From Leisingera daeponensis DSM 23529 (GTDB lineage Bacteria; Pseudomonadota; Alphaproteobacteria; Rhodobacterales; Rhodobacteraceae): 64,000 nucleotides of DNA. Each line of letters starts with the position of its first letter. Within the stretch, counting starts at the first letter, position 1. The stretch lies in NCBI RefSeq assembly GCF_000473145.1, contig NZ_KI421500.1, forward strand, positions 806,225 through 870,224, written 5' to 3'. Of this stretch, positions 1 to 64,000 are shown piece after piece. The position numbers and the translations under genes are program-made. The notes beneath the pieces were generated by a model, which saw only the letters and a list, made by a program, of their open reading frames with translations, was not told the DNA's origin and searched no databases.

Positions 1-171
1 CACCAGCGCAAAGCCGATCATGCCGATGGGACTGTCAAACAGCTTACCGTACAGGCCCAGCCGCCGCTTGAAGCCGATCGAGAGGGCAAACAGGATCACC
101 ATCGAAATCCAGACCGGCGACAGCTGGTAGATGATCCGCAGGGTGATTTCGAAAAAACCAAGGGGTTCCAT
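1..171 (-). CDS. ABC transporter permease, second subunit (DppC/OppC type), partial
   Basis: Only the first 57 codons are present and the gene runs off the left edge. It starts at an ATG 15 bases downstream of the stop of the DppB-like permease gene, in the same direction, so the two are almost certainly cotranscribed. The visible protein has a short cytoplasmic start and a hydrophobic stretch around residues 19-33 (VWISMVILFALSIGF), then a basic loop (FKRRLGLYGK) and the beginning of a second hydrophobic stretch. This fits the inner-membrane partner permease of a binding-protein-dependent peptide importer. The EAA loop lies outside the window, so the assignment rests on position and N-terminal topology. 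Confidence 0.7.
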   Translation of the reverse strand, partial: MEPLGFFEITLRIIYQLSPVWISMVILFALSIGFKRRLGLYGKLFDSPIGMIGFALV

Positions 172-186
172 GCTCAGCTGCCTTCC

Positions 187-1239
187 TCAAGAGATCCGGA
201 TACGCGGGTTCAGGTACACATAGCCGATGTCGGAAATCAGCTGGGTGACCAGCACCACGACAACTGAGACCACGGAGACGGCCAGCAGCAGTTCGATGTC
301 GTTATTGCCCGCCGCTTCCACCAGAACCCAGCCGAAGCCCTTGTAGTTGAACAGGGTCTCGACGATCACCACGCCGTTCAGCAGCCAGGGGAACTGCAGC
401 ATGATGACGGTGAAGGGGGCGATCAGAGCGTTCCTGAGCGCGTGCTTCAGAACGATGTTGTGAAAGCTCACCCCCTTGAGGCGCGCGGTGCGGATGTATT
501 GCGCGGTCATCACCTCGGTCATCGAGGCGCGGGTCATCCGGGCGATGTATCCCATGCCGTAAAGCGCAATGGTCAGCACCGGCAGGAAGAAGTTCTCGAA
601 ATTGGGGTTGTCCATTGCCGAGGTGGCGGTGCCCTTGAACCATTTCAGCCCGACGGTGGAGGAAGTGAATACTGCGATGAAGATCACGCCTGAGACATAT
701 TCCGGCGTTGCCGTGGTCAGGATCGAGGCGGTCGACAGGGTCCGGTCGGTGGCCGTGCCCTCGCGCATCCCGGCCAGAACGCCGATCAGCAGCGCCGAGG
801 GCACCATCAGCACCAGCACCCAGAACATCAGCAGGCCGGTGTTGCCGAGACGTTCGGAGATGATGTCCGAGACTTCATCCTTAAACCGTGTGGAATAGCC
901 CCAGTCGCCCTGCAGAATGCCGCAGAAGGTTGGCGCTTCGGCAGCCTGTTCGGCACTCACGGTGCCGGTGATGCAGCGGCCGGTCACGCCTTTGCCGGTT
1001 TCCCGGGTCCAGCCCGGCAGCACGCCGAGCCACTGCCCGTATTTTGAGACCATGGAGCCGCCATAGCCGTTGGCGTCAAGCCAGCTGGCCACAGCTTCGT
1101 CCGACATCCGGAAATTGCCCTGGGTTTTGGCAAGTTTTTCGAGGTTCGGGTAAAGGTTCGTCAGGAAAAACACGATGAACGTCAGGCATAAGGCCGTCAG
1201 CAGCATCACGCCCGAGCGTCGGAGAATGAAAAGTCCCAT
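187..1239 (-). CDS. Peptide/oligopeptide ABC transporter permease (DppB/OppB type)
   Basis: Inner-membrane permease of 350 residues. A first membrane helix at about residues 12-30 is followed by a long periplasmic loop (residues 31-135), as is usual for DppB/OppB proteins. The later helices carry the cytoplasmic EAA-type loop (ARLKGVSFHNIVLKHALRNA, about residues 248-267) that contacts the ATPase subunit. It sits downstream of the substrate-binding protein gene (gap 122 bases) and upstream of the second permease. The ATPase genes are not in the window and probably lie further left. The substrate cannot be read from the sequence; di- or oligopeptides, or another family 5 ligand such as a glycoside or opine, are possible. 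Confidence 0.88.
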   Translation of the reverse strand: MGLFILRRSGVMLLTALCLTFIVFFLTNLYPNLEKLAKTQGNFRMSDEAVASWLDANGYGGSMVSKYGQWLGVLPGWTRETGKGVTGRCITGTVSAEQAAEAPTFCGILQGDWGYSTRFKDEVSDIISERLGNTGLLMFWVLVLMVPSALLIGVLAGMREGTATDRTLSTASILTTATPEYVSGVIFIAVFTSSTVGLKWFKGTATSAMDNPNFENFFLPVLTIALYGMGYIARMTRASMTEVMTAQYIRTARLKGVSFHNIVLKHALRNALIAPFTVIMLQFPWLLNGVVIVETLFNYKGFGWVLVEAAGNNDIELLLAVSVVSVVVVLVTQLISDIGYVYLNPRIRIS

Positions 1240-1361
1240 GGGGTCCCCTGTCAGTCTGGCGGATCGGACCCGGTTGCGGGCGCGGGTCTCTTATCGTCTT
1301 AGCTGGAGCGCACCGCCCCGGGCGGGGCGGTGCAGGAGGCCGGAGCGGTCCGGGGCGCCTG

Positions 1362-3026
1362 TCAGGCGGCCCAGCCCCACTTGTAGTGGTGATGCTCAAA
1401 CGCGATGTGCATGTCGGCCCCGGCGACGCCTTCACGCAGATGGCGGTACAGCGAGCGCCAGTAGGGCTGGATGGTGACGCCTTCTTCCTGGATCAGCATC
1501 TCGCCCTTCTTGGCGATCTCGCGGCGCTTGTCGGCGTCGGCGATGGACAGGGCTTCGGTCAGCAGCGCGTCGAACTCGGGGTTGGACCAGCCGAATTCGT
1601 TCCACGCCTCACCCGATTTATAGGCCAGCGCCCAGATCTGGACGCCCAGCGGGCGGTGGTTCCAGTTGGTGGAGCTGAACGGGTATTTCACCCAGTCGTT
1701 CCAGAAGGTCGAGCCCGGCAGCACCGTGCGCTTCACTTTGAACCCGGCATCGCGCATCTGCGCGGCCACCGCGTCGGTGGTGTTGCGGCGCCAGTCGTCA
1801 TCAATGGACAGCAGCTCGTGCTCAAAGTCCATCATGCCGGCCTCTTCCATCAGCGCGCGGGCGGCCTCGGGGTCGTGCTGGAGCGGCGGCAGTTCCGCGT
1901 ATTCCGGATGGATCGGGCCGATATGGTGGTTTTCGGCCGGCTCGCCGCGGCCGCCATAGCCCAGCTCCAGGCAGACAGCGTTGTCCACGGCCATCTGGAT
2001 TGCCTTGCGGACGCGCTTGTCGGCGTAGGGCTTCTTGCCGTCGATCTCCGCCAGCTGGTTCGGGCGGATCACCAGGGTTGCCATGGTGACAACCTCGGAT
2101 TTCTGATAGCCGAGGCCATCCAGAACGTCGATGAATTCCCCCACGGACTCATGCAGCATGTCGACTTCGTCGGATTCCAGCGCCGCCATCCACGACGACG
2201 GGTCGGTGCCGAAGTCGATGTATTCGATGCGGTCCAGGGCGGGCTTGCCAAAGACGGACTCGCCCCACCAGGCGTGATCGGCGTTGCGTTCCAGCGTGGC
2301 CTTCACACCCACTTCCAGCTCGGTCAGCAGGTACGGGCCGGTGCCCACGTTGGAGAGGAAGTCGTCGTTCTGATAGCTGGAATGCACGACGGCTGCCGGA
2401 TAGTCGGACATGCCCGCAATCAGCGAGATGTCGGAGGACGGCAGGTTCAGCCTCACGGTGTGGCTGTCGACCACCTCGATGCCGCCCTCGACGGCCTTGC
2501 CGGAGGCCTCGTCGATCAGGGTGCCGAACCGGCCGGCCATGGAGTTGCCCTCAACCGACTTGTCGCACCAGCCTTCGATGTTACGGGCCACGTCCTCGGC
2601 GGTGAAGTCGTCGCCGTTGTTCCACTTGACGCCCTGACGGACATTCAACGTGTAAACGGTGGCGTCTTCGTTGATCTCCCAGCTTTCCAGAAGCATCGGG
2701 CTGAAGGTGCCGTCGTTGTTGTACTCAACCAGGTACTCCAGGGTGCCGCGGGTCTGGTTGCCCATTTCCGACCAGTCATAGGTGCGCGGATCCTTCAGGG
2801 GGCGCACGCCCATCTGGACGCGCAGGGTGCCGCCGTCCTGCATGCCCTCAGCGGCTTTGGCCGGAGCGGTCATGCCGATCATTCCATAGGCTGCGGTTGC
2901 GGTGACCCCCAGCGCGGTGGCGCGGGTCAGGAACTCGCGGCGGTCGAGCTTGCCGTCGAACACTTCCTGGGCGTGCATCTTGGCGGCCCAATGCACCGGT
3001 GCTCCGTTGATGGTGTCTTTGGTCAT
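1362..3026 (-). CDS. ABC transporter substrate-binding protein, family 5, Tat-exported
   Basis: Periplasmic solute-binding protein of 554 residues, the family 5 (DppA/OppA-like) size. The N-terminus has a twin-arginine signal: Arg29-Arg30 in LDRREFLTR, a hydrophobic stretch to about residue 54, and a likely cleavage after APAKA (residue 58). Folded export by Tat is therefore likely. The body has features expected of family 5: an early GGTLRVQ strand, the [20 protein letters not shown] segment and an LRxxxGDPR-like region around residues 74-81. It is the first gene of the importer operon. Its upstream region holds nested hairpins and a 9-9-9 inverted repeat. Ligand unknown. Confidence 0.9.
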
Positions 3027-3066
3027 CTAGGTCTCCCTGTTGTAGCGTTTGATCTTAATTATCTTG

Positions 3067-3119
3067 CGAAACGCCTATCGTCTCAGCGGCCTGCTGAGCG
3101 CCTTGTGAAGCGCGTTTCG
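3067..3119 (-). other. Nested inverted repeats in the leader of the ABC importer operon
   Basis: Two inverted repeats are nested. The outer arms are CGAAACGC (3067-3074) and GCGTTTCG (3112-3119). The inner hairpin is CTCAGC (3082-3087), loop GGCCT, GCTGAG (3093-3098). They lie 41-93 bases before the ATG of the binding-protein gene, inside its probable 5' untranslated region, and downstream of the araC stop. There is no T-run, so this is not a plain intrinsic terminator. Possible roles are a leader structure, an operator or a factor-dependent terminator for araC. The whole 3027-3329 gap holds no credible coding sequence. Confidence 0.4.
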
Positions 3120-3197
3120 GATTAAAGTTTCCCCATCGCTTCATTCGGGCAGAGATATGACCTTTCGTCAATGCACAGTTTCGCCGTTTCACGGCAA

Positions 3198-3224
3198 GAA
3201 TACGACATTTACGGCGTCGTATTC
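3198..3224. promoter_or_regulatory. Perfect 9-9-9 inverted repeat, candidate operator of the ABC importer
   Basis: GAATACGAC (3198-3206) and GTCGTATTC (3216-3224) are perfect inverted copies separated by nine bases. A second small hairpin, GCCGT-TTC-ACGGC (3183-3195), lies just beside it. The site sits 172-198 bases upstream of the binding-protein start and about 105 bases beyond the araC stop. The dyad form would suit a dimeric regulator. AraC proteins more often bind direct repeats, so the neighbouring AraC protein is only one candidate. Confidence 0.45.
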
Positions 3225-3329
3225 GTGATTTGAAGGAGCATGCGACGGCATACTGTTCAAAACTGCCCAGTACTAGGCCGGATTTCAGCGCTAAGCGTCA
3301 AAGATGCAAGAATCTGCTGGCGAATCAAC

Positions 3330-4142
3330 CTATTGGGATTTCGCGCGTGCTTTTTTACGCAGGCCGCTGGGTGGCTGGCCGGTGTGCTGGGTGATGAACC
3401 TGGTGAAATAGGCGGCGCTGCCGAAGCCCAGCTGGCTGGCGATGTCGCGGATGGGCATGTCGGAGCCGATCAGCAGGGTGCGCGCGGAATGCAGCTGACG
3501 TTCGGTCAGCAGCGCAGCGGCGGTCTTGCCGGCCTCGGCCTTGCAGACCCGGGTCAGGTGTGTCGGCGTCACCTTCAGCGCGGCGGCGTGGTCGGCCATG
3601 GTGGCCTGACGGTCCTGGAGCCCGGCGACCCGCTGGCAATAGGCCAGGCACAGGCGCTGCGCTGCCGTCTGGCGCGGGTCCTGGCTGCCGGTGTCCGGCT
3701 GGCGGCGCAGCGAAATTGCGGCCAGTTCGCAATGCGCCTGCACGGCGCGGCGCCAGAACGGCGCCTGGGCCGACTGCTCGCGGCTGATCGCCTCGAACAT
3801 GCTCGTCAGCCGGGTTTGCTCCTGCAGGCTGGTGACGCGCTTGTGGCAGGACGAAGCGGGAAAAGGCGGCAGCAGCGGGCCGGTCATTGTCAGCACGTGT
3901 CCGAGGCACTGGCGGGAGAATTCGGCGGACCACAGCGTGCCGGCCGGGATGAAGATGGCGCTGTGCGGCCCGAACCCGCGCTGCCCGCCATTGAGGCACA
4001 TGCGGCCCTGTCCGCGGGTGATCCAGATCAGCAGGTGATCGCTGCGGCTGTGCGACAGGGCGGTTTGCCAGGCGCCGTCCGGGCTCAGGCTGGCTAACGG
4101 GGCGGCATGAATGTCCGCTGAAAAGTCTGGATCAAATGGCAT
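3330..4142 (-). CDS. AraC-family transcriptional regulator
   Basis: Protein of 270 residues with the usual two-part AraC layout. The N-terminal half (about residues 20-100) is cupin-like (HLLIWITRGQGRMCLNGGQR, then a FIPAGTLWSAEF turn) and probably senses a small molecule. The C-terminal half has two helix-turn-helix units: ATMADHAAALKVTPTHLTRV and MPIRDIASQLGFGSAAYFTR, the second being the strongly conserved AraC signature. It lies directly upstream of the ABC importer operon in the same direction, which makes it the likely local regulator, though this is inferred from position. The ATG at 4142 directly abuts a hairpin. Confidence 0.9.
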   Translation of the reverse strand: MPFDPDFSADIHAAPLASLSPDGAWQTALSHSRSDHLLIWITRGQGRMCLNGGQRGFGPHSAIFIPAGTLWSAEFSRQCLGHVLTMTGPLLPPFPASSCHKRVTSLQEQTRLTSMFEAISREQSAQAPFWRRAVQAHCELAAISLRRQPDTGSQDPRQTAAQRLCLAYCQRVAGLQDRQATMADHAAALKVTPTHLTRVCKAEAGKTAAALLTERQLHSARTLLIGSDMPIRDIASQLGFGSAAYFTRFITQHTGQPPSGLRKKARAKSQ

Positions 4143-4179
4143 CTGTTGCCTTGGGCAAAAAAAAGATTTGCCGCAACAG
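4143..4179 (-). promoter_or_regulatory. Hairpin abutting the araC start codon, with the Shine-Dalgarno inside it
   Basis: Read on the minus strand, CTGTTGC and GGCAAA are followed by a T-rich loop, then TTTGCC, a four-base CAAG bulge and GCAACAG, directly next to the ATG. The arms are perfect (4173-4179 with 4143-4149, and 4167-4172 with 4154-4159). The only plausible Shine-Dalgarno, AAGG, spans the bulge and the first base of the 3' arm. If transcription begins upstream, the RNA could hide or present the ribosome-binding site. It could equally be a DNA operator or part of the miaA 3' end. Confidence 0.4.
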
Positions 4180-4268
4180 GCCAGAAAACGCTGATTCTGG
4201 CAAGTTTCCGCCGAGTGAAGCGGATATTGATTTGGATTTTACTGAACCACCCCTCCGGCGGCGCGAGG

Positions 4269-5129
4269 CTAGGGAAGCGCCACCTGGTGCCAGGCCTTCA
4301 TCCGGGCGCGGAACCAGCTGCGCTGGCGCTTGGCAAACTGCCGGGTGGCGATGGCGGCGCGCTCTTCAGCTTCAGCCAGCGTGAGCTGGCCCCGGGCATA
4401 GCCCATCAGCTCCGGCACGCCGATCGCCTTGCAGGAAGGCAGGGCGGGGTCGTAGCGGTCCTGCATCGCCTCAATCTCCGCCATCGCGCCCTGATCGAGC
4501 ATCAGGCCGAACCGTTTGCGGATGCGGGCCTCCAGCCAGTCCTTGCCGGAGTTCAGCACCATCGCAGTGCAGCGGGACAGCGGCAGCGCCGGGGCAGGGG
4601 TGTCGTCCTGCCAGCTGGCCAGCGGCCGCCCGGTGGCCTTCAGAACCTCCCAGGCGCGCTGCACCCGGGCACGGTTCTGCAGGTCGATGCGGCTGGCGGT
4701 TTCGGGGTCAAGCTCTGCCCGCAGCACCTCCAGCGGCAGGGCGTCGGCTTCTGCCCGCACCGCGGCCGGCGTGGGCGGAATGTCGGCCATGCCTTCGGTC
4801 AGGGCGGTAAAGTACAGGCCGGTGCCGCCGACGATGATCGGCCGCTCCGGCCCGTCCAGCAACGGCAGCACCTCGCGCAGCCAATGGCCGGCGGAATAGT
4901 CTGCGTCATAGGCCACATGGCCGTACAGCGCGTGCGGCGCCAGGGCCTCCTCCTCCGGCGAAGGGCGGGCGGTGATCACCCGCCAGCAGCCATAGACCTG
5001 GCTGGCATCGGCGTTGACGATGACACCGCCCTGGCGCGCGGCAATTTCCAGGGCCAGCGCGGATTTCCCGGAGGCGGTGGGGCCTGCAATCAGCACAGGC
5101 AAATCCGGGTCGGTGTCGGGCAGGGTCAT
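4269..5129 (-). CDS. miaA: tRNA dimethylallyltransferase MiaA
   Basis: Transfers a dimethylallyl group to N6 of A37 in tRNAs that read UNN codons. The N-terminus has the P-loop [16 protein letters not shown], followed by the [19 protein letters not shown] segment and [20 protein letters not shown], all typical of MiaA. Length 286 residues, close to the family norm. The ATG at 5129 puts the P-loop about 12 residues in. An in-frame upstream start would add 37 residues unlike any MiaA and was rejected. The gene is divergent from pyrH with 128 bases between starts, which must carry both promoters. Confidence 0.95.
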
Positions 5130-5257
5130 GCGGGTGCGGTCCGTTTCCAAGGCCGGTTCCGCAAATCTCGGCGGAAACCGCGCTGCGCGGATTGAAACCG
5201 GCAGCGAATTACTCCATTTTGCGCGCAAATTAACCCTCACATCTTCTGGAGCGCAAC

Positions 5258-6007
5258 ATGCCTCAACCGCAAGACAAGCCGGAGCTGGATCCGGCCGCCG
5301 CCTATAAACGCGTCATGCTGAAAATTTCCGGCGAGGCATTGATGGGCGACCAGGGTTTCGGCCTGCACCCGCCGACCGTGCAGCGCATCGCCCGCGAGGT
5401 GAAGTCTGTGCAGGAAATGGGCGTCGAGATCTGCATGGTGATCGGCGGCGGCAACATCTTCCGCGGGCTGTCCGGCTCGGCGCAGGGGATGGAGCGCACG
5501 ACCGCCGACTACATGGGGATGCTGGCGACGGTGATGAACGCGCTGGCGATGCAGTCGGCGCTGGAGGGCATGGGCGTCTTTACCCGGGTGATCTCGGCGA
5601 TCCGCATGGATGAGGTGGCGGAACCCTATATCCGCCGCCGCGCCGTGCGCCACCTGGAGAAGAAGCGGGTCTGCATTTTTGCCGCCGGCACCGGCAACCC
5701 CTATTTCACCACCGATACCGCCGCGACCCTGCGCGCCAATGAGATGGCGTGCGAGGCGATTTTCATGGGCAAGAACGGCGTCGATGGCGTCTATGACAAG
5801 GACCCCAAAGAGCATCCGGACGCGGTGCGCTATGATGAAATCAGCTATGACGATGTCTTTGCCAAGCGGCTGAAGGTGATGGATGCCTCCGCCATTGCGC
5901 TGGCGCGCGACAACAATCTGCCGCTGATCGTTTTCCCGCTGGATGAGCCGGGCGGCTTCCGCGGCATCCTGTCGGGCAAGGGGACCTACACCAAGGTCCA
6001 AGGCTAA
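5258..6007 (+). CDS. pyrH: Uridylate (UMP) kinase
   Basis: Phosphorylates UMP to UDP with ATP. It is the bacterial hexameric amino-acid-kinase-fold enzyme. Visible hallmarks are [11 protein letters not shown] near the start, [10 protein letters not shown] (residues about 64-73), the [18 protein letters not shown] nucleotide loop, and [15 protein letters not shown]. Length 249 residues, including a short N-terminal extension of about 12. It begins the series pyrH-frr-uppS-cdsA-dxr-rseP-bamA that is conserved in many proteobacteria; the usual rpsB-tsf upstream are absent here, where miaA lies divergently instead. A clear intrinsic terminator follows, so frr probably has its own promoter. Confidence 0.97.
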
Positions 6008-6033
6008 GCGCCTGCAGCCTTGATGAAATCCGG

Positions 6034-6062
6034 ACGCGGGCCAGCGATTTGGCCCGCGTTTT
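6034..6062 (+). terminator. Intrinsic terminator after pyrH
   Basis: A perfect 10-bp stem, ACGCGGGCCA (6034-6043) with TGGCCCGCGT (6050-6059), has a 6-base loop and runs into TTTT. It lies 26 bases past the pyrH stop. The rest of the 6008-6303 gap holds no gene that can be supported and probably contains the frr promoter. Confidence 0.85.
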
Positions 6063-6303
6063 GTGCCGCCGCCGGCACTCCTCTGCGCCCAGGCCCCGGC
6101 AGGCCGCATTCTGCCCGCGCGCCGCCGCAGCAATCGCAGGAAAAACACGGCGGGCGGGCTATTTGGATGGATGCGGGAGCAGGCGCCGGAGCTCCGCTTT
6201 GGGCGGGAAGTTGCGGCAAATCCTCCCCATGATCGCTATACATCAGCCTTCCAATGGCTTATGAGCCAAGTGAAGACCGCCTCAGATAAGGGGAGAGAGC
6301 AGC

Positions 6304-6867
6304 ATGTCTGATGATTTTGAACTGGATACCGACGATCTGAAACGCCGCATGGATGGCGCCATGGCCAACCTGCGCACCGAATTTGCCTCGCTGCGCACCG
6401 GCCGGGCCTCGGCCTCGATGCTGGAGCCGGTGATGGTGGATGCCTATGGCTCGATGACGCCGATCAACCAGGTCGGCACCGTGAACGTGCCGGAGCCGCG
6501 CATGGTCACCATCAACGTCTGGGACAAGGGCCTGGTCGGCAAAGTGGAAAAAGCGATCCGCGAATCCGGCCTGGGCATCAATCCGCAGCTCAACGGCACC
6601 ATCATCATGCTGCCGATCCCGGAGCTGAACGAGGAGCGCCGCCGCGAGCTGGGCAAGGTGGCCGGCCACTACGCCGAACACGCCCGCGTGTCGATCCGCA
6701 ACGTCCGCCGCGACGGCATGGACCAGATCAAGAAGGCGAAGGCCGACGGCATGTCGGAAGACGATCAGAAGTTCTGGGAGGCCGAGGTGCAGGAGCTGAC
6801 CGACAAGATGATCAAGCATGTGGACGAGGCGCTTGAGACCAAGCAAGCCGAGATCATGCAGGTCTGA
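6304..6867 (+). CDS. frr: Ribosome recycling factor
   Basis: Splits post-termination ribosomes together with EF-G. The 187-residue length and sequence match the family: [20 protein letters not shown] near the start, [14 protein letters not shown], and the [21 protein letters not shown] loop, then a long helical C-terminal arm. The start ATG follows a GGGGAGAGAGC purine tract, a good ribosome-binding site. uppS begins nine bases after the stop, so the two are cotranscribed. Confidence 0.97.
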
Positions 6868-6876
6868 CGGCGCATT

Positions 6877-7631
<755 letters not shown>

Positions 7632-7635
<4 letters not shown>

Positions 7636-8408
7636 GCGCTGACAAGGGCCGCTGGGCCGACCTTCTGCCGCGGGTTCTGTCGGCAATCGTGATGGTCCTG
7701 GCGGGCGGCTATGCGGTTTGGGCTGGCGGGCTGGTGTTTGATGCGGCGATCGCGCTGTGCTGCGGCGGCATGATCTGGGAACTGGTGCGGATGCTGGCGC
7801 CGGACCGCGGCGGCCTCGCGCTGCAGCTGGGCGCGGTCTCTGCCGCGGCGGTTCTGCTGGCGTCCCTTTTGCCGGTGATCTGGGTGGTGCCTTTGCTGGC
7901 AGCGCCGGTTGCAGCCGGGTTCAGCCAGTTTGATCGCAACCGCCATTATTTCTCCGGCTGCGCGATCTGGGTGCTGTTTGCCGGCTTCGGCTTTATCTGG
8001 CTGCGCGGCCAGATGGGGATCGAATGGATGCTGTGGCTGATTGGCGTCGTGGTGGCGACCGATGTGGCGGGCTACTTCGCGGGCAAGGCCATTGGCGGGC
8101 CTAAGTTCTGGCCGCGGGTCAGCCCCAAGAAAACCTGGAGCGGCACCGCCGCCGGCTGGCTGGCCGCTGCGCTGGTGGGGTCGGTGTTCGCCGCGCAAGT
8201 GGGTCTGGGTTTTGGGATCGTGGTCCTGTCGGTGCTGCTGTCGATGGCCAGCCAAGCGGGCGATGTGGCGGAAAGCGCGCTGAAGCGGAAGATGGGCGTC
8301 AAGGATTCCAGCGCGCTGATCCCGGGCCACGGCGGGCTGTTCGACCGGTTCGACGGGATGCTGGGCGCCGCGGCCATGTTCCTGGCCGTGACCGCCATCT
8401 GGGGATAA
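7632..8408 (+). CDS. cdsA: Phosphatidate cytidylyltransferase (CDP-diglyceride synthase)
   Basis: Integral membrane enzyme that makes CDP-diacylglycerol from phosphatidate and CTP, the branch point to the phospholipids (psd and pgpA, later steps, are also in this window). At least six hydrophobic segments are visible. The family signature sits near the C-terminus: KKTWSG (around residue 167) and DSSALIPGHGGLFDRFDGM. Length 258 residues. It overlaps uppS by four bases, and dxr follows after 16 bases. Confidence 0.94.
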
Positions 8409-8424
8409 CCAGGCAGGAAAAAGT

Positions 8425-9597
8425 ATGCGGAAAGTTTCGATTTTCGGCGCCACCGGGTCGATCGGGCAAAACACGATCGACCTGATCCGGCGCGCGCCTG
8501 AAGCCTATGATGTGGTGGCGCTGACCGGCGGCGCCAATATCGCGCGGCTGGCAGAGGATGCCATCGCGCTGCGGGCGGATGTGGCAGTGACCGCCTATGA
8601 CGACCGCCTGCCGGACCTGCGCGCGGCGCTGGCGGGGTCCGGCGTGGAGGCGGCCGCCGGGCAGGCGGCTCTGGTCGAGGCTGCCGCGCGCCCGGCAGAC
8701 TGGATCATGTCGGCCATCGTCGGTGCGGCCGGCCTGGCGCCGGGGCTGGAGGCGCTCAAACACGGCACCACCCTGGCGCTGGCCAACAAGGAATCGCTGG
8801 TCTGCGCGGGCCGGCTGCTGCTGGAGACGGCCGAAAAGCACGGCGCCCGGCTGCTGCCGGTGGACAGCGAGCATTCGGCGGTGTTCCAGGGCCTCGTGGG
8901 CGAAGACATCGAGGCGGTCGAGCGGATCGTCATCACCGCCTCCGGCGGCGCGTTCCGCGACTGGCCGCTGGAGGATCTGCCGAACGCAACCCTTGCGCAG
9001 GCGTCCTCGCACCCCAACTGGGACATGGGACAGCGGATCACCATCGACAGCGCGTCGATGTTCAACAAGGCGCTGGAAGTCATTGAAACCCGGGAATACT
9101 TTGGCGTCCGCCCGGACCAGATCGAGGTGCTGGTGCATCCCGAATCTCTGGTTCATGCGCTGGTCGGCTTCAATGACGGGGCGCTGATGGCGCATCTGGG
9201 GGCCGCCGACATGCGGCACGCCATCGGCTATGCACTGCATTGGCCGGACCGCCAGCATCTGCCGGTGGAGCGGCTGGATCTGGCCCGCATCGGCCAGTTG
9301 AATTTCCGCGCCCCGGACCCCGCCCGCTATCCGGCGCTGCGCCAGGCTTACGAGGTGATGGAACGCGGCGGCATGATGGGTGCGGCCTTCAACGCCGCCA
9401 AGGAACAGGCGCTGGACGCGTTCATCGCAGGCCGCATCCCTTTCACCGGCATGGCGGCCGTAACCGAGGACGTGCTGGAGCGTTTCGCGGCAGAGAGCAG
9501 CCTCATTGATGCTGCCATGACACTTGATAACGTGACCCGGGTTGACCATCTCGCACGGCAAGAGGCTGCCAGGGCCGCAGAAAAACACATAGGGTAG
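8425..9597 (+). CDS. dxr: 1-deoxy-D-xylulose 5-phosphate reductoisomerase
   Basis: Second step of the MEP isoprenoid pathway: DXP to MEP with NADPH. The N-terminus has the Rossmann motif FGATGSIGQNTIDLI. Further marks are LANKESLVCAG, LPVDSEHSAVFQ with the metal-ligand Asp/Glu, and TASGGAFRDWPLEDL. Length 390 residues, as expected. Its product leads to the step run by the fused IspDF found at 60.6-61.8 kb. Directly followed by rseP (four bases between stop and TTG start). Confidence 0.97.
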   Translation: MRKVSIFGATGSIGQNTIDLIRRAPEAYDVVALTGGANIARLAEDAIALRADVAVTAYDDRLPDLRAALAGSGVEAAAGQAALVEAAARPADWIMSAIVGAAGLAPGLEALKHGTTLALANKESLVCAGRLLLETAEKHGARLLPVDSEHSAVFQGLVGEDIEAVERIVITASGGAFRDWPLEDLPNATLAQASSHPNWDMGQRITIDSASMFNKALEVIETREYFGVRPDQIEVLVHPESLVHALVGFNDGALMAHLGAADMRHAIGYALHWPDRQHLPVERLDLARIGQLNFRAPDPARYPALRQAYEVMERGGMMGAAFNAAKEQALDAFIAGRIPFTGMAAVTEDVLERFAAESSLIDAAMTLDNVTRVDHLARQEAARAAEKHIG

Positions 9598-9601
9598 ATC
9601 T

Positions 9602-10951
9602 TTGGACATTTTTGCTTTTGTCCCGCAGTTTGGCGGTTTTCTTTATACAATCGCCAGCTTTGTCGTGGCGCTGTCGGTGATCGTGGCTGTGCATGAGTAC
9701 GGCCACTACATCGTCGGCCGCTGGTCGGGCATTCACGCAGAAGTGTTCTCCCTCGGGTTCGGTCCCGTGCTGTGGAGCCGGGTGGACAAGCGTGGCACCC
9801 GCTGGCAGATCGCGGCGCTGCCTTTCGGTGGCTATGTGAAGTTCCTGGGCGATGCCGATGCGGCCTCGGGCAAGGATTCCGAGGCGATGCAGGCGGCCGC
9901 CGCCGACCCGGCGGCGCTGCGGCGGACCATGCATGGCGCGCCGCTGTGGGCCCGCTCTGCAACGGTTGCGGCCGGCCCTGTGTTCAATTTCGTGATGTCG
10001 GCCATCATCTTTGCCGCTGTGGCGATGTCGCAGGGGGTGATGCGCGATCCGCTGACCGTCGGGGACATGGCCCCGCTGGCTGGTGCCGAAAACGGGCTGC
10101 AGCAGGGGGATGAGCTGATCACCGTGGGCGGACTGGCCGTGCCGAGCTATCTGGACACCGAAGCTTGGGAAGATTTCCGCACAGCCCTGCCGCAGCAGCA
10201 GCCGCTGGAGTATCAGGTGCGCCGCGACGGGGCAGAGCTCAGCGTCAGCGGCCCGTATCTGTACCCGCCCTATGTGCGCGGCGTGGTGCCGCGCAGCGCG
10301 GCTTCGGATGCCGGGCTGCAGCCGGAGGATTTGATCGTCGCGGTGGATGGCACATCGCTGGTGTCCTTTGATCAGCTCAAGGAGCTGGTCGAAGCGGCGG
10401 ACGGCAAGGTGCTGGTGCTGGATGTTCTGCGGGATGGCGAGACGGTCGAGATGGCCCTGGCGCCCCGGCGCACCGATGAACCGCTGCCGGACGGCGGCTT
10501 CACCACCCGCTGGCGGATCGGCATCATCGGCGGGCTGGCGTTTGAGCCTGCCGCCGATAAGGCCGGGCTGGGCGAGTCGCTGGCGGCGGGCACATACCAG
10601 GTCTGGGCAGTGGTCGAGACCTCCCTGTCAGGTCTGAAGCACATGATCACCGGGGCCATCAGCACCTGCAACCTGTCAGGGCCGATCGGCATTGCCGAAA
10701 CCTCCGGCGCGATGGCCAGCCAGGGGGCAGAAAGCTTTATTCGCTTCATTGCGGTGCTGTCCACCGCGGTGGGGCTGTTGAACCTGTTCCCGGTGCCGGC
10801 GCTGGATGGCGGCCACCTGATGTTCTACGCCTATGAGGCCGTGGCGGGCCGTCCGCCCAGCGACCGGGCGGTGCGGGTGCTGATGTCGCTTGGCATTGCC
10901 ATCGTACTGTCGCTGATGGTGTTTGCGCTTGGCAACGACCTGTTCTGCTGA
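9602..10951 (+). CDS. rseP: Site-2 metalloprotease RseP family
   Basis: Intramembrane zinc protease of 449 residues. The HExxH motif is HEYGH at residues 31-35 in the first helix, and the third ligand lies in NLFPVPALDGGH, with Asp402. Between them are two PDZ-like segments (about residues 125-205 and 210-290), which gate access to substrates. In other proteobacteria RseP cleaves anti-sigma factors and spent signal peptides; which substrate applies here is unknown. The start used is TTG at 9602, four bases after dxr. No ATG lies close enough to give the conserved N-terminal helix, so the TTG seems real. Confidence 0.93.
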   Translation: MDIFAFVPQFGGFLYTIASFVVALSVIVAVHEYGHYIVGRWSGIHAEVFSLGFGPVLWSRVDKRGTRWQIAALPFGGYVKFLGDADAASGKDSEAMQAAAADPAALRRTMHGAPLWARSATVAAGPVFNFVMSAIIFAAVAMSQGVMRDPLTVGDMAPLAGAENGLQQGDELITVGGLAVPSYLDTEAWEDFRTALPQQQPLEYQVRRDGAELSVSGPYLYPPYVRGVVPRSAASDAGLQPEDLIVAVDGTSLVSFDQLKELVEAADGKVLVLDVLRDGETVEMALAPRRTDEPLPDGGFTTRWRIGIIGGLAFEPAADKAGLGESLAAGTYQVWAVVETSLSGLKHMITGAISTCNLSGPIGIAETSGAMASQGAESFIRFIAVLSTAVGLLNLFPVPALDGGHLMFYAYEAVAGRPPSDRAVRVLMSLGIAIVLSLMVFALGNDLFC

Positions 10952-10973
10952 GCGGGCCGGCAGCAGCGCCAAG

Positions 10974-10993
10974 GGGCGGCCACAGTGCCGCCC
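10974..10993. other. Short GC-rich inverted repeat after rseP
   Basis: GGGCGGC (10974-10980) and GCCGCCC (10987-10993) are perfect arms with a six-base loop, 23 bases past the rseP stop. No T-run follows, so it may slow or protect the 3' end of the transcript rather than stop transcription. A 10-bp palindrome, ACGTTAACGT, follows at 11012-11021. Confidence 0.35.
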
Positions 10994-11090
10994 AACTGCC
11001 GCCACATTCCCACGTTAACGTTTTATCAATCCGCGCCGGCTGCGACAGCGCCGCGGCGCGGAGAGACTGACGTAAACTGGGGGATGACCG

Positions 11091-11216
11091 ATGCAGACAC
11101 TCTCGCACTCTTATCGCGGCCTTGGCCTGCTGATGCGGCTGAACTGGGACCGCGCGCTGACCGGATTTGCCATCCTTGGCGCGCTGACCGCCGGCACCTG
11201 GCTCGCCACCTTGTGA
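11091..11216 (+). CDS. Small single-pass membrane protein, 41 residues, unknown function
   Basis: A short reading frame in the 393-base gap between rseP and bamA. An ATG preceded by GGGGGA (a good ribosome-binding site, five to ten bases upstream) opens 41 codons. The product has a polar, basic first half (HSYRGLGLLMRLNWDR) and one hydrophobic segment at about residues 22-41 (ALTGFAILGALTAGTWLATL) ending at the stop. This is the form of a tail-anchored membrane micropeptide. It is flanked by a palindrome at 11012-11021 upstream and a 12-bp stem at 11222-11254 downstream, so it looks like a separate small transcription unit. I do not recognise a named family. Its place between two envelope-biogenesis genes suggests an envelope role, but that is inference. 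Confidence 0.65.
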   Translation: MQTLSHSYRGLGLLMRLNWDRALTGFAILGALTAGTWLATL

Positions 11217-11221
11217 TTCCC

Positions 11222-11254
11222 GCAACCGGCGCGCAAGCCCGCCGCGCCGGTTGC
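11222..11254. terminator. Strong 12-bp stem-loop after the small membrane protein gene
   Basis: GCAACCGGCGCG (11222-11233) and CGCGCCGGTTGC (11243-11254) pair perfectly across a nine-base loop, starting five bases after the 41-codon gene stops. It lacks an immediate T-run, so it is either a factor-dependent terminator or an RNA 3'-end stabiliser. It separates the small gene from bamA, whose promoter probably lies in 11255-11344. Confidence 0.55.
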
Positions 11255-11344
11255 CGCCAGAATGCGCTTTGATAGTTTTGACAAGCGCTTTCAAACCCGG
11301 TACGCACTTGCCAAAGCTGCTAAAATAATCGGGTTGTAAAAAAG

Positions 11345-13738
11345 ATGGTTTGGGGGAAAGTCGCAGGCAAGTCCTGTGGTGAGCGTAAGTCGGGCATCAA
11401 TATCTTGTACCGGAAAGTTTCTGCTATTTCTCTGGCAGTTGCGCTGGGTTACGCGCTGGCGCCGCTGCCGGCGGAGGCGCAAAGCTACCGCTTCAATTCG
11501 GTGCAGGTGGAGGGCAATCAGCGGATTCAGACATCCACTGTTGTCGCCTATACCGGCATTGAGCGCGGCCAGACGGTCAGCGCAGGCGAACTGAACGATG
11601 CCTATCAGCGCATTCTTGACAGTGGCGTATTTGAAACAGTGGAAATCGTGCCGCGCGGCAGCACCCTGGTGATCAAGGTCACCGAGTTCCCGACCATCAA
11701 CCAGATCAGTTTCGAGGGCAACCGCCGCCTCAAGGACGACGCGCTGAGCGACATCATCGAGTCCGCGCCGCGCCGGGTGTTCAGCCCCTCGCAGGCAGAG
11801 CGCGACGCCGCCCTGATTGCTGAAGCCTACAGCGTTCAGGGCCGTCTGGCCTCCCGCGTGACCCCGCGCATCATCCGCCGCAGCAACAACCGCGTCGACC
11901 TGGTGTTCGAGATTTCGGAAGGCGACACCGTCGAGGTGGAGCGCGTGTCCTTCACCGGCAACCGGGTCTATTCCGACCGCCGCCTGCGCCGGGTTCTGGA
12001 AACCAAGCAGGCCGGTCTGCTGCGCACCTTCATCCGCTCCGACACCCTGATCGAAGACCGGCTGGAATTCGACAAGCAGGTGCTGCGCGATTTCTACCTG
12101 TCGCGCGGCTATGTGGATTTCCGCGTCAACAGCGCCAATGCCGAAGTCACGCAGGAGCGTGACGCGGTGTTCCTGGTCGTCGACGTGACCGAGGGGCAGC
12201 AGTTCCGGTTCGGCAACATCTCGGTGACCAGCGAAATGCCGGAAGCCGACGCCGATCTGTTCAGCTCCACGCTGAAAATCCGTCCCGGTGTGGTCTATTC
12301 TCCGACCCTGGTCGAAAACGCGATCGACCGGATGGAAGGTCTGGCCGTCCGCAACGAGATCGACTTTCTGCGGGTCGAGCCGCGGGTCACACGCAACGAC
12401 CGCGACCTGACGCTCGATATCGAATTCGTGCTGACGCGCGGGCCGCGTGTGTTTGTCGAGCGCATCGACATCGAAGGCAACACCACCACGCTGGACCGGG
12501 TGATCCGCCAGCAGTTCCGCTCTGTCGAAGGCGACCCGTTCAACCCGCGCTCGATCCGCAACAGCGCCGAGCGGATCCGGGCTCTGGGCTACTTCGCCAA
12601 TGCCGATGTCGAGACCCGCGAGGGCAGCTCTTCAAATCAGGTGATCGTCGACGTGGACGTCGAGGAGCAGCCGACCGGTTCGCTGAACCTGGGCGGCGCC
12701 TACTCTGTCACCGACGGTTTCGGTGTCAGTGTCGGCCTGAGCGAAAACAACTTCTTGGGCCGCGGCCAGCGGCTGTCGTTCAACATCGCCACGGCGACGG
12801 AATCGGACTCCTACGTCCTGGGCTTCACCGAGCCCTATTTGCTGGGGCGCAAGCTGCGGTTTGACCTGGATCTTGGTTTGAATGAAACCGATTCCAGCTT
12901 CTCCGAATACAAAACCAAACGCGTTTTCTTCCGCCCGGCGCTGACGTTCGATACCGGCGAGGATTCGTCGGTGCAGGTCCGCTACACGTGGGACTCGGAC
13001 GAGATGCTGTTCGATGATGATGACACCAACCAGAATCTGGCTGGCCCGGTCATCCGTAGCGAAATTGCGCAGGGAGAGCTGAATTCCAGCGCCTTCGGTG
13101 TCACCTACCGGTACGACAGCCGTTTGACCGGCCTCGATCCGAATGCCGGGTTCCTGGTCGAAGTCGGGGCAGATTACGCTGGCCTTGGCGGGGACTCCGA
13201 ATACATCAAGGCAACCACCAAGCTGGTTGCGCAGCGCCGCATCTGGAATGAGGAAGTCACGATCCGCGCCACGGTTGAGGCCGGCGCGTTCCAATGGCAA
13301 GGCGGCGGCAACAGCCGCACGATCGACCGCTTTGTTCTGACCCCTTCTGTCATGCGGGGCTTTGAACCTGGCGGCATCGGCCCGCGGGATCAGGGGTCTG
13401 GCAATCCGAACGGAGGCAACTACAATGACTTCCTGGGTGGCAATTATTATGCGGTAGCGCGCTTCGATGCGGAGTTCCCGCTGGGCCTGCCGGAAGAACT
13501 GGGGCTGCGCGGCGGCTTGTTCTATGACGTCGGCGGCCTCTGGGGATTGCAGGATGTGAACACCCTGGCGACCGACCAGATTGTGGGTAACGAACAGTCC
13601 TTCCGTCACGTTGTCGGGTTCTCGCTCTTGTGGACCACCGGCTTTGGCCCGCTGCGGTTCAACTTCTCCAAAGCTCTCAAGAAAGAGGACTTTGACGAGG
13701 AGCAAGCCTTTGACCTGACCCTGCAGGCGAGGTTCTGA
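11345..13738 (+). CDS. bamA: Outer membrane protein assembly factor BamA
   Basis: Central Omp85 subunit of the BAM complex that folds beta-barrel proteins into the outer membrane. From the ATG at 11345 it is 797 residues, with a signal peptide ending near LPAEA (residue 45). The signal's n-region is unusually long, and a TTG at 11405 would give a more typical one. Next come five POTRA repeats (about residues 47-440; VEGNQRIQTSTV opens the first) and a C-terminal 16-strand barrel with the VRGFEPGG-type lid sequence (here MRGFEPGGIGPRD) and a terminal Phe (TLQARF), the outer-membrane sorting mark. ompH follows after four bases. Confidence 0.96.
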   Translation: MVWGKVAGKSCGERKSGINILYRKVSAISLAVALGYALAPLPAEAQSYRFNSVQVEGNQRIQTSTVVAYTGIERGQTVSAGELNDAYQRILDSGVFETVEIVPRGSTLVIKVTEFPTINQISFEGNRRLKDDALSDIIESAPRRVFSPSQAERDAALIAEAYSVQGRLASRVTPRIIRRSNNRVDLVFEISEGDTVEVERVSFTGNRVYSDRRLRRVLETKQAGLLRTFIRSDTLIEDRLEFDKQVLRDFYLSRGYVDFRVNSANAEVTQERDAVFLVVDVTEGQQFRFGNISVTSEMPEADADLFSSTLKIRPGVVYSPTLVENAIDRMEGLAVRNEIDFLRVEPRVTRNDRDLTLDIEFVLTRGPRVFVERIDIEGNTTTLDRVIRQQFRSVEGDPFNPRSIRNSAERIRALGYFANADVETREGSSSNQVIVDVDVEEQPTGSLNLGGAYSVTDGFGVSVGLSENNFLGRGQRLSFNIATATESDSYVLGFTEPYLLGRKLRFDLDLGLNETDSSFSEYKTKRVFFRPALTFDTGEDSSVQVRYTWDSDEMLFDDDDTNQNLAGPVIRSEIAQGELNSSAFGVTYRYDSRLTGLDPNAGFLVEVGADYAGLGGDSEYIKATTKLVAQRRIWNEEVTIRATVEAGAFQWQGGGNSRTIDRFVLTPSVMRGFEPGGIGPRDQGSGNPNGGNYNDFLGGNYYAVARFDAEFPLGLPEELGLRGGLFYDVGGLWGLQDVNTLATDQIVGNEQSFRHVVGFSLLWTTGFGPLRFNFSKALKKEDFDEEQAFDLTLQARF

Positions 13739-13742
13739 TCTG

Positions 13743-14375
13743 GTGCGGCGGCAGGCTCCCGGCCGTTGGGCGGCGCGCGGTCTCGCCGTGGCGCTGGCCT
13801 GTTTCGGGGCTGCTCCCGCTATTGCGCAGGACGCGGCGCAACCGGCGCCGGGGCCGGGGCGCGGTTACCAGCTGGGGCTGCCGCAAAGCGGCATCCTCAC
13901 CATTCAGCCCGAGCGGCTGTTCTCCGAAAGCGCCTTTGGCAAGCGGGTAGAGCGGGAGATGGAGGCGGAAGGTGCGGTGCTGACCGCCGAAAACCGCCGT
14001 ATCGAGGCCGAGCTGCGCCGCGAGGAGCTGGACCTGACGGAGCGCCGCACCGGGATGGAGCCGCAGGCGTTCCGCGCGCTGGCCGATGCCTTTGATCAGA
14101 AAGTGCAGGACACCCGCCGCCGCCAGGAGCAGAAACTGCGCGAAATCACCCAGATGGGCGAGGACGCCCGGCGCGAGTTCATCAGCGCCTCGCTGCCGGT
14201 GCTGCAGCAGATCCTGCAAGAAACCGGGGCCGGAGCAATCCTCGATCACGCCTCGGTGTTCCTGAGCGCGGATGCCGCCGATATCACCAGCCTGGCCATC
14301 GCCCGGGTCGATGCGGTGCTGGGGGATGGCGCGGGGCAAGAGGATGGCGCAGGGCAAGAGGATGGCGATCGCTGA
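13743..14375 (+). CDS. OmpH/Skp-family periplasmic chaperone
   Basis: Periplasmic holdase for unfolded outer-membrane proteins, partner of BamA. The protein of 210 residues starts at GTG four bases after the bamA stop. A signal peptide ends near PAIAQ (residue 28). The core (about residues 50-150) begins with ILTIQPERLFSESAFGKR and continues as a long charged coiled coil (EAELRREELDLTERR, DTRRRQEQKLREITQ), the two-helix tentacle of Skp. The C-terminus ends in a duplicated GAGQED tail made by an 18-base tandem repeat. In many gammaproteobacteria lpxD would follow; here fabZ follows instead. Confidence 0.88.
   Translation: MRRQAPGRWAARGLAVALACFGAAPAIAQDAAQPAPGPGRGYQLGLPQSGILTIQPERLFSESAFGKRVEREMEAEGAVLTAENRRIEAELRREELDLTERRTGMEPQAFRALADAFDQKVQDTRRRQEQKLREITQMGEDARREFISASLPVLQQILQETGAGAILDHASVFLSADAADITSLAIARVDAVLGDGAGQEDGAGQEDGDR
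14325..14366 (+). repeat. 18-bp tandem repeat at the 3' end of ompH
   Basis: GATGGCGCGGGGCAAGAG (14325-14342) is followed by a copy with one base changed (14343-14360), then by a partial third copy, GATGGC. It keeps the reading frame and encodes repeated DGAGQE. The repeat could change in number by slippage without a frameshift. Confidence 0.8.
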
Positions 14376-14450
14376 TCCGGCGAACTTGCCCAAACGCCGC
14401 CTGCTTGCTAGGGACGGCGCAGCACATTTGAAGAATATGGGAAACCAACC

Positions 14451-14921
14451 ATGACCACCGAGCTGCAAAGCGCTGACATTCAACTGATCCAGCGGATCCT
14501 GCCGCACCGCTATCCGTTCCTGCTGGTCGACAAGGTGGTCGATATCGACAGCTACAAATCGGCCCGCGGCATCAAGAATGTCACCATGAACGAGCCGCAC
14601 TTCCAGGGCCATTTCCCGGGCACGCCGATCATGCCGGGTGTCACCATCGTCGAGGCGATGGCGCAGACCGCAGGCGTCATGCTGGGCGTTGGCATGGATA
14701 TGGTCGATACCGACCTGCTGATCTATTTCATGAACATCGACAAGTGCAAATTCCGCCGCAAGGTGGTGCCGGGCGATGTGCTGGAGATGCATGTTGAGAC
14801 CCTGCGCGGCAAGCCGGGCGGTAAGATTTTCAAGTTCCTGGGCCGTGCAACGGTCGGGGGGGAAGTGGCCGCAGAGGCTGAATTCACCGCGATGGTTGAC
14901 CGCCAGGCCGAGGAAGGCTGA
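14451..14921 (+). CDS. fabZ: 3-hydroxyacyl-ACP dehydratase FabZ
   Basis: Removes water from beta-hydroxyacyl-ACP in fatty-acid elongation. It draws on the same hydroxyacyl pool as LpxA, which may explain the shared operon. Length 156 residues. [11 protein letters not shown] is the strongly conserved opening, and the catalytic His lies in [14 protein letters not shown], with the Glu in VEAMAQTAG. One base separates its stop from the lpxA start. Confidence 0.97.
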
Positions 14922-14922
14922 G

Positions 14923-15708
14923 ATGAGAAAGATCCACCCCAGTGCCGTGATCGAAGAGGGCGCCAAGCTTGGAAAGGACTGCGAGATCGGCCCGTTCTGC
15001 GTGGTTGGCCCGGAGGCGGTTCTGGGGGACCGGGTTGTTCTGAAGTCCCATGTCGTCATCACCGGCGATACCGAGATCGGGGACGAGACGGTGGTCTTCC
15101 CCTTTGCCGTGCTGGGCGAGATCCCGCAGGACCTGAAGTTCAAGGGCGAGAAGTGCAAGACCGTGATCGGCAAGCGCAACCGCTTCCGCGAGCATGTGAC
15201 GGTGAATGCCGGCACAGAGGGCGGCGGCGGCGTGACCCGCATCGGCGACGACGGCCTGTTCATGGCGGGCTGCCACATCGCCCATGACGCCCAGGTCGGC
15301 GACCGGGTGATCGTGGTGAACTCTGCTGCGGTGGCGGGCCACTGCGTGCTGGAGGACGATGTGATCATCGGCGGCCTGTCCGGCATTCACCAGTGGGTGC
15401 GGATCGGCAAGGGCGCGATCATCGGCGCGGTCACCATGGTGACCAACGACGTGATTCCCTATGGCCTGGTGCAGGCGCAGCGCGGCGAACTGGACGGGCT
15501 GAACCTGGTTGGCCTCAAACGCCGCGGCGTGGCGCGCAGCGACATCACCGCCTTGCGCGCCGCCTTCCAGATGCTGGCCCAGGGCGAAGGCACCTTCCAG
15601 GAGCGCGCCAAGCGGCTGGGGGATGAGACCGACAGCGCATACGTTCAGGAGATTGTTGCCTTCATCACGGGCGAAAGCGACCGCTCTTTCCTGACACCGG
15701 GAGGCTGA
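14923..15708 (+). CDS. lpxA: UDP-N-acetylglucosamine acyltransferase LpxA
   Basis: First step of lipid A synthesis: adds a 3-hydroxyacyl chain from ACP to UDP-GlcNAc. The 261-residue length is right. The N-terminal two-thirds is a left-handed parallel beta helix built of hexapeptide repeats (IHPSAVIEEGAKLGKDCEIG onward). The catalytic His is in MAGCHIAHD, after EHVTVNAGTEGG. The C-terminal helical part starts near LVGLKRRGV. The ATG right after the fabZ stop was chosen because it gives the exact conserved start MRKIHPSA. Confidence 0.97.
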   Translation: MRKIHPSAVIEEGAKLGKDCEIGPFCVVGPEAVLGDRVVLKSHVVITGDTEIGDETVVFPFAVLGEIPQDLKFKGEKCKTVIGKRNRFREHVTVNAGTEGGGGVTRIGDDGLFMAGCHIAHDAQVGDRVIVVNSAAVAGHCVLEDDVIIGGLSGIHQWVRIGKGAIIGAVTMVTNDVIPYGLVQAQRGELDGLNLVGLKRRGVARSDITALRAAFQMLAQGEGTFQERAKRLGDETDSAYVQEIVAFITGESDRSFLTPGG

Positions 15709-15712
15709 CACC

Positions 15713-16501
15713 ATGCTGGCTTTGATTGCAGGCACCGGCGGCTTGCCCGCCGAAGTGGCCGCCCGGGCGCCGGGCCGTCCGCTGATCTGTGCGATGGCGG
15801 GGTCGGAACCGGATGCGGTCGACCCTGAGATTACCTTCCGGTTCGAACAGCTGGGGTCTTTTCTCGAACGGCTCAAGGCTGCGGAGGTCACCGAAATCTG
15901 CATGGCAGGCGCGGTGCAGCGGCCGAATATCGACCCTTCGGCCATTGATGCGGCCACCCTGCCGCTGGTGCCGGTCCTGCAAGGGGCGCTGGCCGCGGGC
16001 GATGATGGTGCCCTGCGGGCGATCATCGGCATTTTCGAGCAGGCTGGCTTTGCCGTGCGGGCCGCGCATGAGGTGGCACCCGATCTTCTGATGGCGGCGG
16101 GCGTGCCGACCAAGGTGCAGCCGGGCGAGCTGGACAAAGCGGATGCGGAGCGCGGTGCGGAGATCGTCGCCGCCATGTCCGCCGCCGACATCGGCCAGTC
16201 CTGCGCCGTGCGCAAGCGGCAGGCGATTGCGGTGGAAAATGTCTTTGGCACCGACTGGATGCTGGCCGCACTGGCGCAGCGCCCGGACGGGCAGGGCGGA
16301 CTGCTGTTCAAGGCACCCAAGCCCGCGCAGGACCGCCGCGCCGATCTGCCGGCAATCGGCGTGGAAACCGTGGAAGCTGCCGCCAGGGCGGGCCTTTCCG
16401 GCATCGTGCTGGAGGCGGGCGGCGTCATCGTGCTGGATCAGGATGCGGTGATTGCGGCCTGCGACCGGCTGGGCCTGTACCTGTGGCTGCGGCGGCCGTG
16501 A
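15713..16501 (+). CDS. lpxI: UDP-2,3-diacylglucosamine pyrophosphatase LpxI
   Basis: Hydrolyses UDP-2,3-diacylglucosamine to lipid X and UMP; it is the alphaproteobacterial stand-in for LpxH. Length 262 residues, with the two-domain layout of the former DUF1009: an N-terminal LALIAGTGGLPAEVA turn, AEVTEICMAGAVQRPNI, then the catalytic C-terminal domain with SCAVRKRQAIAVENVFGTDW and GIVLEAGGVIVLDQD. It lies between lpxA and lpxB, exactly where this step is needed. Confidence 0.93.
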   Translation: MLALIAGTGGLPAEVAARAPGRPLICAMAGSEPDAVDPEITFRFEQLGSFLERLKAAEVTEICMAGAVQRPNIDPSAIDAATLPLVPVLQGALAAGDDGALRAIIGIFEQAGFAVRAAHEVAPDLLMAAGVPTKVQPGELDKADAERGAEIVAAMSAADIGQSCAVRKRQAIAVENVFGTDWMLAALAQRPDGQGGLLFKAPKPAQDRRADLPAIGVETVEAAARAGLSGIVLEAGGVIVLDQDAVIAACDRLGLYLWLRRP

Positions 16502-17664
16502 GCCTGCGGGTGTTCATCCTGGCCGGGGAGCCTTCGGGCGACCGGCTGGGCGGAGCGCTGATGGCGGGGCTGAAACAGCTGGCGCCTGGCGTCAGCTTCG
16601 ACGGCATCGGCGGGGCGCTGATGGCGGAACAGGGGCTGTCCTCCCGCTTTCCGATGGACGAGCTGTCGGTGATGGGGCTGGCAGAGGTGCTGCCCAAATA
16701 CCGACACCTGAAGCGCCGCATCCGGGAAACCGCGGAGGCCGTCCTTGAGACAAAACCGGATGTTCTGATCACTATCGACAGCCCGGACTTTTCCTTGCGC
16801 GTCGCGAGGCTGGTCAAGGAACAAAGCAGCATCCGCACCGTCCACTACGTCGCGCCCTCGGTCTGGGCCTGGCGGCCCAAGCGGGCCGGGAAGATGGCGG
16901 AAGTGATCGACCATGTGCTGGCGCTCTTGCCATTTGAGCCGCCTTACATGGAGGCCACAGGCATGGACTGCGACTTTGTCGGCCACCCGGTGGTTGCCGA
17001 ACCGCAGGCCACGGGGGCGGAGATCGCCGCCTTCCGCACGGAGTTTGGTCTGGGCGAGTCGCCTTTTGTGCTGGCGCTGCCCGGCTCGCGGCGGTCCGAA
17101 GTCGCGCGGCTGGCACTGGATTTCGGCGGCGCGCTGCACCGCTTCACGGCGCAGCACCCGGATTTCCGGATCGTCGTGCCCGCAGCCGCGCCGGTGGCCG
17201 GGCTGGTGCAGGACGCGCTGAAAGACTGGCCAGCGGGTACGGTGCTGGTCGATCCCAACCGGTTTGAGACAGCCACTGCCAAGACGCACAAGCGCGCAGC
17301 CTTTGCTGCGGCGGATCTGGCGCTGGCCGCCTCCGGCACCGTCTCGCTGGAGCTGGCCGCCGCCCGCACCCCGATGGTGATCGCCTACAAGTTCCAGTGG
17401 CTGACTTGGCAGATCATGAAGCGCATGGCGCTGATCGACACGGTGACGCTGGTCAACCTGGTGAGCGAGACCCGCGTGGTGCCGGAATGCCTGGGGCCGG
17501 AGTGCACGCCGGAGACCATTGCCGCCCGGCTGAACGCACTGGCAGCAAACCCAAGCGCGCAGCTGGACGCGATGGAACTGACCATGCAGCGCCTCGGCCA
17601 AGGCGGGGAAGACCCCGGGCTGCGCGCGGCGCGGGCCGTTCTGGACCGGTTGCCCGGACGCTGA
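16483..17664 (+). CDS. lpxB: Lipid-A-disaccharide synthase LpxB
   Basis: Glycosyltransferase (GT19) that joins lipid X and UDP-diacylglucosamine into the lipid A disaccharide. It shows LAGEPSGDRLGGALMAG near the start, DGIGGALMAEQGL, TIDSPDFSLRVARLV, YVAPSVWAWRPKRA, LALPGSRRSEVARL, and the AASGTVSLELAAARTPMV sugar-nucleotide site. From GTG at 16483 it has 393 residues and overlaps lpxI by 19 bases. GTG at 16498, giving a four-base GTGA overlap, is an equally plausible start. It ends the envelope operon. Confidence 0.95.
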   Translation: MAAAAVSLRVFILAGEPSGDRLGGALMAGLKQLAPGVSFDGIGGALMAEQGLSSRFPMDELSVMGLAEVLPKYRHLKRRIRETAEAVLETKPDVLITIDSPDFSLRVARLVKEQSSIRTVHYVAPSVWAWRPKRAGKMAEVIDHVLALLPFEPPYMEATGMDCDFVGHPVVAEPQATGAEIAAFRTEFGLGESPFVLALPGSRRSEVARLALDFGGALHRFTAQHPDFRIVVPAAAPVAGLVQDALKDWPAGTVLVDPNRFETATAKTHKRAAFAAADLALAASGTVSLELAAARTPMVIAYKFQWLTWQIMKRMALIDTVTLVNLVSETRVVPECLGPECTPETIAARLNALAANPSAQLDAMELTMQRLGQGGEDPGLRAARAVLDRLPGR

Positions 17665-17671
17665 CGAAGAA

Positions 17672-17701
17672 GCGCGCCGGAGGCTGGAGCCTCCGGCGCG
17701 C
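17672..17701. terminator. Terminator hairpin between convergent lpxB and mnmA
   Basis: A perfect 13-bp stem, GCGCGCCGGAGGC (17672-17684) with GCCTCCGGCGCGC (17689-17701) and a TGGA loop, lies eight bases after the lpxB stop. No long T-run follows. In the rest of the 17665-17940 gap, a second dyad, GTCAAGGG (17871-17878) with CCCTTGAC (17911-17918), lies 22 bases from the mnmA stop and may end that gene. No coding sequence is supported in this gap. Confidence 0.7.
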
Positions 17702-17940
17702 GGCTTCTGGTGGCGCGGGCGCTGACGCCCCCGCGCGGGGCTTGCCGCGCCGGTCCAGCAGAACTCTGACGGCCGGGCAGAGAAGTGGCGTTGGATCTTT
17801 TTTCGCTGAGAAGCCCCTAAGGGCAGGTCTGCCCTCAGGCGCCAATCCGATTATGGCTTGAAGCTGCCGCGTCAAGGGCAAGCCGCGCGTGCCGTGCGGA
17901 GGCCGCGCCTCCCTTGACCCGGAGTTGCGGGCGTGGCGGC

Positions 17941-19086
17941 TCAGTAACCGCGCCAGATCCAGCCGCCGCCGAAGATGCGGGAGCCTTCGCTGGCATAGAA
18001 CACGCAGGCCTGGCCGGGGGAGATGCCTTCCTCCGGGGTCAGCAGTTCCACCTCGGCAGTTGTGTCCGTCAGCGGCCGGATGATCGCCTCGCGCGGGGGG
18101 CGGGTGGAGCGGACCTTGACCTTCAGGTGCCATTCGTCCCGGCTGGTGAAAGGTTCATCGCCCAGCCAGTTGATCTCGCGCACCGGAATGGTGCGGGTGG
18201 CCAAGAGCTCCTTGGGACCGACAACCACCTGTTTCTTGTCCACATCCAGCTTCACCACATAAAGCGGTTCGGACAGGCCGCCGATGCCAAGGCCGCGGCG
18301 CTGGCCGATGGTGTAGTGGATGACGCCCTCGTGGCTGCCCAGCACCCGGCCGTCCGAATGAACGATCTCTCCCGGTTCCGCTGCGCCGGGGCGCAGTTTC
18401 TCGATCACCGAGGCATAGTTTCCGTCCGGCACAAAGCAGATGTCCTGGCTGTCGGGCTTATCCGCCACCGCCAGCCCGTACTGGGCCGCCATTTCGCGCG
18501 TTGCGTCCTTGGAGGGCAGGTGCCCCAGCGGGAAGCGCAGGTAATCCAGCTGCTCCGGGGTGGTGGAGAACAGGAAATAGCTTTGGTCGCGGTTGGCATC
18601 CTCGGCGCTGTGCAGCTCCGGCCCGTTCGGACCCATCTTGCGCTGGATGTAATGGCCGGTGGCCATGCAGTCGGCCTCCAGATCCTTGGCGGTTTCCAGC
18701 AGGTCCTTGAACTTCACCCGCTCGTTGCAGCGGATGCAGGGCACCGGAGTCGCGCCCGCCAGATAGCTGTCGGCGAACTCGTCAATCACGGCATCCTTAA
18801 AAATGTTCTCATAATCCAGGACGTAATGCGGGAAGCCGCGTTCCTCCGCCACACGGCGCGCGTCGTGGATATCGATCCCCGCGCAGCAGGCGCCCTTCTT
18901 CGCCAGCGCCGCCCCGTGATCGTAAAGCTGCAGCGTCACACCGACCACGTCATAGCCCTGATCGGCCAGATATGCCGCCACAACAGAGCTGTCGACGCCG
19001 CCGGACATGGCCACCACCACCCGGGTTTCAGAGGGCGGTTTGGCAAAGCCGAGCGAGTTCACGGTGGTGTTGTGGTCCAGCGCCAT
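17941..19086 (-). CDS. mnmA: tRNA-specific 2-thiouridylase MnmA
   Basis: Thiolates U34 of tRNAs for Lys, Glu and Gln. The PP-loop, [14 protein letters not shown], lies about 30 residues from the start. The two catalytic cysteines are visible in [11 protein letters not shown] and [10 protein letters not shown]. Length 381 residues, normal for the family with a slightly long N-terminus. It is transcribed away from sciP, with 147 bases between starts. Other tRNA-modification genes in the window (miaA, gluQ, trmFO, dusB) are not clustered with it. Confidence 0.96.
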
Positions 19087-19233
19087 GGGGCAGCTCCTGA
19101 AGGCAAGGGGGCAGGCGCCGCAGAATATAGGAAAATCCTAACGACTCTCAAGGGGTGTGGTTCACGGCCCGTTAAGCCTGATCGGAAATTCTTTTTCCAG
19201 ACCAAAACGAAAAGATCTTCAAAGGGAAGACGG

Positions 19234-19521
19234 ATGTTTTTGAAGAAAGTCGACGGCCCGCGGGCAGTCACCCTGCCGGACGGGACCATCATGACCCGGG
19301 CGGATTTGCCGCCGGAAACGACCAAGCGCTGGGTCGCCTCGCGCAAGGCTGCGGTTGTGCGCGGCGTGCTTTACGGTCTGCTGCCGCAGACCGAGGCGAT
19401 GCGCCGCTACGGGCTGAGCGAGGAGGAATTCCGCAGCTGGGTTGCCGCTGTTGCCGACCACGGTGAAGAAGCGCTGAAAACAACACGGTTGAAGAAATTC
19501 CGCAATCCGGACGCAAAATAG
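19234..19521 (+). CDS. sciP: CtrA inhibitor SciP (DUF1153)
   Basis: A 95-residue DNA-binding protein of the SciP/DUF1153 family. In Caulobacter, SciP binds CtrA and blocks its activation of target promoters in G1. The sequence opens with KKVDGPRAVTLPDGTIMTRADLP, and the helix-turn-helix is at about residues 35-75 (RWVASRKAAVVRGVLYGLL, then YGLSEEEFRSWV). The start ATG has an AAGGGAAGA ribosome-binding tract. It is directly upstream of ctrA in the same direction, with a 117-base gap containing CtrA-type half-sites, so the activator and its inhibitor are genetically linked here. Confidence 0.9.
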   Translation: MFLKKVDGPRAVTLPDGTIMTRADLPPETTKRWVASRKAAVVRGVLYGLLPQTEAMRRYGLSEEEFRSWVAAVADHGEEALKTTRLKKFRNPDAK

Positions 19522-19551
19522 ATAGGGCCGCCCTTGAGTTGAATTCGTAAA

Positions 19552-19568
19552 TTAACCATCATGGTAAC
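19552..19568. promoter_or_regulatory. CtrA-type half-site with inverted copy upstream of ctrA
   Basis: TTAACCAT (19552-19559) is the published CtrA/SciP half-site motif. One base later comes ATGGTAAC (19561-19568), a near-inverted copy. Two more TTAAC elements follow at 19575-19579 and 19595-19599. All lie 40-90 bases before the ctrA start. The canonical TTAA-N7-TTAA spacing is not present. Autoregulation of ctrA is known in Caulobacter; here it is inferred from these motifs. Confidence 0.6.
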
Positions 19569-19638
19569 GGGCCATTAACTTTTTTCCACCAAGGTTAACG
19601 AGACCTGAGGGAAACAGTGTACAGGCGGAGAATATAAT

Positions 19639-20358
19639 ATGCGCATTCTTTTGGTTGAGGATGATCCGACCACGGCGAAAAGCATCGAGCTGATGCTGAC
19701 CCACGCCAACCTGAACGTCTATTCGACGGATCTGGGCGAGGAGGGGATCGATCTGGCCAAGCTCTACGACTATGACCTGATCCTGCTGGATCTGGGGCTG
19801 CCGGATATGAACGGCCATGAGGTGCTGCGCCAGCTGCGCATGTCCCGCATCGAAACGCCCATTCTGATTCTGTCCGGAGCCGACGATACCGACAACAAAA
19901 TCAAGGGGTTCGGCTTTGGTGCGGACGACTATCTGACCAAGCCCTTCCACCGCGAGGAACTGGTGGCGCGGATCCATGCGATCATCCGCCGGTCCAAGGG
20001 CCATTCGCAGTCGATCATCAAGACCGGTAAGATCTCGGTCAACCTGGATGCCAAAACGGTTGAGGCCGATGGCAAGGCGGTGCATCTGACCGGCAAGGAA
20101 TACCAGATGCTGGAGCTGCTGTCCTTGCGCAAAGGCACCACGCTGACCAAGGAAATGTTCCTCAACCATCTCTATGGCGGCATGGATGAGCCGGAACTGA
20201 AAATCATCGACGTTTTCATCTGCAAGTTGCGCAAGAAACTCAGCAACGCGACCGGCGGCGAAAACTATATCGAAACCGTCTGGGGCCGCGGCTATGTGCT
20301 GCGTGATCCGCAGGAGGATCATATGTCCGGCGGCCAGCGGATGGCAGTCGGCGCTTGA
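19639..20358 (+). CDS. ctrA: Cell-cycle response regulator CtrA
   Basis: OmpR-type response regulator of 239 residues. The receiver domain (about 1-115) has the acidic pair Asp8-Asp9, phospho-acceptor Asp51 in [10 protein letters not shown], the Ser/Thr switch region, and Lys in [15 protein letters not shown]. The C-terminal winged helix (about 125-230) has [20 protein letters not shown] and the recognition stretch [17 protein letters not shown]. This is nearly the textbook alphaproteobacterial CtrA. In Rhodobacterales, CtrA mainly controls motility, quorum-linked traits and gene transfer agents rather than essential replication control. An intrinsic terminator follows. Confidence 0.97.
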
Positions 20359-20407
20359 AAGAATGACCTTCCGGACGGCACATAAAACTGTGCCCCCGGT
20401 TGTAAAG

Positions 20408-20431
20408 GCCTGCCGCTTGGCGGGCTTTTTT
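20408..20431 (+). terminator. Intrinsic terminator after ctrA
   Basis: A seven-pair stem (GCCTGCC, 20408-20414, with GGCGGGC, 20419-20425, one G-T pair) has a GCTT tetraloop and six T residues directly after. It lies 50 bases beyond the ctrA stop and separates it from ligA. Confidence 0.85.
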
Positions 20432-20503
20432 CATGTCTGCCGGCGGCGCGGGCCGCTCTGACAGAGGCGCTGGACGCGGCGCGCGCGGAGCCTTATCACC
20501 TGA

Positions 20504-24867
<4,364 letters not shown>

Positions 24868-24917
24868 GCCGCGCCCCGTCGCTTGTTCTCCGTCAATGTT
24901 CCAGCGTGTTCGCAAAT

Positions 24918-24932
24918 GTTCTCAAAAAGTTC
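24918..24932 (+). promoter_or_regulatory. Alphaproteobacterial SOS (LexA) box GTTC-N7-GTTC
   Basis: GTTCTCAAAAAGTTC matches exactly the direct-repeat LexA operator GTTC-N7-GTTC of alphaproteobacteria. It lies in an AT-rich stretch, unlike the flanking genes. Additional GTTC words lie just upstream at other spacings (24892, 24898 and 24908 region), which makes the area GTTC-rich. The first start codon downstream on the same strand is the 40-codon gene at 25016, 84 bases away. Confidence 0.7.
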
Positions 24933-25015
24933 TTTACAGGTGCCGGTAAAAATGAGAACAAAGGGGCAACAAAACTGCCAGAGAGCGAAAACACAGACTG
25001 GAGGAGGCCCGAGCC

Positions 25016-25138
25016 ATGATGACACAGATCAAAACCACGATTCAGAATGCCCATTCCACCCTGCTGCAGGACGCCATCGGCGCGGCCTCGCTGATGGTGA
25101 TGCTGGTGGCGGCGCTGCATCTGCCGGGCCTGCTCTGA
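25016..25138 (+). CDS. Small membrane protein, 40 residues, probably SOS-regulated
   Basis: A double ATG (25016 and 25019) preceded by GGAGGAGG at a good distance opens 40 codons. Residues 1-17 are polar (MTQIKTTIQNAHSTLLQD). Residues 20-40 form one hydrophobic helix (IGAASLMVMLVAALHLPGLL) that ends at the stop. It lies downstream of an exact GTTC-N7-GTTC LexA box. Size, topology and control resemble SOS-induced membrane peptides such as Caulobacter SidA (a cell-division inhibitor) or TisB-type toxins. No sequence relation to either can be claimed from inspection. The remaining 25139-25429 stretch shows nothing codable. Confidence 0.68.
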   Translation: MMTQIKTTIQNAHSTLLQDAIGAASLMVMLVAALHLPGLL

Positions 25139-25429
25139 CCCGCTGTTCCCATTCCTGAATGCCTCTGCCGTGCCGGGCCGGCCCTTTCCTGTCCCGGACT
25201 GCTTAAGGGATCAACCGCCTGTTCCGATCCCCGAATGGATTGCCTCAAGATCCAGCCTGGCCCGCCCGGGTCCCGCACAGCAGAGCATGACTGCCGCCGC
25301 CATCCTGCCCGGATGCGCGGCGGTTTTTTGTTTGAGGGGCGGATGCAACAGAAAATTCACCCCTGCATAGCTGCAAGGGCGGCCGTGGCGTTCGTTGTCT
25401 TTGGCAATCAGTGGCGCAGGACGCCGCCG

Positions 25430-25882
25430 TCAGGCGCATTGCTCCTTGGCGGCGGTCTGCATCGCTTCCAGGGTGGCGTCCAGCGCCAGCATGATGGAGG
25501 CGTGGCGGTTCTTGAACTCGCGCGCGGGTTGCAGAACTTCCAGCCCGTCAAAGGGGGCTTGCGGCACCGGGCCGTCCTGGGTCAGCATTGCCTTCAGCTG
25601 GTCGCGGGCGGTCTCCACTTCAGCCAGCGAGCGGCCGATCACATTGGCGCCGACCACAGCCGCCGCGGCCTGTCCCAGCGCACAAGCCTTCACGTCCTGG
25701 CCGAAATCCGTGATCCGCCCGTCCTCGACGCGGATGTCGACGGTGACGGTGGAGCCGCAGAGCGGGGAGCGTTTCTTGACCGTGGCATCCGGCGCGTCCA
25801 GCCGTCCAAGGTGCGGAATATCCGCCGCCAGCGCCAGAATGCGCGTAGAATACAGCTTGATCAGATCGGATTCGCCAGACAT
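25430..25882 (-). CDS. NifU/SufU-like iron-sulfur cluster assembly scaffold protein
   Basis: A 150-residue protein of the IscU/NifU N-terminal fold. Two of the usual cluster-binding cysteines are clear: RSPLCGSTVTVDIRVED (about residue 42) and VKACALGQAAAAVV (about 67). The third position, normally HC in the RHCxL segment, reads NRHASIML here. A final Cys near the C-terminus (KEQCA) is an unlikely replacement. This variant may therefore hold or transfer clusters differently from IscU, or act in another step. It is divergent from hisI, with 77 bases between starts. Confidence 0.85.
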   Translation of the reverse strand: MSGESDLIKLYSTRILALAADIPHLGRLDAPDATVKKRSPLCGSTVTVDIRVEDGRITDFGQDVKACALGQAAAAVVGANVIGRSLAEVETARDQLKAMLTQDGPVPQAPFDGLEVLQPAREFKNRHASIMLALDATLEAMQTAAKEQCA

Positions 25883-25959
25883 CGCTTTCCCGGGCTTTCC
25901 CTGCTTGGTGGTTCCCCATACATAAGGAGCCGAACAGCAGATGCAAAAGGTTTTTGCCC

Positions 25960-26331
25960 ATGTCTATTGCCGCGTCCTTTGATCCCGCCAGCCTGGTTTA
26001 CAACGATGCGGGCCTGATCCCCTGCATTGCGCAGGACGAGGCCTCGGGCGAGGTGCTGATGATGGCCTGGATGAACGCGGATGCGGTGGCGCGCACGCTG
26101 GAAACCCGCCGGCTCACCTATTGGTCGCGCTCGCGCCAGGCGTTCTGGATCAAAGGCGAGACGTCGGGCCACGTGCAGGAACTGGTGGATCTGCGCGTCG
26201 ATTGCGACCGGGACTGCCTGCTGGCCCTGGTGCGCCAGACCGGCGCGGCCTGCCACACCAACCGCCGGACCTGTTTCTACACCGCGCTGCGGGAGGGCGG
26301 CGAGGTCGAGCTGATGACGCCGATGGACTGA
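25960..26331 (+). CDS. hisI: Phosphoribosyl-AMP cyclohydrolase HisI
   Basis: Third step of histidine synthesis: opens the adenine ring of phosphoribosyl-AMP. A compact 123-residue enzyme with EVLMMAWMNADAVARTLET, TYWSRSRQAFWIKGETSGH, and the zinc/magnesium residues in DCDRDCLLALV and CHTNRRTCFY. It stands alone (no HisE domain and no other his genes nearby). The ATG at 25960 was chosen; a TTG two codons upstream adds only two residues. Confidence 0.96.
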   Translation: MSIAASFDPASLVYNDAGLIPCIAQDEASGEVLMMAWMNADAVARTLETRRLTYWSRSRQAFWIKGETSGHVQELVDLRVDCDRDCLLALVRQTGAACHTNRRTCFYTALREGGEVELMTPMD

Positions 26332-26361
26332 CCGCGTTCAGGGCGCGGCCCTGACGGGCCG

Positions 26362-26395
26362 TGCCTCCGGCGGGGATATTTTCAGCCAGAAGAAG
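26362..26395. other. GC-rich/ATATTTT element over the gluQ 3' end
   Basis: The stretch from GCCTCCGGCGGGGATATTTT through the AGAAGAAG tract covers the last codons and stop of gluQ. From memory, closely similar strings recur at gene ends across Rhodobacteraceae genomes; this could not be checked here, and it occurs once in this window. Next to it, TCAGGGC-GCG-GCCCTGA (26338-26354) forms a seven-bp hairpin after the hisI stop. Together they may form the hisI/gluQ bidirectional 3'-end region. Confidence 0.35.
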
Positions 26396-27242
26396 CGGGC
26401 AGGCCCACCATCCCGCGGATGTCCTGCGGGGTGGCGCCCTCGGCGCGGTACTTCGCAATCGCGCGGGCGTCGTCACGTTTGGCGAGCCGCTTGCCCTGTT
26501 CGTCCCGGATCAGCCGGTGGTGGTGGTAGACGGGCGTGGGCAGGCCCAGCAGGCTTTGCAGCAGCACGTGAATCTGGGTGGCCTCGAACAGGTCGGCGCC
26601 GCGCACCGCGCAGGTGATGCCCTGATCCGCGTCATCGGCCACCACCGACAGGTGGTAGGAACTGCCCATGTTGCGGCGCACCAGGATGATGTCGCCAACC
26701 GTTGAGATCAGTTGCTCTGGGTCCAGTGCATGGGTGCCGGCGAACTCCGGGCCTGTCTCGCTGAAGCTGCGCAGCTCGGCGGTCTGGACGGCCTTTTCCA
26801 TGTTCAGCCGGATCACGTCGCGCTCCGTAGCCTCGCCGGGCAGGCGGCCGCGGCAGGTGCCGGGGTAGATGCGCCCGTCGGGGCCGAACTGCGGCACGCC
26901 TTCCTGCGGCGCGCCCGCCGCGGCCTCGATATCGGCGCGGTTGCAGCGGCAAGGGTAGGTGAGCCCCAGGGCGGTCAGCCGGTCCAGCGCAGCGCGGTAG
27001 CGGGGCAGCCGCTCGGACTGGCGCATCACCGGTTGCGGCCAACTGAGGCCCAGCCAGTGCAGGTCGTCATAGATCTGCGCCTCCCAGGCGGTGCGGGAGC
27101 GGGATTGGTCGATATCTTCGATGCGCAGCAAAAACCGGCCGCCCGCAGCCACGGCCATATCATGCGCCAGCAGCGCGGAATAGGCGTGGCCCAGGTGCAG
27201 AGGTCCGGTTGGCGAAGGCGCAAAGCGGGTGGTGAATGTCAC
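26382..27242 (-). CDS. gluQ: Glutamyl-Q tRNA(Asp) synthetase
   Basis: Attaches glutamate to queuosine 34 of tRNA(Asp). It is a truncated GluRS paralogue without the anticodon-binding domain, hence 286 residues. The class I signature is FAPSPTGPLHLGHAYSAL and the KMSKS-equivalent is KRLAKRDD. The zinc site CxC is in YPCRCNR, with a later YPGTCRG. The 5' end overlaps the preceding methyltransferase stop by four bases, so the two are cotranscribed. Confidence 0.94.
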   Translation of the reverse strand: MTFTTRFAPSPTGPLHLGHAYSALLAHDMAVAAGGRFLLRIEDIDQSRSRTAWEAQIYDDLHWLGLSWPQPVMRQSERLPRYRAALDRLTALGLTYPCRCNRADIEAAAGAPQEGVPQFGPDGRIYPGTCRGRLPGEATERDVIRLNMEKAVQTAELRSFSETGPEFAGTHALDPEQLISTVGDIILVRRNMGSSYHLSVVADDADQGITCAVRGADLFEATQIHVLLQSLLGLPTPVYHHHRLIRDEQGKRLAKRDDARAIAKYRAEGATPQDIRGMVGLPASSG

Positions 27243-27853
27243 GCTTTCTCAATCACATAGACGGTGGACTTGAGGTTGATTCCGGGCAAGTGGTCGCCGT
27301 ATTCCTTGAATAGCAGCCGTGCCGCCGAACAGTCCAGCCAGTCATTCAGTTTGCCGGTATAGGCGCGGTCCTCCAGCGCGTGGTCGTTGAAGGAGAAGGC
27401 AAACAGCCCGCCACGGTCCAGCGCCCGCATGATCACGTCAAAGGTGGCCGGCGGTGCCGCGCCCTTGCTCAACAGGCCGCAGCCGGCAATAGCGCGGTAG
27501 CTGCCCGGTTTCACCGGCGTCTTGTCCGCAATGTCCAGCTGCGTCAGCTGCCGGTAGACGCCTTTGGCACGGGCCTGCTCCAGCATTTCCGGCGATGGCT
27601 CCAGCCCGTCAACCGTGCTGTATCCGGCAGCACGCAGCGCCAGGCCGCAGAGGCCGGTGCCGCAGCCGAAGTCGAGGACCGGTGCGTCCGGGTCCGGCAG
27701 GTATTTCCACAGCGCCGCGGCAATCCGCCCAGGCGTTGCATAACCGTTTTCCGCGATTTCCGCATCATAGGAAGCGGCCCACCTGTCATAGTGTTCGCGG
27801 GTCGCCTCCGGGCTCTTAAGCCCGTAGGACTTATCGAGAAATTTTTCGTTCAT
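27239..27853 (-). CDS. Class I SAM-dependent methyltransferase, substrate unknown
   Basis: A 204-residue protein with the Rossmann SAM-binding motif VLDFGCGTGLCGLALRAAG (about residues 58-77), an acidic turn at DGLEPSPEMLEQA (motif II), LDIADKTP and YRAIAGCGLL (post I/IV), and GGLFAFSFNDHA. The N-terminus, YDRWAASYDAEIAENGY, is typical of methyltransferases that resemble UbiE or the TPMT-like/WBSCR27 group. It is upstream of gluQ with overlapping ends, yet nothing shows that it acts on tRNA. A 33-base gap separates it from trmFO. Confidence 0.85.
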   Translation of the reverse strand: MNEKFLDKSYGLKSPEATREHYDRWAASYDAEIAENGYATPGRIAAALWKYLPDPDAPVLDFGCGTGLCGLALRAAGYSTVDGLEPSPEMLEQARAKGVYRQLTQLDIADKTPVKPGSYRAIAGCGLLSKGAAPPATFDVIMRALDRGGLFAFSFNDHALEDRAYTGKLNDWLDCSAARLLFKEYGDHLPGINLKSTVYVIEKA

Positions 27854-27886
27854 GCGGCAATTCTAGCCGCGGGCTCTGCGCAGCGT

Positions 27887-29242
27887 CTAGGAAAAGTTGC
27901 TGAGCCACACCTGCCAGGCTGCCTTGGCGCGGTCGGTATAGGCCTTGTAGCGGTCCTTGCGGCCGCGGCGTCCGCCCTTAAGGCCGTCAACCGGGCGGAA
28001 CAGGCCGAAGTTCACGTTCATCGGCTGAAACGTCTTGGCCTCGGCGCCGCCGGTGATGTGGTGGATCAGCGCCCCCATGGCGCTGTCCTGCGGCACCTCG
28101 GGCAGTTCCCGGCCGAGGATCTCAGCCGCCGCCAGCCGGCCTGCCAAGAGGCCCATGGCAGCGCTTTCAACATAGCCTTCGACCCCGGTGATCTGGCCGG
28201 CAAAGCGGATGTTGGGTTTCGACTTCAGCCGCATCTGCGCATCCAGCAGGGTGGGCGAGTTGATGAAAGTGTTGCGGTGGATGCCGCCGAGGCGGGCAAA
28301 GCTGGCGTTCTCCAGTCCCGGGATCATCCGGAACACCTCGGTCTGGGCGCCGTATTTCATCTTGGTCTGGAAACCGACGATGTTGAACAGCGTTCCCAGC
28401 GCGTTGTCACGGCGCAGTTGCACAACCGCATGGGCCTTGACATCCGGCTGATGCGGGTTGGTCAGCCCCACCGGCTTCATCGGCCCGTGGCGCAGGGTTT
28501 CCCGGCCGCGTTCTGCCATCACCTCGATCGGCAGGCAGCCGTCGAAATAGCCCGCGGTCTCGCCCTCGTGGAACTCGGTTTTGTCAGCTGACAATAATGC
28601 GTCGATGAAGGCTTCGTATTGCTCCTTGTCCATCGGGCAGTTGAGGTAGGCGGTGCGCTCTTCCTCGGTCTCGCCCTTGTCATAGCGCGACTGCATCCAG
28701 GCCCGCGACATGTCGATGCTTTCCGCATAGACGATCGGCGCGATGGCATCGAAGAAGGCCAGCGCCTCTGCTCCGGTTTCAGCTTGAATGGCCTGACCCA
28801 GCTGCGGCGAGGTCAGCGGGCCGGTGGCAAAGATCCAGTGGCCGTCTGCCGGCAGGCCGGTGATCTCCTCGTAGGAGACCGTGATATTCGGATGCGCCTT
28901 CAGCCTGGCGGTCACGGTTTCGGCAAAAGGCTCCCGGTCCACGGCGAGGGCGCCGCCTGCGGGCAGGCGGTGCTGATCTGCGGTGGTCATGATCAGCCCG
29001 TTGGCCTGGCGCATTTCCCAATGCAGCAGGCCCACAGCGTTCTGCTCGTCATCGTCGGAGCGGAAGGAGTTGGAGCACACCATCTCGCCCAGGTTGCCGG
29101 TCTGGTGGGCGAAGGTTTCCACCTTGGGGCGCATTTCGTGGATCACCACCTGAACGCCCATGTTTGCCGCCTGCCAGGCCGCTTCCGAGCCGGCCATGCC
29201 GCCGCCCACGATATGCAGTGTTTGTGCCGAATGATCTGTCAT
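27887..29242 (-). CDS. trmFO: Folate/FAD-dependent tRNA (uracil-54-C5-)-methyltransferase TrmFO
   Basis: Methylates U54 of the T-loop using methylenetetrahydrofolate and FADH2. The N-terminal FAD motif is [20 protein letters not shown], followed by [15 protein letters not shown] and [11 protein letters not shown], all hallmarks of the GidA-related TrmFO. Length 451 residues from the ATG at 29242. A further in-frame upstream start would add 28 Ala/Pro-rich residues and is not convincing. Upstream lie tandem 16-bp repeats and a long non-coding stretch. Confidence 0.95.
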
Positions 29243-29341
29243 GCCCGCCACATAGGGCAGGGGACGGGCCTGTGCAACCGGCTTGGGCGCGGGGGCTGCG
29301 GCAGAACCGCCGCTGACCGCGCACATGCGCCGTTTGGACGC

Positions 29342-29405
29342 CAGTTTGTCCTGGTGTCAGTTCGACCTGGTACCAGTTCGACCTGGTATCAGATTGTCCG
29401 GGTGG
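29342..29405. repeat. Four tandem 16-bp repeats upstream of trmFO
   Basis: The central copies, CAGTTCGACCTGGTAC (29358-29373) and CAGTTCGACCTGGTAT (29374-29389), differ by one base. They are flanked by decayed copies, CAGTTTGTCCTGGTGT (29342-29357) and CAGATTGTCCGGGTGG (29390-29405). The array lies 100-163 bases upstream of the trmFO start in a 399-base gap (29243-29641). The rest of that gap, including an AT-rich part at 29575-29640, contains nothing codable. A 16-base period is not a whole number of DNA turns, which argues against a simple one-sided operator array. Confidence 0.75.
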
Positions 29406-29641
29406 CGGGGAAATTTGGGGCCGCCGCCGCGGGAATGATCGACCGGTGAGAGAGAACCGGCTGGAGGGACCCTTCCGCAGCAGCAGCCCAAATTGTGCAG
29501 GCCCGTGACTGTGCGCCGGCCTTGCCCAATCTTTGCCATCTTTCCGCCCGAATTGAAAGGCAGTTGGCTGGCGTCTTATGGAAACAATAGGTTTCGATTG
29601 GTAAACAAAGCCTAAAGTTCTCCGAAAATTTTCCGATAAAG

Positions 29642-30427
29642 TTACTCCTGCCAGTCCGGCGCGCGTTTTTCGATGAAGGCGGCCATGCCTTCGATGGTGT
29701 CGCGGTGCATCAGGTTCTCGACGATCACCCCGCTGGTATAGGCATAGGCCTGATCCAGCGGCATCTGCAGCTGCTCGTAAAACGCCTGCTTGCCGATCTT
29801 CACTGCCGCGCCCAGTTTCGCGGCGATGGTTTCGGCCAGCTTGGCGGTTTCCGCCTCCAGCGCCTCCAGCGGCACGGCGCGATTGGCCAGCCCCAGCTCC
29901 ACCGCGCGCGCGGCGTCGACGAATTCGCCCGTGGTCAGCAGCTCAAACGCCTGCTTGCGCGGGATGTTGCGCGACAGCGCCACCATCGGGGTGGAGCAGA
30001 ACAGGCCGATGTTCACCCCGTTGACGCCAAACCTGGTGCCCTCTGCCGCCACCGCCAGATCGCAGGAGGCAACCAGCTGGCAGCCCGCCGCGGTGGCGAT
30101 ACCGTGGACCTGGGCAATCACCGGCTGCGGCAGGGACTGCAGCCCGGTCATCACGCGGGTGCAGCGGGCAAACAGATCCTGGAAATAGGCCTTGCCGCCA
30201 TCCTCGGCGCTGCGCCCGGCCGTCATCTGCTTGATATCATGGCCCGCGCAGAACCCTTTGCCAGCGCCGGACAGGATCACCACCTTGATGCTGCTGTCCT
30301 CGCGCAAGGCATCTATCTGCTCCTGCAGGGCCGCCAGCATCTCGTCCGACAACGCGTTCAGCTTTTCCGGTGTGTTCAGGGTCAGCCGGGCGATAGCCCC
30401 CGTGTCGCAACGTTCCAGAATTGCCAT
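29642..30427 (-). CDS. Enoyl-CoA hydratase/isomerase family protein (ECHDC3-like)
   Basis: Crotonase-fold protein of 261 residues. The oxyanion-hole segments are SGAGKGFCAGHDIKQM (about 55-70) and HGIATAAGCQLVASCDLAVA. The GVNIGLFCSTPMVALSRNIP stretch is characteristic of the ECHDC3-like subgroup and places residues other than the classical catalytic Glu pair at the active site. Hydratase activity is therefore uncertain. It is a single gene; the PaaI thioesterase gene is divergent, with 58 bases between starts. Confidence 0.85.
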   Translation of the reverse strand: MAILERCDTGAIARLTLNTPEKLNALSDEMLAALQEQIDALREDSSIKVVILSGAGKGFCAGHDIKQMTAGRSAEDGGKAYFQDLFARCTRVMTGLQSLPQPVIAQVHGIATAAGCQLVASCDLAVAAEGTRFGVNGVNIGLFCSTPMVALSRNIPRKQAFELLTTGEFVDAARAVELGLANRAVPLEALEAETAKLAETIAAKLGAAVKIGKQAFYEQLQMPLDQAYAYTSGVIVENLMHRDTIEGMAAFIEKRAPDWQE

Positions 30428-30485
30428 CTTGCTCTCCTCCCAAGGGTTGCGCCAACTCTAGTCAGCGCGAAGGGAAAGGAAAAGC

Positions 30486-30908
30486 ATGGCACTGGCATTT
30501 GATGTCGCAGGTCTGACGGATTACCTGCATGAGATCTTTCCGCAGGTGAGGGACGATTTTGCCATTGATGCGATGGATGAGCACGGCCTGCGGATGCGCC
30601 TGCTGACCGCGGAGCGTCACCTGCGGCCGGGCGGCACCGTGTCGGGGCCGTCGATGTTTGCGCTGGCCGACTGCGCGATCTACGCGCTGATCCTGTCGCG
30701 GCTGGGGCGCGAGGCGCTGGCCGTGACCACCAACTGCGCGCTGGATTTCATGCGCAAGCCGGTGGCAGGCGCCGATGTGATTGCCGAGGCGCGGCTGCTG
30801 AAGCTGGGCCGGGTTCTGGCGGTGGCGGATGTGCTGATGTATTCCGAAGGCATGGCGGAGCCGGTCGCCCGCGCCTCCATGACCTATTCGATCCCGCCCA
30901 AGCGTTAA
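30486..30908 (+). CDS. PaaI-family hotdog thioesterase
   Basis: A 140-residue single hotdog domain. The helix and loop reading LRPGGTVSGPSMFALADCAI (about residues 44-63) and the TTNCALDFMRKPVAGADVIA strand region match PaaI-type acyl-CoA thioesterases. Divergent from the crotonase gene, which suggests a shared acyl-CoA theme, though the substrate is unknown. Its stop overlaps the psd stop on the other strand within the four bases TTAA. Confidence 0.85.
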   Translation: MALAFDVAGLTDYLHEIFPQVRDDFAIDAMDEHGLRMRLLTAERHLRPGGTVSGPSMFALADCAIYALILSRLGREALAVTTNCALDFMRKPVAGADVIAEARLLKLGRVLAVADVLMYSEGMAEPVARASMTYSIPPKR

Positions 30909-31807
30909 AGCGCGGTGGCCAGCGGCTGGCCGACCTTGACCAGGGTTTCCCGTCCCTTGGCGCTGTTGGCTGCCAGGTCGTCCGCAAAGCGGATCCGGCC
31001 GGGCTCGAACACCACCACCACGGTGGAGCCGCCGAACTTGAAGTAGCCCTTTTCGTCCATCTTCTGCACCGCGCCTGTGGTGCGGGTGTTGACGATGGCG
31101 CCGACGCCAAAGGCGCCGACCTCGACAAAGCAGTAGCTGCCGAAGGTTTCGGTCTCAACCAGCGTCCAGCTGCGCTTGTTCTCGCCAAACACATCCGGCC
31201 CGGCCCCCAGCGCAATCGGGTTCACCGAATGCAGCGCGCCGGAAATATCCTCTGACGCTGTGATGTGTCCCGCGGCGGGGAAGTGGTAGCGGTGGTAATC
31301 CGCGGGGCACAGCCGCACAATCGCCAGCGCGCCGCCGATGAAACGGTCAGCAATGCCCGGAAGCATGGTGCGGACCGACATCGGGTAGCCCTTGACCGGG
31401 ACAAAGACATCCTCAGCCAGTTCCGGAAAAACCAGCACGCGCCCGTCCGCGGGGGAGACGATGTCCCGCGGGTCATCGCTGAAGGGACGGGCTTCGGGTT
31501 TCAGGTGGCGCACGAAGAAGTCGTTGAAACAGCCGTAGCTGTCAGCCGGCGCCGTGGCCTCCGACATGTCGATCGACAGATCCTCGACAACCTTGGCGAT
31601 CTTGCCCCTGGAAAACCGCGAGTCGAACCAGGCACCCATCAGCCGGCTGATGAGCGCGGAGCGGAACAGCAGTTTCTCCACCGGCTTTGCGCTGGCGTTC
31701 TGATAGGCCCAGCGGATCCATTTCTCGCCCAGCACAACCTCTTCGAAGGTCTCGCCGGTCTCGCGGTCAACAACAAGGATGGGGTCGCGCTGCATTTGGC
31801 CTGCCAC
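30905..31807 (-). CDS. psd: Phosphatidylserine decarboxylase proenzyme
   Basis: Makes phosphatidylethanolamine. The proenzyme cleaves itself between Gly and Ser of GGSTVVVVF near the C-terminus (about residue 265), so the alpha chain carries a pyruvoyl group. Other conserved parts are CFNDFFVRHLKPEARPF, VSPADGRVLVFPE (catalytic Asp) and CPADYHRYHFP (His). Length 300 residues, the long form. No pssA gene adjoins it. A neighbouring terminator-like stem belongs to speE. Confidence 0.94.
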   Translation of the reverse strand: MAGQMQRDPILVVDRETGETFEEVVLGEKWIRWAYQNASAKPVEKLLFRSALISRLMGAWFDSRFSRGKIAKVVEDLSIDMSEATAPADSYGCFNDFFVRHLKPEARPFSDDPRDIVSPADGRVLVFPELAEDVFVPVKGYPMSVRTMLPGIADRFIGGALAIVRLCPADYHRYHFPAAGHITASEDISGALHSVNPIALGAGPDVFGENKRSWTLVETETFGSYCFVEVGAFGVGAIVNTRTTGAVQKMDEKGYFKFGGSTVVVVFEPGRIRFADDLAANSAKGRETLVKVGQPLATAL

Positions 31808-31955
31808 TTATGAGTAAGATCCTGCCGCGCCTAGCAAAGACTAGCAGTCAGGCCAAGGGGGAATGGCATGCAACGTGCGGGCCGGGGCCGTCCAGCCCGG
31901 AGGCAGGCAAGGGCCGAGTGCAGGGCGCACGGGCGGGACAGGTGCTTCAGCCACG

Positions 31956-31978
31956 AAAAAGGGGGCCGAAGCCCCCTT
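31956..31978 (-). terminator. Intrinsic terminator after speE
   Basis: On the minus strand, AAGGGGGC pairs with GCCCCCTT across a TTCG tetraloop and continues into TTT. The stem lies 12 bases after the speE stop at 31990. Confidence 0.88.
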
Positions 31979-31989
31979 GTGCCGCCCGC

Positions 31990-32849
<860 letters not shown>

Positions 32850-32853
<4 letters not shown>

Positions 32854-33356
32854 GCCGCGACCTCCTTGGCGATCAGCTCCTCCCCGCGCAGCAGTTCGCG
32901 CACTTCCACCATGTCGGTGTTGAACGCTTCCTTCAGCACGCCGACGGCTTTCCAGGGCTCGGCGTCGCCGCACATGAACACGTCAAACGCGCCATAGCCG
33001 ATTTCCGGCCAGGTGTGGACGGAGATGTGGCTTTCCGCCAGCACCGCAACACCCGAGACGCCCTGAGGCGAGAACTTGTGGGTGTGGATGTGCAGCAGGG
33101 TGGCGCCGCAGACCTCAACACATTTGCGGAAGGCGTTCTGGATGCGCTCTTCGCAGTCCAGGCCGGTGCCCCTCATAACTTCGATGATCAGATGCGTGCC
33201 GGCGAACACCTTGCCATCCTTGCGGATGAAATGGTCTTCGCGGTCGGACTCAACAACAGCATCAAGATTCGCGGCAGTTACACCGCGGGCGGTATCTTCC
33301 TCATGGGCGCCTGTCTCCAGACCGATCCCCAGTTGGAAGAGGTTGGCGTCTTTCAT
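32850..33356 (-). CDS. speD: S-adenosylmethionine decarboxylase proenzyme
   Basis: Supplies decarboxylated SAM to SpeE. Self-cleavage is expected between Glu108 and Ser109 in LAESHISVHTWPE, giving a pyruvoyl enzyme, with the catalytic Cys in GAFDVFMCG. This is the short prokaryotic class, but the 168-residue length includes about 40 extra N-terminal residues compared with the minimal class 1B enzyme. The ATG at 33356 has a GGGGAG ribosome-binding site; a TTG ten codons upstream is less likely. speD and speE are translationally coupled. Confidence 0.94.
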
Positions 33357-33548
33357 GGCGCTCCCCTTCGTTCCAGCAGATGACAATCCAGACGGCCCTT
33401 AGCGCCCCCCCGGATAAGGGTCCGGGGTTGGGATCGGTGCCGAAAGTGAGGGGGCATGTAGGACCCATGAAAGATTCGTTCAACCTTAAATTTCCGCATA
33501 GCTGGTAACGCATGAGCGGGCGGCTCCGGCAGGCGGGGGGAAGCGGGC

Positions 33549-33575
33549 AAAAAAAGGCCGGGGCGAACCCCGGCC
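33549..33575 (-). terminator. Intrinsic terminator after the DUF1127 gene
   Basis: On the minus strand a perfect GGCCGGGG-TTCG-CCCCGGCC hairpin is followed by seven T residues. It lies 27 bases past the DUF1127 stop. This leaves the speD promoter in the 33357-33548 gap. Confidence 0.92.
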
Positions 33576-33601
33576 GTCAGGTTGTTCTTTTGCCCAGGGG
33601 A

Positions 33602-33835
33602 TCATGGGCGCCAGAACGGAAGAGTGGCTTCATAATGAGCGTCGGCGCGGGACACGCCGATGTCCTTTAGCTGCGCATCGCTCAGGTGTTTCAGCTGGCA
33701 CCGGGTTCGGTGGCGCAGGCTCCACTTGGTGACCAGCACGGCAAACAGGACAGCCCACTGCGCCAGCACCGGCAGGGCCGGGCGGCTGTTCAGAAAGGAC
33801 ATATTCGATTGTGCCATTTGTGTGTGCTGTGCCAT
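33602..33835 (-). CDS. DUF1127 domain small protein
   Basis: A 77-residue protein. The N-terminal part has a hydrophobic stretch (ALPVLAQWAVLFAVLVTKW), and the C-terminus is the DUF1127 signature LKHLSDAQLKDIGVSRADAH. Some DUF1127 proteins (for example CcaF1 in Rhodobacter) bind RNA and influence stress responses, phosphate or virulence gene expression; the role here is unknown. The gene is divergent from a MocR regulator, with 96 bases between starts holding repeated GATACAA/ATTGT-ACAAT motifs, so it is a likely MocR target. Confidence 0.85.
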   Translation of the reverse strand: MAQHTQMAQSNMSFLNSRPALPVLAQWAVLFAVLVTKWSLRHRTRCQLKHLSDAQLKDIGVSRADAHYEATLPFWRP

Positions 33836-33851
33836 GGGAGGCTTCCTTCGT

Positions 33852-33942
33852 ATTGTGTTGATACAATCCTGTTGATTTGTAGTGATGTTCTGATACAAAG
33901 AGGTCGACGCAAAGTCCAAGGATGGATTGTAATGGGTACAAT
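33852..33942. promoter_or_regulatory. Candidate MocR operator region
   Basis: ATTGT-N6-ACAAT (33852-33867), containing GATACAA at 33860-33866; a second GATACAA at 33892-33898, 32 bases (about three turns) further on; and ATTGT-N7-ACAAT (33926-33942) overlapping the mocR ATG. A further GATACAA occurs just inside the gene. Repeated, spaced half-sites between divergent genes are typical of GntR/MocR autoregulation. Confidence 0.5.
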
Positions 33943-35335
33943 TTGGCCGCAGAGCCTGGCAGGGGCCAAAGGGCCGAAGTACAAAATGGTGGCCGATACA
34001 ATCCGGTCCGCCGTGGAAACCGGTGGCTTGAAAACTGGTACAAAGCTTCCTCCAGTGCGCGAACTCGCGTACCAGTTGAGCATTACGCCCGGCACCGTGG
34101 CCCGCGCCTACAGCATCCTGACCGATGAAGGCGTGCTGGAGGCCGAGGTGGGGCGCGGCACCTTTGTAGCCGAAAAGAAGAAACCGGTGCCGGATGACGT
34201 ATGGTCGCGGCAGCTACATCTGGCCGAGGCGCGCGATCCTGGCCACGTCAGCCTGTTCAGCCCGCGGATTGCCGACATGGGGCAGGTGGCCGCGGTGCGC
34301 GAGGCGCTGCACAAGGTGGCCGAGGGCGATGCGCAAAAATTCCTGAATTACCCGACCCGGGACGCCTATCTGCCGGTGCGCCAGGCCGCCGCCGCCTGGG
34401 TGGGGCAATCGCCGGTTGGCACCGTCACCGAAAATGACATTGTACTGACACACGGCGGCCAGAACGGGCTGATGGTGGTGCTGCAAGCCATCCTGGCGGG
34501 GCCGCAGCCGGTGATCATGGTCGAGGATCTGACCTATGCGGGCTTCCGCCGCGCGTCAGAGCTGCTGAGGGCGCAAGTGGTTGAGGTGGCGATGGACGAA
34601 TACGGCATCCGCCCGGATTCGATGGAGCTGGCGATCCGCAAGACCGGCGCCACCGTCTTGTGCACCAGTCCAGAAGTGCACAATCCCACCGGGCTTTACA
34701 CGCCTTTGGAGCGGCGCAAGGAAATCGTCCGGATCGCCCGCCGCCACGGGGTGCAGATCGTCGAGGACGACTGCTACCGCCTCGGCGAGGCGCGCGCGCC
34801 GGGCTACCGGGCGCTGGCGCCGGAACTGGCCTGGCATGTGTCCTCGATTTCCAAGATCCTGACCCCCGCCCTGCGCGTCGGCTTTGCGCTGGCGCCGGAG
34901 GGGCGGGCTGCCGATCTGCGGCGGGTGGCGGAACACGGCTATTTCGGGCTGGCGCAGCCGCTGGCCGATCTGATCCGCATCCTGCTGACCGATCCCCGGC
35001 TGCCGGGGCTGGTGGAAAAGGTGCGCGCCGAGATGGCCCGTTATGTGCGGGTGGCGGTCAATGCACTGGGCGGCTTTGACCTGACCTGGAACCCGGATGT
35101 GCCGTTCCTGTGGCTGCGGCTGCCCCCGGGCTGGCGGGCGGCGGCCTTCACCCGCGCGGCAGAGGCGAACGGGGTGCAGGTCCGGTCCGCAGATGAATTT
35201 GCCCTGCGCGACGGCCGCGCCCCGCACGCGGTGCGCATCGCCGTCAATGCCCACGTGCCGCTGAAACGCTTTGAGGAGGCGATGCTGCGCCTGCGTGCCC
35301 TGCTGGACAACCCGCCGGAGCAGATCAGCGTCTGA
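33932..35335 (+). CDS. MocR-type regulator (GntR helix-turn-helix plus aminotransferase-like domain)
   Basis: Protein of 467 residues. The N-terminal GntR winged helix is at about 15-85 (GTKLPPVRELAYQLSITPGT, then EAEVGRGTFVAEKK). The remainder is a fold type I aminotransferase domain with the PLP lysine in SSISKILTPALRVGF and NPTGLYTPLERRKEI. Such proteins sense PLP or amino compounds and regulate a neighbouring operon. The ATG at 33932 lies inside the proposed operator. Which gene it controls is not shown, but the divergent DUF1127 gene is the first candidate. Confidence 0.92.
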   Translation: MGTIWPQSLAGAKGPKYKMVADTIRSAVETGGLKTGTKLPPVRELAYQLSITPGTVARAYSILTDEGVLEAEVGRGTFVAEKKKPVPDDVWSRQLHLAEARDPGHVSLFSPRIADMGQVAAVREALHKVAEGDAQKFLNYPTRDAYLPVRQAAAAWVGQSPVGTVTENDIVLTHGGQNGLMVVLQAILAGPQPVIMVEDLTYAGFRRASELLRAQVVEVAMDEYGIRPDSMELAIRKTGATVLCTSPEVHNPTGLYTPLERRKEIVRIARRHGVQIVEDDCYRLGEARAPGYRALAPELAWHVSSISKILTPALRVGFALAPEGRAADLRRVAEHGYFGLAQPLADLIRILLTDPRLPGLVEKVRAEMARYVRVAVNALGGFDLTWNPDVPFLWLRLPPGWRAAAFTRAAEANGVQVRSADEFALRDGRAPHAVRIAVNAHVPLKRFEEAMLRLRALLDNPPEQISV

Positions 35336-35405
35336 ATTTATGGGGTAATATAGTACCTATTTTATAACCTGTTGTTTTGCAACGATTTAATCTTGATTGA
35401 CCCTG

Positions 35406-35434
35406 TTGACGCAGCATTGCGATCCCCGTAAACC
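35406..35434 (+). promoter_or_regulatory. Candidate sigma-70 promoter of rplM-rpsI
   Basis: TTGACG (35406-35411) and TAAACC (35429-35434) are separated by 17 bases, about 67 bases before the rplM start. The -35 is strong and the -10 is only moderate. The AT-rich stretch at 35336-35400 lies upstream. Confidence 0.4.
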
Positions 35435-35500
35435 CCCTCCATCGCATTCAGGCGGGACCGATTTGGATTCTGCCTTCACGACAAACAGGATTGACCTGCC

Positions 35501-35959
35501 ATGAAAACCTTCTCTGCTACTCCGGCAGATATCGAGAAGAAGTGGATCCTGATCGACGCCGAGGGCGTTGTTCTGGGCCGTCTTGCCTCGATCGTTGCCA
35601 TGCGCCTGCGTGGCAAGCACAAAGCCTCGTTCACTCCGCATATGGATATGGGCGACAACGTCATCATCATCAACGCCGACAAGGTGCAGATGACCGGCAA
35701 AAAGCGTGACGAAAAATTCTACTGGCACACCGGCCACCCGGGCGGCATCAAGTCGCGCACCAAACAGGAGATCCTGGAAGGTGCACACCCGGAGCGCGTC
35801 GTGTTCCAGGCCGTCAAGCGTATGCTGCCGGGCAACCGCTTGGCGCGCCAGCAGATGACCAACCTGCGTATCTATGCCGGTGCCGAGCACCCGCATGAAG
35901 CCCAGGCCCCCGAAGTTCTGGATGTCAAATCCATGAACAAGAAAAACACCCGGAGCTGA
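35501..35959 (+). CDS. rplM: 50S ribosomal protein L13
   Basis: Early-assembly protein of the large subunit. Conserved elements are [20 protein letters not shown] at the start, [15 protein letters not shown] and the [20 protein letters not shown]-terminal stretch. Length 152 residues (E. coli 142), with a short C-terminal extension typical of alphaproteobacteria. rpsI follows after five bases. Confidence 0.98.
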
Positions 35960-35964
35960 TATCG

Positions 35965-36450
35965 ATGGCTGATCAGATCAACACTCTCGAAGAGCTGGGC
36001 GCCGTTGCAGGCGTTGAGTCCGTTGCAGAAGAAACCATCGCGCGTGAGCCGGTTCGTGACGAACTGGGCCGCTCCTATGCCACTGGCAAGCGTAAAGACG
36101 CAGTTGCCCGCGTCTGGATCAAGCCGGGCTCCGGCAAGGTCGAGGTGAACGGCAAGGAAATCAACAAGTACTTCGCCCGTCCGGTACTGCAGATGATCCT
36201 GCGCCAGCCGTTCCAGGTTGCCGGCGTCGAAGGCGAGTTTGACGTTTACGCCACCGTCAAGGGCGGCGGCCTGTCCGGTCAGGCCGGTGCGGTCAAGCAC
36301 GGCATCTCCAAAGCGCTGCAGCTTTACGATCCCTCGCTGCGCGGCGCGCTGAAAGCGGCAGGCTTCCTGACCCGCGACAGCCGCGTTGTGGAACGGAAGA
36401 AATACGGCAAGGCCAAAGCCCGCCGTTCGTTCCAGTTCTCCAAGCGTTAA
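35965..36450 (+). CDS. rpsI: 30S ribosomal protein S9
   Basis: Small-subunit protein whose C-terminal tail reaches the decoding site. The conserved core starts at [20 protein letters not shown], with [19 protein letters not shown] and the basic end [11 protein letters not shown] (the final SKR contacts P-site tRNA). The N-terminal 30 residues form an acidic extension ([20 protein letters not shown]) beyond the E. coli protein, as in other alphaproteobacteria. Length 161 residues. Followed by a strong terminator. Confidence 0.98.
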
Positions 36451-36470
36451 TTCGGAACATATCCAATTCG

Positions 36471-36500
36471 AAAAGGCCCGCCGCTGGCGGGCCTTTTTTT
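36471..36500 (+). terminator. Intrinsic terminator after rpsI
   Basis: GGCCCGCC (36475-36482) and GGCGGGCC (36486-36493) form a perfect eight-bp stem with a GCT loop and seven T residues. It is also preceded by AAAA, so it may work in both directions. Just after it, TTCAGGAA (36552-36559) and TTCCTGAA (36575-36582) form another dyad upstream of the acetyltransferase gene. Confidence 0.93.
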
Positions 36501-36615
36501 ATGCCGGTTTTTTTGATCCTGCTCGCTTTTGCCGAAATCTTTCAGGGTTCTTTCAGGAAGATTTTCTAATTTGTTTCCTGAATCGAGCGACCAGCAAGCG
36601 AAGGCAGGACAAATA

Positions 36616-37239
36616 ATGGCAACACCGGAGAACCCGAAAACTGCTCCGATCGGCAACGGGCAGCTGGATATCGGCCGCTTCACCCATGGCTATGAGGAGC
36701 TGGATATCCAGGAGCAGGGCGGCGGGGCCAATGTGTCCATCGGCGCGTTCTGCAGCATCGGCCGGGGGATGCGGATCCTGCTGGATGCTTCGCCCATGCT
36801 GGACCGGATCACGGCCTTCCCCTTTGGCGAGGTTTTCTGCGAAGAACTGGGCGGCGCCGGGGTGCATGTGCCGCGGCAGAACGGCGGCGATGTTGTCATC
36901 GGCAACGACGTCTGGATCGGTGCCAATGCCACCGTGCTCGCCGGGGTGACCATCGGCAATGGTGCCGTCATCGGTCCGAATGCCACTGTCGCCAGCAATG
37001 TCGGCGCCTATGAGGTCTGGGCAGGCAACCCGGCGCAGCTGGTGCGCAAGCGGTTTGAGGACGCGGTCTGCGAAAAACTGCAGGAGCTGCGCTGGTGGGA
37101 TCTGCCGCTGCCGCTGATCCGGGAAATGGCACCGCTGCTGTCGGCGCAGCCGACGGTGGAGCTGATCGAAGGCCTCCAGGGCATCGTCGCCGATCTGGTG
37201 ACCTTCACCGACCAAGGCGCGGGCGAAAGCGCGGCCTGA
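36616..37239 (+). CDS. Hexapeptide-repeat acetyltransferase (CatB/Vat-like)
   Basis: A 207-residue left-handed beta-helix acyltransferase. The repeats run from VSIGAFCSIGRGMRILLD (about 42-60) to VVIGNDVWIGANATVLAGVT and IGNGAVIGPNATVASNVG, ending with the VWAGNPAQLVRKRF motif of the xenobiotic acetyltransferase group. Family members acetylate antibiotics or sugars of polysaccharides; the acceptor here is unknown and no surface-polysaccharide genes adjoin. The ATG at 36616 was chosen over a start 29 codons upstream, because the latter overlaps an upstream dyad and gives a non-homologous N-terminus. Confidence 0.85.
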   Translation: MATPENPKTAPIGNGQLDIGRFTHGYEELDIQEQGGGANVSIGAFCSIGRGMRILLDASPMLDRITAFPFGEVFCEELGGAGVHVPRQNGGDVVIGNDVWIGANATVLAGVTIGNGAVIGPNATVASNVGAYEVWAGNPAQLVRKRFEDAVCEKLQELRWWDLPLPLIREMAPLLSAQPTVELIEGLQGIVADLVTFTDQGAGESAA

Positions 37240-37373
37240 GGCCGGGCAGGGCTTTGCCCGCTTCAAACCGCCTCGATATGCGGCCCGGGACCGGCCAGGT
37301 TCCAGGGCCGTTAACTTTTTGGCAGAACTGGCGTAACATGGGCTGACTGCGTCCTGTTGGGAGGACAGCTGCC

Positions 37374-37742
37374 ATGCCGCAAACAATCTATGAGAAATAC
37401 GGCGGGTTCAGCGCCATCAGCCGCGTCGTGATGACATTTTACGAGATGGCGCTCGAGTCCGATCAGATCGGCGACTACTTCGCCGACGTCGACATGGCGC
37501 GGCTGATTGATCATCAGACCAAGTTCATCTCCTCGCTCCTGGGCGGGCCGGCCTCCTTCAGCGACGAGCGTCTGGAGGCGGTGCATAGGGCGCTCGGCAT
37601 CACCCATGAGGATTTCGACGAAATGGAGGCCCTGCTCAAGGAAGCGCTGGAGCAGCACGGCTTTTTTGAGACCGATGTGCGCGCCACGCTGACCGCGATC
37701 GAGGCAAAGCGCAACATCATCGTCACCAGGAATGCGGCATGA
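37374..37742 (+). CDS. Truncated haemoglobin, group 1 type
   Basis: A 122-residue 2-over-2 globin. Tyr23 (in TFYEMAL) occupies the B10 position that holds oxygen or NO in this family; HQTKF at 47-51 is helix E; and proximal His71 lies in AVHRALGITHEDFDEM, a pattern typical of group I. It likely binds O2, NO or peroxide via haem. Its stop overlaps the start of the cyclase gene by four bases, so the two are translated together, which suggests that it feeds a gas or redox signal to the cyclase. Confidence 0.88.
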   Translation: MPQTIYEKYGGFSAISRVVMTFYEMALESDQIGDYFADVDMARLIDHQTKFISSLLGGPASFSDERLEAVHRALGITHEDFDEMEALLKEALEQHGFFETDVRATLTAIEAKRNIIVTRNAA

Positions 37743-38797
37743 GCATTGCCGCCATCAACGAGCAGCTGCTGCGCGCGATTGGCGTCGGGGTGGCGGTGGT
37801 GCGGGCCTCTGACCTTGGGTTTGTCTTTCACAATCAGCCCTTTGCGGAATGGTTCGGCACGCCGGGCGAGGGCGCAGCGCTGACCGATGCCATCGACGGG
37901 CTGGACCGCGCGGATCTGGGGCCGCTGTGCGAGGAGGGGCTGCGCTACTCGGCGGAGCTGAAGATCAAGCGCAAGCGGCGCACGCTGGTCTTTGCCATCA
38001 ACATCTCGCAGGCCAGCCATCTGGACGAGGCGCTCTTGGTGGTGGAATGCCAGAACATCACCCGCATCCGCGAGCTGGAAAGCATGATCGACAGCTATTC
38101 CGCCATGGTGGAGCGCAACACCCGCGAGCTGGAACGTGAGAAGGAGCGGGTGGAACGGCTGCTGCTCAATCTGATGCCGCGGCAGGTCTACGAAGAGTTC
38201 AAAACCTTTGGCGTCGTCACCCCGCAGCTCTATCCAAAGGTCTCGGTGGTGATGCTGGATTTTGTGAATTTCACCGATTTCGCCTCCCGCACCGATCCGA
38301 CGGTCACGCTGGGAGAGCTGAACGACATCTTCACCGCCTTCGACCGCATCGTCGAGCAATACGGCTGCGAGAGGATCAAAACCATTGGCGACGCGTATCT
38401 GGCGGTCGCCGGGATGCCGGAACCGATGCCCGAACACGCCACCGCCGTGGCCCATTGCGCCACCCGCTTCCTGCGCTACCTGGAGCGGCGCAACCAAAGC
38501 CATCAGCACAAATGGCAGGCGCGGATCGGGCTGGGCACCGGCTCCGCTGTCGGCTCGGTGGTGGGGATCCAGAAATACGTCTACGACGTGTTTGGCCCCG
38601 CGGTGAACCTGGCGTCCCGCCTGCAAGTTTTCGCCAATCCGATGAAAATCGTCGCGCCCGAAGAGATGAAGGCCGCGCTGTCGGAGGAATTCCGCGTCAC
38701 CGACATCGGCCCCGAAGACATCAAGGGCATCGGCGAGGTCAATCTGATCAATGTCGGTGACGAGCTGAGCGCGCCGCAGCCTGCCAGCCGGTTTTAA
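37739..38797 (+). CDS. Class III adenylate cyclase with PAS-like N-terminal domain
   Basis: A soluble protein of 352 residues. Residues 1-105 resemble a PAS sensor domain (GVAVVRASDLGFVFHNQPFA). A coiled coil follows (about 108-142, ELESMIDSYSAMVERNTREL). The catalytic domain (about 165-345) has metal ligands Asp174 (VMLDFVNFTDF) and Asp218 (KTIGDAYLAVAG). Adenine-selecting Lys214 and Asp283 (YVYDVFG) and transition-state Asn290 and Arg294 (VNLASR) are all present, so an active adenylate (not guanylate) cyclase is predicted. No membrane segment. The start is coupled to the truncated haemoglobin gene, and its stop overlaps the tetR stop on the other strand. Confidence 0.9.
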   Translation: MSIAAINEQLLRAIGVGVAVVRASDLGFVFHNQPFAEWFGTPGEGAALTDAIDGLDRADLGPLCEEGLRYSAELKIKRKRRTLVFAINISQASHLDEALLVVECQNITRIRELESMIDSYSAMVERNTRELEREKERVERLLLNLMPRQVYEEFKTFGVVTPQLYPKVSVVMLDFVNFTDFASRTDPTVTLGELNDIFTAFDRIVEQYGCERIKTIGDAYLAVAGMPEPMPEHATAVAHCATRFLRYLERRNQSHQHKWQARIGLGTGSAVGSVVGIQKYVYDVFGPAVNLASRLQVFANPMKIVAPEEMKAALSEEFRVTDIGPEDIKGIGEVNLINVGDELSAPQPASRF

Positions 38798-39411
38798 CTA
38801 TCCGGCGCAATCAGACCAAGCCCGCGCAAATAAATGCCAATGCCGCTTTCCAGCAGATCCTCGGGCGGAAACGGGGAGGTGGCACCTGGAGAGTTGCGCG
38901 CATAAAGCTCCACCACCCCGTGGCTCATCGCCAGCACATGCGCAGAGAACATCGAGGCCGGCGGCCGTTTGTGTTCGGGGATGTGCTGGCTCAGATCCGC
39001 TGCGGCGCGTTCCAGGATCGCCCGGGCACGGGCGGCGGCATCGGCCAGCTCCGGCGTGCGGTTCACCGACACGCCGCTTTCGAACATGGCGATGTAATGG
39101 CCCGGATGCTTCCGCGCAAAGGCCAGATAGGCCCGGCCCGTCGCCTCGAACGCCGCCAGCGCCGAGGGCTGGTACTTGTCATAGGCGTGCTGCATCAGGT
39201 CGGCAAACATGATGTAGCCCTGGCGCGCGGCCTCGGCGATCAGGTCTTCGCGCCCTTCGAAATGGCGATAAACCGCGGCCGGGGTGACACCCGCCGTCTT
39301 GGCGGCCTCCGACAGGGTGAAGCCGGTCGGGCCCTTGGCCTCGATCAGCTGCAGGGCGGCTTCGACCAGCGCCTGGCGCAGGTTGCCGTGATGATAACCG
39401 CGTTTAGGCAT
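38794..39411 (-). CDS. TetR-family transcriptional regulator
   Basis: Protein of 205 residues. The N-terminal TetR helix-turn-helix is [20 protein letters not shown], then [16 protein letters not shown] (about residues 30-70). The ligand domain has the WHG-like sequence [13 protein letters not shown]. The ATG at 39411 overlaps the end of ppk2 by eight bases, so both are in one operon and the regulator may respond to a signal tied to polyphosphate metabolism. Starts further upstream lie inside ppk2 and are unlikely. Confidence 0.88.
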
Positions 39412-40273
39412 CCCAGATGTCCGGGCCTCCGCAAATTTCCGTGTCCAGGGCGCCGATGGCCTTGGTATCCTTGTTGTCATAGTCAATGCCGCTGAGCACC
39501 GCCCGGATCGCCGCCAGCCGCGCCCGCCGCTTGCCGTCGGAGCGCACGATGGTCCAGGGGGCCTCGGGACAATGGCTGCGTTGAAGGGTCTCGGAGATTG
39601 CGGCGGTGTATTCGTCCCATTTCTCCAGCCCCTTGACGTCGATCGGGCTCAGCTTCCACTGCTTCAGAGGGTCGGATTCCCGCTTCAGGAACCGCCGCAG
39701 CTGCTCTGCCCGGCCGACATTGAGCCAGAACTTGAACAGCTTGACGCCGTCGTCCACCAGCGCCTGCTCAAACCCCTTCACCTGGTGAAAGAACCGCTCG
39801 CGCTGGTCATCGGTGCAGAAACCAAACACCTTTTCCACCACGCCGCGGTTGTACCAGCTGCGGTCAAAGAACACGATCTCGCCGCCCGACGGCAGATGCT
39901 GGATGTAGCGCTGGAAGTACCACTGGCTCTGCTCTTCTTCGCTGGGTTTGGACAGTGCCACAACCCGGGCGCCGCGCGGGTTCAGGTTTTCGCGGAAGCG
40001 TTTGATGGTGCCGCCCTTGCCGGCGGCATCGCGGCCCTCCAGCACAATGGCGATGCGCGCGCCGCTGGCCTTGACCCAGGCCTGCATCTTGACCAGTTCG
40101 ATCTGCAGAGCCTCCAGCTCCGCCTCATAGGTCTTGCGCGCCATCCGTTCCCGGTGCGGGTAGCTGGGGGTGATGATCTCGTCCTTGTCCGCGGTCTGGA
40201 TCGCCTTGCGGATCTCCTCCGGCGCGCCGGTCTCGTAGTATCGGCTGATAGCCCCGTCAAATGGCAGCGTCAT
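39404..40273 (-). CDS. ppk2: Polyphosphate kinase 2
   Basis: Uses polyphosphate to phosphorylate nucleoside diphosphates, or the reverse. Walker A is [17 protein letters not shown], Walker B is [18 protein letters not shown], and the lid segment [20 protein letters not shown] follows, all of the one-domain PPK2 family (289 residues, class I size). The ATG at 40273 is preferred over a TTG two codons upstream. It is the first gene of a small operon with tetR. Confidence 0.93.
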
Positions 40274-40334
40274 ATGCAAAACCCTTCTGTCCCCAACACC
40301 TTATATGGGGCTGCAGTATGGAATGTGAATCGCA

Positions 40335-41288
40335 TTAACGCAAATCTGCCCGGGCGGCAGCGCGCCGAACCGCGGCAGCGACCTCATCGGTTGCCACATG
40401 GTGCGGCATGTGGCCGATCCCCTCCAGCAGCGTCAGGGCGGCACCGGGGACATCCCGCACCAGCTGGCGCGCGTGGATATTGGGGCTGACGGTGTCATCC
40501 GCAGTGCCGTGGACGATTTCGACAGGCACCCCGATGCGGCTGTAAAGCGGCGCCAGCGCCTTCACCTCAGACAACAGGTTGGCGCGCTGCCGGGCATTGG
40601 CCCGCAGGGAGTTGCGCCGCAGCGTCAGCCCGATGCCGAAATGCTCGGCATAGCCTTCCGGCACCTGCTGCGGCGCAAACACCGCGTCCAGCGTGTCCAT
40701 GACGGTGGCCCGGGACACAAAGGCGGTCAGGGCCGGGATCGCGAGGGCGCTGCCGATCCGCGACGACGTCACCTTGTAAAACGTGTCCAGCGGCGTGTCC
40801 CACGGGTGCGAAACGCCTGCAACAGACACCAGCGCCGCCAGTGCCTCCGGATGGTCGACGGCCCAGGCCAGCGCCACCGCACCTCCGTAGCTTTGCCCCA
40901 GCACGACGGGCTGCGGCGCCCCCAGCTGCGCCGCGGCCTGGCGCAGCACGTCCGCCTGCTGGCGGATCGTCGCCCCAGTGCTGTTCAGGCGGTCGGAATA
41001 GCCCAGGCCCGGCCGGTCGAACACCAGGATGCGGAAATCCCGGGCCAGCGCCGGTGCCAGCCGGAAGGTCATGTCCCGGGTGTTGCCGCTGGAGCCATGG
41101 ATCAGCACCAGATCCGGCGCGCTGCCCTTGGGCTGGCCCATCTCCACCACATGCACCCGGTGGCGGCCGACCACCAGCACCTGGCCCTGCGGCGGGTGGC
41201 TGGACTCGGCAGCCGCCTCGCGCCGCCCGGCCTGCCAGGCGGTCAGCGCGGCACCGGTTGCAACAGCGAGGCTCAGATAAACCAGCAT
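40335..41288 (-). CDS. Alpha/beta hydrolase with N-terminal membrane anchor
   Basis: A 317-residue alpha/beta-hydrolase fold protein. The nucleophile elbow is VLGQSYGGAVA (Ser in GxSxG), and the oxyanion turn is LIHGSSGNTRD. The acid is probably Asp in VHGTADDTVSP, and the His is in GIGHMPHHV. Residues 1-18 (MLVYLSLAVATGAALTA) are hydrophobic, so the protein is exported or anchored in the inner membrane. The ATG at 41288 lies one base beyond the metA stop, so it is likely cotranscribed with metA. A start further upstream would lie inside metA. Substrate unknown. Confidence 0.85.
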   Translation of the reverse strand: MLVYLSLAVATGAALTAWQAGRREAAAESSHPPQGQVLVVGRHRVHVVEMGQPKGSAPDLVLIHGSSGNTRDMTFRLAPALARDFRILVFDRPGLGYSDRLNSTGATIRQQADVLRQAAAQLGAPQPVVLGQSYGGAVALAWAVDHPEALAALVSVAGVSHPWDTPLDTFYKVTSSRIGSALAIPALTAFVSRATVMDTLDAVFAPQQVPEGYAEHFGIGLTLRRNSLRANARQRANLLSEVKALAPLYSRIGVPVEIVHGTADDTVSPNIHARQLVRDVPGAALTLLEGIGHMPHHVATDEVAAAVRRAAARADLR

Positions 41289-41289
41289 C

Positions 41290-42207
41290 CTACCGGCCGA
41301 TCTGATCCAGCTCATATGGCGTGGTCTGGTAGATCTCATTGATCCAGTTGCCATACAGAAGATGCGCGTGGCTGCGCCAGCGGTTCAGCGGCTGCTGGCT
41401 GGGATCATCGTTCGGATAATAGTTGTCCGGCACGTTGATCGGGGTGCCATTGGCCACATCGCGGTCGTATTCCTGCTTCAGCGTATCGCTGTCGTATTCG
41501 AAATGGTTGAAGATATAGAGCGCGCGGTGCGCCTTGTCCTCCACCAGGCAAGGGCCGACCTGATCGCTGCCCAAGAGGGTGCGCAGCCCCGGGGCCGCGT
41601 CGATCTCTGCCTGCTTCATTTCGGTCCAGCGGCTGACCGGGATCACGAAATCATCCGAGAAACCGCGAAGGTAGGGCGAGGCAGGCGCCAGATTCCGGTG
41701 CCGGAAGCAGCCGAACGCCTTGTGGTCCAGCATGTGCTTTCTGACGCCATGGAAATGGTTGATCATCGCCATGCCGCCCCAGCAGACGCCAAAGGTCGAA
41801 TGCACGTTGGTCTGGGTCCACTCGAACACCTCGCGCATCTCGTCCCAATAGGTGACTTCCGGAAACTCCAGATGCTCGATCGGCGCGCCGGTGATGATCA
41901 GCCCGTCGAACTTCTCGTGCTTCACCTCCTGGAAGGAGTGATAGAACTCCTCCATATGCTCAGCCGCGGTGTTCTTGGTCTGATGCTCGGTCATCCGGAT
42001 CAGGCTGAGCTCGATCTGCAGCGGCGTGGCGCCGATCAGGCGGGCAAACTGATTCTCGGTCTGGATCTTCTTGGGCATCAGGTTCAACAGCCCGATGCGC
42101 AGGGCCCGGATATCCTGACGCGCCGCCTGATCCGGCGACATGACCATCACGCCTTCGTTCGTCAGAACGTCATAGGCGGGGAGGTCTGCTGGAATCTTGA
42201 TGGGCAT
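41290..42207 (-). CDS. metA: Homoserine O-acetyltransferase MetA
   Basis: Activates homoserine for methionine synthesis. It is the GATase-like (MetA) family, with catalytic Cys142 in FGVCWGG and His in IFNHFEY. Position 111 is Glu ([10 protein letters not shown]), the residue known to select acetyl-CoA over succinyl-CoA in MetA enzymes (E. coli has Gly there). So this is predicted to be an acetyltransferase, although such genes are often labelled succinyltransferases. Length 305 residues. Only 59 bases separate it from the upstream gene, and no SAM riboswitch is recognisable there. Confidence 0.93.
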
Positions 42208-42266
42208 GTCACTGTCCTGATTTGCGGAAGGGTGTGCGATATAGCGGAAGTTGAGAGATAAGCGGC

Positions 42267-43130
42267 TTAGCTTCGGGCCTCAAGGGCCGAGGCGATCAAA
42301 TCCACGAAACCGGCCTCATCCTTGACGGTTGAGATCTGGTCGGCGGTGACAGTGATGCCCCAATTGTCCGCCATCGCCTGATAGCGCGGCTGGCGGTGCG
42401 CCAGGGCCTGGGCATAGGTCCAGCGGATAAAGGCATCGGGGTCCACATCCCCTTCAGCTATGCCATTTTCCTTGAGATACTCTTGCCAGACCCGGTCCAG
42501 GAACTCCGGCTGATAGGACATCGGCTTGGGCGCGCGGTCGAACCGGCGCACCAGCTCCTCGGTATGCGCCTCGTCGCCCTTGATCCAGACCATCAGCGTG
42601 TGCTTGCTGAGTTCGGACATGATCTGGTCCTTAGGATCGTCCACATCCACCCATTCGCAGATCGACCCGCCGGTATCGCAGATGAAGTTCGGATAGCCGT
42701 AAAGCTGCTGCGCGCGGTCCTCGAAATACTCGGTGTCCAGCAGCGCGCGGATCTCCGCGACCCGGAACTGCTCCTGCCGCCGCTTGTATTCCGCGATCGG
42801 CAGGCCGCCCTTGGCCACATCGCCGGGCTTGCCCAGATAGGCCGCGACCGGTGTCAGGTTTTCAAAGGTGATGTTGGAGCCGATGAAGATCGAATCCGAC
42901 AGCAGCAGCTCGCGCAGGAACGGCACTTTCATCGCCTCGGCCTTGGCGTTGTCGGCGATGTATTCGCCCATGTAGCGGGTGCCGATGCGGTAATCGACGG
43001 AGTAATGGAACCAGCTGCCGGCCCCGCGCAGGACGTTGCTGACATAGGTTTTGCCAAGCCCGGACATGCCAAAGAACAGCACCCGTTTGTTCGGCGCCTC
43101 GCGCCAGTCCTGTGCGGAAGAGTAGAGCAT
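42267..43130 (-). CDS. P-loop ATPase/kinase-like protein of unknown function
   Basis: A 287-residue protein with Walker [19 protein letters not shown] (about residues 19-36). The remainder has few obvious family marks: [32 protein letters not shown] (a possible Walker B around residue 155) and [20 protein letters not shown]. The opening resembles nucleoside or shikimate kinases, but the rest does not. It precedes metA by 59 bases in the same direction, so cotranscription is plausible. No function can be assigned with confidence. Confidence 0.8.
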
Positions 43131-43185
43131 TGATTACGTAGTCCCTGAAGGTTTCAGGCCTTGCTAATCCTCTGCGCGGGCTGGG

Positions 43186-44100
43186 TCAATTCCGTGCGCG
43201 CTTGCGCCGCAACCGGGGCTTGCCGTTCAGGATCAGCAGCCCCGCCGCGAGCAGGGCAAAACCGGCATAGGCCTGCGGTTTCAGCGCTTCGCCCAGCACC
43301 CAGGCGCCCAGCACGATGGCGACCGGCGGGATGATCAGCGTGACCAGCATCAGATTGCCGCTGCCCGCCAGCCCCAGCACCCGGTAATACAGCAGATAGG
43401 CCCCGGCGGTGGCGATCAGCGAGAAATAGGCGATGGAGATCCAGGTGCCCGTTTCCAGCGACAGCACAGGCGTCCCGTCAATCAGCAGCGCCGCCGGAGC
43501 CAGGCACAGGGTGGACCCCGTGAGCATCCCCGCCGCCGCCACCTGCGGCGGCAGGCCCGACAGGTGCAGCCGCGCCCAGGCGCTGGCAAAGGCATAGGAC
43601 ACCGTGCCTGCTAGCACCGCCAGCTGCGCGGTGCTGCGGAGGTCGAAACTGGCAAATTGCTCCAGCCCGATGGCTGTGGCCACGCCCAGGAAGCCAAGGG
43701 TGACCCCCAGCGCCTTGCGCGCCGTCAGCCGCTCATCGGCAAAGATCATCGCCGCGACGATCACCCCGAACACAGCCGTCGCCGCATTCAGGATCGAGGT
43801 GAGGCCGGTTTCGATATGCAACTGCCCCCAGGCCATCAGCCCGAAGGGAATCACGTTATTGAGCAGGCCCATCACCAGGAAGGCGCCCCAGACCCGCGGG
43901 TCCCTTGGCACCGGCAGCCGCATCAGCAGGACGGCGGCCCACAGGACCAGCGCCGCCCAGCCGCAGCGGTGCAGCACCAGGGTCACAACGGGGATTTCAT
44001 CCAGGGCGATGCGGATCGACAGAAACGATCCGCCCCAGATCACGCCGAGCAGGATCAGCTCGGCCCAGGCGCGGGGGGATATGGTTTTTTGCGGGCTCAT
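43186..44100 (-). CDS. EamA/DMT-superfamily transporter
   Basis: A 304-residue inner-membrane protein with two EamA repeats and about ten hydrophobic helices. Visible parts are AWAELILLGVIWGGSFLSI at the start, LGVTLGFLGVATAIGL closing the first repeat, and ALKPQAYAGFALLAAGLLIL closing the second. Members export amino acids, metabolites or drugs; the cargo here is not apparent. A basic C-terminal tail (KPRLRRKRARN) keeps it in the cytoplasm. Single gene, with the upstream OMP terminator behind it. Confidence 0.9.
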   Translation of the reverse strand: MSPQKTISPRAWAELILLGVIWGGSFLSIRIALDEIPVVTLVLHRCGWAALVLWAAVLLMRLPVPRDPRVWGAFLVMGLLNNVIPFGLMAWGQLHIETGLTSILNAATAVFGVIVAAMIFADERLTARKALGVTLGFLGVATAIGLEQFASFDLRSTAQLAVLAGTVSYAFASAWARLHLSGLPPQVAAAGMLTGSTLCLAPAALLIDGTPVLSLETGTWISIAYFSLIATAGAYLLYYRVLGLAGSGNLMLVTLIIPPVAIVLGAWVLGEALKPQAYAGFALLAAGLLILNGKPRLRRKRARN

Positions 44101-44150
44101 GCACGTCAGCTAACGCGCGGGCGAGCGCCGGGCGACCCGTTTCTTGCGGC

Positions 44151-44183
44151 AAAAGAAAACCCCGCCCTGGAAACAGGGCGGGG
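44151..44183 (-). terminator. Intrinsic terminator after the FadL-like gene
   Basis: On the minus strand CCCCGCCCTG pairs perfectly with CAGGGCGGGG (loop TTTC) and runs into TTTTCTTTT. It lies 39 bases past the porin stop. The same 12-mer tail, GCAAAAGAAAAC on the plus strand (44149-44160), recurs at two other places in this window. Confidence 0.93.
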
Positions 44184-44222
44184 CGAAGGCTGGTCCTGCA
44201 CCGGCAGCGGCCGGAGGAAGGA

Positions 44223-45359
44223 TCAGAAGTTGTAGCCGATTTTCAGGCCGAAGCTGACAGCATCGTTGTCCTGGAAGTTGGTCACCGGGTTGCCGCCCGG
44301 AGAGGCAACCGCGTCGCCCAGCTGGGTATAGCGGATGCCCGCGGAAATGGTCATGTTGTCCTGCTTGTAGCGCACGCCAAGCCGGATCGCCTCATACCCG
44401 TGGGTCGGCGCCAGCGGCGACACCAGATCGTCGCCGTCCACATCCGCATAGATCAGAGCCAGCGAGCCGGACCAGTTCTCGTTGAAGCTGCGGCCGATCC
44501 CCAGCGTGTAGGTGAAGGAATCGTCCAGGTCGATCAGGTCCCGGCCCAATCGCGCGGGAACAAGGTCTGTCACGCTGTGTTCCGCCCAGCGGATGCCGCC
44601 GAACAGCAAAGTGTCCTGAGCGATGCCGGTCTGGAAGTCCAGATTCACCGACTGCGGTGTCTTGGTCGTTGTGGAAGTGTTAGCGTTCAGGACAGGGGCA
44701 CCGGCAAACGTCTCGTTCAGATCGAAGTCATGTTCGATTTCAGAGCTGTAAGTCAGCGCTGCACGCAGGGCAATCTCAGGGATCTCATAGGCCACGCCAG
44801 CGACCCAGCCAAAAGCGCCGTCCTTGTTGACATTCACGTTGTATGTGCCGCCGGGAATGGCGCCGTAGGCGAGACCGGCCAGATTGATTTGGCCATCGAT
44901 TTCCTGATAGCGGATACCGCCATGGACGCTGAAGCGCTCATTGAACTTGTAGCGCAACAGGGCGGTGATCGAATTGGAATCCGCCTGCGCGGTGGTCCCG
45001 CCCAGCAGCAAAGAGCCGGTGGTCGGGTAGTTCACGTCCACACCCCAAGGCTGATCGAAGATCACCGCGAAGGACAGTTGTTCGTTGAGGTCCCGCTTGT
45101 AGCCTGCACCGAACATGTTGAAGCGTTCGCCGACATCCCCGGTGGCGGATTGAAGCGGATTAAGCGGGGTCACGCCATCACTACGAGTGGCGCGGTCATT
45201 GCCCGACAGGTCCACGGACGTGGTCGCGAAGGAGAATTCGGCGTAGTTGCCTTCTTCGAAGATAATGCCGATCGGCTGGCCGGTGCGGTCAAGGCCGCTG
45301 GCCACGGCAGGCCCGGACACCAGCGCCAGAGCGGCGGTTGTTGCAAGATAGCGTTTCAT
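44223..45359 (-). CDS. FadL/OmpP1-family outer membrane protein
   Basis: A 378-residue beta-barrel with a signal peptide ending near PAVASG (residue 20) and a terminal aromatic residue (LKIGYNF), the outer-membrane assembly signal. Alternating strands with short turns run through the whole length (RYKFNERFSVHGGIRYQEID, AFGWVAGVAYEIPE). FadL-type channels take up hydrophobic compounds such as long-chain fatty acids or aromatics. It is shorter than E. coli FadL (446) and lacks an obvious S3-kink motif, so the substrate is open. The ATG at 45359 was chosen because it starts a clean signal peptide and has GGAGG upstream. Confidence 0.86.
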   Translation of the reverse strand: MKRYLATTAALALVSGPAVASGLDRTGQPIGIIFEEGNYAEFSFATTSVDLSGNDRATRSDGVTPLNPLQSATGDVGERFNMFGAGYKRDLNEQLSFAVIFDQPWGVDVNYPTTGSLLLGGTTAQADSNSITALLRYKFNERFSVHGGIRYQEIDGQINLAGLAYGAIPGGTYNVNVNKDGAFGWVAGVAYEIPEIALRAALTYSSEIEHDFDLNETFAGAPVLNANTSTTTKTPQSVNLDFQTGIAQDTLLFGGIRWAEHSVTDLVPARLGRDLIDLDDSFTYTLGIGRSFNENWSGSLALIYADVDGDDLVSPLAPTHGYEAIRLGVRYKQDNMTISAGIRYTQLGDAVASPGGNPVTNFQDNDAVSFGLKIGYNF

Positions 45360-45462
45360 TGTTCCTCCCTTGGTAGCGGCCTGAGCGGACCGCTTTACGC
45401 GAAGGTAATAGGGCAGAAATCCGCAGATCAACCGTAACCAAGCGGCAACTAGCGTGAAACCT

Positions 45463-46341
45463 TCAGTTGCGGGCGGACCTGACGGGATTTCCGGCAACAA
45501 TGTTGAGGTAATTCGCGATGCAGATGATGGCAGCGCCGCTCAGCACCCAGGCATCCAGCGCCTCGCCGTAGATCACCATGCCCAGGATCGCGATGGCGGG
45601 CAGCCGGGCGAAATCTATGGGCACCACGACGCTGGCGGGGGCCAGCGACAGGGCGGTGGTCAGGCAGAAATGCGCGGTGAGGCCGGCAATGCCGATCAGC
45701 ACCAGCCAGGGCAGGGTGGATGCGTCCGGCAGCGCCATGCCGCCGTCCCATCCGGCAGCCAGCAGACCCATCACAAGTTGCATCGCCGTCAGCCAAAACA
45801 GGATCGAGGCGGTGGTCTCGTGCCGGGTCAGCCGTTTGGTCAGGATCGCAGTGAGGGCAAAGAAGATCGCGCAGCCGGCCGCCGCGGCGAGGCCCAGGTT
45901 CAAGGTGTCCGGACTGGGGCGGGCAACGATCAGGATGCCGGCAAAGCCCAGGCCAACCGCCAGCATCCGCCGCCGCGTCAGGGTCTCGCCCAGCAAGAGC
46001 GGCGACAGGATGATGACCCACAGGGGCGAGGTGAACTCCAGCGCGAACACCTGCGCCAGCGGCACCAGCGTCACCGCGAGGAACCACAGGTTCTGGCCGG
46101 TGAAATGGACCGTGTTGCGCAGGAGATGCACGCCCAGCCGGTCCCGCCGCACCTGATGCCAGCGTCCGGTGGCCGTCAGCACCGCCACCACGATCAGCAG
46201 CCCGACCATGCTGCGGTAGGTCATGATCTCGAAGGTGTCCAGCGTCAGCCCGGCCTCGCGGCCCGCGATGGCCATGGCGGAGAAGGAGACGATGGCGCCA
46301 ATCATCCACAGGGCGGCGGTGAGCGAGTCCGGGTTTTGCAT
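45463..46341 (-). CDS. EamA/DMT-superfamily transporter
   Basis: A second DMT exporter, 292 residues, with two repeats of about five helices. SLTAALWMIGAIVSFSAMAI opens it, the first repeat ends near LAVGLGFAGILIVARPS, and the C-terminal repeat contains VPIDFARLPAIAILGMVIYG. It is not a close duplicate of the DMT gene at 43.2 kb, judging from its sequence. The ATG at 46341 was chosen over an upstream start that adds 16 residues outside the first helix. Cargo unknown. Confidence 0.9.
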   Translation of the reverse strand: MQNPDSLTAALWMIGAIVSFSAMAIAGREAGLTLDTFEIMTYRSMVGLLIVVAVLTATGRWHQVRRDRLGVHLLRNTVHFTGQNLWFLAVTLVPLAQVFALEFTSPLWVIILSPLLLGETLTRRRMLAVGLGFAGILIVARPSPDTLNLGLAAAAGCAIFFALTAILTKRLTRHETTASILFWLTAMQLVMGLLAAGWDGGMALPDASTLPWLVLIGIAGLTAHFCLTTALSLAPASVVVPIDFARLPAIAILGMVIYGEALDAWVLSGAAIICIANYLNIVAGNPVRSARN

Positions 46342-46418
46342 GGCAGTCCTCCCGGCGCCGAGGAAGTCGCCATCCTGCAGTGGCGTCAAGGGGAATTGCG
46401 CCCGGGCGCCCCGCCGGC

Positions 46419-47126
46419 TTAGAGGATTTCCCGCAGCAGCACCGCCTGGGGATGACGCTCGATCGTTTCCTTTGCCTTGATGCCCAGCCGGGCCAGCCGC
46501 GCCTCGTCCTGCAGAACCGCGGCAATGCTTTCAGCAAGGTTTCCGTAAGGGCTGCACAGCAGCCCTTCGCGGTAGCAGTCATCAATCCGGGTCGTGGGGT
46601 TCACCTCGGCAGCGACAGGCACGCCGTTTGTCATCAGATAGAAGGTCCGAACGATCTCGAAAATCTGCGTGTCATAGTAGTGAAGATTCAGCACGATCCG
46701 CGAACGGGCGATCCAGGCATCCCGGGCCGCTCCGTAAATGCCGGACAGCACCTTCACCCGCAGGCCGCGGGAGATGAGATCTTCAAGCACGTGCTTGCGC
46801 CGCTGATTTATGCAGCCGTAGAACAAGACATCGACATCGCGCTCATCCTGCGGGGCAATCCGGCACAGCTCCTTCTGAAAGCCCAGCTGGAGCTTCTCCA
46901 CGCGCTTCACGCCGAAGTCCTTGAGGTAGGCGACATTTGCATCGCTGTAGTCCCACAGCGTGAAATCGTGAGAAAACCACTGCAGAATATTCTGGTTCCA
47001 GCTGCCAGGTGTTCCCCCCAGCTGCTCGGTGTTGAGAATAATTGTGCCGGGCGGCATCTGCGCGGCCATCGCGGGGTTCAGAAGGTGGACGCCAATCACG
47101 ATGTTGCGGGCGGAAGGGATTCCCCG
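46419..47126 (-). pseudogene. Glycosyltransferase-like protein, N-terminally truncated
   Basis: The frame is open from 47126 (just after an in-frame TGA at 47127-47129) down to 46419, with a GTG at 47099 as the only visible start (226 residues from there). The sequence reads into the frame before that GTG as family-like SARNIVIGVHLLNPAMAAQ, so the natural start has been lost. The rest, including DVDVLFYGCINQRRKHVLED, NLHYYDTQIFEIVRTFYLMT and REGLLCSPYGNLAESIAAVL, resembles GT4-like proteins of about 270-300 residues in Roseobacters. The upstream reading frame is a sulfotransferase fragment. A deletion joining two genes would explain this. Confidence 0.6.
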
Positions 47127-47311
47127 TCAATGTGCTGAGGCAAGGAGATATTCCAGTGCCTCTGCTGAGGCGGGCTGATCACATACTGCTCGTCGAGGAA
47201 CGCCAGGCTGACGCCGTTCAGGCCCTGGACATACCGTTCGATGGACGTGCCGCCGCACTTGGGAATATGGGCGAAGTGCAGCAGCACGTCTTTGTATTTG
47301 ATCACGGGCAT
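47096..47311 (-). pseudogene. Sulfotransferase-family fragment, N-terminal part only
   Basis: Starts like a sulfotransferase family protein, with the PAPS-binding P-loop-like segment LLHFAHIPKCGGTSIERYVQ (about residues 10-29) and the WNISLPQHIDGES stretch. It then ends after 71 residues, where a complete enzyme would have about 200-300. Its last nine codons (from about 47127) run in a different frame over the start of the glycosyltransferase-like gene. Neither the second PAPS motif nor the rest of the fold is present, so it is presumably non-functional. A dyad, GACCGCCGG (47341-47349) with CCGGCGGTC (47357-47365), lies upstream. Confidence 0.65.
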
Positions 47312-47456
47312 TTTGCGCCGCCATTTGCCTTGAAGCAGTTGACCGCCGGCTTCGGACCGGCGGTCAGGTGTTCCGCTCAGGATGGCGCAAATTGTTTAAA
47401 CGTTCTTTATAACAGGAGCGGTTTCACGCCTGTTTCACAAGCCACGCAAGCCCGTG

Positions 47457-49019
47457 TCATTCCCACTCGATGGTGCCCGGGGGCTTCGAGGTGATGTCGT
47501 AGGTGCAGCGGTTGATGCCCTTCACCTCGTTGATGATCCGGGTGGCGGTTTCGCCCAGGAACTCATGGGTGAACGGGTAATAATCTGCGGTCATGCCGTC
47601 CACCGAGGTCACCGCGCGCAGCGCGCAGGCATAGTCGTAGGTGCGGCCGTCGCCCATCACGCCGACGGTGCGCACCGGCAGGATCGCGACAAACGCCTGC
47701 CAGATCTCGTCATAGAGGCCGTGCTTGCGGATCTGGTCGATATAGACCGCATCCGCCTCGCGCAGGATGTCCAGTTTCTCGCGGGTGATCTCGCCCGGGC
47801 AGCGGATCGCCAGGCCCGGTCCCGGGAAGGGGTGGCGGCCGATGAAGCTGGCGGGCAGCCCCAGCTCGTGGCCCAAGGCGCGCACCTCGTCCTTGAACAG
47901 CTCGCGCAGCGGCTCGACCAGCTTGAGGCCCATCTTCTCCGGCAGGCCGCCGACGTTGTGGTGCGACTTGATGGTGACAGAGGGGCCGCCCGAGAAGGAG
48001 ACCGACTCAATCACATCCGGGTAGAGCGTGCCCTGCGCCAGGAACTCGGCGCCGTCGATGGTGTCGGCGTGTTTCTGGAACACGTCGATGAACAGCTTGC
48101 CGATGATCTTACGCTTGGTCTCGGGGTCCGACTGGCCTTCCAGCTCGCCCAGGAAAAGCTCGCTTTCATCCGCGTGGATCAGCTGGATATTGTAGTTGTC
48201 GCGGAACATCTTGACGACTTCTTCCGCTTCGTTCTTGCGCAGCAGGCCGTGGTCGACAAAGACGCAGGTCAGCTGGTCGCCGATCGCCTCGTGGATCAGG
48301 ACCGCCGCCACCGAAGAGTCGACGCCGCCGGACAGGCCGCAGATCACTTTCTTGTCGCCGACCTGCTCGCGGATCAGGCGGATCGCCTCGTCCTTGTAGG
48401 CGCCCATGGTCCAGTCGCCGGTGAAGCCCGCGATCTTGACGAAGTTTTCGTAGAGCGTCTTGCCGTTCGGGGTGTGGTGCACCTCGGGGTGGAACTGAAC
48501 CGCATAGAAATTGCGCTCCAGATCGGCGGTGATCGCAAAGGGGGCGTTGGGCGAGGTTCCATAGACCTCAAAGCCCGGCGCGATTTTCGAGACATGGTCG
48601 CCGTGGCTCATCCAGACCTGCTCGCGCGCCTCCAGGAACCAGCCGTTCAGCAGCGGGATGCGCTCCTGGCTCGGGGTCACATAGGCGCGGCCGAATTCGG
48701 CGGTGCCGTGGCCGCTGACCACCTCGCCGCCGAGCTGGTGCATCATCACCTGCTGGCCATAGCAGATGCCCAGGATCGGCACGCCATAGTCGAAGATTTC
48801 CTGCGGCACACGCGGCGATCCCTCGCGGGTCACGCTGTCCGGCCCGCCCGAGAAAATCACTGCCTTCGGCGCCAGTTCGCGCACGAAGTCCATGGTGACA
48901 TTCTGATAGGGGTGGATTTCGCAATAGACGTTCAGCTCGCGCAGGCGGCGCGCAATCAGCTGCGTGACCTGGCTGCCAAAGTCGATGATGAGAAGGCGGT
49001 CATGGGATGTCTCTGTCAT
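47457..49019 (-). CDS. guaA: GMP synthase (glutamine-hydrolysing)
   Basis: Makes GMP from XMP. The N-terminal class I amidotransferase domain (about 1-200) has its catalytic Cys in GICYGQQ and His in FHPEVHHTP. The ATP-PPase domain (about 205-395) has the P-loop [14 protein letters not shown], and the C-terminal dimerisation domain ends in [15 protein letters not shown], invariant in the family. Length 520 residues. Divergent from the mttB-like gene, with 243 bases between starts. Confidence 0.98.
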
Positions 49020-49262
49020 GCACGCGCCATAGGGCAGGAACGCATTTTCCGCAAGGGGGTTTGGCGCTTGGCCGGCGTTCGGCCCGGTTTTTCAAGGCGG
49101 TGCGCCCTGTAACCCGCGCAAGCTCTGCCAAACGCCGCTGCCGCGGTGGAAAATGCCCCGCCAATGTCGCTTTTCAACTTGAATGGCCGCAATCCTGCGG
49201 CGGCGGCGGGCGCGGTGGCTATAATACCCTTCGCAATGAAATGCCTGTGGTGAGGATAAACC

Positions 49263-50810
49263 ATGACAGAAGCAGCCCCGCGCCGTCGTGCCCGCGGTTC
49301 CGGCGGCGGCGCCGCCCGCCGCGCCGAACGCACCAGTGTCAAGATCGAGACCGCGAAGTACATCGAGCGCAATATCCCGAACTTCGAAGTGCTGAACGAC
49401 GAAGCGCTGGAGATCATCGAGCATAACGCGGAAACCATCCTGGAAGAGGTTGGCGTCAACTTCGTTGACAACCCGGCGGCGCTGCAGCGCTGGCGCGAGG
49501 CGGGTGCCGATGTGCAGGGCGAGCGCGTGCGCATTCCCCGCGGCCTGGCCCGCAAGCTGTGCGAAACCGCGCCTGCGGAGTTCACCCAGCATGCCCGCAA
49601 CCCCGAGAAATCGGTGGTGATCGGCGGCCGCAACATGGTGCTGGCGCCGGTCTACGGCCCGCCGTTCGTGCGCGACGCCAACGGCGGCCGCCGCTATGCG
49701 ACCATGGACGACTTCAACAAGTTCGTGAAGCTGGCCTATATGTCCAAGTGGCTGCACCACTCCGGCGGCACTGTCTGCGAACCCACTGACATTCCGGTGA
49801 ACAAGCGCCACCTGGACATGCTGATGGCGCATATGACCCTCAGCGACAAGCCGTTCATGGGGTCTGTCACCGAACCCAGCCGCGCCCAGGACTCCGTCGA
49901 CATGGCCGGCATCCTGTTCGGCAAGGAGTTCGTGCAGAACAACACCGTGATGACCTCGCTGACCAATATCAACTCGCCGATGACCTTCGACGACGTGATG
50001 ATGGGCTCGCTGGAAGTCTACGCGCAGAACATGCAGGCTTGCATCATCTCGCCGTTCATCGTCGGCGGCGCCATGGCACCGGTGTCGGTTGCGGGCACCC
50101 TGACCCAGGTTCTGGCCGAAGTTCTGGCGGGCATCGCCTACAGCCAGCTGTGCCGGCCCGGTGCGCCTGCGATCTTCGGCGCCTTTGTGTCCTCGATCGA
50201 CATGAACTCCGGCGCGCCGACCTTCGGCACCCCCGAAGCGTCGCTGGTCACCTACGGCGCAGGCCAGCTGGCCCGCCGCCTGGGCGTCCCGTTCCGCTCG
50301 GCCGGCTCCTTCTGCGGCTCCAAGCTGCCGGATGCGCAGGCAGCTTATGAAACCGCGAACTCGCTCAACATGGGCCTGCTGTCCGGCGTCAACTTCATGC
50401 TGCACGCCTGCGGCTGGCTCGAAGGCGGCCTGGTTGCGGACTTCGAGAAGTTCGTGATGGACGCCGATCAGCTGGGCGCCCTGCACGGCCTCGCCAAAGG
50501 CATCTCGGTGGACGAGAACGGCCAGGCGATGGAAGCCATCCGCGAAGTCGGCCCCGGCGGCCACTACCTCGGCTGCGCCCACACCCAGGCCAACTTCAAG
50601 TCGGCGTTCTGGAAGTCCGACCTGCTGGATTACAAGCCGTTCGAGCAGTGGGAAGAGGAAGGCAGCCGCGACACCTATGCGCTGGCCACCAGCCGGGTCG
50701 AAAGGCTGCTGGCCACGTACGAGCAGCCGGCCATGGATCCCGCCATCAAGCAGGCGCTGGAGGAATACGTCGCCGAGAAAAAGGCCTCGATGCCCGACGC
50801 GTTCATGTAA
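49263..50810 (+). CDS. MttB-family trimethylamine methyltransferase-like protein (no pyrrolysine)
   Basis: A 515-residue member of the MttB superfamily. In methanogens the archetype contains pyrrolysine at an in-frame TAG. This gene has no internal stop, so it belongs to the non-Pyl branch, whose characterised members demethylate quaternary amines such as glycine betaine. Residues 1-25 are an Arg/Ala-rich extension (RRRARGSGGGAARRAERT). The body is a TIM-barrel sequence (LAPVYGPPFVRDANGGRRY, SPFIVGGAMAPVSVAGTLTQ, SFCGSKLPDAQAAYETANS). It has a good GAGGA ribosome-binding site, and a TATAAT lies at 49220-49225. No corrinoid protein gene is next to it. Substrate unknown. Confidence 0.87.
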   Translation: MTEAAPRRRARGSGGGAARRAERTSVKIETAKYIERNIPNFEVLNDEALEIIEHNAETILEEVGVNFVDNPAALQRWREAGADVQGERVRIPRGLARKLCETAPAEFTQHARNPEKSVVIGGRNMVLAPVYGPPFVRDANGGRRYATMDDFNKFVKLAYMSKWLHHSGGTVCEPTDIPVNKRHLDMLMAHMTLSDKPFMGSVTEPSRAQDSVDMAGILFGKEFVQNNTVMTSLTNINSPMTFDDVMMGSLEVYAQNMQACIISPFIVGGAMAPVSVAGTLTQVLAEVLAGIAYSQLCRPGAPAIFGAFVSSIDMNSGAPTFGTPEASLVTYGAGQLARRLGVPFRSAGSFCGSKLPDAQAAYETANSLNMGLLSGVNFMLHACGWLEGGLVADFEKFVMDADQLGALHGLAKGISVDENGQAMEAIREVGPGGHYLGCAHTQANFKSAFWKSDLLDYKPFEQWEEEGSRDTYALATSRVERLLATYEQPAMDPAIKQALEEYVAEKKASMPDAFM

Positions 50811-50823
50811 ACGCCTGAAAAAA

Positions 50824-51183
50824 TCAGGGGCAGGGGGCCGCGCCCTCTGCCGCACTGGAACGGCGGTCCGCAAGGGCCGCCGTTTTCGCATCTCCCGGAC
50901 GTCCAGCCGCGCGCAGGCAGGCCGCTTCTCCCGCCAGCGCGATCAGCACATCCACATGGCGGATCAGGGAATAGCCCGCTTCGCCCGCCGTGCGCGCGGC
51001 ATTCAAGGCGCTTTCCATCTCCAGCAGCCGCATCACCGCGGCGGCGGGCTTCGGCAGTGTCCCATAGCCCAGAATCCGCCGCAAATCGCGCTGGCGGCAA
51101 TAATTTGCGGCGCCCAGACGGGCCGCCCTCGACAGAATCCGCGGACGGCGAAGCAGCGAGACCCGGGTGACTACATCCTGCAT
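50824..51183 (-). CDS. DUF6477 family protein
   Basis: A 119-residue protein that I place in the Rhodobacterales DUF6477 family from memory, because of the RRPRILSRAARLGAANYCRQ opening and MRLLEMESALNAARTAGEAG, YSLIRHVDVLIALAGEAACL segments. It is helical, basic at the N-terminus and Ala-rich. The ATG at 51183 with GGAGAGG close upstream is the natural start. The last 30 codons overlap a hairpin that probably terminates the convergent mttB-like gene. It is divergent from the DUF6456 gene, a pairing that suggests shared control. Function unknown. Confidence 0.75.
   Translation of the reverse strand: MQDVVTRVSLLRRPRILSRAARLGAANYCRQRDLRRILGYGTLPKPAAAVMRLLEMESALNAARTAGEAGYSLIRHVDVLIALAGEAACLRAAGRPGDAKTAALADRRSSAAEGAAPCP
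50859..50886 (+). terminator. Hairpin terminator of the mttB-like gene inside the DUF6477 3' end
   Basis: AACGGCGGTCC (50859-50869) pairs with GGGCCGCCGTT (50874-50884) across GCAA, with one G-T pair, and runs into TTTTC. It lies 49 bases past the mttB-like stop, so it lies within the coding end of the convergent DUF6477 gene. A smaller hairpin, CCTGA-AAAAA-TCAGG, precedes it. Confidence 0.65.
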
Positions 51184-51417
51184 TGTCCTCTCCTTTTTCA
51201 TTCTCTGTGCCGGACCTGCTATAACACAACCTAACGTGGTGTTGCGGAGAGGGCGCTACCGGCGAACGGTCCGTTTTGTGATGATTATTCATTTTCTGGA
51301 AACAATAGCGCCTGATCTGAATTTCTTTTCAAAACCAGTCGGGTGACCGTGGAGGAGCCTTCGGGCGCGGTGAGCGCGGCCGGCGGGCGGGCCCGACTGA
51401 CGACCGGGGGTCTGAAA

Positions 51418-52491
51418 ATGCAAAACCTACCGCACGCACCCTTGCCTGGCTGGGTGCCGCTTGAGACATGCCGTTATCTTCAGCACACGGAGGCGGGCCG
51501 CCCGATCCGGCAGCTTGCCCGCAAGGCCGGGTGCCACCCGTCCACCATTCTGCGCCAGGTGCGGCGGGTGGAAACCCTGCGGGACGACCCGCTGATAGAC
51601 GAGGTGCTGACCTATCTTGCCGGACGCTTTCAGGCCGACGGCGCGGCCAAGGCGGGCGCGGGCGCGGACAGGCCCGCGGCGCGCGGCCTCACTGCCGGGT
51701 TCGAGCGCGAGTCCGCCAGCGTGCTGACCCTGCTCAGCCGCGGCGGCGCGGTTCTGGCTGCCGCCGAAGGGATGGAGATGGCAGTGGTTGTGCGGGAGGG
51801 CCAGGACAGCGACGGCCAGAAGGTGGCCGTGTCCCGCCCGCTGGCCGGGGCGCTGGCGCTGACCGGGTGGATCACCTGCTCCCGGCGGGGGCGCATCAGC
51901 CGGTACGCGATAACGCCAGCCGGGCGCACCGCGCTGAAACGGATCATTGCCGATCAGGAAAACCGGGCCAGGGCGCGGCTGGAGGGCGGCTTTGCCGAGG
52001 CGCAGGCGCCGTTTCTGGCCCCGGACGGCAGCGGCAAGCCGGGCTATGGCCGCAAGCCGCGCTATGGCACTTCGGAAACCCCGCTGGAGATGCTGGCGCG
52101 GCTGTCGGACAAGGACGGCAAGCCGTTCCTGTCCCCCGCCATGGTCCGCGCGGGCAAGCGGCTGCGCGAGGATTTCGAGCTGGCGCAGATCAGCAGCCAT
52201 CTGATGCAGGAGACGCTCTATTTCACGCCCGGCAGCCGCGCCCTGCGCAGCAACAGCCACGAGGCGGGCGCCGCCGCGCAGCAGCGGATGACGGAGGCGC
52301 TGCAGAAACTGGGGGCGGGCCTCGGCGACATTGCCCTGCGCTGCTGTTGCCATCTGGAAGGCCTGGAAACCGCCGAGCGCAGCCTGGGCTGGCCGGCCCG
52401 CTCCGGCAAGGTGGTGCTGCGCATCGCGCTGCAGCATCTGGCGGATTACTATGGCGAGACCAGCGCCCTGGAGGCGGAGCTGATCGGCTGA
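51418..52491 (+). CDS. DUF6456 protein with N-terminal helix-turn-helix
   Basis: A 357-residue protein. The N-terminus has a clear helix-turn-helix, GRPIRQLARKAGCHPSTILR (about residues 25-45), of the type used to bind DNA. The middle reads like a winged-helix segment (GWITCSRRGRISRYAITPAG), suggesting a regulator. The C-terminal DUF6456 part (TPLEMLARLSDKDGKPFLSP, then FELAQISSHLMQETLY and EGLETAERSLGWPARSGKV) is of unknown function. The family name is recalled, not searched. The ATG at 51418 with GGGGGT upstream was chosen over GTG at 51343. Divergent from DUF6477. Confidence 0.75.
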   Translation: MQNLPHAPLPGWVPLETCRYLQHTEAGRPIRQLARKAGCHPSTILRQVRRVETLRDDPLIDEVLTYLAGRFQADGAAKAGAGADRPAARGLTAGFERESASVLTLLSRGGAVLAAAEGMEMAVVVREGQDSDGQKVAVSRPLAGALALTGWITCSRRGRISRYAITPAGRTALKRIIADQENRARARLEGGFAEAQAPFLAPDGSGKPGYGRKPRYGTSETPLEMLARLSDKDGKPFLSPAMVRAGKRLREDFELAQISSHLMQETLYFTPGSRALRSNSHEAGAAAQQRMTEALQKLGAGLGDIALRCCCHLEGLETAERSLGWPARSGKVVLRIALQHLADYYGETSALEAELIG

Positions 52492-52506
52492 CAGCCCTAT
52501 GCCTGC

Positions 52507-52539
52507 AAAAGAAAACGGGCCCGCACCTGGCGGACCCGT
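52507..52539 (-). terminator. Intrinsic terminator after the peroxiredoxin gene
   Basis: On the minus strand ACGGGTCCGC pairs with GCGGGCCCGT (one G-T pair; loop CAGGT) and runs into TTTTCTTTT. It lies 24 bases past the peroxiredoxin stop and repeats the 12-mer tail seen at 44149-44160. Confidence 0.88.
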
Positions 52540-52562
52540 GAATCTGTCTGAATGGCTAAGCC

Positions 52563-53111
52563 TTAGGCTGCGACTTCTGCCTTGGCTTCTTTCAGGTGCT
52601 TCAGCACGGTCTCCGGGGAGGAGACGCCATAGGGGTCTTCGCCGTGGTTGTCGGACAGGCCCGGCTCTTCGAACCATGCCTCGACCACGCCATCGTTGAT
52701 GATGGCGGCATAACGCCAGGAGCGGTTGCCGAAGCCCAGGTTGTCCTTGGCGACCAGCATGCCCATCTTGCGGGTGAACTCGCCGGAGCCGTCCGGGATC
52801 ACCTGCACGTTTTCCAGCTTCTGGTCGCGCGCCCAGGCGTTCATCACAAAGCTGTCGTTCACCGACATGCAGTAGATCGCGTCGATGCCTTCGGCCTGGA
52901 AGTCGGCAAAGCCTTTTTCAAAGCCCGGCAGCTGGTAGGTGGAGCAGGTCGGGGTGAAGGCGCCGGGCAGCGAGAACAGCACGACGCGCTTGCCTGCAAA
53001 GTAGTCAGCGGTGGTCTTGTCTTCCCAGCGGAACGGGTTCGGGCCCTCGATCGACTCGTCGCGGACACGGGTGCGGAAGGTCACGTCGGGCAGCTTAACG
53101 CCAGCTTTCAT
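52563..53111 (-). CDS. Peroxiredoxin (Prx5/AhpE-like, hybrid-type)
   Basis: Thiol peroxidase of 182 residues. The peroxidatic Cys lies in SLPGAFTPTCS, the P-x3-T-x2-C motif of the Prx5 subfamily, and no second conserved resolving Cys is visible, though another Cys occurs in IYCMSVND. SWRYAAIINDGVVEAWFEE is the conserved late strand pair. It probably reduces H2O2 or organic peroxides with glutathione or thioredoxin. Upstream lies an Irr-like palindrome, suggesting iron/haem-linked control. Confidence 0.93.
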   Translation of the reverse strand: MKAGVKLPDVTFRTRVRDESIEGPNPFRWEDKTTADYFAGKRVVLFSLPGAFTPTCSTYQLPGFEKGFADFQAEGIDAIYCMSVNDSFVMNAWARDQKLENVQVIPDGSGEFTRKMGMLVAKDNLGFGNRSWRYAAIINDGVVEAWFEEPGLSDNHGEDPYGVSSPETVLKHLKEAKAEVAA

Positions 53112-53152
53112 CTCTGAATCTCCTGAAGGTTCATGCTCGTTCGGCGCGCAGA

Positions 53153-53169
53153 CTTAAAATGATTCTAAG
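53153..53169. promoter_or_regulatory. Irr-type iron-control box upstream of the peroxiredoxin gene
   Basis: CTTAAAATGATTCTAAG is a 17-bp palindrome with one mismatch and one centre base. TTAAAATGATTCTAA fits the alphaproteobacterial Irr box TTAGAAYNRTTCTAA at all but one fixed position. It lies 42-58 bases upstream of the peroxiredoxin start, in the promoter zone. Irr is the haem-responsive iron regulator of this group; the match is by eye. Confidence 0.5.
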
Positions 53170-53307
53170 CCGGTATCAACACGTCCATGACTCCAGGATG
53201 CAGCTTATGGTTCTGCACCGCGGCATGCGGCGCAGATGCGCCTTTCAAGGCGCGGGCCGCGGCAGTTTCCTGCCGCCGCAATGCGTTATCAGCCGCCGGG
53301 CGAGGCG

Positions 53308-54222
53308 CTAGGCCGCAGCTTTCTTGATCGTCACCGTGGTGCCGCGCAGCTTGCGCTCGGCGGCGGCGGTGAGCTCATTGAACTTCTTCAGCGTCGCCAG
53401 CAGCTTCTTCTTGTCCTTGGAATCCTCGATGGCGCGCGGGAACTTCTTCTGCACGGTCTGGTACTGATCGTTGATCTTCTTCAGATCCTTGAACTTCGCC
53501 GCTGCCGCTTTGAGGTCCGGCACAGCCGCCTTCAGGTCCTGGCCCGCCTTGTCGATGGCTGCCCCGCAATGGGCGTTGATCGCCTTGACCAGCAGGCCAA
53601 CCTGGTTGGTGTATTTCTTCAGATTGCGGTCCACCAAGAGCTGCGGCAGCTCGGTCGCGTCGAGCTTATTGTCGTGGCTGTCCGGCTTTTCCTTCAGGAT
53701 CTTGGCCACATTCTTCTGGAAGTTGGCGGCGTAAAGCTTCTGCATCGCGTTCAGCTTGCCTTCGTATTCCGAGGCCTGTTTGACCCCGGCCATCTCCTTG
53801 GCCAGCGCGCCCTGCAGCGCCTCGATGTCCTTCTTGGAGTCCGAGGTCTTGGACCGCTTTTTCAGATCCTTGCCGATATCCGCTGCCAGCTTGCTCATCT
53901 TGGCCAGATGCGCCTTGGCCTCGCTGCAAAAGGCGGCCATCGCATTGACCTCTTCCTCGTGGATGTCCACCGCCTTGTTCCAGGTCGTCATGCCGTCCTT
54001 GAAATGCTTGTTCTTCTGGAAATCCGCCAATTTGCCGGAGGTCACCCCGTCGGCGCGCGCCTTGGCCAGGCTTTCGCGGAAATAATCCTCCCCCTCCCAG
54101 GCGTTGCCCAGCGAGATCCCGATCCGTTTCTTGATTTTCTCGCCCTCGGCCGCGGTGAATTTCTGTGTGCCTGCCGCCAGCTTCTTGTGCTCCGCCTTGA
54201 ACTTCTCCAGCTCCTTGGCCAT
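53308..54222 (-). CDS. Lys-rich coiled-coil protein of unknown function
   Basis: A 304-residue, highly charged, soluble protein with no signal peptide and no recognised domain. Helix-prone Lys/Ala/Glu sequence runs throughout, for example KELEKFKAEHKKLAAGTQKF, IGKDLKKRSKTSDSKKDIE and DLKAAAAKFKDLKKINDQYQ. Lysine makes up a large share of residues, and the C-terminus is strongly basic (ERKLRGTTVTIKKAAA). The ATG at 54222 has GGGAGG upstream, and a GTG precedes it by one codon. It stands alone: peroxiredoxin lies downstream and lipA lies divergently. It could be nucleic-acid binding or a scaffold; nothing more can be supported. Confidence 0.7.
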   Translation of the reverse strand: MAKELEKFKAEHKKLAAGTQKFTAAEGEKIKKRIGISLGNAWEGEDYFRESLAKARADGVTSGKLADFQKNKHFKDGMTTWNKAVDIHEEEVNAMAAFCSEAKAHLAKMSKLAADIGKDLKKRSKTSDSKKDIEALQGALAKEMAGVKQASEYEGKLNAMQKLYAANFQKNVAKILKEKPDSHDNKLDATELPQLLVDRNLKKYTNQVGLLVKAINAHCGAAIDKAGQDLKAAVPDLKAAAAKFKDLKKINDQYQTVQKKFPRAIEDSKDKKKLLATLKKFNELTAAAERKLRGTTVTIKKAAA

Positions 54223-54444
54223 CACGCCCTCCCTTACTGATTACCCGTGCCGTTTACCTGAGCAATTGCCCTGCACAGCCAGACTATGTGCGGCGATGCG
54301 GCGCTTTGGCAAAAGAAAACGGCGCCGGTATCCGGGGGCTCAGCCATGATCAGGCGGCAGGGCAGGGTTGACGATATCCCCGTGCCAAGCCAAGTCAGCT
54401 ATGATAAACCCGCAAGAAAGCCAGAGGCCGGAAGGGAAACCCAC

Positions 54445-55395
54445 GTGAGAGACCTTAAAATCCCGGAGCAGCGCCACCCCGAGAAGGCGCATCGTCCCGA
54501 CAACGCTCAGCCCAAGAAGCCAAGCTGGATCCGGGTCAAGGCGCCGGGCGGCAAGGGCTATGCCGAAACGCATAAGATCATGCGCGACAACCAGCTGACC
54601 ACCGTGTGCGAGGAGGCAGGCTGTCCCAACGTCGGCGAATGCTGGAGCCAGGGCCACGCGACCATGATGATCATGGGCGAGATCTGCACCCGCGGCTGCA
54701 CCTTCTGCAACATCGCCACCGGCCGCCCCGACGCGCTGGATGCGTTTGAACCGGGCCGGGTTGCCCATGCGGTGCAGAAGCTGGGCCTGAACCACGTGGT
54801 GATCACCTCGGTGGACCGCGACGACCTGGAGGACGGCGGCGCCGAGCATTTCGCCCAGACCATCCGCGCCGTGCGCCACCGCAGCCCCAGCACCACGATT
54901 GAGATCCTGACGCCGGACTTCATCAAATGCGATGACAGCGCGCTGGAGATAGTGGTGGCGGCCAAGCCCGACGTCTTCAACCACAACCTGGAAACCGTGC
55001 CGGGCCTTTATCCTGAGGTCCGCCCGGGCGCGCGCTACTTCCATTCCCTGCGCCTGCTGCAGCGGGTCAAGGAGCTGGATCCCTCGATCTTCACCAAATC
55101 CGGCATCATGGTCGGCCTAGGCGAGGACGCGCAGGCGGTGAAGCAGGTGATGGATGATATGCGCGCTGCCGGTATCGACTTCCTGACCATCGGCCAGTAC
55201 CTGCAGCCGACGCCCAAGCACCATGCGGTTGACCGGTTCGTGACGCCGGAGGAATTCAAGACCTACGAGAAAGCCGCCTATGGCAAGGGCTTCCTGATGG
55301 TTTCGGCCACTCCGCTGACCCGCTCTTCCTATCATGCAGGCGACGACTTTGCCCGCCTGCGCGAGGCGCGCAACAAGAAGCTGGGCCTGGCATGA
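54445..55395 (+). CDS. lipA: Lipoyl synthase LipA
   Basis: Radical-SAM enzyme that inserts two sulfurs into protein-bound octanoate. Two [4Fe-4S] sets are visible: the auxiliary cluster CxxxxCxxxxxC in [13 protein letters not shown], and the radical-SAM CxxxCxxC in [18 protein letters not shown] at 54445 gives [14 protein letters not shown], the expected start of about 316 residues. Longer starts give a 53-residue, family-foreign N-terminus. The stop overlaps the next gene by four bases. Confidence 0.96.
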
Positions 55396-56534
55396 CGCCG
55401 GAGCGTCTGGCGCGGCTGACCCGGCTGCGCCACGCTCTGCACCAGATCCCCGAAGTGTCCGGCGCTGAGGAAAAGACCGCCGCGATGGTGGCGGACTATC
55501 TGCGCCAGAATCAGCCTGATCAGCTGCTGGCCGGCCTTGGCGGCCACGGCGTTGCCGCGGTTTACGAGGGCAGGGAGGATGGCCCCACGGTCCTCATCCG
55601 ATGTGAACTCGACGGGCTGCCGATTGAGGAGCTTTCGGATCAGCCCTACCGCTCCACCCACCCGGGCCGCGGCCATCTGTGCGGCCATGACGGCCATATG
55701 ACGATGGTGGCGGCGCTGGCAGAAGACCTGTCCGCCCGCCGTCCCGCGGCAGGCCGGGCGGTGCTGCTGTTCCAGCCCGCGGAAGAAACCGGCAAGGGCG
55801 CTGCGGCGGTGATCGCCGACCCCGCCTTCCGGCAGATTGCGCCGGATTATGCGTTCTCATTGCACAATCTGCCGGGACTGCCGGTGGGGCAGGTGGCCTT
55901 GTGTTCCGGCCCCGCCAACTGCGCCTCCCGCGGCATGCGGATCAAGCTGAACGGCAAGACCTCTCACGCAGCCGCGCCGCAGGACGGGGTGTCGCCCGCC
56001 GGGGCTATCGCCCGATTGCTGCCGGGGCTTGTTGCCCTGGGCAGCGGCGGCAGTCTGGGGCCGGAGTTTGCGCTGGTCACGCTGACCCACGCCCGGCTGG
56101 GCGAAGCCACGTTCGGCATCGCACCGGGGGAGGCGGAGGTCTGGGCCACCCTGCGCACCGTCACGGACACCCGCATGGACCAGCTGATCACTGCTGCCAC
56201 GGTTCTGGCAGAGCAGGTTTGCACGGCGGAGGGCCTGGGGCTGGCGATAGAATTCGACGACGTGTTCGACGCCTGCGCCAACCACCCGGAAGCGGTTGAG
56301 GTGCTGCGCACAGCCGCCGCCGCGGCCGGCTGTCCGGTGCAGATGCAGGAGCTGCCCCAGCGCTGGTCCGAGGATTTCGGGCAGTTCGCCAAGGGCGCCA
56401 AAGTGGCGATGTTCTGGCTGGGCTCAGGGGAGGCGCAGCCGCAGCTGCACAATCCCGATTACGATTTCCCGGACGCGGCAATTCCGGCCGGGGCCGGGAT
56501 CTTTCTGCACGCGATCCGGGATTTGCTTGGCTGA
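55392..56534 (+). CDS. M20-family amidohydrolase (hippurate hydrolase/aminoacylase type)
   Basis: A 380-residue metallopeptidase-like enzyme. The metal-site Cys/His lies in [20 protein letters not shown], the catalytic Glu pair in [15 protein letters not shown], and further His ligands in [12 protein letters not shown]. The dimerisation domain starts at [20 protein letters not shown]. It resembles N-acyl amino acid or indole-acetyl-amino-acid hydrolases; the substrate is not evident. Translationally coupled to lipA through an ATGA overlap, but no shared biochemistry is known. Confidence 0.88.
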
Positions 56535-56548
56535 ATCTTTTCTGACCT

Positions 56549-56905
56549 TTACTGGGTCAGCGCATTGACGACGGCCACCGCGCCGACAATCGCCAGCGTG
56601 TCCTTGACGACCTCAAAGATCTTGTTGTCCTGGCGCACGTAGCGGTGCCCGTCGCGCGGCGGCTCTAGCCCCCAGCGGCCGTAGTCGTCCACGTAGACCC
56701 AGTCATCACCGCGGATACGGTCTCCATAGCGGTCGTGATCGTGGCTGTGCTTGGAGTGGTGGCGTTTCTTCACCTGGCCCGGGGCATAATGGGCGGCGCT
56801 GTTATTGTGGCCCGGCGCCCATTTCGGCGGCCCGGCGTAGGCCGCTGCGGGGGCAAGGGCGAGGCTGGTGGCCGCGGCGGCGGCCGTCATCAGAAACTTG
56901 TGCAT
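56549..56905 (-). CDS. RcnB-like secreted small protein
   Basis: A 118-residue protein with a signal peptide ending at AAAYAG (about residue 24). The mature part begins with a Pro/Gly/His segment (GPPKWAPGHNNSAAHYAPG), a His/Lys-rich stretch (KKRHHSKHSHDHDRYGDRI) and a C-terminal YVRQDNKIFEVVKDTLAIVG, typical of the RcnB-like DUF family. RcnB aids nickel/cobalt homeostasis in E. coli. The His-rich segment could bind metals, but an efflux partner is not nearby. The ATG at 56905 was chosen for the signal peptide. Confidence 0.75.
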   Translation of the reverse strand: MHKFLMTAAAAATSLALAPAAAYAGPPKWAPGHNNSAAHYAPGQVKKRHHSKHSHDHDRYGDRIRGDDWVYVDDYGRWGLEPPRDGHRYVRQDNKIFEVVKDTLAIVGAVAVVNALTQ

Positions 56906-57138
56906 TGGCGGATCTCCCGTGATCTCTGCATTTGCAGACCAGATGGGCAAAACGGGAAGAAAAGGCAAATCCGCTGCGCCGGAATGCGCCGGCGGCAGAA
57001 GGAAACCGGCGGAGCGGCGCCGGTTTCTGGCGCCGCGCAGGTTCCTGATTTCTGTGGCATTTCTGCACGGAACCAGCAGCAGGCTGCATGAGCGGTGCAC
57101 AGGGGGTGCACGCGTGTCACCCCCGGTCACCGGCTGTT

Positions 57139-57684
57139 TCAGCCCTCGCCGGTGAAGCGCACCTTGCCGATGTGCGGCAGGTTCCGGTTGCGCTGCGCAT
57201 AGTCGATGCCATAGCCGACGACGAACTCGTCCGGGATCTCGAAACCCACCCAGTCAGAGCGGAAATCCACCTCGCGGCGCGACGGTTTGTCGAGGAGCGC
57301 GATGGACTTCAGCCGCGCCGGGTTGCGGCTTTGCAGCAAGTGGATGACGTGGTTCAGCGTGTGGCCGGTGTCGACGATATCCTCAACCACCAGCACGTCG
57401 CGCCCTTCAATGGCGCCGCGCAAGTCCTTGAGAATGCGTACTTCCCGGCTGCTTTCCATCGCATCGCCATACGAGGACGCTTCCAGGAAATCGACCTCGA
57501 TCGGCAGGTCCAGTTCCCGCACCAGATCGGCGATGAACACGAAACTGCCGCGCAAAAGGCCGACGACGACCAGCTTGTCGGTATCGCCGAATTCCTTCTG
57601 AATCTCCTCGCAAAGCTCCTCGATCCGCGCGGCAATTGCCTTGGCGGAGATCATCACATCAATGACATATGGACGCTGTGACAT
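57139..57684 (-). CDS. hpt: Hypoxanthine phosphoribosyltransferase
   Basis: Purine salvage: converts hypoxanthine (and guanine) with PRPP to IMP (or GMP). The PRPP loop is [13 protein letters not shown]. The hood and purine-recognition parts are [20 protein letters not shown] and [20 protein letters not shown]. Length 181 residues. It complements guaA elsewhere in the window. Divergent from the COQ10-like gene with 74 bases between starts. Confidence 0.95.
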
Positions 57685-57758
57685 GGCTGCCCCCTTGAAT
57701 TTCCAGCGCGTACATAGGACATGACGCGTCACAATTGTAGCAGAAAATCAGCGGACAG

Positions 57759-58205
57759 ATGCCCACACACTCGGAAACCCGCCAGATGCCCTATTCGGCG
57801 CAGCAGATGTACGATCTCGTGGCTGATGTCGCGCAATACCCCAAATTCCTGCCCTGGTGCGCTGCCGCCCGCATCCGAAGCCGCGCGCCGCTGGGCGAGG
57901 CGGAGGTGATGGAAGCGGATCTGGTAATTTCCTTCAAGGTCTTCCGCGAACGCTTTGGCAGCCGGGTGACCTTATATCCCGGCGAGAAAAAGATTGACAC
58001 GGAGTATCTGGACGGCCCGTTCCGCTACATGAAATCGAACTGGTCCTTTGCCCCGCGCGAGGACGGCACCTGCGACGTGTCCTTCTTTGTCGATTTCGAG
58101 TTCAGGAACGCGGTGCTGCAGGGCATCATCGGGGTGGTCTTCAACGAGGCGATGCAGCGTATCGTGCGCGCGTTTGAGCGCCGCGCGGCGGAACTGTACC
58201 GCTGA
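57759..58205 (+). CDS. COQ10/RatA-family START-domain protein
   Basis: A 148-residue single START-like domain (ETRQMPYSAQQMYDLVADVA at the start, then QYPKFLPWCAAARI). Homologues are annotated either as coenzyme Q-binding COQ10 proteins, which carry ubiquinone for respiration, or as RatA toxins that block 70S formation. In alphaproteobacteria the COQ10 role is more plausible because RatB is absent here. The start is a well-spaced ATG. Confidence 0.8.
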   Translation: MPTHSETRQMPYSAQQMYDLVADVAQYPKFLPWCAAARIRSRAPLGEAEVMEADLVISFKVFRERFGSRVTLYPGEKKIDTEYLDGPFRYMKSNWSFAPREDGTCDVSFFVDFEFRNAVLQGIIGVVFNEAMQRIVRAFERRAAELYR

Positions 58206-58230
58206 AACTCAGCCTTTAACCGAGACAGAA

Positions 58231-58252
58231 ACGGGTCCCCGAGGGGACCCGT
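58231..58252. terminator. Inverted repeat between the COQ10-like gene and amtB
   Basis: ACGGGTCCC (58231-58239) and GGGACCCGT (58244-58252) form a perfect nine-bp stem with a CGAG loop, between convergent genes. On the minus strand TTT follows weakly, so it could end amtB; on the plus strand no T-run follows. It lies 26 bases past the COQ10-like stop. Confidence 0.55.
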
Positions 58253-58306
58253 CCGGTGCGAAATGGCACCGTCTGCCGTGAGTGGTGGCATCCGCTATGG
58301 CCGGGG

Positions 58307-59488
58307 TCAGCTGTTCATGTCGTATGCGCGCTCACCGTGCACTGAAAGATCGAGGCCGTTGGTCTCGCTTTCAAGATCCACGCGCAGGGATGTGATCGCG
58401 GCGGAGACTTTCACCAGCACGATCGTCACCACCACGGTGAAGACGCCGACAATGACAAGGGCACCCAGCTGCGCGGCCCAGGCGCCAGCGCCGAAGACGG
58501 CGATCATGATGGTGCCGAAGATGCCGCCGACGCCATGCACGGCAAAGACATCCAGCGTGTCGTCGATCTGCATTTTGTTGCGGATCAGGTTGACCATCTC
58601 CTGGCACAGCACGCCCGCAACCGCGCCGATGATCAGCGCCTCAACCGGGCCGACAAAGCCGGAGGCCGGGGTGATCGAGGCAAGGCCCGCAATGGTGCCG
58701 GTGACCAGACCCACGAGGGAGGCCTTGCCGTATTTGATCTTTTCCCACAGCGCCCAGGAAAGCGAGGCCGTGGCGGCAGAGATATGGGTCACGGTCAGCG
58801 CCATCGCCGCACCGCCGTCGGCGGCCAGCTGCGAGCCGCCATTGAAGCCGAACCAGCCGACCCACAGCATTGCGGCCCCGATCATCACATAGCCGGGGTT
58901 GTGCGGCGGGATGGTGCGGTTTTTGCGCGGGCCGAGAAAGAAGGCGATGATCAGCGCGGCCAGACCTGCGGTCTCATGCACCACGATGCCGCCGGCAAAG
59001 TCCCTGACGCCGGTCTCGCCGAAGATGCCGCCGTCGGCCAGAAAGCCGCCGCCCCAGATCCAATGCACCACCGGCGCGTAGCACAGAAGCATCCAAAGGC
59101 CGGAGAACACGAGCACAAAACCGAAGCCCACACGCTCCACATAGGCGCCGACGATCAGCGCGGGCGTGATGATGGCAAAGGTCATCTGGAAGGCAAAGAA
59201 CAGAACCTCGGGCAGGGTGCCGGACAGGCTGTCTGCGGTGACCCCGTTCAGGAACATCTTGTCCAGCCCGCCCCACAGGCCGGACGTGCCGCTTCCGAAG
59301 GCAATGGTGTAGCCGAAGGCCAGCCACAGAACGCTCATCAAACAGGCAATGGCGTAGCAATGCATGAAGACGCTGAGCACATTGCGGGCACGCACAAGGC
59401 CGCCGTAAAACAGGGCCAGCCCCGGCAGTGTCATGAAGAGGACCAGGGCCGTGGCCACAATGATCCATGCGGTATCCGCTCCGTTCAT
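58307..59488 (-). CDS. amtB: Ammonium transporter AmtB
   Basis: Inner-membrane ammonium channel with 11 predicted helices, 393 residues. The twin histidines of the pore are in VVHETAGLAALI and FAVHGVGGIFGTI. DFAGGIVVHE and the GYTIAFGSGTSGLWGG gate region fit the family. No signal peptide is evident, so the first helix begins near the start. The usual partner, glnK, is missing next to it (139-base gap upstream without a gene). Nearby dusB-ntrB suggests nitrogen control, but no clear NtrC site was found directly upstream. Confidence 0.95.
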   Translation of the reverse strand: MNGADTAWIIVATALVLFMTLPGLALFYGGLVRARNVLSVFMHCYAIACLMSVLWLAFGYTIAFGSGTSGLWGGLDKMFLNGVTADSLSGTLPEVLFFAFQMTFAIITPALIVGAYVERVGFGFVLVFSGLWMLLCYAPVVHWIWGGGFLADGGIFGETGVRDFAGGIVVHETAGLAALIIAFFLGPRKNRTIPPHNPGYVMIGAAMLWVGWFGFNGGSQLAADGGAAMALTVTHISAATASLSWALWEKIKYGKASLVGLVTGTIAGLASITPASGFVGPVEALIIGAVAGVLCQEMVNLIRNKMQIDDTLDVFAVHGVGGIFGTIMIAVFGAGAWAAQLGALVIVGVFTVVVTIVLVKVSAAITSLRVDLESETNGLDLSVHGERAYDMNS

Positions 59489-59627
59489 CCGATTGTTCCT
59501 TCCCCTCGAAAACCGTTGGGATCAGGAGAAAGCCGAAAGCCCGCGCAGAAAAAAGCGGCAGGGGTGCGGAGAGCGCACAAAAACGGGGCTTTTTTGCAAG
59601 TGCTGAAAAAATGAGCGCCGCAGCGGG

Positions 59628-60119
59628 TCAGCTGCCCGTTTCGCGTTCGATTTGGGAAATGGCCTGTGCCAGCAGTTCCAGCGCATGGTCGCGGGTGGCG
59701 GTGCGAACCTTGTCCCGGCCGATGGCGCCGTATTCCACGGTTTCGGTGAACGTCTGCTGGCCGCCGCGAGCGAGGCCAAAGCAGACGCGGCCCTCGGGCT
59801 TGAACTCCGACCCGCCGGGGCCAGCGATGCCGGTGACGGAAACCGCCAGCGTCACGCCCGCGTTCCGGACCGCACCCTCCGCCATTTCCGCGGCGACTTC
59901 CTCGCTGACCGCGCCCACCGCATCCAGCGTCTCCGCCCTGACACCCAGCATCTGCCTCTTGGCGGCGTTGGAGTAGGTGACGAAGCCCCGGTCGACCACG
60001 GCGGATGAGCCGGGGATATCCGTCAGCGCGGCGGCAATCATGCCGCCAGTGCAGCTTTCGGCGGTGGCGATGGTGATGCCTGCGGCAGTTGCCCGGCGGA
60101 TGAGGTCGGCGGTGTCCAT
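59628..60119 (-). CDS. CinA C-terminal domain protein (nicotinamide-nucleotide amidase PncC type)
   Basis: A 163-residue protein matching only the C-terminal domain of CinA: TAESCTGGMIAAALTDIPGS at the N-terminus, DRGFVTYSNAAKRQMLGV, and VTGIAGPGGSEFKPEGRVCF. The Ser/Lys-based amidase deamidates NMN to NaMN in pyridine-nucleotide recycling. The molybdopterin-like N-terminal domain is absent, as in many small homologues. It is immediately downstream of pgpA (two bases between). Confidence 0.92.
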   Translation of the reverse strand: MDTADLIRRATAAGITIATAESCTGGMIAAALTDIPGSSAVVDRGFVTYSNAAKRQMLGVRAETLDAVGAVSEEVAAEMAEGAVRNAGVTLAVSVTGIAGPGGSEFKPEGRVCFGLARGGQQTFTETVEYGAIGRDKVRTATRDHALELLAQAISQIERETGS

Positions 60120-60121
60120 GC

Positions 60122-60628
60122 TTACAGTCCTAGAACACCGTGGGACAGGAAGGCCAGCGCAACAACGCCGATGGCGGCCATGATGCCGGCAATCACGTCA
60201 TCCATCATCACACCGGTCGCCCCCTTCTGACGGTCGGCCCAGCCGACCGGGCCGGGCTTCCAGATGTCAAACAGGCGGAACAGCACAAAGGCGGCAATCC
60301 AGCCCGGCCACAGGGCGGTGATCTCGATGTCATGCGCCCAGGCCGGGTAGGACACGGCCCAGAGCGCGGTGAACTGGCCTGCGACCTCGTCCAGGACAAA
60401 TTCGGAGGGGTCCATGTTCTCGCGGTTGCGGGTCATCGCTTCCGCCGCCCAGACGCCCACGATCATGCAGATCACGGTTGCCAGCGCCAGAAGCAGAAAC
60501 CCGCCCAGCTGATGCAGCGCATAGGCCATGGGGAGCGCCGCAAGCGATCCCCAGGTGCCGGGCGCAGGACGCAGGTAGCCGATGCCGCCCACGGTGCCGA
60601 TCAGGAAGGCCAGATTCGATCTCTTCAT
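60122..60628 (-). CDS. pgpA: Phosphatidylglycerophosphatase A
   Basis: Removes phosphate from phosphatidylglycerol phosphate. A 168-residue integral membrane protein with [27 protein letters not shown] (an acidic active-site helix) and [18 protein letters not shown], all PgpA marks. The ATG at 60628 overlaps the ispDF stop by four bases. A longer in-frame extension into ispDF is a spurious reading of the other gene. Confidence 0.93.
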
Positions 60629-61761
60629 GGTTTCACCAGCGCTGCGGTGGCGATGGCGGCGATGCCCTCGCCGCGGCCCGTGAAGCCGAGGCGTTCGGAG
60701 GTGGTGGCCTTGACCGACACCCTGCTGGCCTCGATGCCAAGGATCTCTGCCATCACGGCGCGCATCCTGGCCGCGTGCGGGCCGACCTTGGGGTATTCGC
60801 AGACCAGGGTGCAGTCGACGTTCGACAGGGTGAATCCCATCTCGCGGGCCAGATTGGCGGCATGGCGCAGGAAAATCTCGCTGGCGGCGCCTTTCCACTG
60901 CGGGTCCGAAGGCGGGAAGTGCTGGCCGATGTCGCCTTGTGCCAGCGCGCCATAGATGGCGTCGGTGACGGCGTGCATGCCGACGTCGGCGTCGGAGTGG
61001 CCCTGCAGAGTTTTCTCGTGCGGGATTTCGACACCGCAAAGGATCACGCTGTCGCCGGGGCCGAACCGGTGCACGTCGTAGCCATTGCCAAGCCTGATAT
61101 CCATGTCTGCTCCCAGAATGCGGTCCGCCCGGGCGAAATCCTCGGGGCGGGTGATTTTAATATTGTCGGGCTCGCCCGGAATGATGCGGACGTCAAGGCC
61201 TGCGGCGCGGGCGACCTCCACGTCATCCGCCGCCCCGCCCGGGTGGGCCAGGTGCGCGGCAAGGATCTCCTGATAGCGGAAGCCTTGCGGCGTTTGGGCG
61301 GCAAACAGGCCGCCGCGGTCCTGGGTGCCGGTCACGCTGCCCCCGGCGCCGGTCCACAGCGCATCGGTCACGGCCAGCGCCGGGGCCGCTGCAGGCACAT
61401 CGTCCAGAGCGCCGATGATACCGCGGATCAGAGCCGTGCCGGTACAGGGGCGGGCGGCGTCATGGATCAGAACCTTGTCTATGCCCCTGTTTTCCAGCGC
61501 TTTCAGCCCGTTCAGGACCGAGGCTGCGCGCTCGGCTCCGCCCTCGGCCAGGATCAGTGCGGGCTGGCCGGAGAACTCCTCCCACGCCTGATGATCGTCT
61601 GCCGAAAGCACGAGTACGGTCAGGTCCACGCCCGCCTTCGCGAAGGCGTCCAGCGTCCAGTCGATCACCCGGCGGCCCTTCAGCGGGCGCCATTGCTTGG
61701 GGGTGCCGCCGCCTGCGCGGGTGCCGCGTCCGGCGGCGACGATCAGGGCGGCTGTGGTCAT
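60625..61761 (-). CDS. ispDF: Bifunctional MEP cytidylyltransferase / MEcPP synthase IspDF
   Basis: Two enzymes of the MEP pathway in one chain of 378 residues. Residues 1-220 are IspD ([44 protein letters not shown]), and residues 222-378 are IspF ([34 protein letters not shown] with metal ligands, then [20 protein letters not shown]). The fusion is known in alphaproteobacteria and lacks the central IspE. It heads the operon ispDF-pgpA-cinA and is divergent from dusB. Confidence 0.96.
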
Positions 61762-61831
61762 GAAGGCCTCGTTGCAAATCCGGCCTTTGTTTATGAGGTG
61801 GCGCGGAGATAGGCAATCACCTGGCGGAATG

Positions 61832-61848
61832 TGCCTAATAATTAGGCA
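61832..61848. promoter_or_regulatory. Perfect NtrC-type palindrome TGC-N11-GCA upstream of dusB-ntrB
   Basis: TGCCTAATAATTAGGCA is perfectly symmetrical (eight bases each side of one centre base) and matches the NtrC consensus TGC-N11-GCA. It sits 95 bases upstream of dusB and 71 upstream of ispDF, between the divergent starts. A third ATTAGGCA half-site occurs at 61934-61941, right before the dusB start. Because dusB-ntrB(-ntrC) is the classical NtrC operon in this group, autoregulation is a fair inference. Confidence 0.6.
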
Positions 61849-61942
61849 AATGAGGGCTGGCAGTGCCTTGCACAGGGCGGTTTCATTGCTGCATAGCAGG
61901 GACTTCGGATAAAAAAGCTTCAGTTGCACAAGGATTAGGCAG

Positions 61943-62929
61943 TTGTCCTTCACGCTTGGAACCACCTCCATGTCTCCGCCGATTGCATTGGCGCCGATGG
62001 CCGGAATCACCGACCGTCCGTTCCGGGATCTGGTCCGCTCCTTCGGGGTGGGGCTGATGGTGAGCGAGATGGTGGCCAGCCAGGAAATGGTGCAGGCCAA
62101 GCCCGGCGTGCGGGAACGCGCCGAGCTGAGCGCCGATGTGGAGAACACCGCGGTTCAGCTTGCAGGGCGCGAGGAATACTGGATTGCCGAGGCCGCCAAG
62201 CAGGTCGCGGGGCAGGGCGCACGGATCATCGACATCAACATGGGCTGCCCGGCCAAAAAAGTGACCAACGGCTATTCCGGCTCAGCCCTGCTGAAGACGC
62301 CGGACCACGCGCTGCGGCTGATCGAGGCGGTGGTCGGCGCGGTGGATGTGCCGGTGACGCTGAAGACCCGGCTGGGCTGGGACGATAACTGCCTGAACGC
62401 CCCGGATGTGGCGCGCCGCGCGGCGGAGGCCGGGGTGCAGATGGTGACGATCCACGGCCGCACCCGCTGCCAGTTCTACAAGGGGTCGGCGGATTGGGCG
62501 GCGATCCGGTCCGTGAAGGACGCGGTGAACGTGCCGGTGCTGGCCAATGGCGATATCGTGGACACGGCCTCTGCCAGGCAGGCGCTGGAGCGGTCGGGCG
62601 CAGACGGCGTGATGATCGGGCGCGGCGCCGAAGGCAAGCCGTGGCTGCTGGCCGAGGTGGCGCATCATCTGTGGGGCACCCCGGCGCCGGACGTGCCGGA
62701 GGGCGGCGCGCTGATCGAAATGGTTTCAGAGCATTACAAGGCAATGCTTACCTTCTACGGAACGGACCTGGGCGTGCGCGTCGCGCGCAAGCATCTGGGC
62801 TGGTACATGGATGAGGCCGGAACCGGCCCGGCAATGCGCCGCGCGGTTCTGACGGAGAAAGACCCGGCAGAAGTCCTGGCCTTGCTGCCCGAGGCGCTGA
62901 GCGCGCGGGATGCGGAGGCCGCCGCATGA
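61943..62929 (+). CDS. dusB: tRNA-dihydrouridine synthase DusB (nifR3)
   Basis: FMN enzyme that reduces uridines in t[23 protein letters not shown] near the start, the catalytic Cys in [19 protein letters not shown], and [31 protein letters not shown] are diagnostic. With the TTG at 61943 it has 328 residues; the ATG at 61970 is the alternative. The TTG has an AAGGATT ribosome-binding sequence that overlaps the third ATTAGGCA half-site. It precedes ntrB by an ATGA overlap, the arrangement long known as nifR3-ntrB in Rhodobacter. Confidence 0.94.
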
Positions 62930-64000
62930 TGGACAGCGCCGCCCTCTGGGCCTCTCTTCCGGTGCCTGCGTTCCTGATCGACGCCTGGGACAAGATCGCG
63001 GATGTGAACGCGGCCGGAGAAGGGTTCTTGAACACCTCCCGCAAGGCGCTGCTGGGCCAGCCGGTCTGGGACACGCTGGCGATTGACGCGCCGATCGAGG
63101 AGGCTTTTGCCCGTGCCCGGGTGCAGGGCACGCCGCTGTTCGTGAATGACATCGACGTGGGTTCCGGCAGCCGGGCGCCTTTGCAATGCGGGGTGCAGAT
63201 CGCCTCGCTGCAGGGGCAGGAGGGGGTGATGCTGCTGATGGTCACCCCGCGCGAGCTGGCCGGGCGGATGACCCAGACCCATTCCGCCAAATCCGCCGCC
63301 GCATCGGCCATCGGCATGGCAGAGATGCTGGCGCATGAGATCAAGAACCCGCTGGCAGGGATCACCGGGGCGGCGCAGCTCCTCAGCATGGGGCTGGGAC
63401 CGGAGGATCTGGAGCTGACCGACCTGATCGTCAGCGAAAGCCGCCGTATCGTGAAGCTGCTGGAGCAGGTGGAGCAGTTTGGCAACCTGACGGAACCGGA
63501 GTTCAAGCCGGTGAACCTGCATGACGTGCTGGACCGGGCGCGCCGCTCGGCGCTGCTGGGGTTTGGCGCCCATATGACCATCACCGAAGGCTATGACCCG
63601 TCGCTGCCGATGGCCTGGGGCGATGCGGACCAGCTTTTGCAGGTGGTGCTGAACCTGCTGAAGAACGCCTCGGAAGCGGCTGATCCCAAAGGCGGACATA
63701 TCCACATCCGCACCTTTTACGAACATTCCTTCAGGCTGCGCCGCAGTGACGGAACCGGCAAACTGCTGCCCCTTCAGATCGAGATCATCGACGACGGGCC
63801 GGGGCTGCCGGAGAATATCAAGGACGACATTTTCGACCCGTTTGTATCGGGCCGGGAGAATGGCACCGGGCTGGGCCTTGCTTTGGTGAGCAAGATCGTC
63901 TCGGAGCATAATGGCTGGATCTCGGTAAGCTCGGTTCCCGGGCGTACGGTGTTCCGGCTGTCGCTGTCGCGCGTGCCGCGTGACGCAAAACCGCAGGAGA
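62926..64000 (+). CDS. ntrB: Nitrogen regulation sensor kinase NtrB, 3' truncated by window edge
   Basis: The first 358 codons are visible and the gene runs off the right edge. It is a soluble kinase: an N-terminal PAS-like domain (ALWASLPVPAFLIDAWDKIA), HisKA with phospho-acceptor His137 in EMLAHEIKNPLAGI, then the ATPase domain with N box VVLNLLKNASEAA, G1 IEIIDDGPGLP and G2 GTGLGLALVSKIV. It phosphorylates NtrC under nitrogen limitation, with PII as input. The start overlaps the dusB stop (ATGA). The next gene is presumably ntrC, outside the window. Confidence 0.95.
   Translation, partial: MMDSAALWASLPVPAFLIDAWDKIADVNAAGEGFLNTSRKALLGQPVWDTLAIDAPIEEAFARARVQGTPLFVNDIDVGSGSRAPLQCGVQIASLQGQEGVMLLMVTPRELAGRMTQTHSAKSAAASAIGMAEMLAHEIKNPLAGITGAAQLLSMGLGPEDLELTDLIVSESRRIVKLLEQVEQFGNLTEPEFKPVNLHDVLDRARRSALLGFGAHMTITEGYDPSLPMAWGDADQLLQVVLNLLKNASEAADPKGGHIHIRTFYEHSFRLRRSDGTGKLLPLQIEIIDDGPGLPENIKDDIFDPFVSGRENGTGLGLALVSKIVSEHNGWISVSSVPGRTVFRLSLSRVPRDAKPQE

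Follow-up and report, generated by a model that had tools for sequence, protein, structure and literature searches.

A conserved LexA-type box and a membrane micro-protein gene behind recG in Rhodobacteraceae: a candidate SOS-controlled division brake

The 40-residue open reading frame located directly after recG in Leisingera daeponensis DSM 23529 is a real gene under clear purifying selection, and the conservation of the GTTC-N7-GTTC box in front of it is beyond chance, given the comparison of relatives. The peptide is probably switched on by DNA damage and is a candidate division brake of Rhodobacteraceae. The DNA analysed, called the window from here on, is a stretch of 64,000 nucleotides, and an earlier note on it had proposed a LexA-controlled membrane peptide of the kind that stops division. 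This interpretation is partly supported: the gene, the box and the setting were right, and the function is one that we infer. The box class shared with recA and lexA, as well as the sciP-ctrA setting, strengthens that reading.

The micro-protein gene, its setting and its conservation

The gene occupies positions 25016-25138 of the plus strand, where an ATGATG start opens 40 codons for the 40-aa peptide MMTQIKTTIQNAHSTLLQDAIGAASLMVMLVAALHLPGLL, modelled as a single helix. A ribosome-binding site, GGAGGAGG, can be read from the window sequence at 25000-25007 (+). The double start and the ribosome-binding site are as the earlier note had described them, and the same holds for the place of the gene directly after ligA and recG. 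The recG gene (22777-24867, +, NCBIfam equivalog) lies directly upstream, preceded by ligA (20528-22780, +), by ctrA, encoding the cell-cycle response regulator (19639-20358, +, NCBIfam NF045991), and by sciP, encoding the CtrA inhibitor (19234-19521, +, NCBIfam NF051866). Where a named locus extends 6500 bases or more upstream of the box, ligA-recG is present in 25/25 cases, and sciP and ctrA are found as well, on the same strand, in 23/25; with at least 4800 nt upstream, ligA is present in 42/43 named loci. The recG C-terminus is encoded directly upstream in 108/112 loci, and no recG match was obtained in L256, L271, L310 and L311, each of which has 500 bases upstream. Downstream of the peptide gene lies an iron-sulfur scaffold-like gene, which has a relative in 85 of the 92 loci that extend 1500 bases or more in that direction. 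Since sciP-ctrA-ligA-recG are kept upstream, the peptide gene is part of a neighbourhood of cell-cycle and repair genes that is conserved. Concerning CtrA, it is described as controlling gene transfer agents in Rhodobacter capsulatus (PMC6473078).

A search with the single peptide matched 31/61 genomes, namely 21/21 of Leisingera (own genome counted), 10/16 of other Rhodobacteraceae genera and 0/24 of other families. With a profile built from 59 copies, the peptide was found in 251/295 sampled Rhodobacteraceae genomes, and with a smaller profile of 14 copies in 248/295; both gave one match per genome among the matches listed. The peptide is common to 250/294 sampled Rhodobacteraceae genera, and a class-wide search of 289 genomes returned four matches, all of them in Rhodobacteraceae and none in the sampled other families. 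The loci compared below were selected by the peptide from the stronger listed matches of the 14-copy profile, and the set leans to well-conserved copies. It contains 117 loci, including four duplicates (L024-L027) whose removal leaves 113 distinct genomes; the terminator, residue and recG counts refer to 112 loci, that is, 117 minus L024-L027 and L028.

Within the genus, pN/pS is 0.107 (pN 0.035, pS 0.327; 190 pairs, 20 same-genus copies) and the variable sites at codon positions 1, 2 and 3 of these copies number 14, 1 and 32, respectively. This count covers 20 of the 21 same-genus copies, L017 being excluded because a contig end cuts it. The Rhodobacteraceae-wide pN/pS is 0.54, but its pS of 0.64 approaches saturation, and for this reason the analysis relies on the genus value alone. 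Regarding length, 99 of 117 copies (the four duplicates counted) have 40 aa, 10 have 39, seven have 42 and one has 36. D19, G22, L34 and P37 are present in 100/100 aligned copies, L26 in 99, L30 in 97 and T15 in 94; these counts cover 100 of the 112 peptides, with the 12 of other lengths or offsets excluded. Weaker members outside the aligned set deviate, with S replacing G22 in genome G202 and P37 absent in the G194 and G072 peptides. The 36-residue form is also without P37. The periodicity expected of one conserved helix face is marginal: p is 0.016 with the angle fixed at 100 degrees and 0.085 when 90-110 degrees are allowed.

The AlphaFold2 model consists of one helix (pLDDT 86, pTM 0.46). 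The earlier note had placed a single membrane helix at the C-terminus; the single helix stood, and its C-terminal confinement did not, as the modelled helix spans residues 2-39 and only its hydrophobic part starts from about residue 16. The position of D19 is where this hydrophobic part begins, and the 19-residue hydropathy maximum is 1.92. No K or R occurs beyond residue 22 in 111/112 copies, and the first 17 residues carry a positive net charge in 85 copies, no net charge in 25 and a negative one in two (n = 112); the N-terminus is probably inside. The predicted product is a very small single-pass membrane protein, with 40 aa and one predicted helix.

Up to E 1, Pfam, NCBIfam, PHROGs and PADLOC returned nothing for the window peptide, in line with the suggestion of the earlier note that the gene may be undescribed. 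For other members, library matches were scattered and weak (DUF826 in 1/59 members, best E 0.0077; HTH_11 in 3/59, best E 0.027), and the micro-protein is so far without a name in the protein-family libraries used. Queried with the single peptide, plasmid and phage records were negative as well. A solved-structure match (best E 6.3) was rejected as not credible. Searches of PubMed Central yielded no description of this peptide or of an sRNA behind recG.

The box, the promoter and LexA

The box GTTCTCAAAAAGTTC (24918-24932, +) is an exact GTTC-N7-GTTC, as had been claimed, and the only one in the window. Such boxes are expected 1.35 times in the window and at least one is found in 73/100 shuffles, while the whole genome has 120 of them (54 forward, 66 reverse) versus 91 of the reversed pattern. 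The box alone is therefore at chance level and proves nothing, and a comparison of relatives was needed. In genomes chosen by the peptide alone, a perfect box is present up to 250 nt upstream of the start in 112/113 distinct genomes, the exception being L327 (first half GTTG), whereas the reversed control CTTG-N7-CTTG gave 0/113 in the same upstream stretches. Together with the 251/295 genomes that carry the peptide, this result answers in the affirmative the conservation search that the earlier note had proposed. In the window, the box-to-start distance is 83 bases.

The conserved element is wider than the LexA box, extending to a third GTTC, a -35 and a -10. The third GTTC half-site (24908-24911, +) begins ten bases before the box, from which N6 separates it, and GTTC is found there in 101/113 distinct genomes. 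A putative -35, TTTACA (24933-24938, +), abuts the box; TTTAC is kept in 102/113, and 10 others have TTG with varied letters, a pattern that a -35 would be expected to show. The putative extended -10, TGA-GAACAA (24953-24961, +), lies 17 nt after the -35, with TG in 107/113 and GAAC in 105/113. This -10 is without a T at -7, which is described as missing in more than 60% of -10 elements/promoters from four alphaproteobacterial species (PMC8407463). From spacing only, transcription would start at about 24968, in CAACAAA (24967-24973, +; CAAC in 93/113). The possibility that this element instead holds a promoter for the minus strand was weighed by eye and rejected: the varying -35 keeps TTG, which fits a plus-strand promoter.

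When the named genome collection was scanned with the 22-base core of the element, at least 118 stretches were returned; among those listed, the peptide is located downstream in 115 and recG upstream in 116. The exceptions among the matches listed include L102 and L135, which stop just past the core, and L092, with only 63 bases upstream. Among the matches listed, the 22-base core belongs to the recG-peptide locus. As a separate observation, a Muribaculaceae bin (L047, 5984-6005) has a core match without recG or peptide, probably by chance, and this is the only off-setting one among the matches listed.

GTTC-N7-GTTC is the published LexA motif of Alphaproteobacteria (PMC3323433, PMC12700426). 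In the genus, recA has the box GAACAAGAGGTGAAC in 19/19 genomes and lexA has GAAC-N7-GAAC, the same motif on the opposite strand, also in 19/19; a uvrD-like gene, with its start chosen by eye, is preceded by a box of this class too. Of 20 regions with boxes elsewhere in the genome, those recognised are the uvrD-like gene and a region resembling imuA/imuB. The locus L237 (1525-1550) has two overlapping boxes, GTTCCCGATTTGTTCTTTATAAGTTC, with one half-site in common, near the junction of imuA- and imuB-like frames (by eye). Furthermore, 14 recA upstreams were inspected by eye (L196, L338, L340, L342, L345-L348, L351, L352, L356, L358, L359 and L361), and 11 of these promoters present two opposed LexA-type sites, one a degenerate forward GTTC-N7-G[AG]TC, the other a perfect GAAC-N7-GAAC. 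The forward one resembles the box of the peptide gene. Regarding published sites, an in silico account for Dinoroseobacter shibae names lexA, recA, dprA and others, with recG absent from its main text (PMC6473078), and recG itself appears to be LexA-regulated in some Alphaproteobacteria (PMC3323433).

LexA was detected in 280/295 Rhodobacteraceae genomes. The 14-copy profile found the peptide in 240/280 LexA-positive versus 8/15 LexA-negative genomes (Fisher p 0.004, ancestry ignored) and the 59-copy profile in 243/280 and 8/15, respectively. The pattern GTTC-N7-GTTC-TTTAC, counted irrespective of position and with a reversed control that matches 25 times across these 295 genomes, is present in 196/280 versus 6/15 (Fisher p 0.021, ancestry ignored). 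It should be noted that many of the 15 LexA-negative genomes are poor assemblies, and the association of LexA with the peptide is weakened by them. Of the LexA-negative genomes, 14 have a recA locus, and the recA box is intact in eight of them, two of which have a partial LexA; LexA is therefore probably just missing from those assemblies, and only six genomes are informative for LexA loss. Among 15 LexA-positive controls, 13 have a perfect recA box, none was seen in G228 and the recA start was not located in G089.

The six LexA-negative genomes in which the recA box is imperfect or absent comprise three with neither peptide nor box pattern (G211, G073 and G103), one with the peptide without its promoter (G201) and two with the peptide-gene box intact and no detectable LexA (G194 and G072). 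In G201, which is 80% complete and has no detectable LexA, the peptide frame (L369) is without its usual stop and the SOS-type promoter is gone; it looks like a decaying gene. G072 is 86% complete and its recA box is one letter off. G194 is rated 100% complete, and LexA, present in 6/6 congeners, was not found in it; as the sole LexA-less genome in its genus, it may have lost LexA recently. In the same genome (L337, L363 and L371), the recA box is gone and an S24-type and Y-family polymerase pair is present, by eye. The family model does not accept the weak matches in G194 (28% identity) and G103 (27%) as LexA.

On this sequence evidence, LexA control of the peptide gene is likely. The corresponding claim of the earlier note stands as regards the conserved box and its class, the same as at recA and lexA, and has to be tempered in that the element is wider and two LexA-negative genomes keep the box. 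The GTTC repeats could instead bind another regulator, for example an activator needing direct repeats of 10-11 bp by the -35, LexA being uninvolved or secondary. The three half-sites GTTC-N6-GTTC-N7-GTTC against the -35 would suit such a protein, as would the occurrence of the 22-base core at the recG-peptide locus in all but one of the 118 stretches among the matches listed and the retention of the element in the LexA-negative G194 and G072, neither of which has a perfect recA box. Nevertheless, the spacing and the letters are those of the published alphaproteobacterial LexA box (PMC3323433, PMC12700426), the related forward GTTC-N7-G[AG]TC is present in 11/14 recA promoters (by eye) and the promoter was lost in the LexA-negative G201, so this alternative is unlikely. 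CenR, the sole other regulator looked up, was dropped as a direct-repeat binder, its motif being TGA-N8-TGA (PMC9275681). Along with LexA control, the conserved promoter element may have a second function.

The transcript and its 3' UTR

An intrinsic terminator, CCGCCGCCATCC...GGATGCGCGGCGGTTTTTT (25294-25329, +), would close a transcript of about 360 nt in the window, counted from the putative start. By a simple rule, a terminator of such kind is found in 106/112 loci, where it ends 106-274 bases past the stop, and its stem is kept despite changes on both sides. The tests of the 3' UTR cover these 106 loci, with the 6/112 without a recognised terminator excluded. CTGTCCC is present in 84/106 UTRs versus 3.7 expected, and CTGCCTG in 89/106 versus 2.5 expected, both expectations coming from single-base shuffles; the copies of CTGTCCC per UTR range from 0 (22/106) to 3. 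In the window, the motif appears as CCTGTCCC (25188-25195, +), where the minimum-energy fold closes UGUCCC, a loop of six bases, with a 3-bp stem. It is followed by the hairpin GGGATC-AACCGCCTGTTCC-GATCCC (25207-25231, +), whose outer stem is in the minimum-energy fold and whose loop, partly paired, holds a motif variant. Hairpins with the motif in the loop were found across genera.

Over 171 sites, TGTCC is placed in hairpin loops above shuffled flanks (mean stem score 6.74 versus 5.43), and stem scores of at least 7 are reached in 47% versus 19% in shuffled flanks. The same test for CTGCCTGC gave no stem enclosure beyond chance (3.75 versus 4.19 shuffled). When the alignment is made without regard to structure, 289/349 cells (83%) of the commonest stem are paired, while its slid versions reach 21-44% and the shuffles 78%, the largest of 500 being 81%. 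From the 83% pairing versus the 78% of the shuffles, covariation is present but modest, and three pairs further out are paired in only 102/268 cells. The fold of the window 3' UTR has z = -2.83. Whole-alignment RNAalifold of the 3' UTR found the terminator alone, and motif-centred tests were used instead. The features of a dual-function RNA were found, that is, a conserved structured non-coding part and a conserved loop motif, with the modest covariation just described. Rfam covariance models gave 0 matches up to E 1 over 24800-25450.

It could be asked whether the RNA is the main product, the 3' UTR being or yielding a regulatory sRNA whose loops are C-rich, with the peptide as a side product. 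This possibility is favoured by CTGCCTG and CTGTCCC being far above the shuffle expectation, by TGTCC in hairpin loops, by the pairing of the commonest stem and the z value, and by the 3'-UTR-derived sRNAs known in Rhodobacter sphaeroides (PMC8625941, PMC9779115). However, the protein itself is under clear purifying selection, and the variable copy number of CTGTCCC, the outer pairs that seldom form, the result for CTGCCTGC and the empty Rfam search also speak against it, which makes an RNA as main product improbable.

Proposed function and known systems

The explanation that we prefer is a one-gene SOS transcription unit, in which LexA on GTTC-N7-GTTC against the -35 would silence the promoter. 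After DNA damage, LexA would be cleaved and the short mRNA would be made and translated. The product would be an inner-membrane micro-protein of about 40 residues, with its N-terminus in and one helix, which could bind one membrane partner via T15, D19, G22, L26, L30, L34 and P37 and delay cell-cycle progress until repair is complete. The near-invariant D19, G22, L34 and P37 in one helix suggest a specific partner and not a pore. The likeliest partner would be the late divisome (FtsW/I/N), as for SidA, and the structured 3' UTR could control the mRNA or act as a small RNA. As a whole, this SOS division-brake explanation of the peptide locus is tentative, its chances falling a little short of even. 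A membrane partner with division arrest, proposed by analogy, is possible and should be held with clear reserve.

A further-reaching version would make it a family-wide checkpoint gene beside sciP-ctrA, with one LexA-controlled transcript giving both a micro-protein that would stop septation via a dedicated partner and a 3' UTR RNA that, through its CUGUCCC loops, would retune mRNAs during SOS; this is rather doubtful. SOS division inhibitors vary among bacterial groups, and none was found for Rhodobacteraceae in the PubMed Central searches. With one gene at a fixed place, widespread in Rhodobacteraceae, unnamed in the libraries used and preceded by a near-invariant damage-type promoter, how these bacteria halt division after DNA damage becomes directly testable. 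If the preferred explanation is true, an SOS gene would stand beside ctrA, and the conserved 3' UTR adds a possible small RNA.

The SOS-controlled peptide could also have the membrane as its direct target and, like TisB, lower the potential across it, with dormancy of damaged cells as the outcome. A short hydrophobic peptide under a LexA-type box and a structured mRNA are what this would require, but D19, G22, L34 and P37 are kept in 100/100 aligned copies, the gene is found as one copy in a fixed place, almost no K or R occurs past residue 22 and the single peptide has no plasmid or phage match. Moreover, no minus-strand promoter-like site for an antisense partner was found in 24860-25400 (by strict consensus, a weak test), and an action of this kind is quite improbable. 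In the weakest alternative, a constitutive respiratory or transport complex of the membrane would include the peptide as a small accessory subunit, and the place of the gene behind recG would be historical. This agrees with the wide conservation of the peptide and with near-invariant residues in one helix, which are also typical of small membrane-complex subunits, but it is very improbable in view of the damage-type box in 112/113 genomes and the conserved setting of repair and cell-cycle genes.

Concerning the division-brake explanation, four known systems can be compared with the peptide locus. TisB of Escherichia coli is a short hydrophobic peptide under LexA control, with charged residues along its membrane helix. 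The peptide described here is likewise short, hydrophobic and under a LexA-type box, whereas it occurs as one copy, has a near-invariant polar D19 and does not show a charged helix of the TisB type, 111/112 copies being without K or R past residue 22.

The UdsC sRNA of Rhodobacter sphaeroides is the 3' UTR of RSP_7527, and the RSP_7527-udsC promoter is reported to be RpoHII-dependent (PMC9779115, PMC8625941). Both loci have a hypothetical-protein gene with an RNA in its 3' UTR, regulatory in the case of UdsC and a candidate here. They differ in the promoter, RpoHII-dependent versus preceded by a LexA-type box, and RSP_7527 was compared by description only.

DidA of Caulobacter crescentus is a small damage-induced membrane protein that inhibits division, induced by DriD and independent of SOS (PMC4211646). 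The small size and the membrane location are common to both proteins, and the damage induction and division inhibition of DidA are candidate features here. Unlike DidA, which DriD induces without SOS, the peptide gene has a LexA-type box in 112/113 genomes.

Finally, SidA of Caulobacter crescentus is an SOS protein of 29 residues that interacts with FtsW (PMC4211646). The two proteins, likened by description, are alike in being very small inner-membrane proteins (as predicted here) of Alphaproteobacteria under LexA control (likely here). On the other hand, the peptide described here has about 40 residues, is confined to Rhodobacteraceae among the sampled genomes and has a conserved 3' UTR. SidA can be regarded as the nearest precedent for the peptide, and by this analogy a role in division may be considered.
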